From Pseudobutyrivibrio sp. OR37 (lineage in GTDB: Bacteria > Bacillota > Clostridia > Lachnospirales > Lachnospiraceae), in contig NZ_FOQF01000011.1 in assembly GCF_900113655.1 (NCBI RefSeq), forward strand, positions 1 through 64,000: a DNA stretch of 64,000 bases. The letters are read 5' to 3'. The notes under the pieces were generated by a model, which searched no databases, was not told the DNA's origin, and saw nothing but the letters and a program-made list of their open reading frames with translations. Both the position numbers and the translations under genes were made by a program. Numbering within the stretch: position 1 is the first letter of the stretch; each line of letters starts with the position of its first letter. Below, piece by piece: positions 1 through 64,000 of this stretch.

Positions 1-1
1 A

Positions 2-199
2 AAATACTACCTGTGTGAAGGAGCTTGGTCTCACGTGTGTTGCGACACAGAATACAAGCGCTTCTATGACATCAAATACAAAGAAGTCAACAGGAACCAG
101 CACAAACGCGCACTCGCACTTACTGCCCGTAAATTTGCTAGATTGGTCTACAGTATGCTGAAGACTAATCAGCTATACAAAGCTCCTGTTTCAAAGTAG
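2..199 (+). CDS. IS110-family transposase, C-terminal end (5' part outside window)
   Basis: An open frame enters from the left edge and ends at TAG 197-199, giving 65 residues. It contains a Y-K-R-F-Y-D segment followed by HKRALALTARKFARLVYSML. This resembles the end of the transposase IS116/IS110/IS902 C-terminal domain, where a basic helix (A-x-A-R-K) precedes the stop. IS110 enzymes are DEDD recombinases that, in the family members studied, are guided by a structured RNA transcribed from the element's non-coding end. Only the tail is visible, so the N-terminal DEDD domain and the left end cannot be checked. The family call is by recognition of this short tail and is moderately secure. Confidence 0.7.
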   Translation, partial: KYYLCEGAWSHVCCDTEYKRFYDIKYKEVNRNQHKRALALTARKFARLVYSMLKTNQLYKAPVSK

Positions 200-324
200 T
201 AAATACTACTTTAGGAGTTAACGCCCTGTTTTTTTGAAACAGTACGGCAGGGCTTAGGCGGTCGTTCTTTCTTTTTTGAAAAATAACCAAAAAGAAAGGG
301 ACTTTTCAAGATTTTTCATCTTGA
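193..324. other. Hairpin-rich non-coding tail after the transposase
   Basis: Four inverted repeats follow each other directly after, and overlapping, the transposase stop. They are AAAGTAGT/ACTACTTT at 193-212, GCCCTG/CAGGGC at 223-253, CTTTCTTTTT/AAAAAGAAAG at 267-298 and TCAAGAT/ATCTTGA at 306-324. The last lies 3' of the convergent DUF4173 gene and could end either transcript. The cluster could also include the right end of the IS element or part of its guide RNA. No target-site duplication can be called because the left end is missing. Confidence 0.45.
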
Positions 325-346
325 CATATCACCGCTAGACTATTTA

Positions 347-1861
347 TTAATTTTCCTCAAACAATGCCTTGGCGCGGGCGTAAGAAATGTTGAACTTTCT
401 TATTCCCTCATAGTTTTCCTTTGGATAGGTGTAGCGCACCTCTTCTTCCAAATCCTTCAGTAGCTTCTTGTTACCTTTTAGTGCAGGGGCTGCATCTGGT
501 GAAAGGTTTCCAGTAATGTATTCAGCTACATTTTCGGATTCGTCTACATAAGCTTCCACGTGAGCTAAATCATATTTTGCGATTTGGTAATCAGGATTTG
601 CAAATGCAAATATGATGTAGGCAACAGTGATTGTGACCATGGCAGCCTTGAACACTGGGAAGGTTGATTTGTACATAGATACAATCAAAAATGCCAACCA
701 GAGACTAAGTACGCATAAGAACCATAGTACAAAAACTCTTAAGAAGGTAAGCTGAAATGCCTGGATGTAAAGAATCATTCTCATGGCAGAGGATGCTACC
801 ATGATGTATGTACAAGCTCCTATTACTGAAAGAATAACTGTAAGTAATTTATTCTTGGCAAATGCACGTGAGCACACCAAAACAAGTGCAACATTAATCA
901 TGCAGACTGCAAGTAACTGATAGAAGCCTTCGTGAGCGTACTCTGCGTATGTGTAGCCAGTTGGAAGCTTCATGCTGTCTGTGAACAGGAAAAGTACCTG
1001 AATCAAGCAGAAGAATAAATATACTATTCCAAGCAAAATAGTAAATGTAATAGCTATTAATGGATTGTTATTTCCCTGCTTTGCTGGGCTGATATTTATA
1101 TTTTTCTTATTGAGCGAATAAGGTATGGTGTATGCGCATACAAATGCTGCAAATAATGTCCATGCGATTCCAACAATATCCCAAATATTATCTGGAAGAT
1201 GTATCTCACTAAAGGCCTTTTCTAACACTCTGCTGAACACTGCATCAGCTGATATAAGAAGGCTAATTACCACTGCAAGAAGTGGAATTGCAATGATAAT
1301 TCCAAGACCGACAGCCATAAGAGCGCTCTTTCTCTCCTTGCTGGTTTCACTACCCTTATCTTTAACCCATACAGCAAAATCTCTAAATGGCCAAGGGAAA
1401 TATTCTATCGGGCGAACTATTGTAAAAAATATTCCACAAATCCAGCCAGCAATATCCCAGCCTGTGGTATCAGCATATAGCTGCATGATAAATGACATAA
1501 ATAATAGCACTATTGCAAGACTACTTAGGTTCTGCACGCTATGGCTTGTAAACATGCACTTTGAAACAGCCAGTAACATCAGCGATATTACATAGAAAAG
1601 ATTAAGCCCCACCTTTCCATTTCTATCCTTTAGAAATGTTAGATTATCACTCTTTCTAACAAGGGCAATTAATCCCAGTGTTATTGCCATAAAGATTGGG
1701 TATGTTATTGATGTTCTATTGCTGTATAAACATATCGTATATACGATAGCAAATATTAATGCTACAAGACCGTATTTTTTGAAAGCAACTGCATCTCCAT
1801 TTAGTTTGTTTTCCTTTTCAACTACTTCTGCTAATTTATTTTCAGTAACTGCGTTATCCAT
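347..1861 (-). CDS. DUF4173 family polytopic membrane protein
   Basis: This 504-residue protein has a short charged N-terminus and then about ten to twelve hydrophobic helices from residue 27 to about 425. A soluble C-terminal tail follows, with basic and aromatic residues (YTYPKENYEGIRKFNISYARAK). The middle motif GWICGIFFTIVRPIEYFPWPFRD fits the DUF4173/DUF4153 family. The function is unknown; family members often sit beside small HTH regulators. Here the gene starts 2 bp after the stop of the upstream HTH gene, with SD GGAAGAA. It is the third gene of a DUF2975-HTH-DUF4173 operon. The family call is good; no function is proposed. Confidence 0.8.
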   Translation of the reverse strand: MDNAVTENKLAEVVEKENKLNGDAVAFKKYGLVALIFAIVYTICLYSNRTSITYPIFMAITLGLIALVRKSDNLTFLKDRNGKVGLNLFYVISLMLLAVSKCMFTSHSVQNLSSLAIVLLFMSFIMQLYADTTGWDIAGWICGIFFTIVRPIEYFPWPFRDFAVWVKDKGSETSKERKSALMAVGLGIIIAIPLLAVVISLLISADAVFSRVLEKAFSEIHLPDNIWDIVGIAWTLFAAFVCAYTIPYSLNKKNINISPAKQGNNNPLIAITFTILLGIVYLFFCLIQVLFLFTDSMKLPTGYTYAEYAHEGFYQLLAVCMINVALVLVCSRAFAKNKLLTVILSVIGACTYIMVASSAMRMILYIQAFQLTFLRVFVLWFLCVLSLWLAFLIVSMYKSTFPVFKAAMVTITVAYIIFAFANPDYQIAKYDLAHVEAYVDESENVAEYITGNLSPDAAPALKGNKKLLKDLEEEVRYTYPKENYEGIRKFNISYARAKALFEEN

Positions 1862-1863
1862 AA

Positions 1864-2088
1864 CTATTCTTCCTCCGCTTTTTCTACATATTCAAGTATA
1901 TCTCCTGGCTGACATTGAAGCGCTTCACAAAGCTTCGCAAGAGTTGACACCTTTAAGGCCTTTGCCTTGCCTGTTTTTAAAACCGACATATTGGCTACGG
2001 TGATTCCAACCTTTTCTGCCAGTTCTGTAACAGACATCTTTCTTTTGGCAAGCATTACATCTATGTTAAAAACAATTTCACCTTCCAT
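1864..2088 (-). CDS. Small XRE/YozG-type helix-turn-helix regulator
   Basis: The protein is 74 residues and almost entirely one Cro/CI-type HTH. The recognition region is about residues 18-45 (SVTELAEKVGITVANMSVLKTG), followed by the family ending CEALQCQPGDILEY. SD AGAGGTGG lies 4 nt before ATG. Proteins of this size and ending are commonly encoded next to DUF2975 membrane proteins, as here, where the DUF2975 gene ends 11 bp upstream. It most likely binds its own promoter; the palindrome at 2658-2676 is the natural candidate operator. A signal sensed through the DUF2975 partner is inference. Confidence 0.88.
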   Translation of the reverse strand: MEGEIVFNIDVMLAKRKMSVTELAEKVGITVANMSVLKTGKAKALKVSTLAKLCEALQCQPGDILEYVEKAEEE

Positions 2089-2099
2089 ACTTCCACCTC

Positions 2100-2579
2100 T
2101 TAAATAGTTAAGTCACTTTCTTCCTGAAGTTCTGCTGCGTTTTTCACCAATCTGGATAATACCGCCGATGCAACTGTAATAGATACTCCAATAAAAACTA
2201 CCATTAATGAACAAAGTGTAATCCCCGGATGGCTCATGTTAAGAAATAGCAGTACCACATTTCCAATGAAGAAATATGCTGTATCTCCTGCGGCAACCCA
2301 TGATATTCGCTTAAAATGCTCTACATTCGCTAGTGAAAAGGATTTGTTATTGCCTATGTTAGTAGCGATCATCCAGCCAATTACAAGCACCGCGTAGCAT
2401 GGGATTCCGCTAACCCATAGAAAGATTAGCCATGGCCAATAGCAATAACTAAATTCCGGATTATTATATACAATGCTTTCACCTAATGCTGGAAAAAGCA
2501 CAAAGTATAATACCAATCCACATATAGCCACTCCAATCAATATTACCTTTAACCATTTTTCCAAAGCTTTTAATTCCAT
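2100..2579 (-). CDS. DUF2975 domain-containing membrane protein
   Basis: The protein has about 159 residues with four predicted membrane helices (near residues 12-32, 50-72, 95-115 and 122-145). The motif NKSFSLANVEHFKRISW between helices 2 and 3 is typical of DUF2975. An ATG two codons earlier overlaps the SD GAGGAA, so the internal ATG at 2579 (6-nt spacing) is preferred. It is the first gene of the operon with the YozG-type HTH and DUF4173. The family is a recurring partner of such HTH proteins; its biochemical role is unknown. Confidence 0.85.
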   Translation of the reverse strand: MELKALEKWLKVILIGVAICGLVLYFVLFPALGESIVYNNPEFSYCYWPWLIFLWVSGIPCYAVLVIGWMIATNIGNNKSFSLANVEHFKRISWVAAGDTAYFFIGNVVLLFLNMSHPGITLCSLMVVFIGVSITVASAVLSRLVKNAAELQEESDLTI

Positions 2580-2622
2580 AATCATTTCCTCACTTTATTA
2601 ATACTCTAAGTTCCATATCTAT

Positions 2623-2651
2623 GGTATAACACTTTCTGTATCTAATTGCAA
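2623..2651 (-). promoter_or_regulatory. Promoter of the DUF2975-HTH-DUF4173 operon
   Basis: Reading the minus strand, TTGCAA (2646-2651) is followed after exactly 17 nt by TATACC (2623-2628), about 44 bp before the DUF2975 start. The -10 is imperfect. The palindrome at 2658-2676 lies just upstream of the -35. Confidence 0.5.
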
Positions 2652-2657
2652 TAATAA

Positions 2658-2676
2658 TTTATCGTTTTACGATAAA
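2658..2676. promoter_or_regulatory. Palindromic operator candidate for the YozG-type HTH
   Basis: TTTATCGT-TTT-ACGATAAA is a perfect 8-bp inverted repeat with a 3-bp centre. A degenerate second copy (TTCGTTGAACGTAA) follows at about 2682-2695. The position immediately upstream of the promoter of an operon encoding a small HTH protein suggests autoregulation. Binding is inferred from position and symmetry only. Confidence 0.55.
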
Positions 2677-2692
2677 AATTATTCGTTGAACG

Positions 2693-2726
2693 TAAAAAAC
2701 AGGAGACTCATTTCTGAATCTCCTGT
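2693..2726 (-). terminator. Rho-independent terminator after the MBOAT gene
   Basis: ACAGGAGA/TCTCCTGT arms (2699-2706 and 2719-2726) are followed on the minus strand by a T6 run. It lies 24 bp after the MBOAT stop and separates that unit from the DUF2975 promoter. Confidence 0.85.
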
Positions 2727-2749
2727 TCGTATTACTCAATATGCAATTT

Positions 2750-4273
2750 CTAGAAATTGAAATATAAAAATGTGCTGATACCAGAAAATGACATCACACT
2801 GGCTGCTATTAGCACCGCTGTCCACAGCATGTTTTTAACGGATGGCTTGAATGAAGCCATCAGCTGATGTGAGTTACGGAAACCTAGCACTATAAACAAC
2901 GCCAGGAAATAATACATTCCTACATAAATAAATGGAAGAGAATTCGTCACTGCAGTACCATCTAGGAAATACTTAAGTGCCGGTGTCTGGAAGGCATAAA
3001 GTATGTGCACATCGATGTTGGTGAAATCCACATACATAATCTGCTTGATAAATTCTATTGCATCACCGATTGTGTTAGCTCTAAAGAATACTAATGACAC
3101 TGCGAAAAATGCCTGTGTAATCATCCAACCAAGAGCTGGGTGCATGTCATCAAATTTCTTTTTAAACATTCTAGTGATAATTACAAAAATACCATTGAGC
3201 ACCGACCAAATTACAAATGTCCATGCAGCACCGTGCCAAAATCCACTAAGTAAAAATACTATGAAAATATTAACATAGGTTTTTACCTTTCCCTTACGAT
3301 TTCCACCAAGTGGAATATACACATATCTGGTAAAGAATCGACCTAAGGTCACATGCCATCTGTTCCAAAAATCAGCAATGTTAAAGCATTTGTATGGACT
3401 GTCAAAATTCACTGGCAAATCGATATTGAGCATCTTGCCAAGTCCCATGGCCATATCACAATATCCGCTGAAATCAAAATACAGCTGAAAATAATATGCA
3501 ATCATCACAAGAATTGCGTTGGTAGCCTTAAGTGATGGAACATCCTCAAAGCCCCAATTTACTGCCACGCCAAACACATCTGCTAACAGCACCTTTTTGC
3601 CTAGACCCATAGCAAACATGTAAAAGCCCTTTGCCATATTATCCCAGTTGATAGATTTCTTCTTAACATCCTTAAGCTGTGGAATCAATTCATCATGGGT
3701 AACGATAGGACCTGCCACCAGTTGTGGGAAAAATGTCACATAGCAGGCATAGGTAAGGAAACCATAATCCGGCACCTCTCCTCTGTAGGTATCCACAATG
3801 AAGGATATCTGCTGGAAGGTAAAAAAGCTGATTCCAAGTGGCAATACTATATGCATAAGTGGCCAGTCAGTTTTTGCTATCGTATTTACGTTTTCAATGA
3901 AGAAATCCATGTACTTGAAATAGAAGATTATTCCAAGGTTAATAGCTACTCCAAGAATCATCACTGGCTTGCTGCATTTCAATCTACCTACAGATGAAAC
4001 TGGCAGGATATCAAGCTCAGGATTTTCCGTGGTGGCCTCAAGCAAGGTTTTGTGCTGTAAGGTCTTCATCCACTTGTAAATCAGATAGTTAATGATGACC
4101 GATGACACGATAATCAACAGATAGCTTGGATTAAAGTATCCGTAAAACCATAGCGACATGCCCAGCAAAAAGCCATGTCCCAATCGATAGTTTCCTGTTT
4201 TGTTCAACAGGAAATATCCAACTATACAGATTGGTAAAAAGCAAAATATAAATATATACGAATTAAATAACAT
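2750..4273 (-). CDS. MBOAT family O-acyltransferase (AlgI/DltB-like)
   Basis: The protein has 507 residues and about ten to twelve membrane segments. It carries the MBOAT hallmarks: FDFSGYCDMAMGLGKMLNI, the NFDSPYK..NIADFWNRWHVTLGRFF..YVYIPLGG block, and SGFWHGAAWTFVIW with the catalytic histidine at about residue 345. AlgI-type MBOATs move acyl (usually acetyl) groups across the membrane for transfer to extracellular glycans or teichoic acids. They normally work with a secreted SGNH/DHHW partner. No such partner is adjacent here, unlike the second MBOAT at 57784-59250. It starts 15 bp after mutS2 with SD AGAGGAT, so it is probably cotranscribed with it. The acceptor cannot be read from sequence. 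Confidence 0.9.
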   Translation of the reverse strand: MLFNSYIFIFCFLPICIVGYFLLNKTGNYRLGHGFLLGMSLWFYGYFNPSYLLIIVSSVIINYLIYKWMKTLQHKTLLEATTENPELDILPVSSVGRLKCSKPVMILGVAINLGIIFYFKYMDFFIENVNTIAKTDWPLMHIVLPLGISFFTFQQISFIVDTYRGEVPDYGFLTYACYVTFFPQLVAGPIVTHDELIPQLKDVKKKSINWDNMAKGFYMFAMGLGKKVLLADVFGVAVNWGFEDVPSLKATNAILVMIAYYFQLYFDFSGYCDMAMGLGKMLNIDLPVNFDSPYKCFNIADFWNRWHVTLGRFFTRYVYIPLGGNRKGKVKTYVNIFIVFLLSGFWHGAAWTFVIWSVLNGIFVIITRMFKKKFDDMHPALGWMITQAFFAVSLVFFRANTIGDAIEFIKQIMYVDFTNIDVHILYAFQTPALKYFLDGTAVTNSLPFIYVGMYYFLALFIVLGFRNSHQLMASFKPSVKNMLWTAVLIAASVMSFSGISTFLYFNF

Positions 4274-4288
4274 AGTTATCCTCTACTA

Positions 4289-6763
4289 TTATTTGAATGT
4301 GACTATTGTAACGCCGGCATCGCCTTCGCCAAATTCGCCTAAATGGAAATCGGCAACGTTCTTACACTTGCGAAGATACTGCTGCACACCTGCGCGAAGT
4401 GCGCCTGTTCCCTTACCGTGAACAACCCTTACAGATGTAAGGTGGCTGATGTAAGCGTCATCCAAATACTTTTCAAGCTTGGCGATTCCCTCGTCAACAG
4501 TGCATCCCAAAAGATTGATTTCTGGTGAGATAGATGCTGATTTGTTGAAGCCGCCGTAAGTCATGTTCTTAACACGTGTGCCCTTCTTTGGAACGAACTT
4601 GTCTTCCTCTTCGATGAGCACCAAATCCTTGATGTTAACAGTGGATTTCATGATACCCATCTGTACTGTTACATCGCCCTTGGCGTTTGGCTTAGAGCAT
4701 ACGTTACCAGTAAGATTCATTGAAAGCACCTTAACCTTGTCGCCCACATGTAAATCTGTAGGTACGTTTGTGTTTTCCTGAACCTCAACCTTTTCCTTGG
4801 CCTTGCTCTTGGCCTTGTTTACGCCCTTACCAAGTGCGGCACGCTTTGCTTCCATAGCAGAAATATTTCCGCCGCCCTTGCCGAATTTATTAAAGTCACG
4901 GATTGTTTCGTCAGCAATATCCTTTGCCTCCTGAAGGATAGCTGCTGCATCCTCATGAGCCTGACGGATAAGCTCCTCACGTTGCGATTTAATCTTTTCT
5001 TCTTTTGCTGTGGCATTTGCAAGCTTAGCCTCAGCTTCCTTAAGTGCTGCCGCAGCCTCTGCTGCATCCTTTTCAACCTGATGGCGCTTTTGCTCAAGGT
5101 CTACCATCAAATCCTCGAAGGATTTATCGTTTTCTGAAAGACGTCCCTTTGCATCCTCTATTAAATCTGTTGGAATACCAAGCTTTGATGAAATAGCAAA
5201 AGCGTTAGACTTTCCTGGCACACCGATAATCAAATGGTATGTAGGGCTGAGTGTCTCAAGTGAGAATTCGCAGGATGCGTTCTCAACTCCATCTGTTGAA
5301 AGAGCGTACACCTTCAGCTCGCTGTAGTGAGTGGTTGCCATTGTGCGCACATCTAATGTGTGAAGTCTATCAAGGATAGACTGGGCAAGTGCTGCACCTT
5401 CCTTTGGATCTGTTCCGGCGCAAAGCTCATCTATAAGGATTAAGAACTGTGGAACCTTATTAGGCTCGTTGGTTCCATGCAATACCTTGGAATGAACAAA
5501 ATCTTTTGCGTTCTTTTCCACAAGCTCCTCGGTTTCATGGCTGTAGTTTCCACTGTTTATTGCCTCTAAAATGTGGACAATGTTCACCATGTGAGATGAG
5601 AATGTGGATAGTGACTGCTCGATAGACTGCTCGTCACCTATATCTGCATAAACATCGTCAAATACTGCTATCTGGCTACGGTCCTTTGCAGGAATGTGAA
5701 GTCCCGCCTGGGCCATAAGCGTAAGCAAGCCGCAGGTCTTAAGTGATACTGTCTTACCACCTGTGTTTGGACCTGTTACAAGCAGAAGATTGTAATCCTC
5801 GCCAAGCTTAATATCTGTTGCCACTACCTTCTTTGGATCAAGAAGTGGATGGCGGGCGCCGCGAAGATTAATGATACCATCCTCGTTAAACTCTGGGTTG
5901 CTAGCGTTTAATTCGATGGCAAATCTACCCTTTGCAAGGATAAAATCTATTTCTGTAAGCAATTCGAAATTGCGAATAATGCCTTCTGAGCTTTCTGCGA
6001 TTCTGTTAGAAATGTTTGCAAGGATTCGGGCAATCTCATCCTGCTCTCTAACCTGAAGCTCTCTCAGTTCGTTATTCAAATCCACTGCCTGCATAGGCTC
6101 GATAAAGAATGTGCTTCCTGTTGATGACTGGTCGTGAACCATACCAGGCACTCTTGATTTGTAATCAGAACGAACTGGCAGACAGAATCTTCCGCCGCGG
6201 ACTGTTACTACAGGCTCCTGAAGATAGCCTCTTGTAGTGCTGTTATTAAGCATGGAATTCATGACACTTTTAATCTTGTCATTGGTGCGCTTCATACCCA
6301 TACGGATATCGTAAAGGGCAGTGCTGGCATCATCTGCGATAGTCTCCTCGTCAATGATGCAACGTCTGATTTCGTTCAAGATGGCTACCTCTGGCGAAAG
6401 TCCATTGAAGTAGAAGCTAAGAGCATCCTCCTCTTCCATCTGCTTGCCATAAGCGCTTACTCGCTTTGTAACCTCTAGCACATTTGCTACCGCAAGAATC
6501 TCCTCGATGGATAATGTTGAACCAAGCTCAAGACGTGCAAGGCTAGGACGTAAATCTGTAGTGCCGCTGGCGCTTACATCTGAAAACTTAATAAGGCGAT
6601 TAAAGGCACAGGCAGTCTCCTGCTGCATCACCTTAATATCTTCTATGTTGTTTATTGGAAGAAGCTCCAAGCAGCGCTTCTTACCAGACTCACAGGTAGC
6701 AAGCTCTGCAAGCCTATTTATAATCTTGTCATATTCTAGTGTTTTTAATACTTTTAAATTCAT
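4289..6763 (-). CDS. mutS2: MutS2 endonuclease / collided-ribosome splitting ATPase
   Basis: At 824 residues it has normal MutS2 length. The MutS core domain and clamp occupy the N-terminal half. The ATPase has Walker A VTGPNTGGKTVSLKT (about 330-345) and the LILIDELCAGTDPKEGAAL Walker B/signature region. A long Ala/Lys/Glu coiled coil (about 515-625), a KOW-like basic segment and a C-terminal Smr domain follow, with the Smr motif RVVHGKGTGALRAGV. MutS2 is known to suppress recombination in some bacteria and to act on collided ribosomes in Bacillus subtilis. It sits 13 bp after the gene upstream and has SD TTGAGGAA. All key motifs are intact. Confidence 0.97.
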   Translation of the reverse strand: MNLKVLKTLEYDKIINRLAELATCESGKKRCLELLPINNIEDIKVMQQETACAFNRLIKFSDVSASGTTDLRPSLARLELGSTLSIEEILAVANVLEVTKRVSAYGKQMEEEDALSFYFNGLSPEVAILNEIRRCIIDEETIADDASTALYDIRMGMKRTNDKIKSVMNSMLNNSTTRGYLQEPVVTVRGGRFCLPVRSDYKSRVPGMVHDQSSTGSTFFIEPMQAVDLNNELRELQVREQDEIARILANISNRIAESSEGIIRNFELLTEIDFILAKGRFAIELNASNPEFNEDGIINLRGARHPLLDPKKVVATDIKLGEDYNLLLVTGPNTGGKTVSLKTCGLLTLMAQAGLHIPAKDRSQIAVFDDVYADIGDEQSIEQSLSTFSSHMVNIVHILEAINSGNYSHETEELVEKNAKDFVHSKVLHGTNEPNKVPQFLILIDELCAGTDPKEGAALAQSILDRLHTLDVRTMATTHYSELKVYALSTDGVENASCEFSLETLSPTYHLIIGVPGKSNAFAISSKLGIPTDLIEDAKGRLSENDKSFEDLMVDLEQKRHQVEKDAAEAAAALKEAEAKLANATAKEEKIKSQREELIRQAHEDAAAILQEAKDIADETIRDFNKFGKGGGNISAMEAKRAALGKGVNKAKSKAKEKVEVQENTNVPTDLHVGDKVKVLSMNLTGNVCSKPNAKGDVTVQMGIMKSTVNIKDLVLIEEEDKFVPKKGTRVKNMTYGGFNKSASISPEINLLGCTVDEGIAKLEKYLDDAYISHLTSVRVVHGKGTGALRAGVQQYLRKCKNVADFHLGEFGEGDAGVTIVTFK

Positions 6764-6776
6764 CTTATTTCCTCAA

Positions 6777-8432
6777 TTAATACTTGTTTGAAATCAACTG
6801 AATCAGCTCATTAGCCGTATACTTTCCAACTAAATCAACAAATTCATTTTCTTCTATATCTTCTATTAAAGACATTACTTCTTCATCAGGGATATTTTTA
6901 GTGTAATCGGTTGGCTTAACTGTGGCAATAAGAGAGTTCTCTTCTGCCTCATTGTCCTCATCAGCTGTATTATCATAATCATAGGATAAGCAATATATTC
7001 TTTCAAGTTTATTCTTTTTTATAGAATAATAGAGAGTTTGGTTTGTATAGTAATCTGAACCACTTTCTTCATCATGCAGCTTTATCCAATTATTTTTTGG
7101 CGAATACTGATAAGGCTCTTCACCAGTAACATAATAGTCTAACTCAATTGCAATAGGAGTAACCAAGCCATCCTTGAACGTGTATATGTTTATGCTTCCT
7201 GTTGCATTTTTTATCAGCTCTGGGATATCGTCACCGTCAATATAGGCTAGTGCATAGGTTTCACCATAATCGGAGCCTTCTACTTTTAGGAACTGTTTGT
7301 AGGCCTCCTGCCAATTATGGTTTGCTTTTCTTTCGGTGCCAATAATAGCTTCTTTTACAGTATCTATTGTGAGATTATCCGCTAATTCATTACTAAGTGA
7401 AAATGATAAATCACTAGATGTAAATAGACCATAGGTATCATCATATTTCTTCTCAGTTGTAAATATTATTGTTTTTAATATGGAATGGTTATCATATCCA
7501 ATGGCAATTAAATCATTCACGCCATCACAGTTCAAATCGCAAACTTCAATATGGGTGATTTTTCTAATATCAATGATATCATCATCCTCTGAAGCGTATA
7601 GATTAACAAAATCCACCAACTGATTATCACCGATAATGGCAATCCTTGCAGAGTTACCATCGTCAAAATGAGCATCATCACTTTGATAGGTAACTAACCT
7701 GGCATCTGCTGAAAGCTGTGGAATATCAACATCAAATGTAAGCTTCTTATCATTTCCAACTTCCCACATGTTTACGCTTAACTTAACTACATAGCCATTT
7801 TCAGTCTTTACCAAAACCATTTTCTTATTAGGTTCTGTAATATCTCTTTTGTCACTAGCGACCTCTAACACATAGGTGTCTTTTAATTTCACTCCGGAAA
7901 CGCAGGTGCATGGTTTATACTGTAAATAATCTAATTCCTTATAATAAAAATCCTTATCTTTATTATAGACCCACAGGAGGTCATCTTTTAAATCGATGCT
8001 AGTGCCTGTGTGCTTATATATATAATCTTTTATACTAGCTCCTGAAATGGCTATCAGCTCATAATCCAGTGAATTATAAGATCTATCATCATCTAAATAG
8101 AATTTTTTATCCTTTTTTGTTATCTTCTCCCTTGGAATTCCAGCCCCATCGGCTAACACTTCATTCCAATCTATGTCCTTTGGCTTATCAAATGTTACTC
8201 GGTAAAAGCCGTTATATTCATCTGAATCCAAAAGCTCTGTAAATTCCTTGCACTCATCCCATGACAAATCAACAGCATCCTTGGAAGCCTCTATTTCATC
8301 TGCATCGACAGTTCTTTTTAAGGCCTCTTGATATAGAGCTTCCTTACTGTATTTCTCATATGCTTCTTTTCCATAATAAGCTCCACCAATCGCCAGCAGG
8401 CCAACCAGAAGCACTACTATTAGTTTTTTCAT
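6777..8432 (-). CDS. Membrane-anchored extracytoplasmic protein with FG-GAP-like calcium loops
   Basis: I chose the ATG at 8432, 19 codons inside the longest frame, because it begins with a signal-anchor (MKKLIVVLLVGLLAIGGAYYG) and an upstream AAAGGGA SD. The roughly 551-residue product is acidic and extracytoplasmic. Two D-x-N/D-x-D-G-like loops, CDLNCDGVNDLIAIGYDN (near 305) and AYIDGDDIPELI (near 405), resemble FG-GAP/VCBS or dockerin-like calcium sites. They are followed by strand-rich sequence. No enzymatic motif was found. A promoter lies at 8499-8526. It is first in a unit with mutS2 and MBOAT. The function is unknown. Confidence 0.7.
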   Translation of the reverse strand: MKKLIVVLLVGLLAIGGAYYGKEAYEKYSKEALYQEALKRTVDADEIEASKDAVDLSWDECKEFTELLDSDEYNGFYRVTFDKPKDIDWNEVLADGAGIPREKITKKDKKFYLDDDRSYNSLDYELIAISGASIKDYIYKHTGTSIDLKDDLLWVYNKDKDFYYKELDYLQYKPCTCVSGVKLKDTYVLEVASDKRDITEPNKKMVLVKTENGYVVKLSVNMWEVGNDKKLTFDVDIPQLSADARLVTYQSDDAHFDDGNSARIAIIGDNQLVDFVNLYASEDDDIIDIRKITHIEVCDLNCDGVNDLIAIGYDNHSILKTIIFTTEKKYDDTYGLFTSSDLSFSLSNELADNLTIDTVKEAIIGTERKANHNWQEAYKQFLKVEGSDYGETYALAYIDGDDIPELIKNATGSINIYTFKDGLVTPIAIELDYYVTGEEPYQYSPKNNWIKLHDEESGSDYYTNQTLYYSIKKNKLERIYCLSYDYDNTADEDNEAEENSLIATVKPTDYTKNIPDEEVMSLIEDIEENEFVDLVGKYTANELIQLISNKY

Positions 8433-8498
8433 TTTATTTTTATTCCCTTTATCTATAGGCCACGTAAGCCTTTCGAATCTTTCTATCAATCCTTTATA

Positions 8499-8526
8499 AT
8501 TATAAGGTATACGGGGGCTAACACAA
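8499..8526 (-). promoter_or_regulatory. Promoter of the 6777-8432 / mutS2 / MBOAT unit
   Basis: On the minus strand TTGTGT (8521-8526) is followed after 16 nt by a perfect TATAAT (8499-8504). This predicts a leader of about 60 nt before the ATG at 8432. It is one boundary of the array-containing divergent region. Confidence 0.65.
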
Positions 8527-8604
8527 GCGAAATATTAGTAATCCAGAGTGCTTAACTTGAAATACCCATCATATTTCATTCATGTCAGCCGCTGGTTGCT
8601 CGTT

Positions 8605-8926
8605 ACTACTATCTGCGATACTTTTTTCTATCTAGGCAGTAGTCATTCTCATTTTGTTTACTACCTACGATGTGTTTTTGCCTTCAGATAGTAGTCAACA
8701 TTCATAGCTTTACTATCTATAATAATTTTTTCGCTATAGATAGTAATTAGAAGCCATTGCATTACTATCTGCGAGATATTTTTCTCTGTAGGTAGTAATT
8801 GATAGCTGATTCTTTACTACCTATATTCTCTTTTTCTTTTCAGATAGTAATCTCATTAAAATTGATTACTATCTATAAATTATTTTCTGACACAGGTAGT
8901 AGCCAGGTCAAAAAACACTACTATCT
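8605..8926. repeat. Array of 13 alternately inverted 7-bp motifs at exact 26-bp pitch (52-bp units)
   Basis: ACTATCT or ACTACCT starts at 8608, 8660, 8712, 8764, 8816, 8868 and 8920. Its inverse AGATAGT, AGGTAGT or AGGCAGT starts at 8634, 8686, 8738, 8790, 8842 and 8894. Every step is exactly 26 bp with strict alternation of orientation. The 19-bp gaps are diverged in sequence but never change length. The gap inside each inverted pair carries a central T4-T6 run on the plus strand; the other gap does not. Each pair can form a hairpin with a 7-12 bp stem, for instance a 12-bp match in the third unit. A period of 52 is not a multiple of three, and no ORF runs through. The array lies between divergent promoters. 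It is not a CRISPR array: motifs are too short and alternate in direction. Confidence 0.9.
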
Positions 8927-8991
8927 ATGCCTCTATAGCAGTTTCATAATTGTATAATTCTATATACAAAAATTTTTGAACACCATATATA

Positions 8992-9020
8992 TTTACATTA
9001 CTCCACACAAATGGTATATT
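8992..9020 (+). promoter_or_regulatory. Promoter candidate of the pantothenate operon
   Basis: TTTACA (8992-8997) and TATATT (9015-9020) are separated by 17 nt. The predicted start near 9027 gives a leader of about 120 nt before the panG-like ATG. It lies 66 bp after the last array motif. Confidence 0.5.
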
Positions 9021-9031
9021 GAGCAGCGGAT

Positions 9032-9148
9032 GGTATTCGAAAGAAACTATACCCTTTAATTTCTAAGTTTTAAAATAGTAGAACCCGCACGGCATGCTCG
9101 TATCATTTTGAACGAGACTGTATCACCCCCATAAAGGAGGTGTTGCCA
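9032..9148 (+). promoter_or_regulatory. Structured leader of the pantothenate operon with SD-masking hairpin
   Basis: Three small inverted repeats follow the promoter. They are GGTAT/ATACC (9032-9053), CTCGT/ACGAG (9097-9116) and CACCCCC-ataaa-GGAGGTG (9124-9142). The last pairs six of seven bases and contains the whole SD AAAGGAGGTG of the first gene. Translation control by opening this hairpin is plausible. I could not match the leader with confidence to the known pan RNA motif. Confidence 0.45.
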
Positions 9149-9991
9149 ATGAAGGTTGGATTTATAGGCGCTGGAAAGGTGGGCTGTTCCTTAGGAAAGC
9201 TTTTTGCCGAGACCCAGCATAATCTCACAGGCTATTATAGCCGTTCTTCATCATCTGCGGAATCTGCAGCTGAATTTACCAACTCAACATATTTTCAAAA
9301 TTTAGAAGACTTAATTCAAGATAGTGATACAGTGTTTATCACCGTTCCTGACGACGCTATTACTGCGGTTTGGGAGCAGCTTAAACACATGTCAATTGCT
9401 GGAAAAATGATATGTCATTGCAGCGGTTCTTTATCTTCAGAAATCTTTAGGGATATAAAAGAAACTGGCGCTTACGGTTTCTCGGTCCATCCATTACTGG
9501 CGGTATCAGATAGATACATTTCATACCAGGAGCTTCCAAAGGCTTTATTTACAATCGAAGGAGATGCAAATCACATAGGTGATATTGAAGCATTGCTTAC
9601 GGCAAGCGATTTGCAATCTGCTCGTATAAGCGCAGATGTAAAAACCAGATATCACGGTGCAGCTGTACTTTGTTCAAACCTAGTTGTGGCCCTTATTCAG
9701 GCTGCGGAGGATGAACTTCGTATATGCGGATTTTCAGAGGAACAGTTGGCTGATGCCATCGCACCACTTTTATTAGGCAATGTGAACAAGGTTCTTTCTG
9801 TAGGAACTAAGGCGGCTTTGACAGGTCCAATTGAACGAAATGATGTTGGAACCGTTAAAAAGCATTTAGACACCTTTGAAGGAATTGATAGGGAAATCTA
9901 CAGGGTTCTTTCAAAAAAGACCTGTGAGATTGCAAAGGATAAGCATCCTTCCGTAAACTATGAAGCTTTGGAGCAATTATTAAACTCGTAA
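9149..9991 (+). CDS. Rossmann-fold and DUF2520 protein, probable PanG-type ketopantoate reductase
   Basis: ATG 9149 is chosen because AAAGGAGG (9133-9140) ends 8 nt before it; the longer frame's GTG overlaps that SD. The roughly 280-residue protein opens with the NAD(P)-binding motif KVGFIGAGKVGCSLGKLF. It has VFITVPDDAI and HCSGSL at the end of the Rossmann domain, a FSVHPLLAV link, and then an alpha-helical DUF2520 domain with RYHGAAVLCSNLVVALIQAAE. DUF2520 proteins in pan operons are credited with the ketopantoate reductase step as an alternative to PanE (PanG in Francisella). It lies directly before panB, panC and panD, with no panE in the window. The family is certain; the reaction is inferred from context. 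Confidence 0.8.
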   Translation: MKVGFIGAGKVGCSLGKLFAETQHNLTGYYSRSSSSAESAAEFTNSTYFQNLEDLIQDSDTVFITVPDDAITAVWEQLKHMSIAGKMICHCSGSLSSEIFRDIKETGAYGFSVHPLLAVSDRYISYQELPKALFTIEGDANHIGDIEALLTASDLQSARISADVKTRYHGAAVLCSNLVVALIQAAEDELRICGFSEEQLADAIAPLLLGNVNKVLSVGTKAALTGPIERNDVGTVKKHLDTFEGIDREIYRVLSKKTCEIAKDKHPSVNYEALEQLLNS

Positions 9992-10009
9992 ATGGAGGAC
10001 GAATAATTT

Positions 10010-10894
10010 ATGAAAAACACAGTAACTACCCTTCAGGCTATGAAGGCTAAGGGCGAAAAAATCAGCATGCTTACATGCTACGATTACACAACAGCATGCC
10101 TTATGGAGGAGGCTGGCATCAACGCTATCCTCATCGGCGATTCACTTGGCATGACAATGATGGGCTACAGCGACACACTTCCTGTAACAGTTGATGACAT
10201 CATTCATCACTGCGCTTCTGTATCTCGCGGACTTAAGGATACATTCCTTGTAGCAGATATGCCTTTCATGTCTTACCAGACTAGCGTAGAGGACGCTGTA
10301 AGAAATGCAGGCCGACTTATTAAGGAAGGTCACGCACAGGCTGTTAAGCTTGAGGGTGGCGCAACAGTTGTTGAGCAGATTAAGGCTATTACAAAGGCTG
10401 ATATACCTGTAGTTGCACACATCGGTCTTACACCTCAGTCTATCAATGCATTTGGTGGATTCAAGGTGCAGGGTAAGAACATCGAGCGCGCTCTTCAGAT
10501 TGTAGAAGATGCAAAAGCTGTTGAGGCTGCCGGCGCATTCATGGTTACACTTGAGTGTGTTCCAGAGGAGCTTGCAACTCTTATTACTAAGGAGCTTTCA
10601 ATTCCTACAATCGGCATCGGTGCTGGTAATAACTGCGATGGTCAGGTTCTTGTATATCAGGATATGCTCGGCATGTTCTCTGGCTTCAAGCCAAAGTTCG
10701 TAAAGCATTTTGCAAATATCGGTGAGGAAATGAAAAACGCATTTAAGGCTTATGATGCTGAGGTTAAGTCACAGGCTTTCCCTGCTGCAGAGCACAATTT
10801 CGCAATCGATTCAGAGGTAATTGCTGAAGTTGAAAAGCAGATTAATACAAAAGAATTTACAGTAAACATTGATTCAAACAAGGTTTTAGCATAA
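10010..10894 (+). CDS. panB: 3-methyl-2-oxobutanoate hydroxymethyltransferase
   Basis: The enzyme makes ketopantoate from 2-oxoisovalerate and 5,10-methylene-tetrahydrofolate. The protein has 294 residues, slightly above the usual 260-280 because of the C-terminal tail. Family motifs are present: [31 protein letters not shown] (metal-binding Asp), [27 protein letters not shown] and [33 protein letters not shown] lies before ATG. It is 18 bp downstream of the DUF2520 gene and 9 bp before panC. Codon use is rich in C-ending codons compared with nearby membrane genes, consistent with good expression. Confidence 0.98.
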
Positions 10895-10903
10895 GGAGAT
10901 ATT

Positions 10904-11749
10904 ATGATAAGAGCAACAAAAATTGATGAAGTAAAAGCCAACGTTAGGGAATGGAAAAAGGCTGGTCTTACAATCGGTCTTGTTCCAACCATGGGATATT
11001 TACATGAAGGGCACGCAAGCCTTATTGAGCGTGCTCGCAGGGAGTGCGACAAAGTTATCGTTTCAGATTTTGTAAATCCAATTCAGTTTGGACCTAAGGA
11101 AGACCTTGCCACTTACCCTAGAGATTTTGAGGCAGATTGCAAGCTTTGCGAAGGTCTGGGAGCTGATTTGATTTTTCATCCTGAACCAAGCGAGATGTAT
11201 CTTGATGGTTTCCATTCTTACGTTGGTGTGGATACTTTATCCACAGAGCTTTGCGGCAAGAGCCGTCCTATCCACTTCAACGGTGTTTGCACTGTTGTTA
11301 GCAAGCTTTTCAACATCACAGAGGCTGATAAGGCTTACTTTGGTGAGAAGGATGCTCAGCAGCTTGCCATCGTAAAGCGTATGGTTCGCGACCTTAATTT
11401 CAACATTGAAATCGTTGGTTGCCCTATCATCCGCGAGGAGGACGGCCTTGCAAAGAGCTCACGTAACACATACTTAAACGATGATGAGCGCAAGAAAGCT
11501 CTTATTATTCATCAGGCTCTTACCAAGGGTGAGGAAATGGTTCGCTCTGGCGAGAAGGATGCTAACAAGGTAAAGGATACTGTTAGATCTATCATCGAAT
11601 CAGAGCCAATCTGCCGTGTTGATTATGTGGAAATCGTTGACTGGAACGAGCTTCAGAAGGTGGATACAATCGATGGACCTATCCTTACAGCCGTTGCTGT
11701 TTACATGGATGAGAAGGTTAGATTGATTGATAATTTTATTGTTGAATAA
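10904..11749 (+). CDS. panC: Pantothenate synthetase (pantoate--beta-alanine ligase)
   Basis: This 281-residue ATP-dependent ligase joins pantoate with beta-alanine through a pantoyl-adenylate. Class I nucleotidyl-transferase motifs are clear: VPTMGYLHEGHASLIERA (HxGH-type), SDFVNPIQFGPKEDLATYPR, HFNGVCTVVSKLFNI, AYFGEKDAQQLAIVKRMV, and REEDGLAKSSRNTYL with the KMSK-equivalent loop. SD AAGGAGAT lies 6 nt before ATG. It is the third gene of the pan operon. Confidence 0.98.
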   Translation: MIRATKIDEVKANVREWKKAGLTIGLVPTMGYLHEGHASLIERARRECDKVIVSDFVNPIQFGPKEDLATYPRDFEADCKLCEGLGADLIFHPEPSEMYLDGFHSYVGVDTLSTELCGKSRPIHFNGVCTVVSKLFNITEADKAYFGEKDAQQLAIVKRMVRDLNFNIEIVGCPIIREEDGLAKSSRNTYLNDDERKKALIIHQALTKGEEMVRSGEKDANKVKDTVRSIIESEPICRVDYVEIVDWNELQKVDTIDGPILTAVAVYMDEKVRLIDNFIVE

Positions 11750-11775
11750 GCTAGTGTATTAGAAATGAGGATATT

Positions 11776-12165
11776 ATGAATTTAACAATGCTTAAAGGAA
11801 AGATTCACAGAGCAACCGTTACCCAGGCTGCTTTAGACTATGTTGGAAGCATCACAATTGATGAGGATTTATTAGATGCTGCTGGTATTTTAGAGTACGA
11901 GCAGGTACAGATTGTTGATGTGGAAAACGGAAACCGCTTCGAGACTTACACCATCGCTGGTGAGCGTGGTAGCGGAATGATTTGCCTTAACGGTGCCGCA
12001 GCCCGTTGCGTTCAGGTAAACGACCATGTAATTATCATGTGCTATTGCAGCATTGATTCCAAGGAAGCTGCAGACCACAAGCCTAACGTAGTGTTCGTGG
12101 ATGACAAAAACGGAATCAGCCGCGTTACATGCTATGAAAAACATGGAAGATTAGAGGATATGTAA
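11776..12165 (+). CDS. panD: Aspartate 1-decarboxylase proenzyme
   Basis: This 129-residue pyruvoyl enzyme makes beta-alanine from aspartate for PanC. Self-cleavage is expected between Gly24 and Ser25 in the motif YVGSITID, with Ser25 becoming the pyruvoyl group. The N-terminal [14 protein letters not shown], the active-site Tyr57-region ([24 protein letters not shown]) and the C-terminal HVIIMCY strand are all family features. SD GAGGATAT. The operon ends 12 bp later at a strong terminator, so the window holds a full valine-branch-to-pantothenate set. Confidence 0.98.
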
Positions 12166-12176
12166 AAGCACTAAAT

Positions 12177-12213
12177 AAAAAGCCACCTGGTTACGGTAAC
12201 AAGGTGGCTTTTT
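12177..12213. terminator. Bidirectional terminator between panD and the kinase-like gene
   Basis: AAAAAGCCACC and GGTGGCTTTTT (12177-12187, 12203-12213) enclose an inner GTTAC-G-GTAAC stem. A-tract and T-tract on both sides let it serve panD (plus) and the convergent 12221-12847 gene (minus). Confidence 0.92.
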
Positions 12214-12220
12214 AGTATCT

Positions 12221-12847
12221 TTATATTTCCCTATTTTTAATTTCGATGTAAGATTTTACGACTTCGATTAATCTGTCGTAGTCCATAACTCCGGTGTCTA
12301 GGCAGAAGTCGTAGTTGCGGGCATCGTTCCAATCACGGCCAGTGTAGTATTTGTAGTATTCGGCGCGGTGTTTGTCGATGTCGTGCATGCGTTTGATAAG
12401 CTCCTCATCTGTGCCGCTTACCTGCTTACGAAGACGCTCCAGGCAATCCTCCTCGGAGGCGTAAAAGAACAATGAAAGTACATTAGTTTTATCTCGCAAA
12501 ATATAATCTGCACAACGTCCAACTATGATACAGCTTTGGGTATCAGCAATTTGTCTGATTACATCAGCCTGAAGCTCGAAAAGGTTATCATCTGATGTGA
12601 AGGCTGAATCCTCTGGTGTAAGAGGCTTTCCTTTATATTTGCCCTTTGCCTTCAAAAAGATTTTGCGAACGTGCTCATCTACCTGACCGAACATTTCCTC
12701 GCTGATTCCGCTTTGATCAGAGGCCATTCTTAGGATTTCTCTGTCGTACACTGGCAAATTCAGCTCTTTTCCAAGCTTCTTAGCAAGTGTAAGACCACCT
12801 GAACCATAACTTCTAGCAATACTAATAACTAACTTCTTTTCTTCCAT
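12221..12847 (-). CDS. Cytidylate kinase-like family protein
   Basis: The 208-residue P-loop protein begins KLVISIARSYGSGGLTLAKKLGKELNLPVYDREIL, the nucleotide-binding start of the Cytidylate_kin2 family. It also has SCIIVGRCADYIL and VLSLFFYASEEDCLERL, and an Arg/Tyr-rich C-terminal part (HRAEYYKYYTGRDW). Canonical CMP kinases (Cmk) have a different lid, so this is a paralogue family common in Clostridia whose substrate is not established. SD CAGGGGG. It stands alone, convergent to panD. Confidence 0.85.
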   Translation of the reverse strand: MEEKKLVISIARSYGSGGLTLAKKLGKELNLPVYDREILRMASDQSGISEEMFGQVDEHVRKIFLKAKGKYKGKPLTPEDSAFTSDDNLFELQADVIRQIADTQSCIIVGRCADYILRDKTNVLSLFFYASEEDCLERLRKQVSGTDEELIKRMHDIDKHRAEYYKYYTGRDWNDARNYDFCLDTGVMDYDRLIEVVKSYIEIKNREI

Positions 12848-12852
12848 AATTA

Positions 12853-12993
12853 CCCCCTGTAATTTGGCTTAATCGACTGATAGATAGACTTCCTTTCCAC
12901 CCTCATCAGTCAGCTTCGCTGACAGCTTGTCTCGCCTCCCGGCTCGGTCGTTGCTGAACAGGCTCCACTGGAGCCTAGCAACCCCAGAGGGGG
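12853..12993. repeat. Intergenic palindromic repeat element (REP/MITE-like)
   Basis: CCCCCT (12853-12858) and AGGGGG (12988-12993) bracket two further hairpins: GTCAGC-TTC-GCTGAC (12909-12923) and AGGCTCC-ACT-GGAGCCT (12960-12976). The block is visibly more GC-rich than its surroundings and has no ORF. The CAGTCAGCTTCGCTGACAGC core resembles dispersed intergenic repeats I recall from clostridial genomes. No second copy was seen in this window. Confidence 0.6.
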
Positions 12994-13001
12994 AAGCCTT
13001 A

Positions 13002-13706
13002 TTATTCGCCTAAGTACGCCTTCTTGATAGAATCGTCATTCATTAACGCATCGGCGTCGCCAGATAGGACGATGTTGCCTGTTTCGAGGACGTACGCCCT
13101 GTCAGCAATGGCGAGAGCCTTCTTTGCATTTTGCTCTACCAAAAGTACTGTGGTGCCTGCTTTAGAGATTTCTTCGATGATTTTGAAGATTTCATCTACG
13201 TAGATTGGAGACAGACCCATAGATGGCTCATCCATCAGGACGATGCTAGGCTTGCTCATAAGAGCTCGGCCCATGGCAAGCATCTGCTGTTCTCCACCTG
13301 ATAATGTTCCTGCAAGCTGATTTTGACGTTCCTTCAGTCTTGGGAAGCTTTCGTAGATTCGTTCAAAACTATCGGCTATTTCTGCTTTACTACTTCTAGT
13401 ATATGCTCCCATTTTCAAGTTTTCAAGCACTGTCAAACCGCTAAAAACTCGCCTGCCCTCTGGTACATGAGCAAGTCCCATTGAAACGATTTTGTGGCCT
13501 GGAATCTTTGTAATATCGGTGCCCTCAAGTAGGACTTTTCCGCTTGTTGGCTGAAGCATTCCAGATATTGTTTGAAGGGTTGTGGTTTTGCCTGCGCCGT
13601 TGGCGCCGATGAGGGCAATGACTTCACCTTTGTTTACTTCGAAGGAGATTCCTTTAAGTGCTTGGATTACTCCGTAATTTACTACTAAGTTTTCTACTTT
13701 TAACAT
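13002..13706 (-). CDS. livF: Branched-chain amino acid ABC transporter, ATP-binding protein LivF
   Basis: The protein has 234 residues with Walker A GANGAGKTTTLQTI, the LivF-type PEGRRVFSGLTVLENLKMGAY insertion, signature LSGGEQQMLAMGRAL, Walker B PSIVLMDEPSMGLSP and the H-loop-equivalent LLVEQNAKKAL. LivF pairs with LivG to power LivHM-mediated import of Leu/Ile/Val-type solutes. It is the last gene of livJHMGF, 2 bp after livG, with SD GGAGAATA inside the end of livG. Confidence 0.96.
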   Translation of the reverse strand: MLKVENLVVNYGVIQALKGISFEVNKGEVIALIGANGAGKTTTLQTISGMLQPTSGKVLLEGTDITKIPGHKIVSMGLAHVPEGRRVFSGLTVLENLKMGAYTRSSKAEIADSFERIYESFPRLKERQNQLAGTLSGGEQQMLAMGRALMSKPSIVLMDEPSMGLSPIYVDEIFKIIEEISKAGTTVLLVEQNAKKALAIADRAYVLETGNIVLSGDADALMNDDSIKKAYLGE

Positions 13707-13708
13707 TT

Positions 13709-14467
13709 TTATTCTCCTAAATACGCTTTGATTACTTCTGGGTCGTTTAGGACGGCGGAGGTCTCGCCGGAAGCGAGAACTCGGCCAAAGTTTAGAACTG
13801 TAAGCTTTTCACAGATTCCTGATACAAGCTTCATGTCGTGTTCAATAAGAAGGATGGTAACGCCGAATTCCTTGCGGATTAGAGCGATGGTATCCATCAA
13901 ATCCTGTGTTTCGTTAGGATTCATTCCTGCGGCTGGCTCATCTAAAAGCAATAGCTTTGGGCCAGTAGCAAGGGCTCTTGCAATCTCCAGCTGTCTTTGC
14001 TTGCCGTATGGAAGATTAGAAGCAAGTACATCTGCCTCCTTATCCAAGCCAAATACTGATAGTATCTCAAGGGCTCTTTCATCCATCTTCTTTTCTGTTG
14101 CAAAATACTTTGGTAATCGGAACACTCCTGTGAAGGTTCCGTATTCATAGGAATTGTGTAATCCTATTTTTACATTATCTAAAACTGACTGGTCCCCAAA
14201 CAATCTGATATTTTGAAAGGTTCTAGCCACGCCAGCCTTGTTAATATCAGCTGTGTGCTTTCCAGTGATATTATTTCCGTCTAAATGAATCATGCCATCT
14301 GTAGGCTTATAAATACCTGTAAGCATGTTGAAAACTGTTGTTTTGCCTGCGCCGTTTGGGCCGATAAGTCCATAAAGCTCACCCTTTTCGATGGTCAGGT
14401 TGAACTCGTCCACCGCCCTAAGTCCGCCAAAGGAAATGCCAAGATTTGTAACTTCTAGTAATGCCAT
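13709..14467 (-). CDS. livG: Branched-chain amino acid ABC transporter, ATP-binding protein LivG
   Basis: This 252-residue ATPase has Walker A GPNGAGKTTVFNMLTG, the LivG motif GVARTFQNIRLF, signature LPYGKQRQLEIARAL, Walker B KLLLLDEPAAGMNP and LLIEHDMKLV. Its start ATG overlaps the livM stop by one base (TAATG), which indicates translational coupling. It works as a heterodimer with LivF on the cytoplasmic face of LivHM. Confidence 0.96.
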   Translation of the reverse strand: MALLEVTNLGISFGGLRAVDEFNLTIEKGELYGLIGPNGAGKTTVFNMLTGIYKPTDGMIHLDGNNITGKHTADINKAGVARTFQNIRLFGDQSVLDNVKIGLHNSYEYGTFTGVFRLPKYFATEKKMDERALEILSVFGLDKEADVLASNLPYGKQRQLEIARALATGPKLLLLDEPAAGMNPNETQDLMDTIALIRKEFGVTILLIEHDMKLVSGICEKLTVLNFGRVLASGETSAVLNDPEVIKAYLGE

Positions 14468-15540
14468 TACTGCACCTCCTTATTCTTTTTAAATCTGCCA
14501 ACAAGCTGCTTTGTAGTAAGGCCATGCTCTTCTCTGAATTTGAGAATTCCTGGTGCCCAGTTGAAAAGCATAAGGCCAATCAACACGATTGAATAAATCA
14601 ACATTCTGTAGGTTGAAAGTCCTCTAAGCATTTCAGGAAGCATGGTAAGCACCACTGTTGCCACTACCGAGCCAGAGAAATTACCAATGCCACCAAGCAC
14701 AACATATACAAGAATCATGATTGACATGTTGTAACCAAAATTGTTTGTTGTTGCGGTTAAGGAATTGATGTTGTGAGCATAAATCACCCCGCCAACACCA
14801 GCTATAGCCGCAGAAATAGTAAAGGCTGTAAGCTTATATTTTGTAATTGGAAGACCTACTGTTTCTGCCGCAATTTGATTGTCACGAATAGCCTTTACCG
14901 CTCTACCTGTTCTGGAATTTACAAAGTTATGTGTGATAATCAACGCAAGTATCAGCAGTACCACTGCAATAGTAAAGGTAGACTGACGTGGTGTTCCTGT
15001 GATTCCCTGGGCGCCGTTTACAATAACAACTCCATCAAAATCCATATTCAGGGACATCATATCTTTCAGTGAAAAATGGAAGCCATTTACATCCTTACCT
15101 ACGTACAAAACATTGATTACGTTTTTGATGATTTCGCCAAAAGCAAGTGTAACGATTGCCAGGTAATCGCCGCTAAGTCTAAGTACTGGGATTGCAATAA
15201 GAAAACCAAACAATGCTGCAAAAAATGTTCCAATTAAAAGTGCAAGGATAAATCTTGGCACATCAGGTATCTCATTCTGAAATGCCTTTGAAAAGAAGGC
15301 CGATGTGAAGGCTCCCACACACATAAAGCCTGCGTGTCCTAGTGAAAGCTCTCCAAGATATCCTACGCACAGGTTAAGTCCGATTGCTACCAGCGAATAT
15401 GCGCAAACAGGAACCAGCAATCCGCTCATAAGGGAGCTAAGATTTCCTGTAGCCTGCATGCCGTTCATCACTAGATAAAGCACTACGATTATTGCGATAG
15501 ATGATATTAAATTTTTGGTTGAACCATTTAGTTTTTTCAT
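14467..15540 (-). CDS. livM: Branched-chain amino acid ABC transporter permease LivM
   Basis: The ATG at 15540 is preferred over a GTG three codons upstream, because the GTG lies inside the SD AGGTGA. The roughly 357-residue permease has eight to ten membrane helices. LivM motifs are YLGELSLGHAGFMCVGAFTSA, LSGDYLAIVTLAFGEIIKNV (EAA-like loop region) and AIRDNQIAAETVGLPITKYKLTAF, all contacting the ATPases. A short basic C-terminal tail follows. It forms the membrane channel with LivH. Confidence 0.95.
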   Translation of the reverse strand: MKKLNGSTKNLISSIAIIVVLYLVMNGMQATGNLSSLMSGLLVPVCAYSLVAIGLNLCVGYLGELSLGHAGFMCVGAFTSAFFSKAFQNEIPDVPRFILALLIGTFFAALFGFLIAIPVLRLSGDYLAIVTLAFGEIIKNVINVLYVGKDVNGFHFSLKDMMSLNMDFDGVVIVNGAQGITGTPRQSTFTIAVVLLILALIITHNFVNSRTGRAVKAIRDNQIAAETVGLPITKYKLTAFTISAAIAGVGGVIYAHNINSLTATTNNFGYNMSIMILVYVVLGGIGNFSGSVVATVVLTMLPEMLRGLSTYRMLIYSIVLIGLMLFNWAPGILKFREEHGLTTKQLVGRFKKNKEVQ

Positions 15541-15549
15541 AAATATCAC

Positions 15550-16431
15550 CTACACTTTCTCTTTGATCTGCTTGCCAAGAATACCTGTTGGCTTCACTAA
15601 AAGCACGATAATCAGTACTGCAAATACAATAGCATCTGCCAACTGGCTGGATATATAAGCCTTCGCCAAAATCTCGATTACACCAAGTAAAAGTCCACCA
15701 ATAAGAGCTCCTGGGATTGAACCGATTCCTCCAAATACCGCTGCCGTAAAGGCCTTGATACCTGGCATTGAACCAGTATAAGGATTCAAGCTTGGGTATG
15801 AGCTACAAAGCAATGCACCTGCGATTGCTGCCAAGCCTGAGCCGATTGCAAAGGTGAGTGATATTGTGGCATTTACATTGATACCCATTAATGTTGCCGC
15901 ATCCTTGTCCTCTGAAACAGCACGCATGGCCTGACCTGGCTTTGTGTTCTTAACAAACCACATAAGGGCAAACATGATAATGAGACATGTGATGATAGTT
16001 ACAATTGCGTTGCCAGTGATTTTAAGCTGTCCCCCTGCAAGTGATAATCCTGGCCATGAAACTACTGATGTGAAAGACACTGGGTTTGAACCAAAAATCA
16101 TAAGTGCCATGTTTTGTAGAAAATAGCTGACACCGATTGCTGTAATAAGCACCGCAAGATTTGTAGCGCGTCTAAGTGGTTTGTATGCTATCTTTTCTAT
16201 AATTATTCCGATGGCTGTACAGCAAACAATAGCAATAATAATAGAAAGTACAGCAGATAATCCTGAATTCGACATGCACATAAATACCAAATATGCGCCC
16301 AGCATAATTACATCACCATGGGCAAAATTCAGCATCTTTGCAATACCATATACCATTGTGTAGCCCAAGGCGATAAGTGCATATACACTACCAAGGCTAA
16401 GTCCATTTATCAAATAGGTTAAAAATCCCAT
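15550..16431 (-). CDS. livH: Branched-chain amino acid ABC transporter permease LivH
   Basis: I place the start at 16431 (MGFLTYLINGLSLGSVYALIALGY), which fits family N-termini and has a GAGAAG SD. Two upstream in-frame ATGs would add up to 16 basic residues. The roughly 293-residue protein has eight membrane segments, the LivH motif MLNFAHGDVIMLGAYL, and the EAA-type loop AVSEDKDAATLMGINVN. Near the C-terminus is KAFTAAVFGGIGSIPGALIGGLLLGVIE. It is separated from livJ by the hairpin at 16515-16598. Confidence 0.95.
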   Translation of the reverse strand: MGFLTYLINGLSLGSVYALIALGYTMVYGIAKMLNFAHGDVIMLGAYLVFMCMSNSGLSAVLSIIIAIVCCTAIGIIIEKIAYKPLRRATNLAVLITAIGVSYFLQNMALMIFGSNPVSFTSVVSWPGLSLAGGQLKITGNAIVTIITCLIIMFALMWFVKNTKPGQAMRAVSEDKDAATLMGINVNATISLTFAIGSGLAAIAGALLCSSYPSLNPYTGSMPGIKAFTAAVFGGIGSIPGALIGGLLLGVIEILAKAYISSQLADAIVFAVLIIVLLVKPTGILGKQIKEKV

Positions 16432-16514
16432 ATATCTTCTCGCTTTCATATAATAAAGTCGATGCGAGTTTCCCCGCATCGCCCTTGATGTCGAATATTT
16501 GTAATTTTAGATGA

Positions 16515-16598
16515 GGCTGTAGTCTACAAACTATATGTAACTTAAGCGAAGCTTTCCATGCTGAGCGTAGTTATATATAGTTTGTAGACGTAACAGCC
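16515..16598 (-). other. Long intercistronic hairpin between livJ and livH
   Basis: GGCTGT (16515-16520) and ACAGCC (16593-16598) close a long stem. Inside, GTCTACAAACTATAT is matched by ATATAGTTTGTAGAC, and the pairing runs on for several bases. The stem is about 25-30 bp around a 30-nt loop. There is no T-tract, so it is unlikely to stop transcription fully. Such stems between a binding-protein gene and its permease genes typically protect the upstream message, giving more binding protein than membrane subunits. Confidence 0.75.
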
Positions 16599-16606
16599 GG
16601 ACTCCA

Positions 16607-17794
16607 TTATTCTACAGATACGTATCCGCCGTTTTGGATGATAACAGCCTTTGGACTCTTAGAAACTTCACCCTGGTCATTCCATGTCATGCCTTCTCCT
16701 GTAAGTCCGTTGTAATTTACCTTCTGGATAGCTGCAATAAGAGCATCACAGATTTCCTCGTTTGAAGCCTCTGGTGTAAGTCCTGCAGACTCAAGTGCTT
16801 CCTTTAAGATGTAAACTCCGTCGTAAGCATCTGCTGCAAACTGGTTTGGTGTGCCACCGAACTGCTCCTCATACTTAGTTACAAAGTTCTTTGTTGCATC
16901 GTCCTCTGCATCTGCTGCGAATGGTGTAAGAAGATATACGCCCTCTGCAAGGCTAACATCGAAATCCTTTACACCGAGAAGTCCATCAAAACCATCTACA
17001 CCAAACATTACAGGTGCATAAGACATATCGTGTGCCTGCTTAAGAACTACTGAACCCTCCTGATAGTAGAATGGAAGGAATAATAAATCTGCTCCTGCAT
17101 CCTTGCACTTCTGAAGCTGTGTTGAGAAATCTGTCTTGTTGTCGCTTGTGAAAGCTTCAGTTGCTACAATTTCAAGTCCTACGTTTGCTGCTTCCTTAGC
17201 GAAATTCTGGTAAACACCTGATGAATATGGATCTGAGCTATCGTAGATAATACCAATCTTTGTTCCTAGACCGTTATCAGCAATGTAGTCTGCTGAAACT
17301 GTACCCTGGTTAGGATCTGAGAAACAAATCTGGAAGGTATTGTCGTTTCCTTCAGTAACACTTGTTGATGATGCTGATGGTGTAAGCTGGAAAATTCTGT
17401 CGTTATATGTTTCTGCTGAAACTGCTGCACAAGCACCTGATGTTACTGTTCCTTCTAATATTTGCATGCCCCAATCCTTAAGTGTATTGTAAGCATTTAC
17501 TGCCTTCTGGTTATCTGCCTCGTCGTCCTGGAAATTAAATGAAACCTTGTAGCCGTTGATTCCGCCCTCTGCATTTACTTCATCTACTGCTATCTGAATA
17601 GCATTCATAACTCCTTGACCATACTGTGCTGCACCCCCGGTGATAGGACCGATACCACCAATTCGCCATGTAAGCTCTCCTGATGTCTCAACTGTTTCCG
17701 GTGATGTAGCTGCACCATTATCTGCTCCGCATCCTGCAAATAAAGATGCTACCATTGTGGCGCAAAGACCAACGCTTAGAAACTTCTTCTTCAT
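16607..17794 (-). CDS. livJ: Branched-chain amino acid substrate-binding lipoprotein (LivJ/LivK type)
   Basis: The 395-residue protein has a lipoprotein signal peptide, with lipobox LFAGC placing the lipidated Cys at residue 22. A type I periplasmic-binding fold follows: IGGIGPITGGAAQYGQG, AVDEVNAEGGINGYKVSF, VTSGACAAVSAETYN (ligand-binding Ser/Ala loop), and IGIIYDSSDPYSSGVYQNF at the second lobe. It captures the solute outside the membrane and delivers it to LivHM. It has its own strong promoter and SD AGGAGGGA. Exact amino acid specificity cannot be assigned. Confidence 0.93.
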   Translation of the reverse strand: MKKKFLSVGLCATMVASLFAGCGADNGAATSPETVETSGELTWRIGGIGPITGGAAQYGQGVMNAIQIAVDEVNAEGGINGYKVSFNFQDDEADNQKAVNAYNTLKDWGMQILEGTVTSGACAAVSAETYNDRIFQLTPSASSTSVTEGNDNTFQICFSDPNQGTVSADYIADNGLGTKIGIIYDSSDPYSSGVYQNFAKEAANVGLEIVATEAFTSDNKTDFSTQLQKCKDAGADLLFLPFYYQEGSVVLKQAHDMSYAPVMFGVDGFDGLLGVKDFDVSLAEGVYLLTPFAADAEDDATKNFVTKYEEQFGGTPNQFAADAYDGVYILKEALESAGLTPEASNEEICDALIAAIQKVNYNGLTGEGMTWNDQGEVSKSPKAVIIQNGGYVSVE

Positions 17795-17895
17795 ATTCCG
17801 TCCCTCCTATTCTTTATGAAACTGCCATCCCCAATGTTGCAATTTCACTTTCACTCTTTAACACTTTAAAGGCTAAAACCCCTCTGTTGAAACAT

Positions 17896-17924
17896 ATAAT
17901 AAAACTTATTAATTCAAGAGTCAA
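17896..17924 (-). promoter_or_regulatory. Promoter of livJHMGF
   Basis: On the minus strand TTGACT (17919-17924), a 17-nt spacer and TATTAT (17896-17901) form a near-consensus sigma-A promoter. The leader to the livJ ATG is about 95 nt. I saw no clear riboswitch in it. Confidence 0.8.
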
Positions 17925-17932
17925 TACTTTAA

Positions 17933-18625
17933 TTAGTTAAAGTGCTCGATTTCACAAATTTCCCCCATTTTTAATTTTTCTTCATCAAGCTTAAGAGGGC
18001 CAAATGCTGTTCTTTTTAGTTCTACAACCTCTCGGCCTACTGCAAAAAACATGCGCTTAACCTGATGGAACTTGCCTTCGTGAATAGTGATATAGCAGGT
18101 ATTTCCCCCTTCGTATTCCACTGTAGCTGGAGCTGTCAAATCTCCCTCGCCGATATGTACTCCTGCTTCTAATGCTGCTACATCATCAGCTGTCAATTCG
18201 CCATCAAGGGTTACAAAATATGTTTTATCCACATGCTTCTTTGGAGAAAGCATGTCATGGGCCAGCTGACCATCGTTGGTAATAAGCAAAAGTCCTGTGG
18301 TGTCCTTATCCAATCGCCCCACTGGAGATAGGCCTCTCGGAGCATCTGGGCACTTGCTGTAAAACACATCCATTACAGTTCTATCATGTGCATCCTCAGT
18401 TGCGGTGATAACTCCCTTAGGCTTGTTCATAACATAGTAGGAAAATTTCTTATATGTGTATTCCTTACCCTGATATGAAATCACCACTGAATTTTCATCC
18501 ACCTTCATCTCTGGCTTTGTTGCCTTTTCATTGTCTACAAAAATAAGGCCCTTCTTAAGAAGAGCCTTAACTTCAGACCTTGTTCCGATATTTAATTCTA
18601 CCAAAAGCTTGTCTAATCTAATCAT
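17933..18625 (-). CDS. RsuA/RluB-family pseudouridine synthase
   Basis: The 230-residue protein has an N-terminal S4 RNA-binding domain (MIRLDKLLVELNIGTRSEVKALLKKG). The catalytic domain carries the active-site aspartate in SPVGRLDKDTTGLLLITNDGQLAH. The later motif IHEGKFHQVKRMFFAVGREVVELKR is also typical. The VMNKPKGVITATEDAH block and length fit the RsuA subgroup (16S rRNA uridine 516), but RluB/E cannot be excluded. It starts 13 bp after the methionine aminopeptidase stop, so the two are likely cotranscribed. Confidence 0.9.
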   Translation of the reverse strand: MIRLDKLLVELNIGTRSEVKALLKKGLIFVDNEKATKPEMKVDENSVVISYQGKEYTYKKFSYYVMNKPKGVITATEDAHDRTVMDVFYSKCPDAPRGLSPVGRLDKDTTGLLLITNDGQLAHDMLSPKKHVDKTYFVTLDGELTADDVAALEAGVHIGEGDLTAPATVEYEGGNTCYITIHEGKFHQVKRMFFAVGREVVELKRTAFGPLKLDEEKLKMGEICEIEHFN

Positions 18626-18638
18626 TATTCAATTCACC

Positions 18639-19511
18639 TTAATAAGAAATTACTTCGTAGCCTGTCTCTGTAACAAGCACCTGATATTCCCACTGAGCAG
18701 AAGGCTTACCATCAAGTGTTGAAACCTCCCAGCCGTTGTTAGGGTCTGTCTTAATCTTCTGAGTACCCATGTTAATCATAGGCTCGATTGTAAACATAAA
18801 GCCAGGCACAAGTAAAAGCTCTGTTCCAGGAAGTGTGTTATAGCCAACCCATGGCTCCTCGTGGAACTCTAAGCCTACGCCGTGTCCACCGATTTCACGT
18901 ACAACCTGATATCCATTAGCATGAGCGTGCTTGCAGATAGCAGCACCTACATCACCAAGGAAGCCCCAAGGCTTAACCTGCTCAAGACCTAGGTCACAGC
19001 ATTCCTTTGTAACCTCTACAAGCTTTTTAGTTTCAGGATCAACATCACCAATCATAAACATACGTGATGAATCTGAATAATAGCCATCTAATATTGTAGA
19101 GCAGTCTACGTTTACGATATCGCCGCTCTTAAGAATTACATCATCTGATGGGTAGCCGTGGCATACCTGATCATTAACTGATGTACATACACTATATGGG
19201 AAGCCCTCATAGTTAAGTGGTGCTGGGATTCCTCCCATTTTTGTTGTAGTTTCGTATACGATTTTGTCGATTTCTGAAGTAGCCATTCCCTCATGGATAG
19301 CTTCTGCAACTGCATCCAGACATGCCATATTGATAACTGCTGACTTCTTAATCTTTTCGATTTGCTCTGGTGTCTTAAGCATATCGTGAGTTGGAACCTT
19401 GTGTCCCTTTACTGCAAAGCTTTCGATTTTTCTATCGAAGGCCTCATGACATTGTTTGTATTTACGACCGCTGCCACACCAGCATGGGTCATTTCTGTTT
19501 AATTTAACCAT
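18639..19511 (-). CDS. map: Type I methionine aminopeptidase with N-terminal SEC-C zinc motif
   Basis: The ATG at 19511 (MVKLNRNDPCWCGSGRKYKQCH) is preferred to an upstream start that would overlap the previous gene; SD AAAGG precedes it. The first 25 residues form a SEC-C zinc site (CxC...C-H). The pita-bread fold follows, with the expected five metal ligands: NVDCSTILDGYYSDSSRMF (two Asp), GGHGVGLEFHEEPW (His), FTIEPMINMG (Glu) and a late Glu in SAQWEYQVLVTE. It removes initiator Met from nascent chains. The SEC-C extension is typical of the Firmicute long form and may aid ribosome contact. Confidence 0.96.
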   Translation of the reverse strand: MVKLNRNDPCWCGSGRKYKQCHEAFDRKIESFAVKGHKVPTHDMLKTPEQIEKIKKSAVINMACLDAVAEAIHEGMATSEIDKIVYETTTKMGGIPAPLNYEGFPYSVCTSVNDQVCHGYPSDDVILKSGDIVNVDCSTILDGYYSDSSRMFMIGDVDPETKKLVEVTKECCDLGLEQVKPWGFLGDVGAAICKHAHANGYQVVREIGGHGVGLEFHEEPWVGYNTLPGTELLLVPGFMFTIEPMINMGTQKIKTDPNNGWEVSTLDGKPSAQWEYQVLVTETGYEVISY

Positions 19512-19524
19512 TTGTATTGCCTTT

Positions 19525-20241
19525 CTATTTTTTGCTTTTTTTCTTGTCCTCATCAGTCAATCCATTTATATAATTTAGCTTTGAGTGTGTGAGTGTAATA
19601 TCTCCAAGCACTAGCTTATTCCACAGCTTTTTATTCAGCTTAATATCATGGGTATCCTTAATCAGGCTGTAATAATAGCCGTCATATTTATAAGCCGCCT
19701 GGCTTGTGTTGTTCTCCCTAGCAAGATGATTGCCATATTTTTCAGCGATAGCCGCAATGCGAATCTGATTATTAATAGTGGCTTTATCGCAAGGCAAACG
19801 CTCCCACTGAACGTCCAGCATATCTTCCCAAAAATCTGCAATAGAGCCTTCAAGTTCTTTCTCTTCGGCATCTGTTAGCTCATCCATCCCCTCTGCAACA
19901 GCAAGCTGATAAAACAGATGGTCATGAACAGCCATACCAAGTACTACGGATTTTGCTTCAGACTGAATGAATTTATCATTGGTATGAATGTTCCAATAGT
20001 CCTTGGTGTATTCCTTATTATAGATTCTGGCCTGCTCCTCTACCTTTCTTTCCTCAAAAAGAATGTAGAAGGCTAAATCCTCAAAGGTGACATTTTTCTC
20101 ATCAACGGTAAAGGCTGTATCCTCAAGATGCTCATTATAATCAAGTGGCCCCCTACCAGTTCCCATGGCAAGAAATGCGTAGAGTATCACCCCTACGCAA
20201 ATCACTAGCACCATCGATTTAAGAAAAGTTTTTATTCTCAT
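19525..20241 (-). CDS. Membrane-anchored extracytoplasmic protein, SurA/PrsA N-domain-like, function unknown
   Basis: The 238-residue protein has one N-terminal membrane anchor (residues 9-27) and a helical acidic ectodomain. The segment FTVDEKNVTFEDLAFYILFEERKVEEQARIYN resembles the chaperone-like N-domain of SurA/PrsA foldases, but no parvulin PPIase domain follows. The C-terminus is lysine-rich. Its ATG overlaps the stop of the NlpC/P60 gene (ATGA), so the two products are probably made together. A role in folding or placing the wall hydrolase is inference from this coupling. Confidence 0.55.
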   Translation of the reverse strand: MRIKTFLKSMVLVICVGVILYAFLAMGTGRGPLDYNEHLEDTAFTVDEKNVTFEDLAFYILFEERKVEEQARIYNKEYTKDYWNIHTNDKFIQSEAKSVVLGMAVHDHLFYQLAVAEGMDELTDAEEKELEGSIADFWEDMLDVQWERLPCDKATINNQIRIAAIAEKYGNHLARENNTSQAAYKYDGYYYSLIKDTHDIKLNKKLWNKLVLGDITLTHSKLNYINGLTDEDKKKSKK

Positions 20242-21341
20242 AGCACCCTTCGTATTGTAATAATTGAATGGCAGTTGACTGAGCGATAGTTAGTAATACC
20301 GGTAGCAGTACTTTGTGCTTCCACGATAGTACCTCCACCAGCATAGATTGCCACGTGACCTGGGTAGCAAACTATGTCACCGGGTTGCATGTAATTATAG
20401 CTAACCTCCTGACCGACATTCCTAAATCCGCCTGAAGTCATTCTTGCTCCATAGCTAATTCCAAAATTAGCCAGAACCTGTTGAACGAATCCTGAGCAAT
20501 CACAGCCTTCTGTAAGGGAATTTCCTCCCCATACATATCTGTTGCCCACATATTGATTCGCGTATGATACAACGCTTGAACCACTGACGCCAGTTGAATA
20601 TCCAGGGTTCAAATCGCCATTAACATTGTAACTAGAGCTTGCTGATGTATTAGCACCACCAGAGCTATTTCCATTTGCGGCTGCCGCTGCTGCAGCTCGT
20701 GCGGCTCTAAGTGCTGCTTCTCTTGCAGCAATTTCCTTGGCTTCCTTCAGCTCGGCATCCAAATCATCCATCTCGCCACGTTTTTCATCAATCATAGTCT
20801 CTAAGGCTGATTCTTGGGACGCCAGCTCCTTCTTGGAAGCTTCAAGTCCTGCTTTTTCTTCCTCTAAAGCTGCTGCCAGTTCTTCGATTTCTGCCTGAGT
20901 GGCCTCGAACTGATTAAGCTTTTCTCTATCGTACTCATAAACGCTATTTGCATATTCTAATCGATTTAAAAACTGGCTGATTGAGCCAGATGCAACAAGC
21001 ATTTCAAATATGCTAGGATTTTCCTTTTCATACATATACTTGATACGAAGCTTCATGGATTTATACTGGGATTCCCTAGCTGCCTTTGCCTCCTGTAAGG
21101 AAGCCTCTGTATCAACAATTTCTGCCTCTGTATCAGAAATGGCATTTTCAATTTCTGTAATCTCACTGATTAAGCTATATAAATCAGCATCTAATGTATC
21201 GATTTCTTCCTGCAATGAATCCTGCTCTGCTTCAATCTCTGAAATAGAGCGGACCGCATTGGAAACCGTAGAATCCGACGCCAGCAAACATACCGAAACG
21301 GCCACGCCTAACACTGGCCGTAAAAATTTCTTATATTTCAT
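20238..21341 (-). CDS. CwlO-like secreted NlpC/P60 peptidoglycan hydrolase with coiled-coil N-domain
   Basis: ATG 21341 is used because it opens a signal peptide (MKYKKFLRPVLGVAVSVCLLA). Residues about 40-245 form a long Glu/Lys/Ala coiled coil of the kind that ties CwlO-type enzymes to FtsEX. A Ser/Gly/Asn linker follows. The C-terminal NlpC/P60 domain carries the catalytic Cys in CDCSGFVQQVLANFGI and His in GDIVCYPGHVAIYAGGG. It cleaves stem peptides during cell-wall growth. A promoter lies at 21409-21437 and a hairpin occupies the leader. Confidence 0.92.
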   Translation of the reverse strand: MKYKKFLRPVLGVAVSVCLLASDSTVSNAVRSISEIEAEQDSLQEEIDTLDADLYSLISEITEIENAISDTEAEIVDTEASLQEAKAARESQYKSMKLRIKYMYEKENPSIFEMLVASGSISQFLNRLEYANSVYEYDREKLNQFEATQAEIEELAAALEEEKAGLEASKKELASQESALETMIDEKRGEMDDLDAELKEAKEIAAREAALRAARAAAAAAANGNSSGGANTSASSSYNVNGDLNPGYSTGVSGSSVVSYANQYVGNRYVWGGNSLTEGCDCSGFVQQVLANFGISYGARMTSGGFRNVGQEVSYNYMQPGDIVCYPGHVAIYAGGGTIVEAQSTATGITNYRSVNCHSIITIRRVL

Positions 21342-21345
21342 AAAC

Positions 21346-21437
21346 ACTATCTCCAAACCTAGTGGGTGCCCCCACATCTAGCGGGTTTTCTCATAAACTC
21401 ACAACATAATGATACAAGTTATCTCCAATGTTTTCAA
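21346..21437 (-). promoter_or_regulatory. Promoter and leader hairpin of the NlpC/P60 gene
   Basis: TTGAAA (21432-21437) and TATCAT (21409-21414) are 17 nt apart on the minus strand. The 60-nt leader holds a nested hairpin (AACC ... GTGGG-ggca-CCCAC ... GGTT, about 21353-21385). It is too short to be a full ydaO/c-di-AMP riboswitch. Confidence 0.5.
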
Positions 21438-21480
21438 TATTAAAACCGACTATTCAAACTATCTTCACTTTTCATAAACG

Positions 21481-21516
21481 AAAAAAGAACCACCGTAGAA
21501 ACGATGGCTCCATAAA
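21481..21516 (-). terminator. Terminator after veg
   Basis: On the minus strand GAGCCATCGT-TTCT-ACGGTGGTTC is followed by T6. Pairing has one or two mismatches. It lies about 45 bp after the veg stop. Confidence 0.8.
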
Positions 21517-21561
21517 ATTCAATATTCAATTTTCAATTTTAATCATAACTAGTCTTGCAGG

Positions 21562-21801
21562 TTAGCAAAGCTTCATGCGGATTTCCTTAGTAATGATATC
21601 TGTGTAACTGAAGGAAAGCAACTGAGATGGGCTAGTCTCTGTGTCGTCCACTAAAATAGTGAACACACTAGGGTAAGCCTCCTGGATAACACCCTCTTGG
21701 ATGTCAACCTTATTACGTCCCCTGTCTAATTGAATCACAACTCTACTTCCGCACTGCGATCTGACCGAATCGCGTACCTTGTCAAAATCCTCGCGCTCCA
21801 T
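21562..21801 (-). CDS. veg: Veg family protein
   Basis: The ATG at 21801 gives a 79-residue protein (MEREDFDKVRDSVRSQCGSRVVIQLDRGRNKVDIQEGV). It is the standard Veg size and start, with SD AAGGGGGAGA; longer readings would put leader RNA into the protein. Veg is a small, very highly expressed Firmicute protein that affects biofilm matrix genes in B. subtilis. The sequence matches a Sm-like beta fold (GVIQEAYPSVFTILVDD..LLSFSYTDIIT). A consensus promoter and a palindromic leader are present, consistent with strong expression. Confidence 0.93.
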   Translation of the reverse strand: MEREDFDKVRDSVRSQCGSRVVIQLDRGRNKVDIQEGVIQEAYPSVFTILVDDTETSPSQLLSFSYTDIITKEIRMKLC

Positions 21802-21826
21802 GATGTCTCCCCCTTTTCTAGCATTT

Positions 21827-21889
21827 GAATACTTAAAAGTATTCTTATGTCGTTGGAGAGAGTTTATCATATTTTGTGTAATTTGTCAA
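21827..21889 (-). promoter_or_regulatory. Strong veg promoter with palindromic leader
   Basis: TTGACA (21884-21889), a 17-nt spacer and TAAACT (21861-21866) on the minus strand. Downstream in the leader is GAATACTT-AA-AAGTATTC (21827-21844), an 18-bp perfect palindrome. Confidence 0.85.
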
Positions 21890-21935
21890 AATTTTGCTTC
21901 TATTTTTTGAATATTTATAATAAATTCAGTAATGA

Positions 21936-21991
21936 TTGCTAAGAGGCTTAGTCTACTCTATAATAAAATTATTCAGAATTAACTGAATAAT
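21936..21991 (+). promoter_or_regulatory. plsC promoter with two inverted repeats
   Basis: TTGCTA (21936-21941), 17 nt, TATAAT (21959-21964). CTAAG-AGG-CTTAG (21939-21951) overlaps the -35. ATTATTCAG/CTGAATAAT (21968-21991, 6-nt centre) covers the predicted start site. Both positions suit repressor binding. Neither matches the FapR consensus as I remember it. Confidence 0.65.
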
Positions 21992-22011
21992 AGTTATATT
22001 TGGAGGACGAT

Positions 22012-22743
22012 ATGTTAAGAACTATCATTACTGTAACTTTTGTTACCATTTTTCTGATTTTAAGTATACCTATTTGGGGTATTCTATTGATATTAGAGCG
22101 CTTCAACAAACACGCTAAAGATGTGATTGCCTACAATATCGTTGCATGGGCCTTCGGTGTGGTTGCCTTTCTTGCAGGCGCCAGATACGAGGTTAAGGGC
22201 CTAGAGAACATTCCAAAGGATAAATCCGTTTTATTTATCGGTAACCACCAGAGCTTTTTCGATGTAGTCCTTGGTTATCACCTTTGCCCAGCTGTTACAG
22301 GCTTTATGTCAAAAAAGACCTTCGAAAAGGTCCCTTTGTTAAACGTATGGATGTACATGAATTACTGCTTGTTCCTTACAAGAACAGATCCACGACAGGA
22401 TTTAAAGCTTATTATTAAGGCACAAGAGTTCATCAAGGCAGGTATCTCAATGTTTATCTTCCCTGAAGGAACTCGTTCTAAAACAGGCCAGATGGGGGAC
22501 TTCCATGAAGCTTCCTTCAAGATTGCCACCAAAACAGGCTGCCCTATCGTGCCAGTTGCATTCACAAATACTCGCGAGGTTTTCGAAACACATCTGCCTA
22601 AGCTTAAAAAGACACGTGTTATCGTAACCTTCTGCCCACCTGTTGATCCTACTGCCCTTGAGGGAGAGGATAAAAAACATGTAGGTGCTTACGTAAAAAG
22701 AATACTTGAAAAACAGCTTGAAGCTGATGCTAAGCTAATCTAG
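22012..22743 (+). CDS. plsC: 1-acyl-sn-glycerol-3-phosphate acyltransferase
   Basis: ATG 22012 follows SD TTGGAGG with good spacing; the longer frame's TTG is inside that SD. The 243-residue protein has an N-terminal membrane helix pair. It then has the acyltransferase motifs NHQSFFDV (block I, HX4D-like), FLTRTDPRQD (block II), FPEGTRSKTG (block III) and VPVAFTNTR (block IV). It adds the second acyl chain to lysophosphatidic acid at the membrane. Its stop overlaps the convergent murF stop by 14 bp, with no terminator between. Confidence 0.95.
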   Translation: MLRTIITVTFVTIFLILSIPIWGILLILERFNKHAKDVIAYNIVAWAFGVVAFLAGARYEVKGLENIPKDKSVLFIGNHQSFFDVVLGYHLCPAVTGFMSKKTFEKVPLLNVWMYMNYCLFLTRTDPRQDLKLIIKAQEFIKAGISMFIFPEGTRSKTGQMGDFHEASFKIATKTGCPIVPVAFTNTREVFETHLPKLKKTRVIVTFCPPVDPTALEGEDKKHVGAYVKRILEKQLEADAKLI

Positions 22744-24109
22744 TTTTAAGAGCCTCCACTACCTGACTAAAGTTCATGAAGTGTGAGGCTTTTACTAATA
22801 TTGTATCTCCGCCTCTAATGATTGGAAGCAAATCATCAAGCATATCCTCTAATGCGCTGTAGTGATGAGCCATACATGAGCTGTTGGTATTGCTAAGTGA
22901 TTTGTTAATCTCCTCAGAAAGCTCTCCCACTGTAAATACATATCCAATATGATTTTCTTCAAGAGCCTGTCCGATTTCATAATGAAGGGCGCGCTCATCA
23001 TCACCTAACTCACCCATGTCACCTAAAACCGCAATTGTACGGCCTGCTGCTTTTCCAAGCACCTCAATAGATGCTTTCATAGAAACAGGATTTGCATTAT
23101 AGCAATCATCGATGATAGTGATGTCACGAATCTTGATAAGGTTGTTTCTACCAGAGATTGTTTCTGCATGGCTTAAGCCTGCAGCAATCTCCTGTATAGA
23201 AAGCCCAAGCTGACGGCCTACTGCTGTAGCAGCAAGGGCATTCATTACATTATGACTACCTGGAAGAGGTATAGTCACATCGAAGGTCTCACCAAAGGCT
23301 GTGATAGTAGCCTTTGTCTCCTCCATACCTACTGGAGTAACCTCTGTAGCTCTAACCTCACCGTTGTTTAATCCATAGAAAATCTTGTTAAGGCCAAGTG
23401 TATCAGCGCCTATAAGCTTGTCATCATCACCGTTTAAGATAACCAAACCGTTTGATGGCATGTGCTCAAACACCTCTGTCTTTGCCTTTAGAATTCCATC
23501 ACGAGACTTTAAGAATTCCAAATGGCACTGGCCAATATTAGTCATGACAACAATATCAGGCTTTGCAATATCTCCAAGACGATGCATTTCGCCGAAATCT
23601 GAAATTCCCATTTCTACAACTGCAACCTGATGCTCGGCCTTGATTCGGCAGATTGTAAGAGGAAGACCTATTTCATTATTGAAATTGCCTTCTGTCTTAA
23701 GGACCTTGAACTTTGTAGAAAGTACCGAGGTAATCATTTCCTTTGTGCTGGTCTTACCTACTGAACCTATAACACCTATAACAGGGATAGTAAGCTCACG
23801 GCGATATGCTGTTGCAATCTGCTTTAATGCAAGCTTTGTATCCTTTACAAGGATATATGGGCCTACTGGATTTTCAAGCTCGCGCTCTGAAAGAGAAGCC
23901 AAGGCTCCATCCTTAAAAGCCCCCTCTATGAAATCGTGTCCATCTACTCTAGCTCCAACCATAGGTATAAAAAGAAAATCCTTTTCTACCTTACGATTGT
24001 CGTTTACCGCACCATCTATTTCCTTTTTTGCAGCCTCTTCGAATCCCTCAGGAAGAAAAAGCTTTCCTTCTGTAACTTGAGCGATTCTCTCTAGTGTCAT
24101 GTTTTTCAT
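22730..24109 (-). CDS. murF: UDP-N-acetylmuramoyl-tripeptide--D-alanyl-D-alanine ligase
   Basis: This 459-residue Mur ligase has N-terminal domain FIPMVGARVDGHDFI, P-loop GVIGSVGKTSTKEMI, EMGISDFGEMHRLGDIAKPDIVVMTNIG, the central HNVMNALAATAVG, and C-terminal DDCYNANPVSMKASIEVL and VLGDMGELGDD. It joins D-Ala-D-Ala to UDP-MurNAc-tripeptide. It lies 25 bp after ddl, which makes the dipeptide it uses. The 3' end overlaps plsC. Confidence 0.97.
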   Translation of the reverse strand: MKNMTLERIAQVTEGKLFLPEGFEEAAKKEIDGAVNDNRKVEKDFLFIPMVGARVDGHDFIEGAFKDGALASLSERELENPVGPYILVKDTKLALKQIATAYRRELTIPVIGVIGSVGKTSTKEMITSVLSTKFKVLKTEGNFNNEIGLPLTICRIKAEHQVAVVEMGISDFGEMHRLGDIAKPDIVVMTNIGQCHLEFLKSRDGILKAKTEVFEHMPSNGLVILNGDDDKLIGADTLGLNKIFYGLNNGEVRATEVTPVGMEETKATITAFGETFDVTIPLPGSHNVMNALAATAVGRQLGLSIQEIAAGLSHAETISGRNNLIKIRDITIIDDCYNANPVSMKASIEVLGKAAGRTIAVLGDMGELGDDERALHYEIGQALEENHIGYVFTVGELSEEINKSLSNTNSSCMAHHYSALEDMLDDLLPIIRGGDTILVKASHFMNFSQVVEALKTRLA

Positions 24110-24134
24110 ATATATCTCTCTTACTTCTAATAAA

Positions 24135-25181
24135 TTAGTTATTATACTTCTTCATTGATACCTGAATTAAGTGCTCACACAAATCTTCAAAATTCATTCC
24201 AACGACTGCTGCTTCCTGAGGAAGTAAGCTTGTTGGTGTCATGCCTGGAAGTGTGTTAGCCTCAAGGCAATACAGATTTTCATCGGCATCCATCATGAAA
24301 TCCATTCTGGCATAGGTGGTAAGACCAAGTGCCTTGAAAGCCATTTCTGCATACTTTTGCATATTTGCTGTAGCTGTATTACTGATTTCAGCTGGGCAAG
24401 TTTCTACAGCAGAACCTGCTGCATATTTATTCTTATAATCATAGAAGCCCTGCTTTGGCGCAATTTCAATGATTGGAAGTGCCTTTCCTTCAATAACACC
24501 ATCGGAAAATTCTCTACCAGAAATGAACTGCTCGATTACAACCTCATCTTCCCAATCAAAGGCTGCATCCAAAGCTGCGCTAAGCTCTTCAGGTGAATTA
24601 ACTATTGTTACGCCGATAGATGAGCCACCGCAATTTGGCTTAACGATACATGGATATTTATCAAAGGTAAAGCCTGCTCTGTTAGCCTTTTTCAAGGATG
24701 TTCCAGCTGGTACTGGAACGCCTGCTCTATCAAGCACATCCTTTGTCATCTGCTTGTCCATAGCAATAGCGCTTGAAATGTAATCATTTCCTGTATATTT
24801 AATACCGTATAAATCAAAGGCAGCCTGAACCTTACCGCTTTCACCGTCACCACCGTGAAGCGCCATAAATACTATATCAGCCTTCTGGCAAATCTTTATT
24901 ACATTTGGACCAAAGAAGCTTGGGCTTTGGTCTGGACGACTTGCGATAATCGCCTGAATATCAGGTGCTTCTGTAGGAATTGAATCTGTCTGCACCGAAT
25001 TCTTCTCACTATCTTCAAAAATATCTGTAATGTCACATTCTTTATCAGAATATCCCATAAAGACATCTAATACTAATGCTCTGTGTCCTCTTGCACGAAG
25101 AGCTTTTGCTACCATTGTACCTGATTTAAAAGATACATCACGCTCGGAGCTAAGTCCTCCGGCTAAAACTACTATATCCAT
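24135..25181 (-). CDS. ddl: D-alanine--D-alanine ligase
   Basis: The 348-residue ATP-grasp enzyme shows LAGGLSSERDVSFKSG, FMALHGGDGESGKVQAAFDLYGIKYTGN, IVKPNCGGSSIGVTIV, VVIEQFISGREFSDGVIEG and the metal-binding C-terminal CLEANTLPGMTPTSLLPQEAAVVGM. The DGESGKVQ form of the first loop is the usual clostridial D-Ala-D-Ala type; a VanC-like D-Ser preference cannot be judged by eye. It is operonic with murF behind promoter 25222-25250. Confidence 0.95.
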   Translation of the reverse strand: MDIVVLAGGLSSERDVSFKSGTMVAKALRARGHRALVLDVFMGYSDKECDITDIFEDSEKNSVQTDSIPTEAPDIQAIIASRPDQSPSFFGPNVIKICQKADIVFMALHGGDGESGKVQAAFDLYGIKYTGNDYISSAIAMDKQMTKDVLDRAGVPVPAGTSLKKANRAGFTFDKYPCIVKPNCGGSSIGVTIVNSPEELSAALDAAFDWEDEVVIEQFISGREFSDGVIEGKALPIIEIAPKQGFYDYKNKYAAGSAVETCPAEISNTATANMQKYAEMAFKALGLTTYARMDFMMDADENLYCLEANTLPGMTPTSLLPQEAAVVGMNFEDLCEHLIQVSMKKYNN

Positions 25182-25221
25182 AATAAGACCTCTTTTAATT
25201 ATTTCAAAACGTTCATTGGTT

Positions 25222-25250
25222 AATATAGTATTTTTCGCAGCAAATTACAA
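25222..25250 (-). promoter_or_regulatory. Promoter of ddl-murF
   Basis: On the minus strand TTGTAA (25245-25250), 17 nt, TATATT (25222-25227), about 40 bp before the ddl ATG. Confidence 0.6.
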
Positions 25251-25259
25251 TAGCACATA

Positions 25260-26222
25260 TCATGCAGTTTGTTTTAATCTATATTTTCTCAATATGTGTA
25301 GCATAAGCTCCTTGGAAGCTTGCAAAAACCGGTCTATTATCTCGGCTCCCACATAGTCTCGGTTCAAAGTGCATAATTCCGAAAGCAGACAAATAGCTCT
25401 GTAGATTATCCTGGTATCAGCCTCGTTAAAGTATTTTGCAAAGATGAAATCTAAGCACTCGAAGGATGATGAAATATCTTTCCTATCAAAATACATTCTT
25501 GCCATTATGGAAGAAATCTCCATGAACCGTTCCTTATTATTAGGGCTTTCCAAATATCCCTTATTATTTAAAAGACCTCGAAAGATTTGTTCAGCAGTTT
25601 TGTCATCTCCTAGGGCCATGTGTGTTTTTCCAATCACTAGAAACAGTTCATATTCTATATTGGAAAGCTTTATATTCGGAATATCATTAAAATCAGGTAT
25701 TTTCCTTCTCAGCTCGAATATTCCAATAGCCTGAGCCAAAAATTGCTCCAAGGGCATTCCTCTCCTTCTGGAGCATACCAGATGAGCATAAACAAAATAT
25801 TGCTTATCAATATTATCATCTGAATCATAATGAATTCTTTCCCAATCCCTAACTTGTCCATCATAATATTTATCCAGGCTTTCCTTATTAACTCTTTGCT
25901 TCTCCTTCATGTACTTTTCAAATTTATCCAGCTTCTTTTCTATATCCTTTAGCCTTCCATTTTTTATAGCATGCAACAATTCACTTCTCGCCTGCTTAAA
26001 CTTGAAAATTTTTTCCATGTGAACTTCATCGTAAACCATTCCAAAGCCTTCAAATATTTCATTTAATCTATTAAACAATCTATATCCTATAAACTCTTCC
26101 CCATTTTCAATTTTTGATATTGTTGGCAAGGAGCAATCTATCATATTGGCCACCTCCATCTGTGTCCAATTATTACTCTTTCTAAACCATCTTAAGTAAT
26201 TTCCAAAACCCTTTAAATCCAT
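25260..26222 (-). CDS. Rgg/MutR-like helix-turn-helix regulator with TPR-like sensor domain
   Basis: The ATG at 26222 follows SD AGGAGG with a 6-nt gap. The roughly 320-residue protein has an XRE HTH at residues 4-60 (LRWFRKSNNWTQMEVANMIDCSLPTISKIENGEEF). A long helical region then runs to the C-terminus, with repeat-like helices (ELFLVIGKTHMALGDDKTAEQIFRGLLNN; IIYRAICLLSELCTLNRDYVGAEIIDRFL) reminiscent of Rgg/PlcR-type peptide-binding TPRs. I found no adjacent signal-peptide ORF. The SD is sequestered in the hairpin at 26230-26276. Targets are unknown. Confidence 0.75.
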   Translation of the reverse strand: MDLKGFGNYLRWFRKSNNWTQMEVANMIDCSLPTISKIENGEEFIGYRLFNRLNEIFEGFGMVYDEVHMEKIFKFKQARSELLHAIKNGRLKDIEKKLDKFEKYMKEKQRVNKESLDKYYDGQVRDWERIHYDSDDNIDKQYFVYAHLVCSRRRGMPLEQFLAQAIGIFELRRKIPDFNDIPNIKLSNIEYELFLVIGKTHMALGDDKTAEQIFRGLLNNKGYLESPNNKERFMEISSIMARMYFDRKDISSSFECLDFIFAKYFNEADTRIIYRAICLLSELCTLNRDYVGAEIIDRFLQASKELMLHILRKYRLKQTA

Positions 26223-26229
26223 AAAAAAA

Positions 26230-26276
26230 CCTCCTCTCACTAACATCGCTAGTACTGCGATTATAGCAAGAGGAGG
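26230..26276 (-). terminator. Terminator-like hairpin downstream of hpf that also masks the next gene's SD
   Basis: On the minus strand CCTCCTCT (26269-26276) pairs with AGAGGAGG (26230-26237). An inner ATCGC/GCGAT stem lies between them, and the 3' arm is followed directly by T6 and then ATG. The hairpin thus has terminator form, yet its 3' arm is the SD of the Rgg-like gene. A TATAAT sits in the loop at 26260-26265 and would give a shorter transcript lacking the 5' arm. Confidence 0.75.
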
Positions 26277-26315
26277 TTAATAGTTTTTGTTTATTCTGTT
26301 TTCAAATTTTAAAAC

Positions 26316-26849
26316 TTAGAACTCTGGTTCAATCAAACCGTAAGCTCCGTTTTTTCTCTTATATACTACGTTGATTTCATCGGTATCGGCATTGCGGAAC
26401 ATAAAGAAATCATGTCCTAGCATTTCCATTTCAAGGCAAGCATCCTCAGCATACATAGGCTTCATATCAAATGTTTTCTTACGGATGATCTGGATTTTCT
26501 CCTCATCTGCTTCCTTCTCTTCTATGAAATCCTGAGCGAAGATTGTTCTTGAATCTGACTGCTTTCTATCGATGATTTTATTTCTGTGCTTTTTAAGCTG
26601 TGCCTCTAATGTATTTGTCACTGCTTCGATTGAAGCATACATGTCTGATGTGGTTTCCTCAGCTCTAAGATAAGAGCCCTTCATAGGAATAGTAACTTCG
26701 ATTTTCTGACGTCCTTTCTCTACGTCAAGAGTGATTATAGCCTCTGTGTCCTTATTAAAGTATTTGTCTAATTTGGTGAAACGCTCCTCCACAGCGTCCT
26801 TTAATCCTGCAGTTAACTCAATATTCTTTCCTGTGATTGTTGTTTTCAT
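26316..26849 (-). CDS. hpf: Long-form ribosome hibernation promoting factor
   Basis: ATG 26849 with SD AAAGGTGG gives 177 residues. The N-terminal HPF/RaiA domain starts MKTTITGKNIELTAGLKDAVEERFTKLDKYF and binds the 30S decoding region. After a linker rich in Lys/Glu, the C-terminal dimerisation domain (KTFDMKPMYAEDACLEMEMLGHDFFMFRNADTDEINVVYKRKNGAYGLIEP) joins two 70S into 100S particles. Length and domain order are those of the Firmicute long form. It is monocistronic or read through into the Rgg-like gene. Confidence 0.97.
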   Translation of the reverse strand: MKTTITGKNIELTAGLKDAVEERFTKLDKYFNKDTEAIITLDVEKGRQKIEVTIPMKGSYLRAEETTSDMYASIEAVTNTLEAQLKKHRNKIIDRKQSDSRTIFAQDFIEEKEADEEKIQIIRKKTFDMKPMYAEDACLEMEMLGHDFFMFRNADTDEINVVYKRKNGAYGLIEPEF

Positions 26850-26944
26850 GATGTCTACCACCTTTGCGACGTATTTGAAAAACTTTGAAGCAGATTAGCT
26901 ATTAAGGCTAATTTGATATTTGCCAAGAGGTTTTTCATGTAAAA

Positions 26945-26973
26945 ATTATACCAAGACTATCACTTTTTAACAA
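26945..26973 (-). promoter_or_regulatory. hpf promoter (extended -10)
   Basis: On the minus strand TTGTTA (26968-26973), 17 nt, TGG-TATAAT (26945-26950). The leader is about 90 nt and contains ATTAGC/GCTAAT near 26895-26914. Confidence 0.75.
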
Positions 26974-27008
26974 GGCTTTTATCTGAAATCTTTCTTAATT
27001 AATTATTA

Positions 27009-27079
27009 ATTGTATATACAATGAGTCTATTCCTAAGGAATAACTGTTTTCTGAGGAATAAAAAAAGATGTGATATAAT
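27009..27079 (+). promoter_or_regulatory. Upstream region of the SDR gene: extended -10 and two palindromes
   Basis: TGA-TATAAT (27071-27079) is an extended -10 with no good -35, 26 bp before the ATG. Upstream are ATTGTATATACAAT (27009-27022, perfect palindrome) and ATTCC-TAA-GGAAT (27029-27041). Both are possible operator sites between divergent hpf and the SDR gene. Confidence 0.5.
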
Positions 27080-27104
27080 AACTATCAAAAGGAAGGTACA
27101 TACA

Positions 27105-27836
27105 ATGAAAAAAACTGCAATCATAACTGGAGCAAGTAGAGGAATAGGTAGGGCTTGTGCGTCTGCCCTTGCCAAGGAAGGCTATCACCTCGCTCTGTTT
27201 TGTCACAACAATATAGATATGCTTAACGACTTCGCAGCAACACTGCGCAAGGATTACAAAATAGAAGTTTACACCTATGCCGGCGACATTGCTGACAGCG
27301 GCTTCACTATTCCTGCCTGCGAGGATGCCATAGAAAAGCTTGGCCAGGTAGATGTTCTTATCAACAATGCAGGCATCGCCCACATCGGCCTACTTACAGA
27401 TATGTCGTTAGATGAGTGGGACGAGATGATTGGCACTAATCTTTCGCCACTTTTTTATACTGCAAAGGCTGTTGTCCCTGCTATGGTTCATGCAAAATCA
27501 GGCAGCATTATCAACATTAGCTCTATGTGGGGAACTGTGGGAGCCAGCTGCGAGGTGGCTTATTCTGCTGCAAAGGGCGGAGTAAATTCCTTCACTAAAG
27601 CATTAGGTAAGGAGCTTGCACTAAGCGGCATAGCCGTAAATGCCATTGCCTGCGGTGTGGTTGACACTGACATGAACGGCATGCTATCTGCCGAAGAAAA
27701 GCAAGAGCTTTCCGACGAAATCCCAGCTGGCCGCTTCTGCAAGCCAGAGGAAATCGCCGAGGTAGCTCTTTCAATAATAAAAGCCCCATCTTACATGACA
27801 GGGCAGATAATTGGTGTGGACGGTGGCTATATCTAA
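27105..27836 (+). CDS. Short-chain dehydrogenase/reductase (FabG/YmfI-like)
   Basis: ATG 27105 follows SD AAGGAAGG; the longer frame runs through the promoter. The 243-residue enzyme has TGASRGIGRA (NADP-binding), NNAGIAH, catalytic Ser in NISSMWG, Tyr-x-x-x-Lys in YSAAKGG, and the C-terminal MTGQIIGVDGGY of classical SDRs. FabG-type 3-oxoacyl reductase and the EF-P 5-aminopentanone reductase YmfI are both possible; the surrounding genes do not decide. It ends 1 bp before the convergent Hpt gene. Confidence 0.88.
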   Translation: MKKTAIITGASRGIGRACASALAKEGYHLALFCHNNIDMLNDFAATLRKDYKIEVYTYAGDIADSGFTIPACEDAIEKLGQVDVLINNAGIAHIGLLTDMSLDEWDEMIGTNLSPLFYTAKAVVPAMVHAKSGSIINISSMWGTVGASCEVAYSAAKGGVNSFTKALGKELALSGIAVNAIACGVVDTDMNGMLSAEEKQELSDEIPAGRFCKPEEIAEVALSIIKAPSYMTGQIIGVDGGYI

Positions 27837-27837
27837 G

Positions 27838-28431
27838 CTAGACCATAAGGGTCCTTTCCATTTCGTCCCACTCTAATTTATGGAAATGTGTTTTGAAATC
27901 CGCGATTTGTTTTTGATCCACTTCTGGGAGCTGATATGTGCTAAGCTCTTCTAAAATCATTTCCACAGCACCATAGTCCATGGAAGAGCACACTTCCCTA
28001 AGGGCACTATAAGCATCTTCAAGCTCATCCTCGGTGATGGGCTTTTTTATTGCTTTAAGGCGCTGTTTCTCGGTCATGTAGCTGGCGAGCTTTATAGAAT
28101 AGCTTCTGTATAAGGAAAGAAAGCTATCAATATTCGCATCAATGTATGGCATGTTTGCTGATTTACCAGATACTTCAAGCAACCGTGCCTCTTCTGAAAG
28201 CTCCTTTGCACCAATCATTCTTGCAGAGGTTTTAAGTGCATGTACCTTTATAGTGAAAAGCTCTATATTAGCCTTTTGATATGCATCTTCCAGTGTATTA
28301 GCATTGTCCTCGATATCAGTGTAAAATGCTTCCAAAAACTTATCAAAATCCTTCAGGCTTCCGCAATACTGTAGGCCATCCATAAGGGATATGCCGTCAA
28401 CCTTGGAAAGCTCTATCTTATTAATATTCAT
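27838..28431 (-). CDS. Histidine phosphotransfer (Hpt) domain protein
   Basis: The 197-residue helical protein has the Hpt phosphoacceptor motif FTIKVHALKTSARMIGAKELSEEARLLE. The phosphorylatable His is residue 64. A second helical region (110-197) has no recognised domain. Stand-alone Hpt proteins relay phosphate from hybrid kinases to response regulators. The hybrid kinase and two-receiver regulator at 39.1-42.4 kb are possible partners, though that kinase has its own Hpt. The next gene upstream on the same strand is a WYL regulator. Confidence 0.82.
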   Translation of the reverse strand: MNINKIELSKVDGISLMDGLQYCGSLKDFDKFLEAFYTDIEDNANTLEDAYQKANIELFTIKVHALKTSARMIGAKELSEEARLLEVSGKSANMPYIDANIDSFLSLYRSYSIKLASYMTEKQRLKAIKKPITEDELEDAYSALREVCSSMDYGAVEMILEELSTYQLPEVDQKQIADFKTHFHKLEWDEMERTLMV

Positions 28432-28452
28432 TTCTACCCCACTTTTAAATTA

Positions 28453-29418
28453 TTACATCCCTAGTATTTTTCTCAAGTATTCTTTAAACTTTGCCTCTTC
28501 TTCGGGAGGAAAGCAAATGGTAGCCCCAATTCCTGTGAGCCATCCATATAGCTGAGGAGATACTGCCACAGATACTCTTGCCTTCACGTGGCTATCTCCG
28601 TCAGGTCTAACATCGATTTCCTTGCCAAATTTATCCAGCACAACACCAATCAGACGCTTTTCAAATCTGATAGTGACCACCCTTTCGTCACCTGAAAACA
28701 TACTGATGTGCTGCTTGGCGTATTCATGCGGATTAAGAGCCTCACGTTCTTTGACACCGGAACGCTCCTCGAGAGCCATAGACGCCGATATCATTTTATC
28801 TACACGGTAATGTCTGATTTCTTTGCTATCATCATCGAAGGCAACCAGATAATAGTTTTCATCATTTCGAAGCAAAAACGCAGGGCTTACCGTATAGATT
28901 TTACCACCATGTCTAGGCTTCATTTCCTTGGTAAGAGTCCACTCCTGATATTTGAAGGACATTTTCCTATCGTTATCAAGGCACTGATAAATAACATCAA
29001 TAGTATAAAAGATTTTTTCATTACCTGCTGCTGTTTTTTCTGGCACCACCACCTGACGTGATAACTGAGCCGCATCATCTATGCTGGCAAGACCAGTAAG
29101 CTTATCCACAAGCTCCTTTGTTTTGGTGGTAGATATAAACTTTGATGCACCTACCGCGTCCACAAGTAGCTTCAGCTCTGCCAGTTCAAACACTCGGCTT
29201 GCAATATAATAGCCTTTTTCTCCCTTAACCACGTCGATACCTGCATCCATGAGAATGTCCATATCCCTGTACACAGTCTTTCGCTCCGCCGGAATCCCCT
29301 TTGCCTTCAGGCGCTTTGTCATTTCCACTGCATTTATCTGATGATTCTCGTCGCTTTCTTCCATGAGAATCTGATATTCATTTAATATCTTAAATTTCTG
29401 TCCCCCGACGTGTGGCAT
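28453..29418 (-). CDS. WYL domain transcriptional regulator
   Basis: This 321-residue protein has an N-terminal winged-helix domain (KFKILNEYQILMEESDENHQINAVEMTKRLKAKGIPAERKTVYRDMDILMDAGIDV) and a WYL ligand-sensing domain (YTVSPAFLLRNDENYYLVAFDDDSKEIRHYRVDKM). A C-terminal WCX part follows, with RFEKRLIGVVLDKFGKEI. Ligands of WYL proteins are often nucleic acids or nucleotides. SD GAGGAG lies before ATG. It is divergent from murL; whether it controls murL-murD2 is unknown. Confidence 0.9.
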   Translation of the reverse strand: MPHVGGQKFKILNEYQILMEESDENHQINAVEMTKRLKAKGIPAERKTVYRDMDILMDAGIDVVKGEKGYYIASRVFELAELKLLVDAVGASKFISTTKTKELVDKLTGLASIDDAAQLSRQVVVPEKTAAGNEKIFYTIDVIYQCLDNDRKMSFKYQEWTLTKEMKPRHGGKIYTVSPAFLLRNDENYYLVAFDDDSKEIRHYRVDKMISASMALEERSGVKEREALNPHEYAKQHISMFSGDERVVTIRFEKRLIGVVLDKFGKEIDVRPDGDSHVKARVSVAVSPQLYGWLTGIGATICFPPEEEAKFKEYLRKILGM

Positions 29419-29509
29419 TGGCTTACTCCTCGCTATTTTTACTTGAATTATATTGTGCTATAATATACTTCGATTATAAAAGATTTATTTTTTGATTTAA
29501 AGGAAATAT

Positions 29510-30889
29510 ATGAGTAGAGAAGATTTTTATAAGAAATGTAGAACAGATTATCCCACATTTACTTATCAGGGATATTCTTACAAATTAGATGATAAAGGTG
29601 TTAGCATGACCTTCGATTTTTCAATCGATGGTCTTTCAGAGTTTCACCCAACATGGTTCATTCCAAGAATCCATGCTACCTGCGATTTAGATGAGAATCT
29701 CATTGATGAAATGGTATTCTCACTTGGTATGGTTGAGCTTATCAGCTATTGGAAGATTGCCTGCCCACCAACTGTTTTCATCAAAGACAGAATGCTTAGT
29801 GCTGAACAGGTTAAATGGTGGAAGAAGCTTTACTGGGGCGGCCTTGGAGAATTCTATTACACCAACGGCATCGAGGAAAACCAGGATTGCTTCATGTCTA
29901 TCAAATGTGATTCTGAAAAAGCCTGCAACATGCCTAAGTTTGCTACAAATAACAATCTTGAAACAGGTGATACACCAAAGGTAATGATACCTGTTGGTGG
30001 CGGTAAGGATTCGGTAGTTTCTATCGAGCTTCTTAAGAATAAGGCTGATGTTAACTGCTACGTTATCAATTCACGTGGTGCCACTGATGCCACTGTTGAA
30101 GTAGGTGAGCTTACCGACAAAACTATCTACGCTAAGCGTACACTTGATAAAAACATGCTTGATTTAAATGCAAAGGGATTCCTTAATGGACACACTCCAT
30201 TTTCAGCCTTGGTTGCATTCTCAAGCATTATTGCAGGATATCTTAACGGCCTTAGCTTCGTGGCACTTTCAAATGAATCCAGTGCCAACGAATCCACAGT
30301 TGCTGGCAGCTATGTAAACCATCAGTACTCTAAGTCTTACGAATTCGAAGAAGACTTCAGATACTACGAGCGCACATTTATCGGAAGCGGTGTTTACTAC
30401 TTCAGCTTCCTTCGCCCACTTGCAGAGCTTCAGATTGCTATGCTGTTTTCTAAATTCAAGAAATACCACAGCGTGTTCAAAAGCTGCAATGTAGGTAGCA
30501 AGCAGGACATCTGGTGCGGCCACTGTCCTAAGTGCCTTTTCGTTTACATTATTCTTTCTCCATTCCTTACATTAGAGGAATTGGATGCCATCTTCGGCAA
30601 AAGATTATTTGAAGACGAAGGCCTTATGGAAGACTTTGATAAGCTTTGCGGAATCCTTCCAGAAAAACCATTTGAATGCGTAGGAAGCCGTGATGAGGTT
30701 AACGCATCTATCATTGAAGCAATTCGCATATACGATAACAAGGGAATCGAACTTCCACTACTTCTTAGCCACTACAAAGATGCTAAGCCTGTAGCTTCAG
30801 ACGATTTCAAAGCTATAGTAAATGCGTACTCTAACGAGCATGGCCTAAATGAATATTTCGAAAATATAATAAAGGACGCTTTAAAATAA
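29510..30889 (+). CDS. murL: MurL: UDP-MurNAc-L-Ala-L-Glu epimerase
   Basis: The 459-residue protein has an ATP-pyrophosphatase P-loop, VMIPVGGGKDSVVSIELL (about 161-178). The MurL signature segments are SNESSANES and VNHQYSKSYEFEEDF (about 255-285). A CGHCPKC zinc-like site (about 341-347) follows. In Xanthomonas, MurL uses ATP to epimerise the terminal L-Glu of UDP-MurNAc-L-Ala-L-Glu to D-Glu, after MurD2 adds L-Glu. Here the next gene, 1 bp away, is a MurD homologue, the same pairing. SD AAAGGAAA. The family call is strong by motif and context; activity in a Firmicute is inference. Confidence 0.85.
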   Translation: MSREDFYKKCRTDYPTFTYQGYSYKLDDKGVSMTFDFSIDGLSEFHPTWFIPRIHATCDLDENLIDEMVFSLGMVELISYWKIACPPTVFIKDRMLSAEQVKWWKKLYWGGLGEFYYTNGIEENQDCFMSIKCDSEKACNMPKFATNNNLETGDTPKVMIPVGGGKDSVVSIELLKNKADVNCYVINSRGATDATVEVGELTDKTIYAKRTLDKNMLDLNAKGFLNGHTPFSALVAFSSIIAGYLNGLSFVALSNESSANESTVAGSYVNHQYSKSYEFEEDFRYYERTFIGSGVYYFSFLRPLAELQIAMLFSKFKKYHSVFKSCNVGSKQDIWCGHCPKCLFVYIILSPFLTLEELDAIFGKRLFEDEGLMEDFDKLCGILPEKPFECVGSRDEVNASIIEAIRIYDNKGIELPLLLSHYKDAKPVASDDFKAIVNAYSNEHGLNEYFENIIKDALK

Positions 30890-30890
30890 A

Positions 30891-32180
30891 ATGAAAGAGA
30901 CAATTAGAAATTTAGTTAAAGATAAAAAGGTTTTAATTCTTGGTTTTGGTCGCGAAGGTCAGTCAAGCTTTCGCCTTATTTCTTCAGTAGGAGGATATGA
31001 ATGCTTAGACATCGCTGATGCTAATGCAGTAAGCTCAGACCTTACAGCCATGCACAACGTTATCACTGGGGCAAACTACTTAGATTGCCTGGATGATTAT
31101 GATGTAGTATTAAAGAGCCCTGGCATCGTTCTTCCTAAGGATATCAAGGAATACAAATGCCACATAACATGTCAGGCAGATTTATTCCTTATGGTTTACG
31201 GTGCTCAGACAATCGGTATCACTGGTACAAAGGGCAAGTCCACAACTTCTTCACTTTTATATCATATACTTAAAACATGCGGTAAGGACGTGCTATTCGG
31301 TGGTAACATCGGTCTTCCTATTTTTGATATTACAGACCAGATTCATCCACGTACCATTATCGTATTTGAGCTTTCTTGCCACCAGCTTGAATATGCTCAT
31401 TATTCACCATCTAAGGCCATCCTTCTAAACCTTTACGAGGATCACCTTGACCACTATGGCACTGTTGAAAAATACTGGAACGCTAAGAAAAACCTTTATA
31501 GAAATCAGGGCTACTGCGATTTCCTTTTCTGCAATCCTGATTTCCTACCAACACCTGGAGAATGCAAGGCTGCTGTTATCAAGGTTAAGTCAGCAGACCT
31601 TCCTTTCAAATCATTTGAAGAAATCCCTGGTGTTACTCTTCGCGGAACACACAACCTTTTCAACACAGCCTTTGTATATGATGTTTGTAGAAGATACGAC
31701 ATCACTGATGATGAATTTATGAAGGCTCTTGCAAGCTTCAAGACACTTGCTCATCGTCTTCAGTTCATTGGCAAGAAGGATGATGTTGATTACTACGACG
31801 ATTCAATCTCTACCACAGTAGAATCTGCCATCAGCGCAGTTCGTGCCATTCCAAATGCTGGCACTATCTTACTTGGAGGTATGGATAGAGGAATCGATTA
31901 TGACCCATTAGTAGAATTTTTACCTACCACTAGATTAGAACACATTATTCTTATGTACGACAGTGGTAAGGTTATTTTAGATAAGCTTAAGGCTACTGCA
32001 AGCGAGGATTTCATGAGCAGAGTTACTTACATTGAAGAGCTTGCTGACGCCTGCACATTTGCTCTAGAAAACGCTAGCAAAGGAACTGCTGTTATTTTAT
32101 CACCAGCCGCTGCCAGCTACGGACACTTCAAAAACTTTGAGCAGCGCGGAGATTTCTTCAAGGAACACGTTGGTCTATAG
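30891..32180 (+). CDS. murD2: MurD-type ligase, probable MurD2 (adds L-Glu to UDP-MurNAc-L-Ala)
   Basis: This 429-residue Mur ligase shows VLILGFGREGQSSFRLI (N-domain), GITGTKGKSTTSSLLYHIL (P-loop), FELSCHQLEYAHYSPSKAILLNLYEDHLDHYGTVEKYW (central Glu/His), and YYDDSISTTVESAISAVRAI in the C-terminal domain. It is MurD-like rather than MurC/E/F. Canonical MurD adds D-Glu. The one-base spacing to murL points to the MurD2 activity, which adds L-Glu. Whether the genome also has ordinary murD and a glutamate racemase cannot be seen here. Confidence 0.82.
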   Translation: MKETIRNLVKDKKVLILGFGREGQSSFRLISSVGGYECLDIADANAVSSDLTAMHNVITGANYLDCLDDYDVVLKSPGIVLPKDIKEYKCHITCQADLFLMVYGAQTIGITGTKGKSTTSSLLYHILKTCGKDVLFGGNIGLPIFDITDQIHPRTIIVFELSCHQLEYAHYSPSKAILLNLYEDHLDHYGTVEKYWNAKKNLYRNQGYCDFLFCNPDFLPTPGECKAAVIKVKSADLPFKSFEEIPGVTLRGTHNLFNTAFVYDVCRRYDITDDEFMKALASFKTLAHRLQFIGKKDDVDYYDDSISTTVESAISAVRAIPNAGTILLGGMDRGIDYDPLVEFLPTTRLEHIILMYDSGKVILDKLKATASEDFMSRVTYIEELADACTFALENASKGTAVILSPAAASYGHFKNFEQRGDFFKEHVGL

Positions 32181-32204
32181 AGGGTATCCCCGGAGGATTA
32201 AACT

Positions 32205-32465
32205 ATGCCAAGACTAAACCTAAATCCAGAAGGTCCAATCACAAGACATTGCGAAAAGTGTGGTTGCAGGATACCTGTCAGCTCACCTTACGATAAATGT
32301 AAGGAATGCATGAAAAATGAACTCTTTCCAAAAGTGAAAGAGTTCATTCTAAATAACTATGATGTTAATGAAATGATGGTAGCCCAGGAATTTGGAATCG
32401 ATAGAAGTCTCATCCATGAGTGGGTCCGTGAAGGTCATCTTGAGTACAAACGTACTCAATTATAA
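32205..32465 (+). CDS. Small zinc-ribbon/HTH protein, YvyF (TIGR03826)-like
   Basis: The 86-residue protein has a zinc ribbon (CEKCGCRIPVSSPYDKCKECM, four Cys). A helical segment ends in a MerR-like recognition part (VAQEFGIDRSLIHEWVREGHLEY). This layout resembles YvyF, a small flagellar-operon protein of Firmicutes. No flagellar gene is near, so a flagellar role is uncertain. SD CGGAGGA. It lies 24 bp after murD2, probably in the same transcript. Its stop overlaps the convergent SbcC-like gene by 6 bp. Confidence 0.6.
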   Translation: MPRLNLNPEGPITRHCEKCGCRIPVSSPYDKCKECMKNELFPKVKEFILNNYDVNEMMVAQEFGIDRSLIHEWVREGHLEYKRTQL

Positions 32466-35132
32466 CCTACTATCATGACATGTGAAATACACGGTCTGGC
32501 GTTCATCCGCTATAGTATGAAGGAGTTTTAACGACTCCTTTATTTTTTTGTCGTCAAGATTGGTGAATGGATCATCCAAAATGAGGATTGGCTTTTCCTC
32601 TGGATAGAGCACATCTACAAGTGCAAGGCGAGAGCAAAGTGCCACCAAATCCTGATATCCCTGAGATAAATACTCTGCGCTCTTGGTACTTCCTGAATAG
32701 CTAAGCTTGATGTTAAGGTCCATATCAAGCTCGAAATCATCAATGGCGTAGCCAGACTGTGTTCCCTCTGGACCATCAATAAGGCTTAAGTATTTATGCA
32801 AGCCATTCTGAAGTGGCTGCATGTATTTGGACTGGAAGCTTTCTCTGGCGCGATTAAGGAAATCTTCTGTCTTGCCTAAGATATCAGCTTCCTTTTTGTA
32901 CTCCTTTTCCTTTACCTCAAGACGCTCTATCTGCTCTGATATATCGCTTAATCGCTCTACCTCTTCAAGAGCCTGTGAAAGATTTTCCTTCTCCTGAATC
33001 AGCTGCTTATTAAGCTCCATAATCTGTTCATCCAGTTCTGACTGCTTCTGCTGCAAATCATCAACGGATTGAACCTCTTCGTTTACATCGAATTCAGCTT
33101 CAAATTGAGCTATAGAGTCCTTAAGTTCATCAATACGAGCCTTAATCGCCTCGTATTCACGCTTTTTAATACCAATGCTTTGAATAGCCTCAGCGCGACG
33201 CAACGTCTCATCTACAGGATATCTTTTGACGATGTTTTCAATATCAGCAGTCATGGTTCTGATTGAGTTCTCATGACTGGCCAGTTCCTCTAAAGCTTCA
33301 AGGTGCTTGGCGTATTTATCGGAGTCCTTCTTAAGCTGAGCCAAAAATTCGTATTCACCACCCATATCATACAGATTAATTCCATAGCAGCTGGCAAATG
33401 GCTGAATCTTGGTGTAAAGCTCCAGCTGTAAATCCGCAAGCTCATCAAGTGTGCCCTCAGCCTCCTGATGGCGTGAGTTTTCCTCATCTAAAAGATGTCT
33501 ATATTGGTCAAGCTTACGTCTGATTTCGTAAACATTTTCCTGCATGGTTGAAGCTCGTGTAAGAAGGAAGTGTGATAAGAATTCCTCGCATTCTTCCTCT
33601 AATTCTCTAAGTTCCAAATTGCTAAGCTCAAGTGCATCCTCTTCCTCTTCAACTCTATCTGCATATTCTTCAGACTGCTTAAGCTTATTCTTGTGAGAAC
33701 GGCGTCCACTAATTATCAGGAATATCAAATCAGCAATGATAGCCACAACGCTGACAATTTCAACAATCCTTCCAACAATATCTGCCATGTAATTGCTAAA
33801 CACAACGCCTGAAAGGATAAATATAACAAGAAGGATAGTGCCAAGTATGTGCCAAACCGTAACGGTATTGTTGCGGCTTACCTTTTCGTTGGCCTCCTGC
33901 TCTGCCCTTAAGGTAATAAGTCTTTCGTTGCTTTGGCTAATACGTGCCTGAAGACCTGTAATCTGGGTTGTCTGACGTTCTATGTGAGCCAGCTGCTCAT
34001 CTGTAGGCACCAGCTTATCAAAGAAGAATTTAAGCTCTGTAAGCTGTTTAGATGATTCCTCTGATAGCTTTGAATGTTCTGCCTTGGCTCTAAGCTCAGA
34101 AAGATTCGCAGCCATTTTGTTCCACATGGCAAACTCTGTGTCATCTGGGATTCTGTTCATAAATGGCTTATCAAAAACATTTCCTTCTCTATCAAGGTCT
34201 TCATTTAAGGCCTTAAATGCTCTCTCGTGAACAGCCAAATCACGTTCGGTCTGTTCCAGCATGATTATCTCATCATCTGTAGGAATGCCTGCTGCAAAGA
34301 AGTTATCAAGGTCTGATATCTTTTGCTCCTCGGCCATAAGATTTTCCTTGTGAATCTTATAGGCGCCAAGCTCCTGCTCCTTTTTACTCTGAAGCTGGAT
34401 TCTTTCTGCAAGCTTTGCCTTTTCATTGTTAAGATTATCCAAGTTCTGCTGCTTTTCTTCAATAAGGCAGCTCATGGCCTCAACGCTCTCTTCAATGGCT
34501 GGAAGCTTTTCAAACTCTTCCTTGCATTTATTAATTTCCTGCTTGGTGCCAAATAACTTACCTGGGTTTATCTTACTGTTGCGGGTGTATTCTACCCTTG
34601 CATCCTTAACGCTTTTAAGGGCTGTATCAAAGTTATTGATATCATCCCTGGCTGATGTAAGATTTCCCATTTTAGCATTAAGGGAATCTGTCATGGCTGT
34701 GCCCACAGAAAGCTGTGGAATGTAAACACTCTTCTCGAAAGAATCCCTGTCCACTAAAAACAGCTCCTCGCCAATGTTCTCTGTAAAATCATTACACTCT
34801 ATGCCTGTAACATTGTCATACAAAGCAAAGGTATCGTCCTTATCAGTCTTGCCAAAGGTACGCTCAATGCGGTACTGTCTATCCTTTACCGCAAATACGA
34901 TATTACCGCCACACAGACTTCCATCCCATGGCAGATAGTGATTTCGCTCTAATAGCTTTTTTCTAGTATTTGGTGAATACTCCAGACCGTAAAACATAGC
35001 CTTAATAAACACCGAAAAGGTAGTTTTACCCCAACCATTCTCCTGAAGGATTGAGTTAAAACCATCCTTGAAGTCATATTTAAATTCTGTAATCTTGCCA
35101 AAATGGGCAATATAACAAGAAATCAGTTTCAT
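32460..35132 (-). CDS. SbcC/Rad50-like (YhaN-type) AAA ATPase with central membrane segment
   Basis: At 890 residues it has the N-terminal ATPase half with Walker A LQENGWGKTTFSVF (about residue 33), and long coiled coils (about 170-330, 480-560 and 620-760). The C-terminal half has signature LSQGYQDLVALCSRLALVD, Walker B PILILDDPFTNLDD and FTCHDSR. Two hydrophobic helices (about 424-475) interrupt the coiled coil where Rad50 proteins carry the CxxC zinc hook, and I see no CxxC. This matches YhaN rather than SbcC. Its start lies 1 bp after the nuclease gene stop. It probably forms a membrane-attached DNA-processing complex with that partner. Confidence 0.85.
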   Translation of the reverse strand: MKLISCYIAHFGKITEFKYDFKDGFNSILQENGWGKTTFSVFIKAMFYGLEYSPNTRKKLLERNHYLPWDGSLCGGNIVFAVKDRQYRIERTFGKTDKDDTFALYDNVTGIECNDFTENIGEELFLVDRDSFEKSVYIPQLSVGTAMTDSLNAKMGNLTSARDDINNFDTALKSVKDARVEYTRNSKINPGKLFGTKQEINKCKEEFEKLPAIEESVEAMSCLIEEKQQNLDNLNNEKAKLAERIQLQSKKEQELGAYKIHKENLMAEEQKISDLDNFFAAGIPTDDEIIMLEQTERDLAVHERAFKALNEDLDREGNVFDKPFMNRIPDDTEFAMWNKMAANLSELRAKAEHSKLSEESSKQLTELKFFFDKLVPTDEQLAHIERQTTQITGLQARISQSNERLITLRAEQEANEKVSRNNTVTVWHILGTILLVIFILSGVVFSNYMADIVGRIVEIVSVVAIIADLIFLIISGRRSHKNKLKQSEEYADRVEEEEDALELSNLELRELEEECEEFLSHFLLTRASTMQENVYEIRRKLDQYRHLLDEENSRHQEAEGTLDELADLQLELYTKIQPFASCYGINLYDMGGEYEFLAQLKKDSDKYAKHLEALEELASHENSIRTMTADIENIVKRYPVDETLRRAEAIQSIGIKKREYEAIKARIDELKDSIAQFEAEFDVNEEVQSVDDLQQKQSELDEQIMELNKQLIQEKENLSQALEEVERLSDISEQIERLEVKEKEYKKEADILGKTEDFLNRARESFQSKYMQPLQNGLHKYLSLIDGPEGTQSGYAIDDFELDMDLNIKLSYSGSTKSAEYLSQGYQDLVALCSRLALVDVLYPEEKPILILDDPFTNLDDKKIKESLKLLHTIADERQTVYFTCHDSRL

Positions 35133-36215
35133 TTACAATTCCTCCCCCATTATGGCTCTAATGCCGATTTCGATAATTTTAGCCTTTTCGTCCTCATCCA
35201 TATCCTGAGACTGAACAAGTCTGACGAATTCGCCCTTCAGACTCTTATCGTATTTGAAGCTTTCGTAATCTACAAGAGTCTTGGTTCTGTCATAACACTT
35301 TACAAAGAAGTATCTATTTTCGAATAAGCGAACAAAACGAATGATATCAAGCTCATCATCCAGCTCACGCTCGCCTGTAAGTACAAACTTAACCAAATCC
35401 TGATCATCTACATCTAAAAGATTCTCTCTAGCCTTGGCAGCTACCGCCTGTAAATCCATATCAGCAGTAACCTCTACATTTATTTCATGCAAGCGTCTAA
35501 GAGCAAATGGAATGAATTCAGATGTAATCTGACCATCCTCTATCTCCATGAGAACAAAGCCCTTATCACCTGTCTCATCGAAGCCTCGGCCCTCCAGGCA
35601 GCCCGGATAGCAGTACACGCCTCTATCATCCAGCGCCTCAAAGATAAACTTATGAACATGGCCTAAAGCCAGGTAATCAATAAACTTACCCTTAAGAGCC
35701 TGTGTATTGATAATCTCTGCCCCGTCTTTGCCATCATAATCAGACTGCTGACCATGAAGCATAACGATATTGGTAGCTGCTGAATCAAGCACCAAACGCT
35801 GAGCCATAGTAGACACATTGGCAGCATTCAATTCCATACCTGTAATAACAACGTCCTCACAGGTATAGCTAGTCCAACCATCAGCATTAAACATATGAAA
35901 ATTAGAAGGTATTTCATCTATACCCTCTTCCATAAAATCGCATCTGTCATGATTGCCCTTAAGATAGTAGAAATCAATCTCTGGAGCATCAACAATCTGC
36001 TCCACAACACGTCTCTTAATATCCTTACGAATATGAGTCTTGTCAAACAAATCTCCGGCAATCATAATAGCCCTAACACCGTTTTGCTTGGCGAATTCTA
36101 CCATACGCTCGTAGGTCTCCACCAGCTCAATACGACGAAGAGCCGCTTGCTCTTTATCTAAATTACTTTCCATTTTGGAATCTAAGTGCAGGTCTGCACA
36201 GTGAATAATCTTCAT
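35133..36215 (-). CDS. SbcD/YhaO-type metallophosphoesterase (DNA repair exonuclease subunit)
   Basis: The 360-residue protein has the calcineurin-like metal motifs KIIHCADLHLDSKM (DxH), IMIAGDLFDKT (GDxxD), YYLKGNHDRCD (GNHD), IVMLHGQQSD, and YLALGHVHKF (GHxH). These are the Mre11/SbcD set for Mn-dependent nuclease activity. An acidic C-terminal part replaces the capping domain. The second ATG (36215) is better spaced from SD GGGGGA than the first (36221). It is operonic with the SbcC/YhaN-like ATPase. Confidence 0.92.
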   Translation of the reverse strand: MKIIHCADLHLDSKMESNLDKEQAALRRIELVETYERMVEFAKQNGVRAIMIAGDLFDKTHIRKDIKRRVVEQIVDAPEIDFYYLKGNHDRCDFMEEGIDEIPSNFHMFNADGWTSYTCEDVVITGMELNAANVSTMAQRLVLDSAATNIVMLHGQQSDYDGKDGAEIINTQALKGKFIDYLALGHVHKFIFEALDDRGVYCYPGCLEGRGFDETGDKGFVLMEIEDGQITSEFIPFALRRLHEINVEVTADMDLQAVAAKARENLLDVDDQDLVKFVLTGERELDDELDIIRFVRLFENRYFFVKCYDRTKTLVDYESFKYDKSLKGEFVRLVQSQDMDEDEKAKIIEIGIRAIMGEEL

Positions 36216-36244
36216 TCGCATTATCCCCCGATAAAACTACGTAC

Positions 36245-36272
36245 ATTCTATCATATTTGTTACATCTTGTAA
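36245..36272 (-). promoter_or_regulatory. Promoter of the SbcD-SbcC-like pair
   Basis: On the minus strand TTACAA (36267-36272), 16 nt, TAGAAT (36245-36250), about 30 bp before the start codon. Confidence 0.5.
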
Positions 36273-36316
36273 CTAACAACCTCCATGTAGAAGGGGCTTC
36301 TTACATTACTATTTCT

Positions 36317-36876
36317 ACTCTCAGGCCCCACTACTGCACAGCCCTCCATGGTAATACAATCGCAGATTCTAGTTTATCTAAATGTGTGTTATCTTGCTTA
36401 TCTATTAGTAGGTGTTCTTACAAGGTTTTACAATTCTGTCGGTAAGGTGTGTAGGGAGCGGACATAAAACGAAAGTATAGTGGCATGAGGATGAAGGGTG
36501 TAGGCCCTCCCCTATTTGCCTTGGAACGAGCTTAGTAAAATAAAAAGTGAGTTTCACATATATTGGCATGAACCGCTAGGATGGCGGTTCAAGTGCGAAA
36601 GCAACACGATGTTGCATAGAGCACGGTGCCTATATATGAGAAACTCACTTTTTTAATTTTACTTAGCGAGTGGAGTGGCAAATAGGGGAGGGCCTACACC
36701 CTTCATCCACATGCCTCTCAGCCTACAATTATGTCCGCTCTCTACACACATTACCTTCGAATTGTAAAAGCCATGTAAGTACACCTACATAAGCAAGATA
36801 ACACACATTAAGATAATCGCGAATCTGCTCAAATGATATTACCATGGAGGGCTGTGCAGTAGTGGGGCCTGGGAGT
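36317..36876. other. 560-bp giant imperfect palindrome, candidate structured RNA or non-autonomous element
   Basis: The two halves are inverted copies. Perfect blocks pair 36322-36356 with 36837-36871 (35 bp), 36381-36401 with 36789-36809 (21 bp), 36490-36520 with 36677-36707 (31 bp) and 36542-36555 with 36640-36653 (14 bp). Interior loops of similar size on both sides separate them. At the tip the rod opens into two hairpins: TGAACCGC/GCGGTTCA (36569-36591), and GTGC/GCAC (36593-36624) enclosing GCAACA-cga-TGTTGC (36601-36615). No ORF, tRNA or known riboswitch is apparent. It lies between the chemoreceptor terminator and the sbcD promoter. Transcription direction cannot be told because both strands fold alike. 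Confidence 0.9.
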
Positions 36877-36881
36877 GCATT

Positions 36882-36918
36882 AAAAAATGAGGCCACCTAT
36901 AAATAAATAAGTGACCCC
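36882..36918 (-). terminator. Terminator of the chemoreceptor gene
   Basis: On the minus strand GGGGTCAC (36911-36918) pairs with GTGGCCTC (36889-36896) using two G-U pairs, followed by T6 after one A. It lies 15 bp after the stop. Confidence 0.7.
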
Positions 36919-36932
36919 ACCTTTTGATGAGT

Positions 36933-38996
36933 TTATTCTTCAGATGATAATCTGAACTGGCTAACCACCTGTGTAAGGCTTTCGGAAATCTCGTTTTGTT
37001 TATCAGACATTTCGTTGATTCCTGTGACTGTTTCTGAAAGATTTTCGATGGAATCCATTACGTTACCGCTGTTGGCTGCAGTGTTTTGTGTGGCCTCTGC
37101 GATGTTTTGGATGGCATCTCGTACCTCGCTCATGATTTCCTGAATTGAATCAGTCATCTGAGATAGCTTTTCTGAGGTCTCCTTGATAGACTCAGCATCC
37201 TGTCCATATCTTTCAGCTACATCCACGAAATTCTTGTAATCAGGTGTAACCGTTTCGGAAACATAATCCAGAAGAGATTTTGCATTTGTAGCAAGTCCTT
37301 CGAATGCATCCTGTATTCCAGAAATTGTTTCCTGAATCTTTTCAACAGAATCAGTTGTCTGGCCTGCCAGCTTTCCGATTTCTGTGGCAACTACTGCGAA
37401 GCCCTTGCCCTGCTCACCTGCACGGGCTGCTTCGATAGATGCATTTAGAGATAGTAAAGTGATTTGGTCGGCAATGTCTGCGATTACGCTGGCCATCTCA
37501 CCGATATTTTCAACAACCTTTGACTGTGCAATACTGCTTTCAAGTTTTTCCTCAAAGCTGCTCTGCAAAGTCTGTGATTTATCAAATGCTTCCTGGCTGC
37601 TCTTGCCAATTTCTGCTGCACGCTTCTGAATGTCGATTGCCAGGTCGAGACTGCCTTTAGTCTCATCATTCAGATTGTCTGTAGACTGTGCAACCTGATC
37701 TACTGATGCTGAAAGCTGCTGAGTTGCTGCAGATGAATTCATCATATCTGCATTAACATCTCCCATTACATCAACAATCTTGTCGAACTCTATCTTTAGC
37801 TCTTCAGCAGAGTATTTTAATCTACTGCTGGCCTCATTAATATCTACAGAATAATCAGCAATGCTTTGGATTACACCCTTGTTATTTCCATACATTTCGT
37901 TAAGAGATGTAGACATAACAGCAAGCTCATCCTTACCCTTTACGGATAGATTATCAATAGTGAAATCACCACTGGCAAGCTCGGTTGCAAAATTCTGAAC
38001 CTTGCGGATTGTCTTGGCAACACCACCGATTCCGATAACGATGATTACAATGGCAACTAGCACTGCAACTATACATACTGCAATCAATCTGTTAATCAAC
38101 AGATAAATAGGCTGCATTAATTCGTAAGCATCTATGGAAACCATCAGCTTCCATCCTGTTAAGCCGATAGTATCGTAATATACCTTGTGATCAGTCTTTC
38201 CATCATTGTAGGTTGTGATTCCATTAGTGTTCTTTAGAACTTCGCCAATCATGGTCACTACTGATTTATTATCATCTTCAGTAAGGAAAGCACCTTCCTG
38301 AACCTTGGCATCATCATAGCCTGCTATAAGAAGACCATCTGCAGATGTAAGTATTCCAACGCCGGACTTACCGACCTTGATACGTCCAATAATATCTGTT
38401 ATGGCATACAGCTCGATATCTACAGTAACACAACCGATTTTTTTCCCATCCACAACAATTGGTGTTGAGCAAGATGACATGACTATTCCTGATGTTGGAT
38501 CATAGTAAGGGTCTGTAATCATCGGACTGTCACTATTCATGGCGTTTGTATAGTATTCCTGGTTAAAATAATCGTACTCTGCATTACTGTATTCCCATGT
38601 GGTGACTGCAGCATTACCATCCTTGTATACATAAGGGCCATAGTACTGCTGCTCAGGGTCGTATGCGTATGGCTCAAACCAAAGTCCAGAGCCTAAGACA
38701 ATATCATTTGTAGCTATCATATTCTCAAGCATCTTCTCATAAGCTGCCCACTCTGTGTAGGTGTATGAAGATGCAACACTGATAGCAATAGAATCTGCCA
38801 GGGTTTCTACATCCTTTAAATAGCCCGTTACTTCTGAACTATTTGCTCGAAGCTCAGCGCTCATTGATTCCTGTGTTTTCCTATCTACCAAAATCTCACT
38901 TGACGTAGCAGACATGATTGTCAACACAATCTGAGCCAGTATTAATACTGGAAGTATCATTACCAGCATCTTAGTACTAATCTTTTTAAAACTCAT
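36933..38996 (-). CDS. Methyl-accepting chemotaxis protein with dCache sensor
   Basis: ATG 38996 follows SD GGAGGG. The protein has about 687 residues: TM1 at about 10-30, then an extracytoplasmic dCache-type sensor to about 305 ([63 protein letters not shown]). TM2 at about 312-335 and a HAMP segment follow. The signalling coiled coil has the tip [32 protein letters not shown]. It would feed ligand information to CheA/CheW. No che or flagellar genes are adjacent; its neighbours are a response regulator and a hybrid kinase. Confidence 0.95.
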
Positions 38997-39103
38997 ATCG
39001 TTCCCTCCACATAGTAACCCCATGGTTATAAAATGTATTCTATTACCTATGTGTGTATAAATGTTGAAAATTCCTCAGATATACTATGAACTTTTCTATG
39101 CAT

Positions 39104-39137
39104 AAAAAAACCGCCTGGCAACTATCTGCCAGACGGT
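39104..39137 (-). terminator. Terminator after the two-receiver regulator
   Basis: ACCGTCTGGCA/TGCCAGGCGGT arms (one mismatch) around a 6-nt loop are followed on the minus strand by T7. It lies 12 bp after the stop and separates the regulator from the chemoreceptor promoter. Confidence 0.9.
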
Positions 39138-39148
39138 CTAAATTCAAT

Positions 39149-39919
39149 TTATTGTTCTGCCTGCTTTAAGAAAATATTTTCAATAGCATTGATTATCTTG
39201 GTCTGCATAGGTGGCTTTACAAAATAGCCTGCTGGCTTCAAATCAAGTACGGCATCTACATGCTCCTTATCAGCTATTCCTGTAAGGAAGATAACTGGAA
39301 CATCTTTGTAATCATCCTCTGAACGAATCATCTCAAGAGTCTGTCTGCCATCTACCACTGGCATTTCGTAATCAAGGATGATTAAATCAGGTCTGTCCTG
39401 CCCCAAAGCCTTCATACACTGAGCTGCTGATGTGGCAAGAGTGACTCTGTATTTATCCTGAAGCATGTTACGCATATTGCGAAGTAGCACTGGATTATCA
39501 TCTACAACAATGATATGGCGCTTGTCTGTTTCAACAACCGCATTTAAAATAGCATCTGCATTCATTCCAAATTCCTTGCAGATGGCTCTGATAATAAGCT
39601 CTCTGTTGGCCTGCAGAACGTTCTTAAACTGGCCTGAGTAGTAGTAAGAAATGAACATCTGCTTCTTAAGCTCTTTACCATAAGTAATAACAGGTAGTTC
39701 GCCATTATATTCCTTGATTGTTTCGAAGATATCATCCTGAGTTGCATCAAAATCATCGATATCCATGAGCACTAAATCAGGTGTATATAATTTCAGCATG
39801 CTTTTAACGATTTTTGCATTGCTGGTGCACAACTGTGTATGAAAATGTTGTGACAAAAACGAATTAACATCAGTTGGCGAGTCCGAACTAAAATCCCCTA
39901 CAATTAGTATTTTACGCAT
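39149..39919 (-). CDS. Response regulator with two receiver domains and no output domain
   Basis: The 256-residue protein starts with a receiver-like domain (KILIVGDFSSDS; LVLMDIDDFD with Asp53 at the phospho-site). One of the usual N-terminal acidic pair is replaced by Gly. The second receiver (about 134-250) is canonical: HIIVVDDN, LIILDYEMPVVDG with Asp183, PVIFLTG, GYFVKPP. No DNA-binding or enzymatic output is attached, so it probably acts by protein contact or in a phosphorelay. It starts 10 bp after the hybrid kinase gene, SD AAGGAGA, and is cotranscribed with it. Confidence 0.9.
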   Translation of the reverse strand: MRKILIVGDFSSDSPTDVNSFLSQHFHTQLCTSNAKIVKSMLKLYTPDLVLMDIDDFDATQDDIFETIKEYNGELPVITYGKELKKQMFISYYYSGQFKNVLQANRELIIRAICKEFGMNADAILNAVVETDKRHIIVVDDNPVLLRNMRNMLQDKYRVTLATSAAQCMKALGQDRPDLIILDYEMPVVDGRQTLEMIRSEDDYKDVPVIFLTGIADKEHVDAVLDLKPAGYFVKPPMQTKIINAIENIFLKQAEQ

Positions 39920-39929
39920 ATTATTCTCC

Positions 39930-42371
39930 TTAACTCTGTAGCTTTTCTATATCAGATAGTGCCTCATCTTCTTCTAAATTCATTACATGCATATTCAGAT
40001 GCTCCAATCGTTCCTGGGTTTGGGCATCATAGGAATATGACATTATCTGTTTCATATTATTATCCGCAGCCTCTGAATCGTGGGTCATGATAGCCATCTT
40101 CAGCATCTCAAGTAACGCAAACAAATCATCCATATCTTCCATTTTTGGTTTCTCTACCTCTGATGATAATACAGATAATCTATTCTTCATAGTATCTAAT
40201 TCTTCTATTAGAATAGGAGTTAGCACTTTTATTCTGTCCAAATCTCCATCTCTGGCAGCATATTCACAAAGCTTGGCAAGTCCACCTAAGGATGTGGCGC
40301 CAATCGTATTGGACATACTCTTAACACCGTGGACTTTTATTCGATAATCCTCCAAAATAGAAGCATCTAGACTATTATAATACCTTAGAATCTCATCTCT
40401 TTCAAATCCTACTGAATCATAAAAATCTATTGCTGTCTGATAAACCATATTTGTATCTGGGAAATGAAGTAATGCATAATCCCAGTCTATACCTTCTATG
40501 TCAGGTAATTCAATCTTCTTTGTACGATTTTTTCTTGCTTCATCCTTGGCATCTGGCTCGTGATATTCCATCAAGTTTTCTGGTAGGAAATCGCGAATCA
40601 TCTTTTCAAGCTGAGCTGGAACTACAGGCTTTGACAAAAATCCATGGAAGCCCATAGTCAAATATCTATCCTTTGCTCCTGCAATAGCATTGGCTGTGAG
40701 GGCGATGACAGGTGTTCCAAGGCATCGGTTTCCATCAACCGTAGCCATAGCCCTGAAGGTTTCTACACCGTCCATTCCAGGCATCATGTGATCCAGGAAA
40801 ATCATATCAAAGTGCTGATTTTTTATAAGCTGTAAGCACTCTGCGCCGCTAGCAGCCTCTTTGATTTTCACCTTTGAATCCTTCAACAGTGCCACAAAGA
40901 CTTTTCTATTCATGGCATTGTCATCTACTATCAAGAAATTAGCGTTTGGTGCCTCAAAGCTGGTGCTGTACTCATAATTTGATGTGAGCTGCTTAAGCTT
41001 TTGGGCAAAATCTCCAATTGGCTCCTTGTTTACTATTTCCTGGGTAAGAGTGAAGTAAAATGTGGAACCAGAGCCATAAACGCTTTCCACCTCCAGATTA
41101 CTTCCCATCATCTTAAGCAGATTCTGAGTGATGGTCATTCCAAGGCCAGCGCCCTCAATGTTTCTGTTACGATTAACCTCTAATCTTTCGAAGGATTCAA
41201 ACATTCGCTTGATATCCTCCTGCTTGATTCCTATACCTGTATCCTTTACCTTGAAGGTTAAATCTACAAAATTTCCAAAGCCCTTTTCACAGCTAACAGA
41301 TATTTCGATATATCCCTCCTGAGTATATTTCACCGCATTAGTAATAATATTTGTAAGTACCTGCTTGATACGAATATCATCACCTAGCATGTCGCATGGG
41401 ATGTTGCTGTCGATATTTAGCTTAAGCTCCAGATTCTTTTCCTTGGCGCGAAGTGTGACGTTGTTAAGCACATCATGCATAAGACTCATGAAGGCATACT
41501 CGCCTTTTACGATGCCCATCTTACCTGATTCGATTTTGGTGATATCCAAAATGTCGTTGATAAGTGAAAGAAGATTCTGGGATGCTGTCTTTATATCAAG
41601 GGCGTATTCCTCTACCACCTTTTCAGAGGTCTCCCTTAAAATCATCTCATCCATACCCATGATAGTGTTGATTGGGGTTCTGATTTCATGGGACATGTTT
41701 GCAAGGAAATTGCTTTTTGCCTCTGTCGCAGTCTGTGCCTGTTTCTCAGCCTTCTTTGCCTGCAGCGTTTTTTCTAGAAGGTCATCATTATTGATTGCCG
41801 CCTGCTTGTAAAGTCTATCGTAAATGCTTCGCTGGAATTTGATAATCAATCCCATGGCAAATGCGCTGATGAGCAGTGACTGAACAACATCAAAGAATTC
41901 ACTCTGTCTAGATTCAAGACTAATAACGTATTCAGGATGATAATAGGAAATTGCATAACAACCTGAAATAATGGCTACATCTGTAAGTAGCATGAACAAA
42001 AAATCCATGCCATCCAATAGCATAAAGATGAAAATTATGCCCATTGAAAACCAACAGACCATACCGCTGTTTATTCCACCAGTCACGAAAAACATAACCG
42101 GGAACAAACCAATAGCTACAGCAAAGCATACCGCTATGGTGCTATTCTTAAGGCAATTACGGAAATTGGCCATGTAAATGCACACGCCATCAATAATTAT
42201 AGATATGAAAATTACGGCTGTCAGTACTGCTGACATGCCGTTTATTATATTAAATGGAATTGTTACGACTCCACCCACAAAACCAGTAATAGTAATTATA
42301 TTAAACAATACTAAATCTGTAGGCAGGTCCTGGCTAAAAAATTGCTTATTAAATGCCTTGAGCTTCTCCAA
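39930..42371 (-). CDS. Hybrid histidine kinase: membrane sensor-HisKA-HATPase-receiver-Hpt
   Basis: About 813 residues if TTG 42371 is the start; an in-frame GTG at 42380 overlaps the SD TTTGGAG and is too close to it. Using the GTG numbering, six or seven membrane helices occupy 20-190. HisKA has MSHEIRTPINTIMGMDEM with His231. HATPase boxes are DDIRIKQVLTNIITNAVKYT, DTGIGI and GAGLGMTI. The receiver has DMIFLDHMMPGMDG with Asp530, and the C-terminal Hpt has RIKVHGVKSMSNTIGA with His684. The full four-step relay is thus in one chain. The downstream two-receiver protein is the likely acceptor. The stimulus is unknown. Confidence 0.93.
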   Translation of the reverse strand: MEKLKAFNKQFFSQDLPTDLVLFNIITITGFVGGVVTIPFNIINGMSAVLTAVIFISIIIDGVCIYMANFRNCLKNSTIAVCFAVAIGLFPVMFFVTGGINSGMVCWFSMGIIFIFMLLDGMDFLFMLLTDVAIISGCYAISYYHPEYVISLESRQSEFFDVVQSLLISAFAMGLIIKFQRSIYDRLYKQAAINNDDLLEKTLQAKKAEKQAQTATEAKSNFLANMSHEIRTPINTIMGMDEMILRETSEKVVEEYALDIKTASQNLLSLINDILDITKIESGKMGIVKGEYAFMSLMHDVLNNVTLRAKEKNLELKLNIDSNIPCDMLGDDIRIKQVLTNIITNAVKYTQEGYIEISVSCEKGFGNFVDLTFKVKDTGIGIKQEDIKRMFESFERLEVNRNRNIEGAGLGMTITQNLLKMMGSNLEVESVYGSGSTFYFTLTQEIVNKEPIGDFAQKLKQLTSNYEYSTSFEAPNANFLIVDDNAMNRKVFVALLKDSKVKIKEAASGAECLQLIKNQHFDMIFLDHMMPGMDGVETFRAMATVDGNRCLGTPVIALTANAIAGAKDRYLTMGFHGFLSKPVVPAQLEKMIRDFLPENLMEYHEPDAKDEARKNRTKKIELPDIEGIDWDYALLHFPDTNMVYQTAIDFYDSVGFERDEILRYYNSLDASILEDYRIKVHGVKSMSNTIGATSLGGLAKLCEYAARDGDLDRIKVLTPILIEELDTMKNRLSVLSSEVEKPKMEDMDDLFALLEMLKMAIMTHDSEAADNNMKQIMSYSYDAQTQERLEHLNMHVMNLEEDEALSDIEKLQS

Positions 42372-42407
42372 AACTGTCACTCCAAACTTTATTAGACTTA
42401 TCTACAG

Positions 42408-42477
42408 GAATAGCATGCAATACGCGATACGCATGCTATTCTAAGATAAATATAATAAAATATTATGGATTCCACAA
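42408..42477 (-). promoter_or_regulatory. Promoter and 5'-terminal hairpin of the hybrid kinase gene
   Basis: TTGTGG (42472-42477), 17 nt, TATATT (42449-42454) on the minus strand. The predicted transcript begins almost exactly at an 11-bp perfect stem, GAATAGCATGC/GCATGCTATTC (42408-42441, 12-nt loop). A stem at the very 5' end often stabilises mRNA; alternatively the palindrome is an operator. Confidence 0.6.
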
Positions 42478-42514
42478 GTACTTGAAGGCGTAGAAAAAGT
42501 GAAGATTTTGTGTC

Positions 42515-43189
42515 CTAAATATTTTCTATTTGCCAATCGATAGGAGCAAGATTATGTTCCTTTAAAAACTGATTAGTCTGGCTGAAATGTTTGCATCCAA
42601 AAAAGCCTCTGTAGGCTGATAAAGGTGATGGATGTGGTGCTCTTAAAATCAAGTGATTAGGGTTGTTAAGCTTGGCGCATTTTTTAGCTGCTGGAGAACC
42701 CCAAAGCAGGAATACTATTGGTCTGTCCTGCTTGTTAAGAACATCTATTACTGCATCTGTGAACTGCTCCCAGCCCATACCAGCATGACTGGCCGCCTGA
42801 TGAGCACGAACTGTAAGTACATTGTTGAGCATCAGTACACCCTGTCTGGCCCATTTTTCAAGGTAACCATTATTTGGGATATAGCAGCCCAAATCATCAT
42901 TTAATTCCTTATAAATATTTACAAGTGAAGGTGGTGTCTTCACCCCAGGCTTTACTGAAAAACAAAGTCCATGTGCCTGACCAGGCTCATGATAAGGATC
43001 CTGCCCAATGATTACCACCTTAACATCCTTAAGTGGTGTGAAATCAAAGGCATTGAAAATATCGTCTGCTGGTGGGTAGACAACATTTTCATGGTATTCC
43101 TTTTTTACATTTTCATATAGTGACTTGTAGTATGGTTTCTTAAATTCTGGAGTAAGTGGCTCCAACCAATCATTAGAAATCGCTGACAT
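42515..43189 (-). CDS. ung: Uracil-DNA glycosylase, family 1
   Basis: The 224-residue enzyme removes uracil from DNA. It has the catalytic water-activating motif VVIIGQDPYHEPGQAHGLCFSV, the stacking/selection strand VLMLNNVLTVRAHQAASHAGMGWE, and the minor-groove loop HPSPLSAYRGFFGCKHFSQTN. SD AAGGAGA. It starts 11 bp after niaR, so it probably shares the nad operon transcript, an unusual pairing that is likely just operon packing. Confidence 0.98.
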   Translation of the reverse strand: MSAISNDWLEPLTPEFKKPYYKSLYENVKKEYHENVVYPPADDIFNAFDFTPLKDVKVVIIGQDPYHEPGQAHGLCFSVKPGVKTPPSLVNIYKELNDDLGCYIPNNGYLEKWARQGVLMLNNVLTVRAHQAASHAGMGWEQFTDAVIDVLNKQDRPIVFLLWGSPAAKKCAKLNNPNHLILRAPHPSPLSAYRGFFGCKHFSQTNQFLKEHNLAPIDWQIENI

Positions 43190-43200
43190 TTATTCTCCTT

Positions 43201-43728
43201 CTACTGTAATATCCAGTCATCCAGTGGCAGCCAGAACCCCTTCTCCTTAAGCTCCTCCTCAATCACATCCAGTGTCTCCTCACTATCAGCGCTGATAACG
43301 TGATAATGGTATCCGCTGGTTGCAGAGCTAAGTGATTTGGATTTTCCTGACTTGATAGCCTCCATAAATTCCTTGGCGGCTCTTCTACTGCTGACATTAA
43401 GTGGAGCTTCTAATCTGTTGTAGTATCTATGATTGATGATGATGTTTTCAGCACATCCTCCATTATCTACAATTGCATATAATTCATCTAAAATCTCATC
43501 ATCTGTGTGATGGCTTTTGATGATTCGTTTGCATTTGCTTTCAGCATTAATAACATAGCCTCTGTTGGTAGAAGTAATATCCACTCCATTGGCTCTGATC
43601 AATGCCATGTCTGTGACGATAACCTGACGGCTTACATCCAATTCTTTAGCAAGGGCAGTTCCGGACACAGGAGTATCGCATTTACGAATTATTTCTATTA
43701 TCTTTTTTCGTCTTGTTTCTCCGTCCAT
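43201..43728 (-). CDS. niaR: NiaR: niacin-responsive repressor (HTH plus 3H domain)
   Basis: The ATG at 43728 follows SD GGAGG; an upstream ATG would overlap nadC. The 175-residue protein has a DeoR-like winged helix (RRKKIIEIIRKCDTPVSGTALAKELDVSRQVIVTDMALIRANG). The 3H domain has histidine clusters KSHHTDDE, INHRYYNRL and SGYHYHVISA that bind metal and nicotinate. In Firmicutes NiaR represses NAD synthesis and niacin uptake genes. It lies 10 bp after nadC in the operon it most likely controls, through the palindrome at 46857-46874. Confidence 0.93.
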   Translation of the reverse strand: MDGETRRKKIIEIIRKCDTPVSGTALAKELDVSRQVIVTDMALIRANGVDITSTNRGYVINAESKCKRIIKSHHTDDEILDELYAIVDNGGCAENIIINHRYYNRLEAPLNVSSRRAAKEFMEAIKSGKSKSLSSATSGYHYHVISADSEETLDVIEEELKEKGFWLPLDDWILQ

Positions 43729-43738
43729 TTTGCCTCCA

Positions 43739-44590
43739 TTAAATTGCATGCAGATTCTTCATTGAAATATCAAGTATTGGTGCAGAATGTGTAAGCGCAC
43801 CGCTTGATACATAATCAACTCCACTGTCTATTATGTTTTTAATATTTTCCTTTGTTACATTGCCAGAGCATTCTGTCTTTGCTCGGCCATTAATTATTTT
43901 AACAGCTTCCTGCATAGTTGCAACATCCATATTATCAAGCATGATAATATCTGCTCCTGCATCTGCAGCTTCCTTTACCTGCTCAAGAGTCTCTGTCTCA
44001 ATTTCAATCTTTCTAACAAATGGAGCATATGCCTTTGCCATTTCTACTGCCTTCGCAACAGAGCCGGCCGCACCGATATGATTATCCTTTAAAAGTACAC
44101 CATCTGAAAGATTGTATCTGTGGTTTTGACCGCCTCCGCACTTTACAGCATATTTTTCGAAGATTCTCATGTTTGGTGTAGTCTTTCTTGTATCCAGTAA
44201 GACTGTCTTGCTGCCCTCTAAAAGCGCTGCCACCTCATGAGTGTAGGTTGCGATGCCGCTCATTCTCTGTAGATAATTAAGGGCCACACGCTCGCCAGAA
44301 AGGAGCACACGAATATCGCCCTTTACCTTTGCCATAAGCTGTCCCTTGATTACCTTGTCACCGTCAGAAACATATTTTTCTACTTCTGTATTTTCATCAA
44401 GGATTTTGAATACACGCTCATAAACCTCCATACCGCAGATGATTCCATCCTGCTTTGCAATAAGCTCAACCACACCTGGCTTAGACTCTGGCATTACTGC
44501 ATTGGTGCTTACATCCTCGCTTGATATATCTTCTCTAAGAGCCATTTTGATTAGCTCGTCTGCATTCAGTCTCATAGTAATATCGTTCAT
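43739..44590 (-). CDS. nadC: Quinolinate phosphoribosyltransferase (nicotinate-nucleotide pyrophosphorylase)
   Basis: The 283-residue enzyme converts quinolinate and PRPP into nicotinate mononucleotide. Its motifs are REDISSEDVSTNAVMP, ERVALNYLQRMSGIATYT, LLDTRKTTPNMRIFEKYAVKCGGGQNHRYNLSDGVLLKDNHI, EIETETLEQVKEA, DIIMLDNMD and the SGNV/SSGALTHSA phosphate loop. Its start overlaps the nadB stop by one base (TAATG). Confidence 0.97.
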   Translation of the reverse strand: MNDITMRLNADELIKMALREDISSEDVSTNAVMPESKPGVVELIAKQDGIICGMEVYERVFKILDENTEVEKYVSDGDKVIKGQLMAKVKGDIRVLLSGERVALNYLQRMSGIATYTHEVAALLEGSKTVLLDTRKTTPNMRIFEKYAVKCGGGQNHRYNLSDGVLLKDNHIGAAGSVAKAVEMAKAYAPFVRKIEIETETLEQVKEAADAGADIIMLDNMDVATMQEAVKIINGRAKTECSGNVTKENIKNIIDSGVDYVSSGALTHSAPILDISMKNLHAI

Positions 44591-45894
44591 TATATTGCCT
44601 CCTTCTCGGCTCTAAGATTTGCTTCTTTTTCGATTTCTCCCACTACCATGGCATGATAGTTTTCCATTATGCTAGGAAGGTCTTCATACCCGTCCATATT
44701 TACAAGGTTAGCAAAATCCTCTGCATGTTTAAAGCTGTTTTTAGCAGTAATATCTGCTGCTGCACGCTTGGCAAAAACCAGACTCTCAAGTAGTGAATTG
44801 CTGGCAAGACGATTTCTGCCATGAACACCATTGCAGCTGGTTTCACCTACGGCGTAAAGCTGCTCCATTGTGGTCTTGCTGTCCTTATCCACATAGATTC
44901 CGCCCATGAAATAATGCTGCGCTGGCACTACAGGCACCCAGGTCTTTAGTGGATCGTAGCCTGCCTCCACACATCTCTTGTAGATGTTTGGGAAATGATT
45001 CAATATCTCATCCTTTGGTATTGGTGAAAAATCAAGCCACACATGCTCTGTGCCCTGCTCCTTCATTTTTGCAAGGATGGCATTGCTTACCACATCTCTA
45101 GGCTGTAGCTCATCTGTAAAGCGGTCACCATTTTTATCACGAAGAACTGCACCCTCTCCTCGCACTGATTCTGAAATAAGGAAGCTTCGTCCGTTCTGTC
45201 TTGTAAAAAGTGTTGTTGGATGAATCTGTACATAGTCGCAATTTTCCAAGCGTACATTGTGATACATGGCAAGTGCCAATGCATCACCTGATATGTGGCG
45301 GAAGTTTGTGGAATGTGGGTAAACTCCGCCCAAGCCACCGCAGGCAAGCACAGTAACATCTGCTTCGATAGCTTCTGTTCTGCCATCCATATCTGCTACC
45401 ACGATTCCGTAGCAGGTGTTATCATGGCATACCCAGTCTACCATTGTGGTGTGAGCCTTAAGAGTGATATTATCACGTTCCTTAACTCTTGCTAAAAGCT
45501 TGCTGGTGATTTCCTTTCCAGTTACATCTGCATGGAACAGAATTCTGTTGTTGGAATGAGCTCCTTCCTTCGTAAATACGAATTTGCCATCCTTCTTTTC
45601 GAATTCCACGCCATAGCCTTCCAAATCGGCAATAATATCCTGTGAGCTTCTAATCATTATCTCAACAGATTCCTTACGATTTTCGTAATGTCCGGCGCGC
45701 ATGGTATCCTCGAAATAGGCCTCATAGTCGTCCTCGTCCCTAAGCATGCAGATACCGCCCTGTGCCAGGAAGCTATCACATCCATCTAACGCATCCTTTG
45801 ATATACAAAGTATCTTTTTATCTGTAGGAAGACTAAGTGCACAAAACAGACCTGCTACACCAGTTCCTACTATTACAACATCATATTTTTCCAT
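44590..45894 (-). CDS. nadB: L-aspartate oxidase, short form
   Basis: The FAD enzyme oxidises aspartate to iminoaspartate for NadA. It has VVIVGTGVAGLFCALSL (dinucleotide fold), GDSFLAQGGICML-type loop (CDSFLAQGGI), HSNNRILFHADVTGKEI, LENCDYVQIHPTTLF, LISESVRGEGAVLRD and HYFMGGIYVD..TTMEQLYAVGETSCNGVHGRNRLASNSLLESLVF. At 434 residues it lacks most of the helical C-terminal domain of enterobacterial NadB (about 540). As the core is intact and I recall clostridial NadBs being short, I read this as a normal short form rather than truncation. It overlaps nadA by one base. Confidence 0.95.
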   Translation of the reverse strand: MEKYDVVIVGTGVAGLFCALSLPTDKKILCISKDALDGCDSFLAQGGICMLRDEDDYEAYFEDTMRAGHYENRKESVEIMIRSSQDIIADLEGYGVEFEKKDGKFVFTKEGAHSNNRILFHADVTGKEITSKLLARVKERDNITLKAHTTMVDWVCHDNTCYGIVVADMDGRTEAIEADVTVLACGGLGGVYPHSTNFRHISGDALALAMYHNVRLENCDYVQIHPTTLFTRQNGRSFLISESVRGEGAVLRDKNGDRFTDELQPRDVVSNAILAKMKEQGTEHVWLDFSPIPKDEILNHFPNIYKRCVEAGYDPLKTWVPVVPAQHYFMGGIYVDKDSKTTMEQLYAVGETSCNGVHGRNRLASNSLLESLVFAKRAAADITAKNSFKHAEDFANLVNMDGYEDLPSIMENYHAMVVGEIEKEANLRAEKEAI

Positions 45895-46799
45895 TATTTT
45901 GCCAACTCCAACATTCTTTTTAGAGGTACAAGGGATTTTTCCCTCTTCTCCTCACTCACCTCTACTACTCCACTAGTATCTCTTAAGCAATCTCTTACCT
46001 TTTCAAGTGTCACCTTTTTCATGTTTGGGCAAATCTGCACTGACCCAGCTGCGTAGAATTCCTTTTCAGGATTATTCTTCTTAAGCTGATAAAGCACACC
46101 AAGCTCTGTGGAGATAATGAATTTCTTTTTGTCCGATTTGGTTGCATAATCAATGATTCCAGAGGTGCTTCCGATATAATCAGCAAGCTCAAGCACATCA
46201 AGTGTACACTCTGGATGAATAAGCACTTGGGCATCAGGATGGGATTCCTTGGCACGCTTAATCATATCTGCCGTAACAGCCTTGTGTACATGACAGTAGC
46301 CATCATTGAAAATGAAATTCTTCTCTGGCACCTTGCTTGCAATATATCTTCCAAGATTTTCATCAGGGATGAAAAAGATATTTTTATTTGGAAGCGCCTT
46401 CACTATCTTCATAGCGTTTGCCGATGTAACACATACATCTGAGTGCATCTTAAGCTCCGCTGTGGAATTGATGTAGCAAACCACTGCCAGGTCATCATAT
46501 TCCTTTCTCACCTCTTCGATACGCTCTATCTGAGCCATGTGTGCCATAGGGCAATCCGCCTTGGCGTCTGGAAGGAGCACTGTTTTTTCAGGGTTAAGAA
46601 TCTTTGCGGATTCTCCCATAAACTGAACTCCTGCAAACACAATAGTGCTTTCCTTCAAATCTACTGCTACCTTTGCAAGGTAATAGCTATCCCCTACATA
46701 ATCTGCAATAGCCTGCACATCATCATTTACATAATAATGAGCAAGGATTACAGCATTCTTTTCCTTCTTCAACTGCTTTATTTCTTCCACCAGTGTCAT
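45894..46799 (-). CDS. nadA: Quinolinate synthase
   Basis: The 301-residue 4Fe-4S enzyme condenses iminoaspartate with dihydroxyacetone phosphate. Three conserved cluster cysteines are visible in VVCYINSTAELK, HPECTLDVLELAD and VQICPNMKKVTL. HYYVNDDVQAIADYVGDSYYLAKVA and FVGVQFMGESAKIL-type sequence mark the first domain. SD AAAGGAGA. It is first in nadA-nadB-nadC-niaR, behind a promoter overlapped by a palindrome. Confidence 0.97.
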   Translation of the reverse strand: MTLVEEIKQLKKEKNAVILAHYYVNDDVQAIADYVGDSYYLAKVAVDLKESTIVFAGVQFMGESAKILNPEKTVLLPDAKADCPMAHMAQIERIEEVRKEYDDLAVVCYINSTAELKMHSDVCVTSANAMKIVKALPNKNIFFIPDENLGRYIASKVPEKNFIFNDGYCHVHKAVTADMIKRAKESHPDAQVLIHPECTLDVLELADYIGSTSGIIDYATKSDKKKFIISTELGVLYQLKKNNPEKEFYAAGSVQICPNMKKVTLEKVRDCLRDTSGVVEVSEEKREKSLVPLKRMLELAK

Positions 46800-46837
46800 A
46801 ACATTTCTCCTTTTACGAATAGCCTTAATTGTCAGCT

Positions 46838-46874
46838 AGTATATCACATGCATTGTCTACTGACAAGACAGTAG
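46838..46874 (-). promoter_or_regulatory. nad operon promoter with probable NiaR operator over the -35
   Basis: On the minus strand TTGTCA (46861-46866), 17 nt, TATACT (46838-46843). The -35 lies inside the inverted repeat CTACTG-acaaga-CAGTAG (46857-46874). Binding there would block RNA polymerase. The niaR gene at the operon end makes NiaR the obvious candidate. Confidence 0.75.
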
Positions 46875-46902
46875 TTAATACAGTAAAAGGTTACATGTTT
46901 TA

Positions 46903-46931
46903 TTGGACTTTATATTTCAAAAATGTATAAT
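46903..46931 (+). promoter_or_regulatory. Promoter of the 46973 acyltransferase
   Basis: TTGGAC (46903-46908), 17 nt, TATAAT (46926-46931), 41 bp before the ATG. It faces away from the nad promoter. Confidence 0.7.
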
Positions 46932-46972
46932 AATAAGGTTGTAGAAATAAAAAAGAATAAGAGGTATTTTTG

Positions 46973-48124
46973 ATGAGTAAAAACAGTTCACGAGCATCTA
47001 ATTTTGAACTACTTAGAATACTGGCAATGCTCATGATTATTTCATATCACATCATTATTCATTGTGTTAATGTACAGTTGGTAAACACTGATTCCATCGA
47101 AAGATTACAAAACGGATGGTTTAATCAGCCTTTGTTTTTCAGGCAGCTTTTAGGCGTTTCCCTTATGATGCCATTTGGTCTTGTGGGAAATTCATTATTC
47201 ATTATGATTTCTGGATATTTTTTGGCAGAGAAAGAAATAGATATTTTTAAGACTTCTAAGAAGCTTTTGTTGCAGCTATTATTTGCAGCCATTGTACTTG
47301 TTGGCGCTTCTGCTTACTTCATCTACAAGGCTCAATATTCACTACATTCAGATACATTGTTTAGCTATATCCGAATCCAGTATTTCAACAAGATGTCATG
47401 GTTTGTAGGCTACTACTTCATCATCATCTTTATTGCTTACCTGGGCCTTAACAAATTTTTATCATCCCTTGATAGCAAAAAATATTTAGGATTTTTGCTT
47501 GCAATACTTACATTGTCACAGCTGGGTTGGTCTGGCTCACTGTTAGATGATTTAGCGAAAGGCCTTCGTACTGTTGTTGTTGGAATTTTCCTATTCGCAC
47601 TTGGCGGATACATCAAGAGATTTAATCCTTTTGATAGAATTAGAGCTTATGTATTTTTTGTAATCATTATCCTTACCAATGTTTTGATTGGAATTTCTTA
47701 TTACAACACTGCCAACGGAAAAATTCAGGCGTATTACTACGGCATCACTGATACCACAGTAGAGCCTGCAGAATTCGTCCAGTATATGCCTAAATATGAA
47801 AACTACAGCATCGTGGTAATCATCCTTGGGGTTTGCATCTTCGAGCTTTTCAGAAGACTCCCTATGCCTTCTATAAAGGTTATAAACTGGATTGCAGCAC
47901 CAACCTTTATGATTTACCTACTTCACGACAATGGCTTTGCTTACAGCATCTGGGAAACCAACGATTGGGTAACTTTACTGTATTACGATTTCTCTGGCTT
48001 CGCTGTTAAGCTCTTCACCTGGGCCTTGGCTATTTTTACAGTAGGCTTTGTTGCTTACTATATTTACTTCGCATTAGTTAAGCTCATTATTAAAGGAAAG
48101 TGGTTATTTATAAAAAGCGAATAA
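46973..48124 (+). CDS. Acyltransferase family 3 membrane protein
   Basis: ATG 46973 follows SD AAGAGG; the annotated longer frame begins at TTG one codon earlier. The 383-residue protein opens with the acyltransferase-3 motif SNFELLRILAMLMIISYHIIIH (catalytic-type His) and has about ten membrane helices. It includes FGLVGNSLFIMISGYFLAEKE and late YLLHDNG. Such proteins acylate surface sugars, usually with acetyl or succinyl groups. It is monocistronic with its own promoter and terminator. The substrate is unknown. Confidence 0.88.
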   Translation: MSKNSSRASNFELLRILAMLMIISYHIIIHCVNVQLVNTDSIERLQNGWFNQPLFFRQLLGVSLMMPFGLVGNSLFIMISGYFLAEKEIDIFKTSKKLLLQLLFAAIVLVGASAYFIYKAQYSLHSDTLFSYIRIQYFNKMSWFVGYYFIIIFIAYLGLNKFLSSLDSKKYLGFLLAILTLSQLGWSGSLLDDLAKGLRTVVVGIFLFALGGYIKRFNPFDRIRAYVFFVIIILTNVLIGISYYNTANGKIQAYYYGITDTTVEPAEFVQYMPKYENYSIVVIILGVCIFELFRRLPMPSIKVINWIAAPTFMIYLLHDNGFAYSIWETNDWVTLLYYDFSGFAVKLFTWALAIFTVGFVAYYIYFALVKLIIKGKWLFIKSE

Positions 48125-48144
48125 AATTAATATGATTTTATAAT

Positions 48145-48187
48145 AAAAAAGGGCTCTTACAGCAAATGCTGTAACGAGCCCTTCTTT
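48145..48187. terminator. Bidirectional terminator
   Basis: AAGGGCTC-t-TACAGCA and TGCTGTA-a-c-GAGCCCTT form a long stem with a 2-nt loop, flanked by A6 and TTCTTT. It serves the 46973 gene and the convergent TSCPD gene. Confidence 0.92.
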
Positions 48188-48191
48188 AGTC

Positions 48192-48443
48192 TTATTTATT
48201 GATAGCCTGTTCAATTCCAAGGGCAAGCTGATCTGCGCAGCTGGTGCCTTTGAAACCACAGATATTTCCTTTAAGAATTTCTACTGTGTGAGCAGCATCA
48301 GCGCCCTCTAAAAGCTTGCTGATTGCCTTGGTGTTGCCATCGCAACCGCCTGTGAATTTAACATTGTAAAGCTTGCCGTCCTCAATCTCAAAATTGATTT
48401 TTCTAGCGCAAACTCCCTTTGGTGTAAAACTGTACTGTTCCAT
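48192..48443 (-). CDS. TSCPD domain protein (TIGR03905 family)
   Basis: This 83-residue protein has the diagnostic CARKINFEIEDGKLYNVKFTGGCDGNTKAISKLLEG and ends with GTSCADQLALGIEQA. The TSCPD domain also occurs at the C-terminus of some B12-dependent ribonucleotide reductases, where its conserved Cys residues are thought to bind metal. The stand-alone role is not known. SD AAAGGAGT. It lies 10 bp after the acyltransferase gene upstream, but is probably an unrelated passenger. Confidence 0.88.
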   Translation of the reverse strand: MEQYSFTPKGVCARKINFEIEDGKLYNVKFTGGCDGNTKAISKLLEGADAAHTVEILKGNICGFKGTSCADQLALGIEQAINK

Positions 48444-48453
48444 CCTGACTCCT

Positions 48454-49662
48454 TTAATCCTTTTTCAAAAATACATCTGTAACCATGTGGTCTATTATAA
48501 TGGCAGCAACAAGTGAAATCAACGCTGTTACCAATATGGATACCAACATTCCAAATCCATGTAGACTATCCACACGAATGTGCAGCTTGCCTCGTGTTAT
48601 CCACATCAAAGTCCACCAATGTATCAAAATAATTTGATAACTATATTTGCTGGCTATCCGGATTATCCATGGTTCTTTTTTAAATAGCTTTTTCCACTGT
48701 AGGAAGATGGCGAAGGTGCCCATTCCCATAAGCTCCATGATAGGAGACATATTACCTGTAAACAGGCTGTAGTTTTCATTGTTTGCAACCAGCCAGATGG
48801 CAACTATAAAGGCTATCAGGCCAGCCATTATGATTGGCTTATAGTAAGCTGCTGTTTCTTCCCTGGTAATCCAATATCCGATTATGGCTATTCCTACCCA
48901 TGACACAAACACAAAGGATATGCCTATCTTTAATCCCCATATAGCTGGAACAATTACCTGTATTACTGAAAATACGATAGTTAATACCACAAGCCAGGTG
49001 AGCTTTTCATAAGGCATGTCCTTTAGCATATATCGTAAAAACGGAATTGCAATATACACAGATAACAACATATACATAAACCAAAAATGTGGAAAACTTG
49101 GGTTATTTGCAGTTATAAAGTTTAAAAGTACATATCTCAGTGAATCAACAGAAAAATCAGTGATTATCTGAGTAATCCACACGTAGAACAGATAATATAC
49201 TACCATCGGTATCAAAACCTTACTGAATCTTCGCTTAAAGAAATGGCCTAAGGATTCTTCCTTGTATTTAAGCAGGAAGGCGCCTGAAAGCATTACAAAA
49301 ATCACGTTAGTGCTTTCAAACCATATCTCAAGTGATTGCTGTATGTTACAGATTTTGACATTCTGAATTAATCCATCTGAAAAATCTGTTTTGAATACGT
49401 GGATACCAATTACCATTAAAACGGCAAGTACTCGTAGGTAATCATACATACAGATTCGTCCAGAGGCTTCCCTTATGGCAAAGGTATCCTTTAAAAAATC
49501 TATTCCTTTAGCTTTTGCTGATTTGTAATGAGTAAATATGGCTGCTGCAAAAATAATAGCTACTATTACATTCAAAAGAATAGAGCCACTAAAGCGCCAT
49601 ATACCATAAGACAGGATAGCTGCAAGTATCACATCAACAGCTGTTACTAAAACTTCTAGCAT
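48454..49662 (-). CDS. Acyltransferase family 3 membrane protein with extra N-terminal helices
   Basis: The 402-residue protein has two additional N-terminal membrane segments (residues 5-50). The acyltransferase-3 start follows at about residue 72 (MYDYLRVLAVLMVIGIHVFKTDF). FVMLSGAFLLKYKEES and about eight more helices come after. It is likely a transmembrane O-acyltransferase for a surface glycan. It starts 17 bp after the YARHG gene, suggesting an operon with it. Confidence 0.85.
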   Translation of the reverse strand: MLEVLVTAVDVILAAILSYGIWRFSGSILLNVIVAIIFAAAIFTHYKSAKAKGIDFLKDTFAIREASGRICMYDYLRVLAVLMVIGIHVFKTDFSDGLIQNVKICNIQQSLEIWFESTNVIFVMLSGAFLLKYKEESLGHFFKRRFSKVLIPMVVYYLFYVWITQIITDFSVDSLRYVLLNFITANNPSFPHFWFMYMLLSVYIAIPFLRYMLKDMPYEKLTWLVVLTIVFSVIQVIVPAIWGLKIGISFVFVSWVGIAIIGYWITREETAAYYKPIIMAGLIAFIVAIWLVANNENYSLFTGNMSPIMELMGMGTFAIFLQWKKLFKKEPWIIRIASKYSYQIILIHWWTLMWITRGKLHIRVDSLHGFGMLVSILVTALISLVAAIIIDHMVTDVFLKKD

Positions 49663-49679
49663 CTTATACCTCTCACGAT

Positions 49680-50414
49680 TTACATTGTATCCAAGGAATT
49701 AAGCATATCTAGGTTCTTTACCTCAGTTTCTGTGAAAATATCCTCTGTGAAATCCTTTGGTAAGATTGATGGTGTATACCATATCTGACCCATGAAATAA
49801 TTGTAGATTTCCTTATCCTTGAAGGAATATCCATGTCTTGCATAGATTTCGTTTTTAGCAATATGAATAACCTCTGGCGAAAGTCCCTTGAAATCTGAAG
49901 CAGAATATACCTTTTTATCTGTGTCGAACAAATACTGGCAATAGCATGCAACATCTGTTACCTGTCTGGTTCCTTCCCAGTAAGCTGAAACCTCTGGCCA
50001 GTACTTATTGTTTTCAAGATATCCCTTGCGCTCGCTGATTGCTGCATTAATCTCTTCTGCAGACCAATCTGCAATTGCTGGAGCATAGCCACTAGGATCT
50101 ACTACAGTAATGACTACATCTGAGAAATCTTCATCTGGCTCTTCTTTTGTATCTGCTGCACCAGTAGTGGCAGTCTTTTGATCTTCAATCGCTACTGCCT
50201 TTTCCTCGCTTACCTTAAGCTTCTTGTCCTCTTTGTTTAGAAGATTAAAAGTGATTAAACCAGCAAGGATTCCTACGATAAGTGCAACACATAATTCTAT
50301 GGACCATCTTCTCACATTACTTCTAGGCTTAAAGCTCTTAGTCCCTGTTTTGCCTTTAAAAAGCTTGCGCATTCCGTAATGCACATCATCAATTAAATCT
50401 AAAAATTCTCCCAT
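49680..50414 (-). CDS. YARHG domain membrane-anchored protein
   Basis: The 244-residue protein has a cytoplasmic N-terminus of about 47 basic residues, one membrane helix (about 48-66), and an acidic Thr/Glu linker. A C-terminal extracytoplasmic YARHG domain (IAKNEIYARHGYSFKDKEIYNYFMGQIWYTP) ends it. YARHG domains are found in Firmicute cell-envelope proteins and are of unknown function. SD AGAGGGA. It is the first gene of a pair with the 48454 acyltransferase. Confidence 0.85.
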   Translation of the reverse strand: MGEFLDLIDDVHYGMRKLFKGKTGTKSFKPRSNVRRWSIELCVALIVGILAGLITFNLLNKEDKKLKVSEEKAVAIEDQKTATTGAADTKEEPDEDFSDVVITVVDPSGYAPAIADWSAEEINAAISERKGYLENNKYWPEVSAYWEGTRQVTDVACYCQYLFDTDKKVYSASDFKGLSPEVIHIAKNEIYARHGYSFKDKEIYNYFMGQIWYTPSILPKDFTEDIFTETEVKNLDMLNSLDTM

Positions 50415-50446
50415 TATTCGTCCCTCTTAATTCATAAACTTTCTCA

Positions 50447-50476
50447 AGTATAACATAAAGCCTGTAAATGTTACAA
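50447..50476 (-). promoter_or_regulatory. Promoter of the YARHG gene
   Basis: TTGTAA (50471-50476), 18 nt, TATACT (50447-50452) on the minus strand, about 33 bp before the ATG. Confidence 0.55.
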
Positions 50477-50481
50477 ATTTA

Positions 50482-51639
50482 TTACAATGTGTTTTCTATC
50501 TGTGTTCTGGTAGCATTTACACTACCCTGTGCCATTTGCTTGCTGCCACCGCCTTTAGCACCAAGCAATTCTCTAAGACCTGTAGCTATTGCAGAACAAT
50601 CTCTCGACTTGCTACCAATCACAAAATTATATCCATCATCATCATTTCCCGAGAAGATTGCACATAATCCATCATGTCTTTCTACTAATGTGTTAACACC
50701 ATCTCTCATAATCTTTGTATCCACATCTTCCACAAAGATAGTTACATCTGTAAGATTTGGTGAAATAGTTTCGATTCTATCATTCAATAATCCAGTTTCT
50801 ATATCGTTTATACGATACTTTAATTGCTTAGTATCTTCTATTAAGCCATCAATTTTGTCTGGAAGCTCATCCTCTTTGCAGTTAAGCTTTTGATATGAGC
50901 TGGCAAGGATTTTCATCCTTCTGTTGTAATCCTCAAGTGCGCGCAGGCCGCAAAGAATATACACTCGTGTGCCACCCTTATATTTTCCATAGGATATTAC
51001 TTTGAGCATTCCTATCTGCCCTGTAGACTTCACATGGGGAGCACAGCAGGCACATAAATCTACTCCCTCAATTTCTACCAATCTAACAGGTCCATCTATT
51101 TCCTTTTTGCTACGATAATTGATAGCGCCAAGTAGCTCCTGATTAGGATAGTAAGCCTTAACCTCCACATCACTTGCTATGATTTCATTGGCCTTTCGCT
51201 CAATGAAATCAACCTGTTCCTCACTAAGCTCAATATCCAAATCTAAAGTTACCGTATTATCGCTTAGATGGAAGCCAACATTTTCAGCTCCATAGCTATT
51301 ATGAGCGATTCCCGTAAAAAGATGCTCACCTGTGTGCTGCTGCATATTGTTGAAGCGATGCTCCCAATCTATTATTCCATGAACCTCTTCCCCAATAAGA
51401 AAACCAGCGGTACAGTAGTGGTAAACCAAACCATTCTCTATCTGAACATCTATGACCTTTGTTTTGTCTAATGTTCCAATGTCACTGCTCTGTCCACCCT
51501 GTTCAGGGAAGAATAGAGTATGATTTAGCACTACCTTATAGGCTGTTACATCATCTTTTTTTGCTTCTTCGCAAGAGATAACCTTTGCTATGAATTCTTT
51601 TGCATAGGCATCTCGATCATATAGCATTTCTGTCCTCAT
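50482..51639 (-). CDS. Alanyl-tRNA editing protein AlaX-L with DHHA1-like C-terminus
   Basis: The 385-residue protein resembles the editing half of AlaRS. It has FFPEQGGQSSDIGTL, the zinc/catalytic HxxxH in MQQHTGEHLFTGIA, VRLVEIEGVDLCACCAPHVKSTGQIG with the CxxxH metal ligands, a coiled coil, and a C-terminal DHHA1 domain ending GLRELLGAKGGGSKQMAQG (the GGG motif). It frees tRNA-Ala from wrongly attached Ser or Gly. It starts 12 bp after the asparaginase gene and is probably cotranscribed with it. Confidence 0.9.
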   Translation of the reverse strand: MRTEMLYDRDAYAKEFIAKVISCEEAKKDDVTAYKVVLNHTLFFPEQGGQSSDIGTLDKTKVIDVQIENGLVYHYCTAGFLIGEEVHGIIDWEHRFNNMQQHTGEHLFTGIAHNSYGAENVGFHLSDNTVTLDLDIELSEEQVDFIERKANEIIASDVEVKAYYPNQELLGAINYRSKKEIDGPVRLVEIEGVDLCACCAPHVKSTGQIGMLKVISYGKYKGGTRVYILCGLRALEDYNRRMKILASSYQKLNCKEDELPDKIDGLIEDTKQLKYRINDIETGLLNDRIETISPNLTDVTIFVEDVDTKIMRDGVNTLVERHDGLCAIFSGNDDDGYNFVIGSKSRDCSAIATGLRELLGAKGGGSKQMAQGSVNATRTQIENTL

Positions 51640-51651
51640 AATCCTACCAAT

Positions 51652-52659
51652 CTATTTACTTTTTCTATATAGCATGTCTCTATTAATTTCTGTGTAGAAG
51701 GTGTTTCTTAGCTGTTCACCTGTGTAGCCCATCCCTTCTATCCACATAAGTTTTGTGATAGTAGCCTCCAATGTCATGTCGTAAGCCTCTATCATATGGA
51801 AATCATGCTTAATCTGACGGCCTACCTCGTAGACTGTCATATTGCTGCCCTCATTGGCAACCTGTGTAGTCATAACTGCCAGCTTGTCCTGGCCTGCCCA
51901 CTTATCCATCTCCTTGTAGAATGCTTCCATCAGTGTTTCTGGCATTCCGCCTACACCAAAGCTTTCGATTACGATGATATCGTACTGCTCGAAAAGGAAG
52001 CTTAGGATACATGGATTCATACCTGGATAAAGCTTTAGCAACGTGACCTTATCCGACATGTCGAAAAAGAATTTCACATCACCTGTTATCTTTGTCTCAG
52101 GGATATATCTAAGCAACACCCCATCCTGTATTACTGCAAGATATGGGAAATTGATGCTTGAAAATGCATTGTAGCTCTTGGCCCTCTCCTTTTTAGCGCG
52201 AGTTCCACAGATTACCTTTCCATCAAATACTATGCTGACATTCTGAGAATTATCATCAGCTGCATAGATGAAGGAATCCAAAAGATTTGTTTTGGCATCT
52301 GTAACATCCCTGCTGATAGGCTTTTGCGAGCCGGTTACAACGATTGGCTTTTTTGAATTCTGAATCATGTAGCTAAGAGCTGCTGCAGTATATGCCAGCG
52401 TATCTGTACCATGACATACTACAAATCCATCATAATCGTCGTAATTGTCCTTAATGCATTTAGCAATACGCACCCAAAGATCAGGTGTCATATTAGTGCT
52501 ATCAATGTTCATCAGCTGCAGAGCATGAACCTGGCACACCTTTTCTACGGCTGGTATGTAGGATAAAATATCCTCTGCTGTAAGTCCCGGTGTAAGCCCT
52601 GCTTCTGTTTGTTTTGACGCGATAGTTCCGCCCGTTGCAATCATTAAAATATTCTTCAT
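51652..52659 (-). CDS. ansA: Type I L-asparaginase
   Basis: The 335-residue amidohydrolase has the N-terminal nucleophile Thr in ILMIATGGTIASKQT and the second catalytic Thr/Asp in GFVVCHGTDTLAYTAAAL. IVVTGSQKPISRDVTDAKTNLLDSF and VVIESFGVGGMPE-type sequence are also present. It lacks a signal peptide, consistent with the cytoplasmic type. It hydrolyses asparagine to aspartate, a precursor for NadB and PanD, but no regulatory link is visible. Its ATG is 1 bp after the stop of the hypothetical gene upstream. Confidence 0.94.
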   Translation of the reverse strand: MKNILMIATGGTIASKQTEAGLTPGLTAEDILSYIPAVEKVCQVHALQLMNIDSTNMTPDLWVRIAKCIKDNYDDYDGFVVCHGTDTLAYTAAALSYMIQNSKKPIVVTGSQKPISRDVTDAKTNLLDSFIYAADDNSQNVSIVFDGKVICGTRAKKERAKSYNAFSSINFPYLAVIQDGVLLRYIPETKITGDVKFFFDMSDKVTLLKLYPGMNPCILSFLFEQYDIIVIESFGVGGMPETLMEAFYKEMDKWAGQDKLAVMTTQVANEGSNMTVYEVGRQIKHDFHMIEAYDMTLEATITKLMWIEGMGYTGEQLRNTFYTEINRDMLYRKSK

Positions 52660-52660
52660 T

Positions 52661-53092
52661 CTAATTCTTTCCTATTGGCATTCCAAAAAACTTAGCCTGG
52701 AAGCCTTCTGCTAATGTTTCATAATCTGTATAGCTGATATTACTTTTGAAATGACTGTTCCATGTATCTTTCAAAATATCGCATATACGAATTGCTTTTT
52801 CATTTTCTTCCATCTGTAGTATAGATGGAAAAACATAAAAAATCATAAAATAGTTAAGGTTCATTAAATCCCCACCACGAACCTTTCCAAACTTTTTGAA
52901 AGCTGCGGTAACATCCTCGCATAGAAGCTTCGCCTGTGATTGTAGCTGGCTGTCATCAGCACCCACCAGGTCTTTCAGCAATTCATATCTATTGCTTTTG
53001 AACATCTCTATATTGTCCTCATAAGCTTTCTTATTGTTGACCTTGCTAAGTTGGCCAGCATCTTCAAATATTTTTTCTACATTATATCCCAT
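52661..53092 (-). CDS. Conserved-looking hypothetical protein
   Basis: This 143-residue soluble, mostly helical protein has no recognisable motif. It begins MGYNVEKIFEDAGQLSKVNNKKAYEDNIEMF and ends with KFFGMPIGKN. There are no membrane segments and no signal peptide. SD AAAGGGAG is strong and spacing on both sides is tight (HAD gene 14 bp upstream, asparaginase 1 bp downstream), so it is a real gene in a HAD-hypothetical-ansA-alaX transcript. I do not recognise the family. Confidence 0.7.
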   Translation of the reverse strand: MGYNVEKIFEDAGQLSKVNNKKAYEDNIEMFKSNRYELLKDLVGADDSQLQSQAKLLCEDVTAAFKKFGKVRGGDLMNLNYFMIFYVFPSILQMEENEKAIRICDILKDTWNSHFKSNISYTDYETLAEGFQAKFFGMPIGKN

Positions 53093-53106
53093 AGTATTCT
53101 CCCTTT

Positions 53107-53745
53107 TTACTCAATCACATCATTAAGCTCTCTTATATCATCAACCTTTGCCACATAACCATCTACTGATTTGCCGTAGCCGTAGGCTGCCCAGATGAAA
53201 TCCACACCTGCATTGTCGCAAGCATCCTTATCACCCTGGATGTCTCCAATATATACTGGATGCTTAAGCTGATTTTTTTCAACTAAGCCCCTGATGTTAT
53301 CAGCCTTGCCAAGTCCATTGTCTCCGTAGCAGATATAATCTGTGAAAAGATACCCTAAGCCGCTTCGCTCAAGGAAGGTTTCGATATAGCCCGACTGGCA
53401 ATTGCTTACGATGTATAGCTTTGTGCGCTTACTAAGGGCTTCAAGGGTTTCCTTCAAGCCTGGATAAGAAGTATCAACTGTACTTTCAGCTAAATCCTTC
53501 ATTTCGTACTCTTCACATAAATGAAGTGTAGCATAGCGTCTATCAGCGTCTTCATCTGGTATGCAGGCATCTGCAATATCTGTCATAGTCTTGCCGAACA
53601 GCCCCTTTAGCTTATCCTCATCAAACTTAACATCATAACCCATATCCTTACAGGCTCTCTCCCAGCTAGGCGCAAACACTGGGGTGTTATCCCAGATAGT
53701 GCCATCCATGTCAAAAATAATCCCATCTGTGTTAATTTTCTTCAT
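53107..53745 (-). CDS. HAD-superfamily phosphatase (phosphoglycolate phosphatase-like)
   Basis: The 212-residue protein has the HAD nucleophile motif GIIFDMDGTIWDNT (Asp nucleophile and general acid). A helical cap (15-85), motif II YIVSNCQSG, motif III Lys (GLGKADNI) and motif IV VYIGDIQGDKDACDNAGVDFIWAAYGYG follow. The cap type fits PGP/beta-phosphoglucomutase relatives. The substrate cannot be assigned. It is the first gene of its unit, divergent from ylmH. Confidence 0.88.
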   Translation of the reverse strand: MKKINTDGIIFDMDGTIWDNTPVFAPSWERACKDMGYDVKFDEDKLKGLFGKTMTDIADACIPDEDADRRYATLHLCEEYEMKDLAESTVDTSYPGLKETLEALSKRTKLYIVSNCQSGYIETFLERSGLGYLFTDYICYGDNGLGKADNIRGLVEKNQLKHPVYIGDIQGDKDACDNAGVDFIWAAYGYGKSVDGYVAKVDDIRELNDVIE

Positions 53746-53835
53746 GTTAAAAACCTTACTTTCTAAACTAATCGATGATATTTTACCGCATTTTCAGTAT
53801 AATTGATACATATTTATCGAAGGATGGAACACACG

Positions 53836-54603
53836 ATGACAGATGATGAACAGCTTTTATACAAACGCTTAATCGAGCTTTCAAACAGAGCTTATCAAAA
53901 CAACATATATTGCTTTAGTGACTTCCTCAGCCTAAGCCAGCAGGAGGTCTTGTATCAGGCTGCAAGGGACAAGGCCTTTGCACCTATCAAATATGATTTG
54001 TCTGGTGGATATGAAAACTGTGAACGCCAGATGGCTCGCTTCGGAAGTGAAGCGGATTTCGGCTATGAAGTGGATTTTCCAATCAAATGCATCAAGGTAG
54101 AGCCACTGGCAAAGAAATTTGCAAAGGAATATACTCACCGCGACTATCTGGGCAGCCTTATGAGTCTTGGAATAGACCGAAAGAAATTCGGAGACATATT
54201 TGTAGATGGCATGGATGCCTATATGTACGTAGACGATTCCACTGCTGACTATCTTCTGGAAAATTTTGTATCTGTAGGCCGCAACGCTGTAAAATGCAGC
54301 TTCAGCGAGCTACCTGAATCATACAAAAAAGCAGCCCTAAAAGAAGTCACCATACAGGTAGCTTCCCCTAGGGCTGATGCAGTTATCGCAAAAGTATACA
54401 ACCTAAGTCGCAAGGACACCATTCCTTACTTCACAGAAAAGAAGGTATCTGTAAACGGGCACATAGTAGAAAACAACGACAAGCTTCTTGCTGCCGGTGA
54501 CACCGTCTCCGTCCGCGGCTTTGGCAAATTCAATCTTATAAGCGAAGGTGGCCTATCCAAAAAGGGCAAGCTCAACCTCAATGTAGAAGTATTCGGGCGC
54601 TAG
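53836..54603 (+). CDS. ylmH: YlmH/RqcP2-like S4 RNA-binding protein
   Basis: The ATG at 53836 (MTDDEQLLYKRLIELSNRAYQN) is preferred to one four codons earlier that abuts the SD GAAGGATGG. The 255-residue protein has the YlmH N-terminal domain (SDFLSLSQQEVLYQ; GGYENCERQMARF; HRDYLGSLMSLGIDRKKFGDIFV). A C-terminal S4 domain carries SRKDTIPYFTEKKVSVNGHIVEN..LAAGDTVSVRGFGKF. YlmH was linked to cell division and later to ribosome quality control. It is usually next to ylmG/divIVA; here it stands alone and convergent to nadE. Confidence 0.9.
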   Translation: MTDDEQLLYKRLIELSNRAYQNNIYCFSDFLSLSQQEVLYQAARDKAFAPIKYDLSGGYENCERQMARFGSEADFGYEVDFPIKCIKVEPLAKKFAKEYTHRDYLGSLMSLGIDRKKFGDIFVDGMDAYMYVDDSTADYLLENFVSVGRNAVKCSFSELPESYKKAALKEVTIQVASPRADAVIAKVYNLSRKDTIPYFTEKKVSVNGHIVENNDKLLAAGDTVSVRGFGKFNLISEGGLSKKGKLNLNVEVFGR

Positions 54604-54625
54604 CCCCGGCCCGCCAGGGGTTAGC
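54599..54625. other. GC-rich hairpin between convergent ylmH and nadE
   Basis: GCTAGCCCC and GGGGTTAGC (one mismatch) around GGCCCGCCA. It contains both stop codons or lies next to them. There is no T-tract on either side, so it may be a transcript-end stabiliser or weak terminator. Confidence 0.5.
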
Positions 54626-55370
54626 TACGCTTGTAGGCTGGCATAAGTTCTAGCTTGTGGAGGTTTGCCACGTGCTTGCGCTCGATAGATGCGATGATGT
54701 CGGCTGGGATGCCTTCCTTGTTGCCTGAGATATATTCATCAAGCTGTGCGTATGTAAATCCAAGCTTGTCTTCGTCAGACATTCCTGATAGACCATCAGA
54801 TGGAGTCTTGTGTACAAGGCTTTCTGGAAGGCCTAGGTATTCGCCAATCTGAAGAACCTCATGTACTGTGAAGTCCTGAAGAAGTGATACGTCACCTGCT
54901 GCATCACCGTTTTTTGTTGAGTAGCCTACGTAATCCTCAGATGCGTTGCATGTATTTACTACGAAGGATGTTACGCCCTGACCCTGTGCTGCTGCATATA
55001 GTGTAGACATACGAAGACGTGGAGCAAGATTTATCTTTAAGTCCTTTGTTACTTCGAAGGTGGTAGCCTTTTCAAATGTAGAAATGGCTGCATTGTAATA
55101 GTCTGTGATAGGTATGATTTCGTATGTGAGTCCTAAGTGGTCAGCTAAAAGCTTAGCATCGTCTAAATCGCTCATTTCACCGTTTGGCATGATGATAGCT
55201 CTGATACGCTCAGTACCAATTGCTTCCTTTAAAACTGCTGCAGTAACAGATGAATCCTTACCACCAGAAATACCTATAATCGCTCTTGAATCTGTTCCAA
55301 ATTTGTTGAACCACTCTCTAGTGTATTCAATTAATTGCTTTGTCTGCTTTTCAACATTAAACTCTCTCAT
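54621..55370 (-). CDS. nadE: NH3-dependent NAD synthetase
   Basis: The 249-residue PP-loop enzyme amidates NaAD to NAD. It has the P-loop IIGISGGKDSSVTAAVL, IMPNGEMSDLDDAKLLADHLGL, LAPRLRMSTLYAAAQ, NTCNASEDYVGYSTKNGDAAGDVSLL and KTPSDGLSGMSDEDKLGFTYAQLD. There is no glutaminase domain, so it uses ammonia. It lies 36 bp after the SGNH gene, SD AAAGGACT. With nadABC it completes most of the NAD route in this window (nadD not seen). Confidence 0.97.
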   Translation of the reverse strand: MREFNVEKQTKQLIEYTREWFNKFGTDSRAIIGISGGKDSSVTAAVLKEAIGTERIRAIIMPNGEMSDLDDAKLLADHLGLTYEIIPITDYYNAAISTFEKATTFEVTKDLKINLAPRLRMSTLYAAAQGQGVTSFVVNTCNASEDYVGYSTKNGDAAGDVSLLQDFTVHEVLQIGEYLGLPESLVHKTPSDGLSGMSDEDKLGFTYAQLDEYISGNKEGIPADIIASIERKHVANLHKLELMPAYKRS

Positions 55371-55406
55371 TTTTAGTCCTTCTTTCTTACTATAAAGATT
55401 TATATG

Positions 55407-56465
55407 TTACAGTGCTGCAATCAGACGCTGTGCTATAGCTGCAAATCCTGCATCATTTGGATGTCCCGCAAGGAAAGAGCCTATCGTATATACGGTACCA
55501 TCCGCTGCGGTGTACTGATCCCCTGCATGAAGCATATATTCAGACTCTCCCTGAATACCCGCAAGGCTCACGTAAGTGCATCCCATCTCTGATGCTACAG
55601 CTTTTTTTGTTTTGATTATGCTATCATATTTCCAAAAATTATCAAGCATTACTATTCTGGCATTTGGATTATATGCTTTAATGTATTTAATCATGTCAGT
55701 CAAATCTTCCTTGAAGTGGTCCTCATGGCCTTTGACATTTTCACCTAGCTCTATAACTATTGTTTTGTATTGGTATTTGCTGATGTACTGGTCTAAATCA
55801 TCCACTTCATAGTTTCGTGTGCTGGAGAATTCCCAGCTGCGCAGTGACATGTAATCAAATTTATCATAGCCCTTTGCCGCTACTGTCTGATGTACATAAT
55901 CGTTTTCTGCCGAAGTGGCACCGCATCCCCAGTAGGCGCCCCACCAATCTGCTGTAGGTGGATATAATGTTATGGAATTTCCTATAAAAAGTATGTCCTT
56001 TGTGGCAGATGGTATGCTGCCCACACTTGGCAATGGGATATCAATGTATTCCTCTGATACATCATTTGGAGAGATGTAACCATAATCACCATTTATTTTC
56101 ATCTTGTAGTAATCTGTTTCGTTACACTGAGCTACAATCGCCACCTTTTGGTCTACTGTAAGGGTTCCTAAAATCTCCGCTGAATCATAAGGATTCTCCC
56201 TGACTATAGCTTTAGATACGGCATAGAAATTTGCTTCCATATCTGTGAAGGTGTACTCATCTGCCTTGCCTTCCTCTGCAAGCTCTTTGGCCTCTTGCTC
56301 GGCCTCCTCCTCTTCTACCATAAGGCGCTCCTGTTCCGCCTCTATTCTTGCCTCTTCAGCCCGCTTTGCAGCCTCTTTTTTATTCTGCTGCACCACCGTT
56401 AGGCCAAATGCTATTATAAGTAGTACTAAGGATATCCAAAGTGTAATAACTATTTTCTTCTTCAA
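55407..56465 (-). CDS. Membrane-anchored SGNH hydrolase with SH3-like domain
   Basis: The start is TTG 56465, 8 nt after SD GGAG; no usable ATG is in frame. The 352-residue protein has a signal-anchor (3-25), a Glu/Ala-rich coiled coil (28-68) and a bacterial SH3-like domain (about 80-140). The SGNH domain has block I DILFIGNSITLYP with Ser164, IVIELGENVKGHEDH, and block V GHPNDAGFAAIAQRL carrying the catalytic Asp/His pair. In this operon with an MBOAT and a DHHW protein it is a likely O-acetyltransferase or esterase acting on a surface glycan. Confidence 0.85.
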   Translation of the reverse strand: MKKKIVITLWISLVLLIIAFGLTVVQQNKKEAAKRAEEARIEAEQERLMVEEEEAEQEAKELAEEGKADEYTFTDMEANFYAVSKAIVRENPYDSAEILGTLTVDQKVAIVAQCNETDYYKMKINGDYGYISPNDVSEEYIDIPLPSVGSIPSATKDILFIGNSITLYPPTADWWGAYWGCGATSAENDYVHQTVAAKGYDKFDYMSLRSWEFSSTRNYEVDDLDQYISKYQYKTIVIELGENVKGHEDHFKEDLTDMIKYIKAYNPNARIVMLDNFWKYDSIIKTKKAVASEMGCTYVSLAGIQGESEYMLHAGDQYTAADGTVYTIGSFLAGHPNDAGFAAIAQRLIAAL

Positions 56466-56494
56466 GACATCTACTCCAATCTTTTGATTTATAT

Positions 56495-57763
56495 CTATTC
56501 TGATAATGTATTTATCACCCGCTGTACGCAGTCAAAGGCTTCATAATCAAAACGTTCAACTGCTTCTATCACTATGATATCAGCCGCTTTAATATCATCC
56601 TTTGCATCACTCATATAGTCCCTATGGATGAAGCTACATTTTGTGAAATCCTTTGACAGATACGGCATCATGCCCTCTCTGTAACTATCGCCTAGAAGAC
56701 ACAGCTTTTTGTCTATCGGACCATCGGATGTAGTCCTGTTTATCATCGAGTGAATGTTTAAACCATTGACCGTTATATCAGGCTTATAATCTACAGTCAT
56801 TTCATAATCATCATAAGTAATATCAGACTCTGGCACGCCCATGTATTCAAACAAATCATATCTCTCCGCAGGCTGAGGACCTGTGATATATACGCTAGGG
56901 TCTTCATATCCTATACCCATTTTTTCATAAAGAGTATTAACACCAAACAATGCCCCCAAATGATTCCAGTGACTATCATATTTGTAGTAAACAGGATATC
57001 TACCAGTTGCCGTCATTTCCTCCCCCAGAGGATATATAAAGGGAACATCGCAATTCGTATTTACGTATTCATATAGCTGCTGAATTCTCTTCCAATCACT
57101 TACAATATCTACTGTAGGCATGTACTTGTAATAAACAGAGGATTTGTTTGGCGGGATGATTACATACAATTCCTTTCCTCTAGCATCACATAATGCCTTC
57201 AATTCCTTCAGCTTATTAACGTAGACTTGCTTTTCCTCCTCGGAAAGGATGTTTGTACCCTGGTAGCATTCAAATTCATTTTCGCCATATAGGAACAACC
57301 AACCATCCCTGCCGATAATTACATCGTTATTAACATTTAAAGGGAAGAATTGTTCATAAGGGGAGATTTCCTGTGGTTCCTCCACCTCATCCACCTGAGG
57401 CTCATCGGTATGCTCATCTACTACCACCGGTTCTTCTACAGGTTTGTATAGCTTTGAGCCGATTGCAGTTTCTATCCACTGATATTTCGATTCAATAGCC
57501 CCGTTCAAGCCCTTGTACCAGGCTATGAAGGTGTATCTGAAGGGAATTCTGTCATCCACATAATTGGAAATACTCTCACCAGTATTCAAAAGATTCCCCC
57601 ATTCAATTTCCGCCATCTTACGCTTTTCCGTTTCCACCACCGAAAGCTTTTCATAGGTAGATTTGCTCACAACCCGCACTGTCCCACCTGCTATCCATGG
57701 AAATACCAGTATAGCTAGAAATATCAATATGAAGATTTTATTTTTCAGTCCTGTAAAATTCAT
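56495..57763 (-). CDS. DHHW/AlgX-like SGNH acetyltransferase partner of MBOAT
   Basis: The 422-residue protein has an N-terminal membrane anchor (8-28) and an acidic Pro/Glu/Val linker (about 108-130). An extracytoplasmic AlgX/AlgJ-like domain follows, with GRDGWLFLYGENEFECYQG, VIIPPNKSSVYYKYMP, the catalytic-type YYKYDSHWNHLGALFG (DSHW) and LLGDSYREGMMPYL (Ser). DHHW proteins receive acetyl groups from the MBOAT and pass them to the polysaccharide. Its gene starts 20 bp after the MBOAT stop, with SD AGGTGG. Confidence 0.88.
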   Translation of the reverse strand: MNFTGLKNKIFILIFLAILVFPWIAGGTVRVVSKSTYEKLSVVETEKRKMAEIEWGNLLNTGESISNYVDDRIPFRYTFIAWYKGLNGAIESKYQWIETAIGSKLYKPVEEPVVVDEHTDEPQVDEVEEPQEISPYEQFFPLNVNNDVIIGRDGWLFLYGENEFECYQGTNILSEEEKQVYVNKLKELKALCDARGKELYVIIPPNKSSVYYKYMPTVDIVSDWKRIQQLYEYVNTNCDVPFIYPLGEEMTATGRYPVYYKYDSHWNHLGALFGVNTLYEKMGIGYEDPSVYITGPQPAERYDLFEYMGVPESDITYDDYEMTVDYKPDITVNGLNIHSMINRTTSDGPIDKKLCLLGDSYREGMMPYLSKDFTKCSFIHRDYMSDAKDDIKAADIIVIEAVERFDYEAFDCVQRVINTLSE

Positions 57764-57783
57764 ATAGTACCACCTGGTTTTTC

Positions 57784-59250
57784 TTAGAATTGATAGTAAA
57801 TAAATGGGTTGTAGGTTCCATTTACCATAAGCAACAAGCTAATCAGAAGTAACGCGAGACACACAACCATATTTCCCTTCACTGCTTTTACACTCATGTG
57901 GGACTGGATAAATCCGCCAAATAGCGCACCGCAGATAATGGTAATTACACTCATTCCTGACAGATAGGTAAACAGATTTAATATTCTGATTCCACCTGCA
58001 AACATTCTTGATAAGTACAAGCCAGCCTCAATTATATTTTCTGCCCTAAACACTACCCAAAGGAAATTTACCACAAGGAAGGTGAGCAGACGATTGAAAA
58101 ACTTTATAGGATTCTTTTTCAATAATTTGCCAAACCACACTCTTTCAAATATCAGTAATAGACCATACACAAGTCCCCACACAAGGAAGGTCCAGTTGGC
58201 TCCATGCCATATTCCTGTAAGCAGAAATACGATGAAAATATTTGCGCAAGTCTTCTTTAGGCTGCATCTGCTGCCGCCCAATGGAATGTAGACATAATCT
58301 CTAAACCATGTAGATAAAGATATGTGCCATCTGCGCCAGAAATCCTGAATTGATTCTGCCCTATATGGATGATTGAAGTTTTCCTTAAATTCAAATCCAA
58401 ACATCTTTCCAAGGCCTATGGCCATATCTGAATATCCGCTGAAATCATAATAAATCTGGAAGGTGTAGCATATACTTCCAAGCCATGCCACTGTGGCATC
58501 AAGACTTCCAATATCGGTAGCCCATATTTTATCTGCCACCTGCGCTAACGTATTTGCAATAATCACTTTTTTGCCAAGTCCGAAGCAAAATCTCTTTATA
58601 CCCTCAGCAAACTCATAGCTTCCTGAAACCCTATCCGTAAGCTGAGTGGAAATGTCCTTGTAATGTACAATAGGACCTGCTATCAGCTGTGGGAAGCAGG
58701 CTATATAAAGGGCGAAATATAAAAGATTAGGCTGCAATTCGGCCTGCTCATTATATATATCAATCACGTAAGAAAGGGCCTGGAAGGTAAAGAAGGAAAT
58801 ACCTACAGGTAGCACTATTTCTGCCAAGCCTAGATAGCCTGTACCCGTTCCAGTAAATATACCATGCATTCTTTCCGCAAATTTTAAATCTCCGCCAAAG
58901 AATATATTTTCAATTGTAGCTATAAACAGATTGAAATATTTGAAGAAGAAAAGAAGCCCTAAGTCAGACACAATTGCAAAAAGCAATCCAAGCTTTCTGA
59001 TGTGATCATCATGTCTTTTCTTAGTGCACAAAAATCCTGCCCCCCAGTTGATTAGAATTACAAGGGAAATCAGGATTAGATACTTCACCCCTCCGAAGGC
59101 ATAAAACAGAAGGGAAAAGCCAAGCAATATGTAATTAGATATTAATATCCTCTTGTCAAACCCTCCACCTATCAGCCTTGGAAGGCCATAGTAGGCCAAC
59201 AGGCAGATAGGCAGGAATATTGTACAAAATAATAGTGAGCTGAAAACCAA
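57784..59250 (-). CDS. MBOAT family O-acyltransferase (AlgI-like)
   Basis: The start is TTG 59250, 1 bp after the upstream stop, with SD GGGAG inside that gene. The 488-residue protein has about eleven membrane segments. Its MBOAT core is DFSGYSDMAIGLGKMFGFEFKENFNHPYRAESIQDFWRRWHISLSTWFRDYVYIPLGGSR and LLTGIWHGANWTFLVWGL with the catalytic His. It is similar in plan to the 2750-4273 protein but clearly diverged. Here the secreted partners follow directly, so this is the complete acetyl-export system. Confidence 0.94.
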   Translation of the reverse strand: MVFSSLLFCTIFLPICLLAYYGLPRLIGGGFDKRILISNYILLGFSLLFYAFGGVKYLILISLVILINWGAGFLCTKKRHDDHIRKLGLLFAIVSDLGLLFFFKYFNLFIATIENIFFGGDLKFAERMHGIFTGTGTGYLGLAEIVLPVGISFFTFQALSYVIDIYNEQAELQPNLLYFALYIACFPQLIAGPIVHYKDISTQLTDRVSGSYEFAEGIKRFCFGLGKKVIIANTLAQVADKIWATDIGSLDATVAWLGSICYTFQIYYDFSGYSDMAIGLGKMFGFEFKENFNHPYRAESIQDFWRRWHISLSTWFRDYVYIPLGGSRCSLKKTCANIFIVFLLTGIWHGANWTFLVWGLVYGLLLIFERVWFGKLLKKNPIKFFNRLLTFLVVNFLWVVFRAENIIEAGLYLSRMFAGGIRILNLFTYLSGMSVITIICGALFGGFIQSHMSVKAVKGNMVVCLALLLISLLLMVNGTYNPFIYYQF

Positions 59251-59251
59251 G

Positions 59252-60355
59252 TTACTCTCCCTCTCCTTTAATCATCAGCTTGGTGAAAGGTTTTGTTTTA
59301 TTAAAGAAGGTTACCACCACATCACATAAATATGCCCCGATGAAGGTAGTGATAACGCAAAGCACTGCCTTTACTGGAAAGCTTACCGTTGGAAGCAGTG
59401 ACTGAATCAATCTAATGCTATAGAACTGATTTAAATAAATAAGCAGACTCATTTTTCCGCACCATGCAAACACTGGCTTATCAAAGATTTCGTGACATGG
59501 ATTCACATTTGAGAATGTGAGCATCAATCCAGCGCACATGATAAATAGTGTAGCGAAGCTGTACTTTGGATCAATACCGGTGACTGCATATCCAAACACC
59601 AGTAGATAGCAAGCCAGCTCTACAAAAGCAAGAATCCTCTTTCCTGCCACTGTAAAATTAATCTTATTCAACTGTCTTGTAAAGCTATAAGAGCTGCAAC
59701 CAAGTGCCATCTCTCCAAGGCCTCGTAAGAAGCATTTGTAAAAATGACCAGTCCAACCATCGATGCCCGCAAGGCTATGATATTCATGAGACATATAGCC
59801 CAATACGAAAAGTGCAATCAGCGGGCATGCAATCTTTACAAAAACATCATAATGCTTTCTTAGGAAGTACCAGAAAATAAATGTGACAACAAGCCATACA
59901 TCCAAATACCATGTAAGCTTGTTTACCCAAGAGCTATCGAATCCGAAAATCTGGACAAAGAAAAGTGATGCCCATGAATCAACGGCGTAAGCGATTCTAG
60001 CCTTTGCAGTGTGATGCAAAAAATATCCATTCACAATGATGGTAAGTATGATTGCAAATAGATGATATGGGAAAACGTTCTTAATCTTTTTCCACATCAT
60101 ACCAGCCGTTTCAGTGCCTATAAACTCTGAACGCTTAGCGCTTTTGGCAAAGGCGCTGGCAGCCAGCAGGTAGCCTGAAACGAGGAAGAAGAACTCCACT
60201 CCAATATATCCGTGATTAAAGAAATATATTCCCTTTATTCCTATACTGATATTTCCATTTACAGCAAAACGCTTATGTATATGGAAAAACAAAATCCCCA
60301 AGGCAAAAATGAAACGTAAAAACTCCACTCGTCCGTTTTTTGCTTGTTTACTCAT
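59252..60355 (-). CDS. Acyltransferase family 3 membrane protein
   Basis: The 367-residue protein has the acyltransferase-3 opening GRVEFLRFIFALGILFFHIHKRF (catalytic-type His), then GYIGVEFFFLVSGYLLA, and about ten helices. It ends in a basic tail. It lies between the PH-domain gene (3 bp upstream) and the MBOAT gene (1 bp downstream), making two independent acyltransferase types in one operon. It may modify a different position, or the lipid-linked precursor, of the same glycan; this is inference. Confidence 0.88.
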   Translation of the reverse strand: MSKQAKNGRVEFLRFIFALGILFFHIHKRFAVNGNISIGIKGIYFFNHGYIGVEFFFLVSGYLLAASAFAKSAKRSEFIGTETAGMMWKKIKNVFPYHLFAIILTIIVNGYFLHHTAKARIAYAVDSWASLFFVQIFGFDSSWVNKLTWYLDVWLVVTFIFWYFLRKHYDVFVKIACPLIALFVLGYMSHEYHSLAGIDGWTGHFYKCFLRGLGEMALGCSSYSFTRQLNKINFTVAGKRILAFVELACYLLVFGYAVTGIDPKYSFATLFIMCAGLMLTFSNVNPCHEIFDKPVFAWCGKMSLLIYLNQFYSIRLIQSLLPTVSFPVKAVLCVITTFIGAYLCDVVVTFFNKTKPFTKLMIKGEGE

Positions 60356-60358
60356 TTA

Positions 60359-60739
60359 TTAAAAATCTCCTCCGTGGAAATCATCATCCACATCATCTAC
60401 CATGTTTTCTCTTGTGTATACTCTCTTGGCCTCGCGCTGCTGCTCAACCTGTACTGAAAGCATCTCCTTAACATTTGCAGAATTCTTGATGTTCTTAATC
60501 TCAAAGTTTCCAAGGCTCTTATCAGATGAACTAACAATAATTGAGCCCACGCCAAAGATTCTCTGGCCTAAGCTTCTCTTAAGCTTTAAATCCAATATTC
60601 TATAAAGTCGAACCTCGTCCTGAGAAAGGTTAAGCAAACCTGTCTCCACAAAAAGTCTGTCCTCGCTCATGCTATATTTAGTAAAGCTGATTGGAAGACC
60701 GAAATATCTTTTTCTATCATGCCATAAAATATTAGCCAT
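60359..60739 (-). CDS. PH domain-like (YdbT/bPH_2) cytosolic protein
   Basis: The 126-residue protein is mostly one bacterial PH-like domain: ILWHDRKRYFGLPISFTKYSMSEDRLFVETGLLNLSQDEVRLYRILDLKLKRSLGQRIFGVGSIIVSS (given here only to mark the region 4-75). Unlike most bPH_2 proteins it has no membrane helices. The tail is acidic (DDVDDDFHGGDF). SD AGGAGG. It is first gene of the glycan O-acetylation operon, but a direct role there is not evident. Confidence 0.75.
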   Translation of the reverse strand: MANILWHDRKRYFGLPISFTKYSMSEDRLFVETGLLNLSQDEVRLYRILDLKLKRSLGQRIFGVGSIIVSSSDKSLGNFEIKNIKNSANVKEMLSVQVEQQREAKRVYTRENMVDDVDDDFHGGDF

Positions 60740-60785
60740 AGTATCCTCCTATTTTTACAGATATAAATATTATAACCAATTCCTA

Positions 60786-60818
60786 AAATAAAAGAAACCA
60801 GGGATAAATCTCCCTGGC
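60786..60818 (-). terminator. Terminator after the CPBP protease gene
   Basis: On the minus strand CCAGGGA (60811-60817) pairs with TCCCTGG (60798-60804) around a 6-nt loop, followed by TTTCTTTTATTTT. It lies 11 bp after the stop and ends the ABC/CPBP operon. Confidence 0.88.
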
Positions 60819-60828
60819 TTACGATTAA

Positions 60829-61665
60829 TTATTTAGTTTCTAGATTTCCTTCACGCTTTGCAATAGCTCGGATGACTAAGCGCACAAGGAAGAATGATGG
60901 TATTGAAAGGATTGCAAGCACTATAGCTGTTGTAGGAAGAGTTGAACTGGTAGCACGGCTTTGCTCTGCAACCTCGGCAAAATCCATTCCAGCTGCTTCC
61001 ATTGCAGCATTCATTAAGAAAAGCATACACATATTTAATCCGTTAAATACCATATGCATTTCGATAGATGTAAATATGCTTCCGCTGGCTCTGTTTACAA
61101 AGGCGAAAATGATACCAAGTACTGTTGCATAGCAGAACTGGTTCAGATTTAAATGAATAATGCCAAACATTATGCCTGATATAATGGCTGCTACTGCAAA
61201 TGGGAACACCTTCTTTAATCGGTTAGTAAAGAAGCCTCTGCATACTATTTCTTCTGTGATTGGTGCACTTATTACTGTTGCAAGAAGTGTAAGTCCAACT
61301 GATTCTGTTGCAAACTGATTCACTGACTGTACCATTACATTTGGAACAAAAAACTGAGATACAACATTTGCAAGCATTACCATTGGCTGAGCAACAATTA
61401 CAAGTAATATTGTAAAGAAGAATGTGCTAACCTTTATCTTCTTGAATTCAAATGCTTCTACTATGGCATCGCCCTTTTTGAGAGTGTAAGCAAATACTGG
61501 TATCAGCAAACAGATATCAAGTATAAATACGTGAAGATATGTTGGGATTACTATACCTGCATTTTCCAATCGTCCAAATATAAACCCTAACAATAATTCG
61601 ATTGCTACTTCCACCAAAAATAAAATCAATAGCTTGGCTGTTTCTAATTTGTTTTCATTTGTCAT
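60829..61665 (-). CDS. CPBP family intramembrane glutamic protease
   Basis: The 278-residue protein has about eight helices and the CPBP catalytic motifs: APITEEIVCRGFF (EExxxR) near residue 138 and GIMFGIIHLNLNQF (FxxxH) near 170, plus a third conserved region at FAFVNRASGSI. CPBP (Rce1/Abi-type) enzymes cleave membrane-embedded peptides, and in Gram-positives often mature bacteriocins or confer immunity. Here it is the last gene of a GntR-ABC transporter operon, 20 bp after the permease. Confidence 0.9.
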   Translation of the reverse strand: MTNENKLETAKLLILFLVEVAIELLLGFIFGRLENAGIVIPTYLHVFILDICLLIPVFAYTLKKGDAIVEAFEFKKIKVSTFFFTILLVIVAQPMVMLANVVSQFFVPNVMVQSVNQFATESVGLTLLATVISAPITEEIVCRGFFTNRLKKVFPFAVAAIISGIMFGIIHLNLNQFCYATVLGIIFAFVNRASGSIFTSIEMHMVFNGLNMCMLFLMNAAMEAAGMDFAEVAEQSRATSSTLPTTAIVLAILSIPSFFLVRLVIRAIAKREGNLETK

Positions 61666-61685
61666 AATATTTTCCCCTTTTCTTA

Positions 61686-62360
61686 TTACATACTTACATT
61701 TACTGGTATCTTTCTAAAAGTAATCCAGTTAACTACCAATCCTGCTACTGCAAAGGCTATCATTCCAATCCAAACTGGAAGCTGATTATAAAATGGATTA
61801 ATAATCATATCTACAAGAAGTGCTGTAACATCTGATGCACCTGTGACCTCTCCAATTAATCGTGGGCCACCAATCATTATTAGTAAAAAGCATATATAAT
61901 AAATCCAATATACTATCTTTCCATATCTAAGCATTCCGTTTCCAGCTATGCCTTCTATCCACATGATTAGGCCAAATACAATAATTGCGATTTTAAAAAT
62001 AGTACTTGTTGCTATTGATACTGATACCAAGCTAACAATGATTGCAAAAACGGCTATCTCTAAAAAATCAGCTATTCTACTGTAACCAAAAAGTACTTTT
62101 CTAGTCATTCCAAAGCAAAGACCACGTGGAACCTCGTCTGCCTGCAAAAAGACTTTTATAAAAACATTCATTATTACATAGCCATAGGCTAAAATCCCTG
62201 CGATTAAATCTCCATAAGGTGTATCATCTTCCATTCCTGTGGAGCTGAATATGAATTCCAGTACAACACCAATTAGAATTGCAAGAGCAAGGAGGAATAA
62301 ATTCCATATTTCTCCTGTCTTTTTAAGTTGGCATATTGCTTTAATATTATTTCTACTCAT
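61686..62360 (-). CDS. ABC-2-like membrane permease component, uncharacterised
   Basis: The 224-residue protein has about six predicted membrane helices and no soluble domain. It lies 11 bp after another permease gene of the same size and downstream of an ABC ATPase, with SD AAGGGGAA. The arrangement fits the second permease of a YtrA-type ABC-2 exporter, but sequence similarity to known families is weak by eye. Confidence 0.65.
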   Translation of the reverse strand: MSRNNIKAICQLKKTGEIWNLFLLALAILIGVVLEFIFSSTGMEDDTPYGDLIAGILAYGYVIMNVFIKVFLQADEVPRGLCFGMTRKVLFGYSRIADFLEIAVFAIIVSLVSVSIATSTIFKIAIIVFGLIMWIEGIAGNGMLRYGKIVYWIYYICFLLIMIGGPRLIGEVTGASDVTALLVDMIINPFYNQLPVWIGMIAFAVAGLVVNWITFRKIPVNVSM

Positions 62361-62371
62361 AGATTTTCCCC

Positions 62372-63016
62372 TTATTTAACCATGCTCTTTTGGTTCAATT
62401 TGTATGCCCATAGCTCTGCCAAAGCAAAAATAGCAATTGCACCTACGATTATTAGTGGAAATGTAAAACCAGGAAGCTCAGTAACATACTCTTTCATCCA
62501 AAAGCCACCTATAGCCAAGGATGCACCAAAAACTCCACCAATTATTGCTATTATCATTATTATTACTTTTCCGTACTTGCTTACCTTATGACCAACTATC
62601 AGTCCTATAGGTCCTAATGCGATAGCTATAATGCATGAAATTAAAATGAGTATTACGTATTTATACTGCTGGAAGATTACGGCAACAAGTGATAATGCTA
62701 TAAAATTTCCAAATACGAAAGTGAACTGCTTTATCAACTCGCCTACAAAAATATCTTTTCTTCTGGCTCCCATGGACAATGCCATACTGTCATACCAGTT
62801 AGGCCCATAAAACGAATACATCATGTTCATCATAATGATGAAAATACTACCAACACTCATAAACATGTTAAGTACATATTCCACAAGGGATTTCTCATCT
62901 GAACCGATAATCAACCATTCGATAATTAGTACGCACTCTATGCCCAGCACTAATCCTAATGTCTTTATTCCCTCTTTAAAAAAGTACTTTGCAGAACGTT
63001 TTGCAAGACTACTCAT
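62372..63016 (-). CDS. ABC-2-like membrane permease component
   Basis: ATG 63016 with SD AAAGGAGG is used; a start seven codons upstream overlaps the ATPase gene. The 214-residue protein has six helices. Between helices 2 and 3 it has NWYDSMALSMGARRKDIFVGELIKQ, the S-x-G-x-R-K-x-I coupling-type motif common in bacterial ABC-2 permeases. Together with 61686-62360 it likely forms the membrane part of the transporter powered by 63018-63896. Confidence 0.72.
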   Translation of the reverse strand: MSSLAKRSAKYFFKEGIKTLGLVLGIECVLIIEWLIIGSDEKSLVEYVLNMFMSVGSIFIIMMNMMYSFYGPNWYDSMALSMGARRKDIFVGELIKQFTFVFGNFIALSLVAVIFQQYKYVILILISCIIAIALGPIGLIVGHKVSKYGKVIIMIIAIIGGVFGASLAIGGFWMKEYVTELPGFTFPLIIVGAIAIFALAELWAYKLNQKSMVK

Positions 63017-63017
63017 A

Positions 63018-63896
63018 CTAAGCCTCCTTTCTGCCATCTACACACATGGCATAGAAAAGATTCTGAAGTGGTACAGGCTCAACCTGAACATCACCAGCGA
63101 AACCATCTACAGGCTCATCAGCAAGAACTGTTACCACCTTGTTTCTTCCGATAGATTCAGGATGATATGTCTTGAAATCCTTTACCGCTGCATCTACATT
63201 AGTTTCTTCTCCGCTTACACGATACGCTCTGGCAAGAAGCTCCTCTGTGTTTTCCTCTATAATAATCTGTCCATCATCAATGATGATTACCTTTTCAAAT
63301 AATGACGAAGCCTCTTCAATGATGTGTGTACTGATTACGAAGGTTCTTCCTGTTTCAGCATACTCATCAATTACAAGCTTGTAGAACTGCTCTCTGGCAA
63401 CTACGTCAAGACCTGCAACTGGCTCATCCAAAATAGTGATATCTGCTTTGCTGGCCATGGCTACGATGATGGTTACTGCTGAAAGCATACCCTTGGAAAG
63501 CTTGTTGATGCGCTTCTTAGGATTAATTCCAAAAAGCTCTATTAATTCCTTAGCATATTCTTCATCCCAGTTAGCATAGAAAGCTCTTGCTGTTGCAAGA
63601 TAATCCTTTACCTTAATTGTGTTAGGGCCAAACATTGTTACCTGGGAAATCTCTCTTGAATAACAGATGTGTGAAAGTGCCTTTTCATTTTCCCAAACTG
63701 GCTCACCGTCCAGTGTAATAGTTCCCTCTGTAGCAGGATTCTGAGCTGTAAGAATAGAAAGAAGTGTTGTCTTACCTGCGCCATTTCTTCCGATCAGTCC
63801 GTATATTTTTCCAGTCTCAATTTCCACGTCTACATTCTTTAGAACTGTATCTTTACCATATTTTTTTACTATATTTTTTCCTGCTAAAATACTCAT
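63018..63896 (-). CDS. ABC transporter ATP-binding protein
   Basis: The 292-residue protein has Walker A GLIGRNGAGKTTLLSIL, Q-loop region YSREISQVTMF, signature NKLSKGMLSAVTI, Walker B ITILDEPVAGLDV and H-loop VISTHIIEEAS. A C-terminal extension of about 80 residues follows. The LSKGM signature and long tail match the CcmA/YtrB-like group encoded after GntR (YtrA-type) regulators. SD GAGGAGG. It is second in the operon GntR-ATPase-permease-permease-CPBP. The substrate is unknown; drug, peptide or lantibiotic export are usual roles. Confidence 0.92.
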   Translation of the reverse strand: MSILAGKNIVKKYGKDTVLKNVDVEIETGKIYGLIGRNGAGKTTLLSILTAQNPATEGTITLDGEPVWENEKALSHICYSREISQVTMFGPNTIKVKDYLATARAFYANWDEEYAKELIELFGINPKKRINKLSKGMLSAVTIIVAMASKADITILDEPVAGLDVVAREQFYKLVIDEYAETGRTFVISTHIIEEASSLFEKVIIIDDGQIIIEENTEELLARAYRVSGEETNVDAAVKDFKTYHPESIGRNKVVTVLADEPVDGFAGDVQVEPVPLQNLFYAMCVDGRKEA

Positions 63897-63920
63897 ATTT
63901 CCTCCTCGCCTACCCCTAGG

Positions 63921-64000
63921 CTAATCTGTTGTTTCGTCTATCAATCTCTTTAAATCAGCCTTACTAAGTCCTATTAGCTCTGCCTCACTGATTATCTTTT
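63921..64000 (-). CDS. Probable GntR-family (YtrA-type) regulator, C-terminal fragment
   Basis: The frame enters from the right edge and stops at TAG 63921-63923. The 25 visible residues (KIISEAELIGLSKADLKRLIDE...) look like the C-terminal dimerisation helices of YtrA-type GntR proteins, which typically precede ABC-2 transporter genes. The ATPase gene begins 24 bp downstream. Assignment rests mainly on context. Confidence 0.5.
   Translation of the reverse strand, partial: KIISEAELIGLSKADLKRLIDETTD

Follow-up and report, generated by a model that had tools for sequence, protein, structure and literature searches.

The array of short, alternately inverted motifs at 8607-8926 of the window (the whole stretch of 64,000 nucleotides from Pseudobutyrivibrio sp. 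OR37 analysed here) is probably a gene-less member of a class of duplex-DNA site arrays, each type of which is owned by one protein of a single family. This family, called P0001 after its reference member, consists of proteins of about 265 aa with a predicted C-terminal PD-(D/E)XK, homing-endonuclease-like domain, and the arrays are found chiefly just 5' of their genes. The arrays share a layout of alternating arms, their arms are spaced in whole turns of the helix, and their arm sequences vary with the N-terminal domain of the associated protein. The array class is so far unnamed, and the protein family is common yet uncatalogued.

The array in the window and arrays with the same arm

The features of the window are listed by position and strand.

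6777..8432, minus strand: neighbouring gene, 551 aa from an ATG at 8432 (570 aa from a TTG at 8489), divergent from the right-hand gene
8607..8926, no strand: alternating-arm array of 13 arms, TACTAYCT (>) or AGRTAGTA (<), with a step of 26 bp and a same-direction step of 52 bp
8608..8640, plus strand: unit 1 (> <), < arm imperfect (AGGCAGT), one mismatch
8660..8692, plus strand: unit 2 (> <), gap with a T-run
8712..8744, plus strand: unit 3 (> <), gap with a T-run
8764..8796, plus strand: unit 4 (> <), gap with a T-run
8816..8848, plus strand: unit 5 (> <), gap with a T-run
8868..8900, plus strand: unit 6 (> <), gap with a T-run
8919..8926, plus strand: thirteenth arm (>), the unpaired end of the array
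9027..9123, plus strand: pan motif RNA (RF01749), 37 bits (gathering score 36.2), a neighbour of the array lying 100 bp past it and outside it
9149..9991, plus strand: first gene past the pan motif, which we take to be panE-like; it served to locate orthologous loci

The seven-letter arms start at 8608, 8634, 8660 and so on to 8920, every step being exactly 26 bp and the direction alternating strictly. Twelve of the 13 fit ACTAYCT or AGRTAGT, the exception being AGGCAGT at 8634 with its one mismatch. The array is given as 8607-8926 because the near-invariant arm is one base longer than seven letters (TACTAYCT). The pattern ACTAYCT-N19-AGRTAGT is matched exactly by five of the six inverted pairs and with one mismatch by the sixth. 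Allowing up to two mismatches, there are six matches in the window against 0.62 expected, a number reached in none of 100 shuffles. A motif-blind search for alternating chains of at least four arms found none in 1.5 Mb of shuffled sequence. The original observation of 13 alternating arms at an exact 26-bp step is confirmed by the arm starts and the shuffles, with the arm at 8634 imperfect. The protein of the gene at 6777..8432, scanned with one extra residue, had no match in Pfam.

The genome carries eight TACTAYCT arrays: two each on contigs C33 and C35, and one each on C15, C26 (the window), C48 and C58. Contig C51 has a single pair. A strict three-arm pattern is present in 11 of 29 genomes of the genus and its reversed control in none of the 29. 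Among the genome_contigs there were 53 stretches with this three-arm pattern, all titled Pseudobutyrivibrio (near relatives of the window's genome were possibly left out there), and among the viral_contigs the pattern had no match. The lone pair (L016, C51:1614-1647) lies directly 3' of a predicted transposase gene, presumably of IS3 type, near the contig start. Three of the arrays, L013 (C35:19749-20016), L014 (C35:34002-34270) and L017 (C58:174687-174980), adjoin RHS-like or WapI-immunity-like small-gene regions. The small genes are presumed to be RHS-like, and the WapI match is under the Pfam cut-off.

The eight bases of the arm hardly vary among these arrays, and the middle of the '> <' gap holds an A-run (a T-run on the opposite strand). 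That the run is central in '> <' gaps, with no comparably strong run in '< >' gaps, had been noticed in the window and holds for 311 and 262 distinct family pairs, respectively. Between fully matched neighbours, eight-base arm starts are 27 or 28 bp apart in '> <' pairs (218 and 58 of 280) and 25 bp apart in 222 of 241 '< >' pairs, with a recurrent exception at 14-15 bp (13 of 241), that is 10-11 bp shorter; these counts lean to certain lengths because the search pattern fixed some of the gaps. On the seven-letter count, the '> <' step in arrays other than the window's may be 26 or 27 bp, and the '< >' step is nearly always 26 bp or one helical turn less. Four arrays of P. xylanivorans DSM 14809 (L066, L067, L083 and L096) have one central '< >' gap that is one helical turn shorter, and the same shortened-gap spacing is seen in L075 and L095. 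The former four have common hairpin-like flanks outside the array, as if from a larger repeated element.

Arrays are present at four of 20 panE-like loci in the genus (L134, among the other 16, ends there), with the arm TACTAYCT in G000 and G004, TACCACTG in G006 and ACCACTAG in G011. Proximity to pan or mutS2, the generality of which was originally posed as a question, is therefore not a rule but peculiar to the window's locus, and arrays lie in many intergenic regions. A motif-blind scan of the examined loci found many further arm types, including arrays of different arms side by side. In a 382-kb sample of genome G003 there was one array site, already in the set, and three irregular chains; eight local shuffles gave one chain. 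At L019/L151 (G003:C1, about 219000-220000), a 37-arm TACTGCCT array directly adjoins a TACTAYCT array; the two may represent an older and a newer arm type sharing a site. The AT-rich alternating motifs TAAGTTAA and TTTAAGTG at L162:3055-3418 and L209:1157-1359 are possibly a degenerate array type; the L209 array is upstream of a P0001-family gene.

The P0001 proteins, their upstream arrays and the spacing of the arms

The gene for P0001 itself (263 aa) lies on C33, again in this genome, where it has a TACTAYCT array on either side and follows a comEC-like gene (Pfam Competence). The window array has no such gene, and its cognate is likely to be on C33. Relatives of P0001 are found in 28 of the 29 genus genomes, in 46 of 150 sampled Lachnospiraceae genomes and, with a family profile at E 1e-20, in 23 of 291 genomes of the class, its own genome being counted each time. 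Searches of Pfam and NCBIfam with 50 aligned members gave only isolated one-member matches near E 0.004-0.01.

A total of 149 loci were scanned: 70 from the genus, 29 from the family, 20 more from the genus, 28 from the class search and two further loci of this genome. They were returned or picked from the matches listed, a subset of all, and were chosen independently of arrays. Alternating arrays, each with its own arm, lie 5' of many of the genes and in a few cases also 3' (e.g. L100-L102, L338). At least five alternating arms were present within 500 bp upstream in 65 of 107 full-length members (near-duplicates removed, enough sequence available), leaving 42 members in which they were not, and in none of 535 shuffled upstream sequences. 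Downstream, arrays of at least five arms followed 4 of 111 genes, and proteins consisting of the nuclease domain only had one upstream in one case out of 10. At L210, L219, L224, L225 and L235 the gene starts within 40-460 bases of a contig end that truncates its upstream side. Assemblies thus seem to break in arrays, and the figure of 65 of 107 may be too low.

Ten members were identified in this genome at E 1e-15, none of them on the window's contig. Four have at least five upstream arms (C33, one on C48, C42 and C28), three have a four-arm chain (one on C55, C22 and C70) and three have three arms or fewer (the other on C55, C56 and a fragment on C48). The phage collection held three records with family matches, and the plasmid collection five, to the nuclease domain only, four of which are annotated as AAA ATPase. 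Carriage of the system by phages or plasmids was rejected on this near absence from both collections.

The residues E160, P190, D191, E206 and H207, with others, are invariant in 50 of 50 aligned members, and E160, D191, E206 and H207 are predicted to be the conserved acidic or catalytic-type residues of a PD-(D/E)XK / EDxHD nuclease core. An AlphaFold2 model of the C33 protein had a mean pLDDT of 92 and a pTM of 0.68. In Foldseek searches it matched a Bacillus phage Bobb homing endonuclease among viral predicted proteins (E 2.3e-5), DUF559 and DUF2726 proteins (E 0.004-0.03) and, among solved nucleases, Bax1 and MunI weakly (only E 0.03-0.05); the TM-scores of the nuclease matches were low, 0.19-0.36 over the query. 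The model of the N-domain (mean pLDDT 88) found no confident DNA-binding fold with Foldseek, only weak prefoldin-like and chemokine-like matches. An AP2/arm-type fold, guessed from its strand-strand-strand-helix order, was not confirmed by these searches.

Across 48 non-redundant loci, arm similarity correlated with identity over residues 30-115 (Mantel r 0.166, p 0.001) and over residues 1-30 (r 0.096, p 0.022); with the nuclease domain there was no correlation (r 0.039, p 0.23). The association with residues 30-115 was retained given the nuclease domain (partial Mantel r 0.171, p 0.001), and the nuclease domain given residues 30-115 showed none (r -0.057, p 0.88). It also persisted without the TACTAYCT/TACTGCCT group (41 loci, p 0.002). 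The correlation is small and confined to the N-terminal part of the protein. A DNA-binding partner, as first suggested for the window array, is in this way supported, but indirectly, by the association of arrays with the genes that they precede and by arm similarity tracking residues 30-115.

The distance between arms pointing in the same direction is about 5, 6, 7 or 8 helical turns, at 10.5 bp per turn. Over 84 upstream arrays, with steps of 12-60 bp allowed, same-direction distances peak at 52-53, 62-63, 74 and 85-86 bp (Rayleigh R 0.85 at 10.5 bp, phase 0.04). When one array of at least six arms was taken per protein cluster (<45% identity), the 28 arrays had distances of 52-54, 61-64, 73-75 and 83-85 bp with R 0.85 and phase 0.14, an R reached by none of 20,000 uniform draws; the 17 of these outside 50-55 bp gave R 0.84 alone, and the exact pitch is left unfixed because the score is almost as high for periods of 10 and 11 bp. 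The view that spacing is under selection and that same-direction sites share one face of the helix, put forward from the window's diverged gaps of constant length, is well supported by these 28 arrays.

Gene-less arrays and their turnover

Most of the TACTAYCT arrays seen in context (54 of 64) are gene-less. A resident gene carries the TACTAYCT arm in eight of the 11 genomes with TACTAYCT arrays (G000, G002, G003, G004, G005, G007, G011 and G027); in the other three (G006, G014 and G024) none was found among the loci examined. Genome G023, in which the TACTAYCT pattern has no match, has a P0001 relative that lies beside comEC as P0001 does, and its gene array is of the TACTGCCT type. The four further TACTGCCT sites in G023 are all more than 29 kb away from the genome's five family matches. 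In this one lineage, the changed arm is common to the gene-side and the gene-less arrays. Similarly, TTACCACTG occurs in G006 both at the gene of a P0001 paralog (L264, contig C89) and at the panE-like locus (L132, contig C11); more TACCACT arrays are present on C30 and at the opposite end of C89. G002 and G003 have TACTGCCT arrays, some adjoining TACTAYCT arrays, and no known TACTGCCT gene. The panE-like array of G011 (TTACCACTA) and its gene-side array (TTACCACTGGA) agree only in TTACCACT. An exact search of the window's genome with TTACAGTG, the arm of another resident gene whose array is imperfect, found nothing.

At the L057 locus there are 12 arms in G004, G024 and G011, one unit in G014 and a single arm in G006 and G000, and there is no target duplication. 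Classical insertion at an empty site was rejected here, as relatives with 1, 2 or 12 arms show no such duplication; growth or loss in place is the likelier course at this locus.

It is possible to see how these features might work together. The arm of 8-11 bp is most likely recognised by the N-terminal domain (about residues 30-115), and alternating arms, with those of the same direction whole helical turns apart, would allow numerous protein molecules to be arranged along one face of the helix. At the C-terminus, a PD-(D/E)XK, homing-endonuclease-like nuclease is predicted. The array just upstream probably controls its own gene and takes part in the turnover of the element, and the cognate protein may maintain, grow, shrink or copy the gene-less arrays, much as REP/BIME are linked to RAYT genes. 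Binding, cleavage, autoregulation and spreading are in each case what we infer from sequence and layout. A wider proposal, which is held only tentatively, is that the system may be an independent counterpart of REP/RAYT in Clostridia. Each member of a homing-endonuclease-like family would then recognise its own short arm, with its gene behind a helix-phased array of that arm, and would cause gene-less arrays to grow, spread and turn over across the chromosome, with fast diversification of specificity and several mutually distinct pairs per genome.

The arrays might instead be operators or chromosome-organising sites, bound by a protein that regulates itself and its neighbours or shapes the nucleoid, with a nuclease fold that is not used on the arrays and the gene-less copies forming a regulon or insulator set. 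Sites in helical register would suit this, as would gene-side arrays, which often end 20-110 bp from the start codon, and the recurrence of arrays at the same panE-like locus in G000, G004, G006 and G011. However, catalytic-type residues that are invariant in all 50 aligned members argue against a nuclease fold with no use, and relatives with such different arm numbers at one locus are not readily accommodated. The gene neighbourhoods are also odd for operators: among the gene-less TACTAYCT arrays, 43 have a known neighbour on each side, and of these 32 are between co-directed genes, 10 between convergent genes and one between divergent genes (neighbours being mechanical ORFs, with orthologous copies counted separately). 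The sole divergent case is the window array. Taken together, this explanation is unlikely.

Other readings and comparison with known systems

That the array could be a string of hairpins in an RNA was raised when it was first described. In its fuller form, the arrays would lie in leader or trailer RNA, for instance as a repeat RNA that holds the nuclease in check by binding it, on the model of type III toxin-antitoxin systems. The arrays are mostly 5' of the gene, the last arm directly precedes the start-codon region in several cases, and the A-run is on the sense strand in seven of seven TACTAYCT gene-side arrays; the 32 co-directed gene-less arrays also lean to sense (22, with 10 opposite). 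Base pairing lends this no clear support. Counted over all units of the gene-side arrays and read on the sense strand, wobble pairs are about as frequent as A.C mismatches (81 against 72 cells in '> <' pairs, 72 against 67 in '< >' pairs), and at the variable position of TACTAYCT, in '> <' pairs with a 19-base gap, the counts are 42 and 37. Slightly in favour of an RNA, the interiors of 54 arrays of at least eight arms lean a little to wobble (84 against 63, two-sided p 0.10). With wobble and A.C counts so similar, the stems do not have the look of strong selection on RNA. Hairpins also give no reason for same-direction spacing in 10.5-bp turns. In Rfam no family covers the array; apart from chance matches, there were only the neighbouring pan motif and, in a relative, a tRNA. 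Hairpin RNA is disfavoured as the main reading by the wobble and mismatch counts and the helical quantisation, and is improbable.

More doubtful still is a role in defence, in which the nuclease would act against phages and be retained on host arrays, either to mark self or as a reserve, until infection sets it free. The nuclease domain does match the C-terminus of the PADLOC candidate system PDC-S68 (E 1.1e-24), and several members with different arms occur per genome, but the match is limited to that domain; the near absence from plasmid and phage collections is neutral, neither for nor against. That the arrays are simply REP/BIME repeats moved by a Y1 transposase (RAYT) is scarcely credible as membership, since Y1_Tnp (PF01797) has no match in this genome (the E. 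coli control being positive), the inverted arms are short (8-11 bp) and the linked protein resembles a PD-(D/E)XK nuclease, although the alternating, regularly spaced, extragenic and gene-associated layout is as described in PMC2817692, and the analogy stays.

The reading of the arrays as duplex-DNA sites, each type owned by a P0001-family protein, can be set against several known systems. A CRISPR array was rejected, as the gaps are related between units and between species and the linked gene has no cas family in Pfam or NCBIfam. In type III toxin-antitoxin systems such as ToxIN, a repeat array lies immediately upstream of a nuclease gene, each gene having its own repeat. The P0001 arrays are likewise directly 5' of a nuclease-like gene, each with its own repeat, but they alternate in direction, vary largely regardless of RNA pairing, follow the helix and have gene-less copies elsewhere. 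No ToxN/CptN/TenpN-type toxin was matched by the 50 members in Pfam or NCBIfam, and the fold is predicted to be PD-(D/E)XK-like. Arrays of the parS or iteron kind have many short sites in helical register, as here. The linked family is, however, no ParB or replication protein by Pfam, and the arm changes from paralog to paralog.

The protein family has its closest likeness in the PD-(D/E)XK and EDxHD families of homing endonucleases, both named in PMC6083498 (Vsr-like, DUF559 and DUF2726 proteins), with which it appears from modelling to share a nuclease fold with conserved acidic residues. The P0001 family differs in being chromosomal, with several paralogs per genome, many of which have a site array. 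In the part of the open-access literature covered, no description of such a pairing of helix-phased array and nuclease gene was found.

The closest overall parallel is REP/RAYT, which PMC2817692 and PMC8266576 present as extragenic alternating repeats with one gene family tied to its own repeat type, coevolution of the two and gene-less copies genome-wide. The P0001 arrays are similar in all four respects. Repeat type and gene coevolve and abundance follows the gene, with the exceptions of G002 and G003 (TACTGCCT) and of G006, G014 and G024 (TACTAYCT), where no gene was seen. Like BIMEs, the arrays are regularly spaced, alternating and extragenic, but they are not made of REP sequences. REP are 20-40 bp palindromes with a GTAG or CGTC tag at one end, as given in PMC3733652; here 8-11 bp arms surround a gap, and both tags are absent from several arms, e.g. 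ATGCATCC, TACCACTG and TTACAGTG. One REP lies on each side of its gene, whereas the arrays here are mostly 5' (65 of 107 upstream, 4 of 111 downstream) and their spacing is quantised in helical turns. RAYT are HUH tyrosine transposases and the P0001 proteins are PD-(D/E)XK-like; membership of the RAYT/REPtron group was rejected, with no Y1/HUH transposase match in this genome. If the proposed relationship is true, this would be a second, unrelated enzyme class that owns a dispersed repeat family in bacteria. As the arms change from gene to gene, they provide natural protein-target pairs for how a small domain reads DNA, and the system makes it possible to test directly what maintains the helical register of DNA sites across hundreds of bases.
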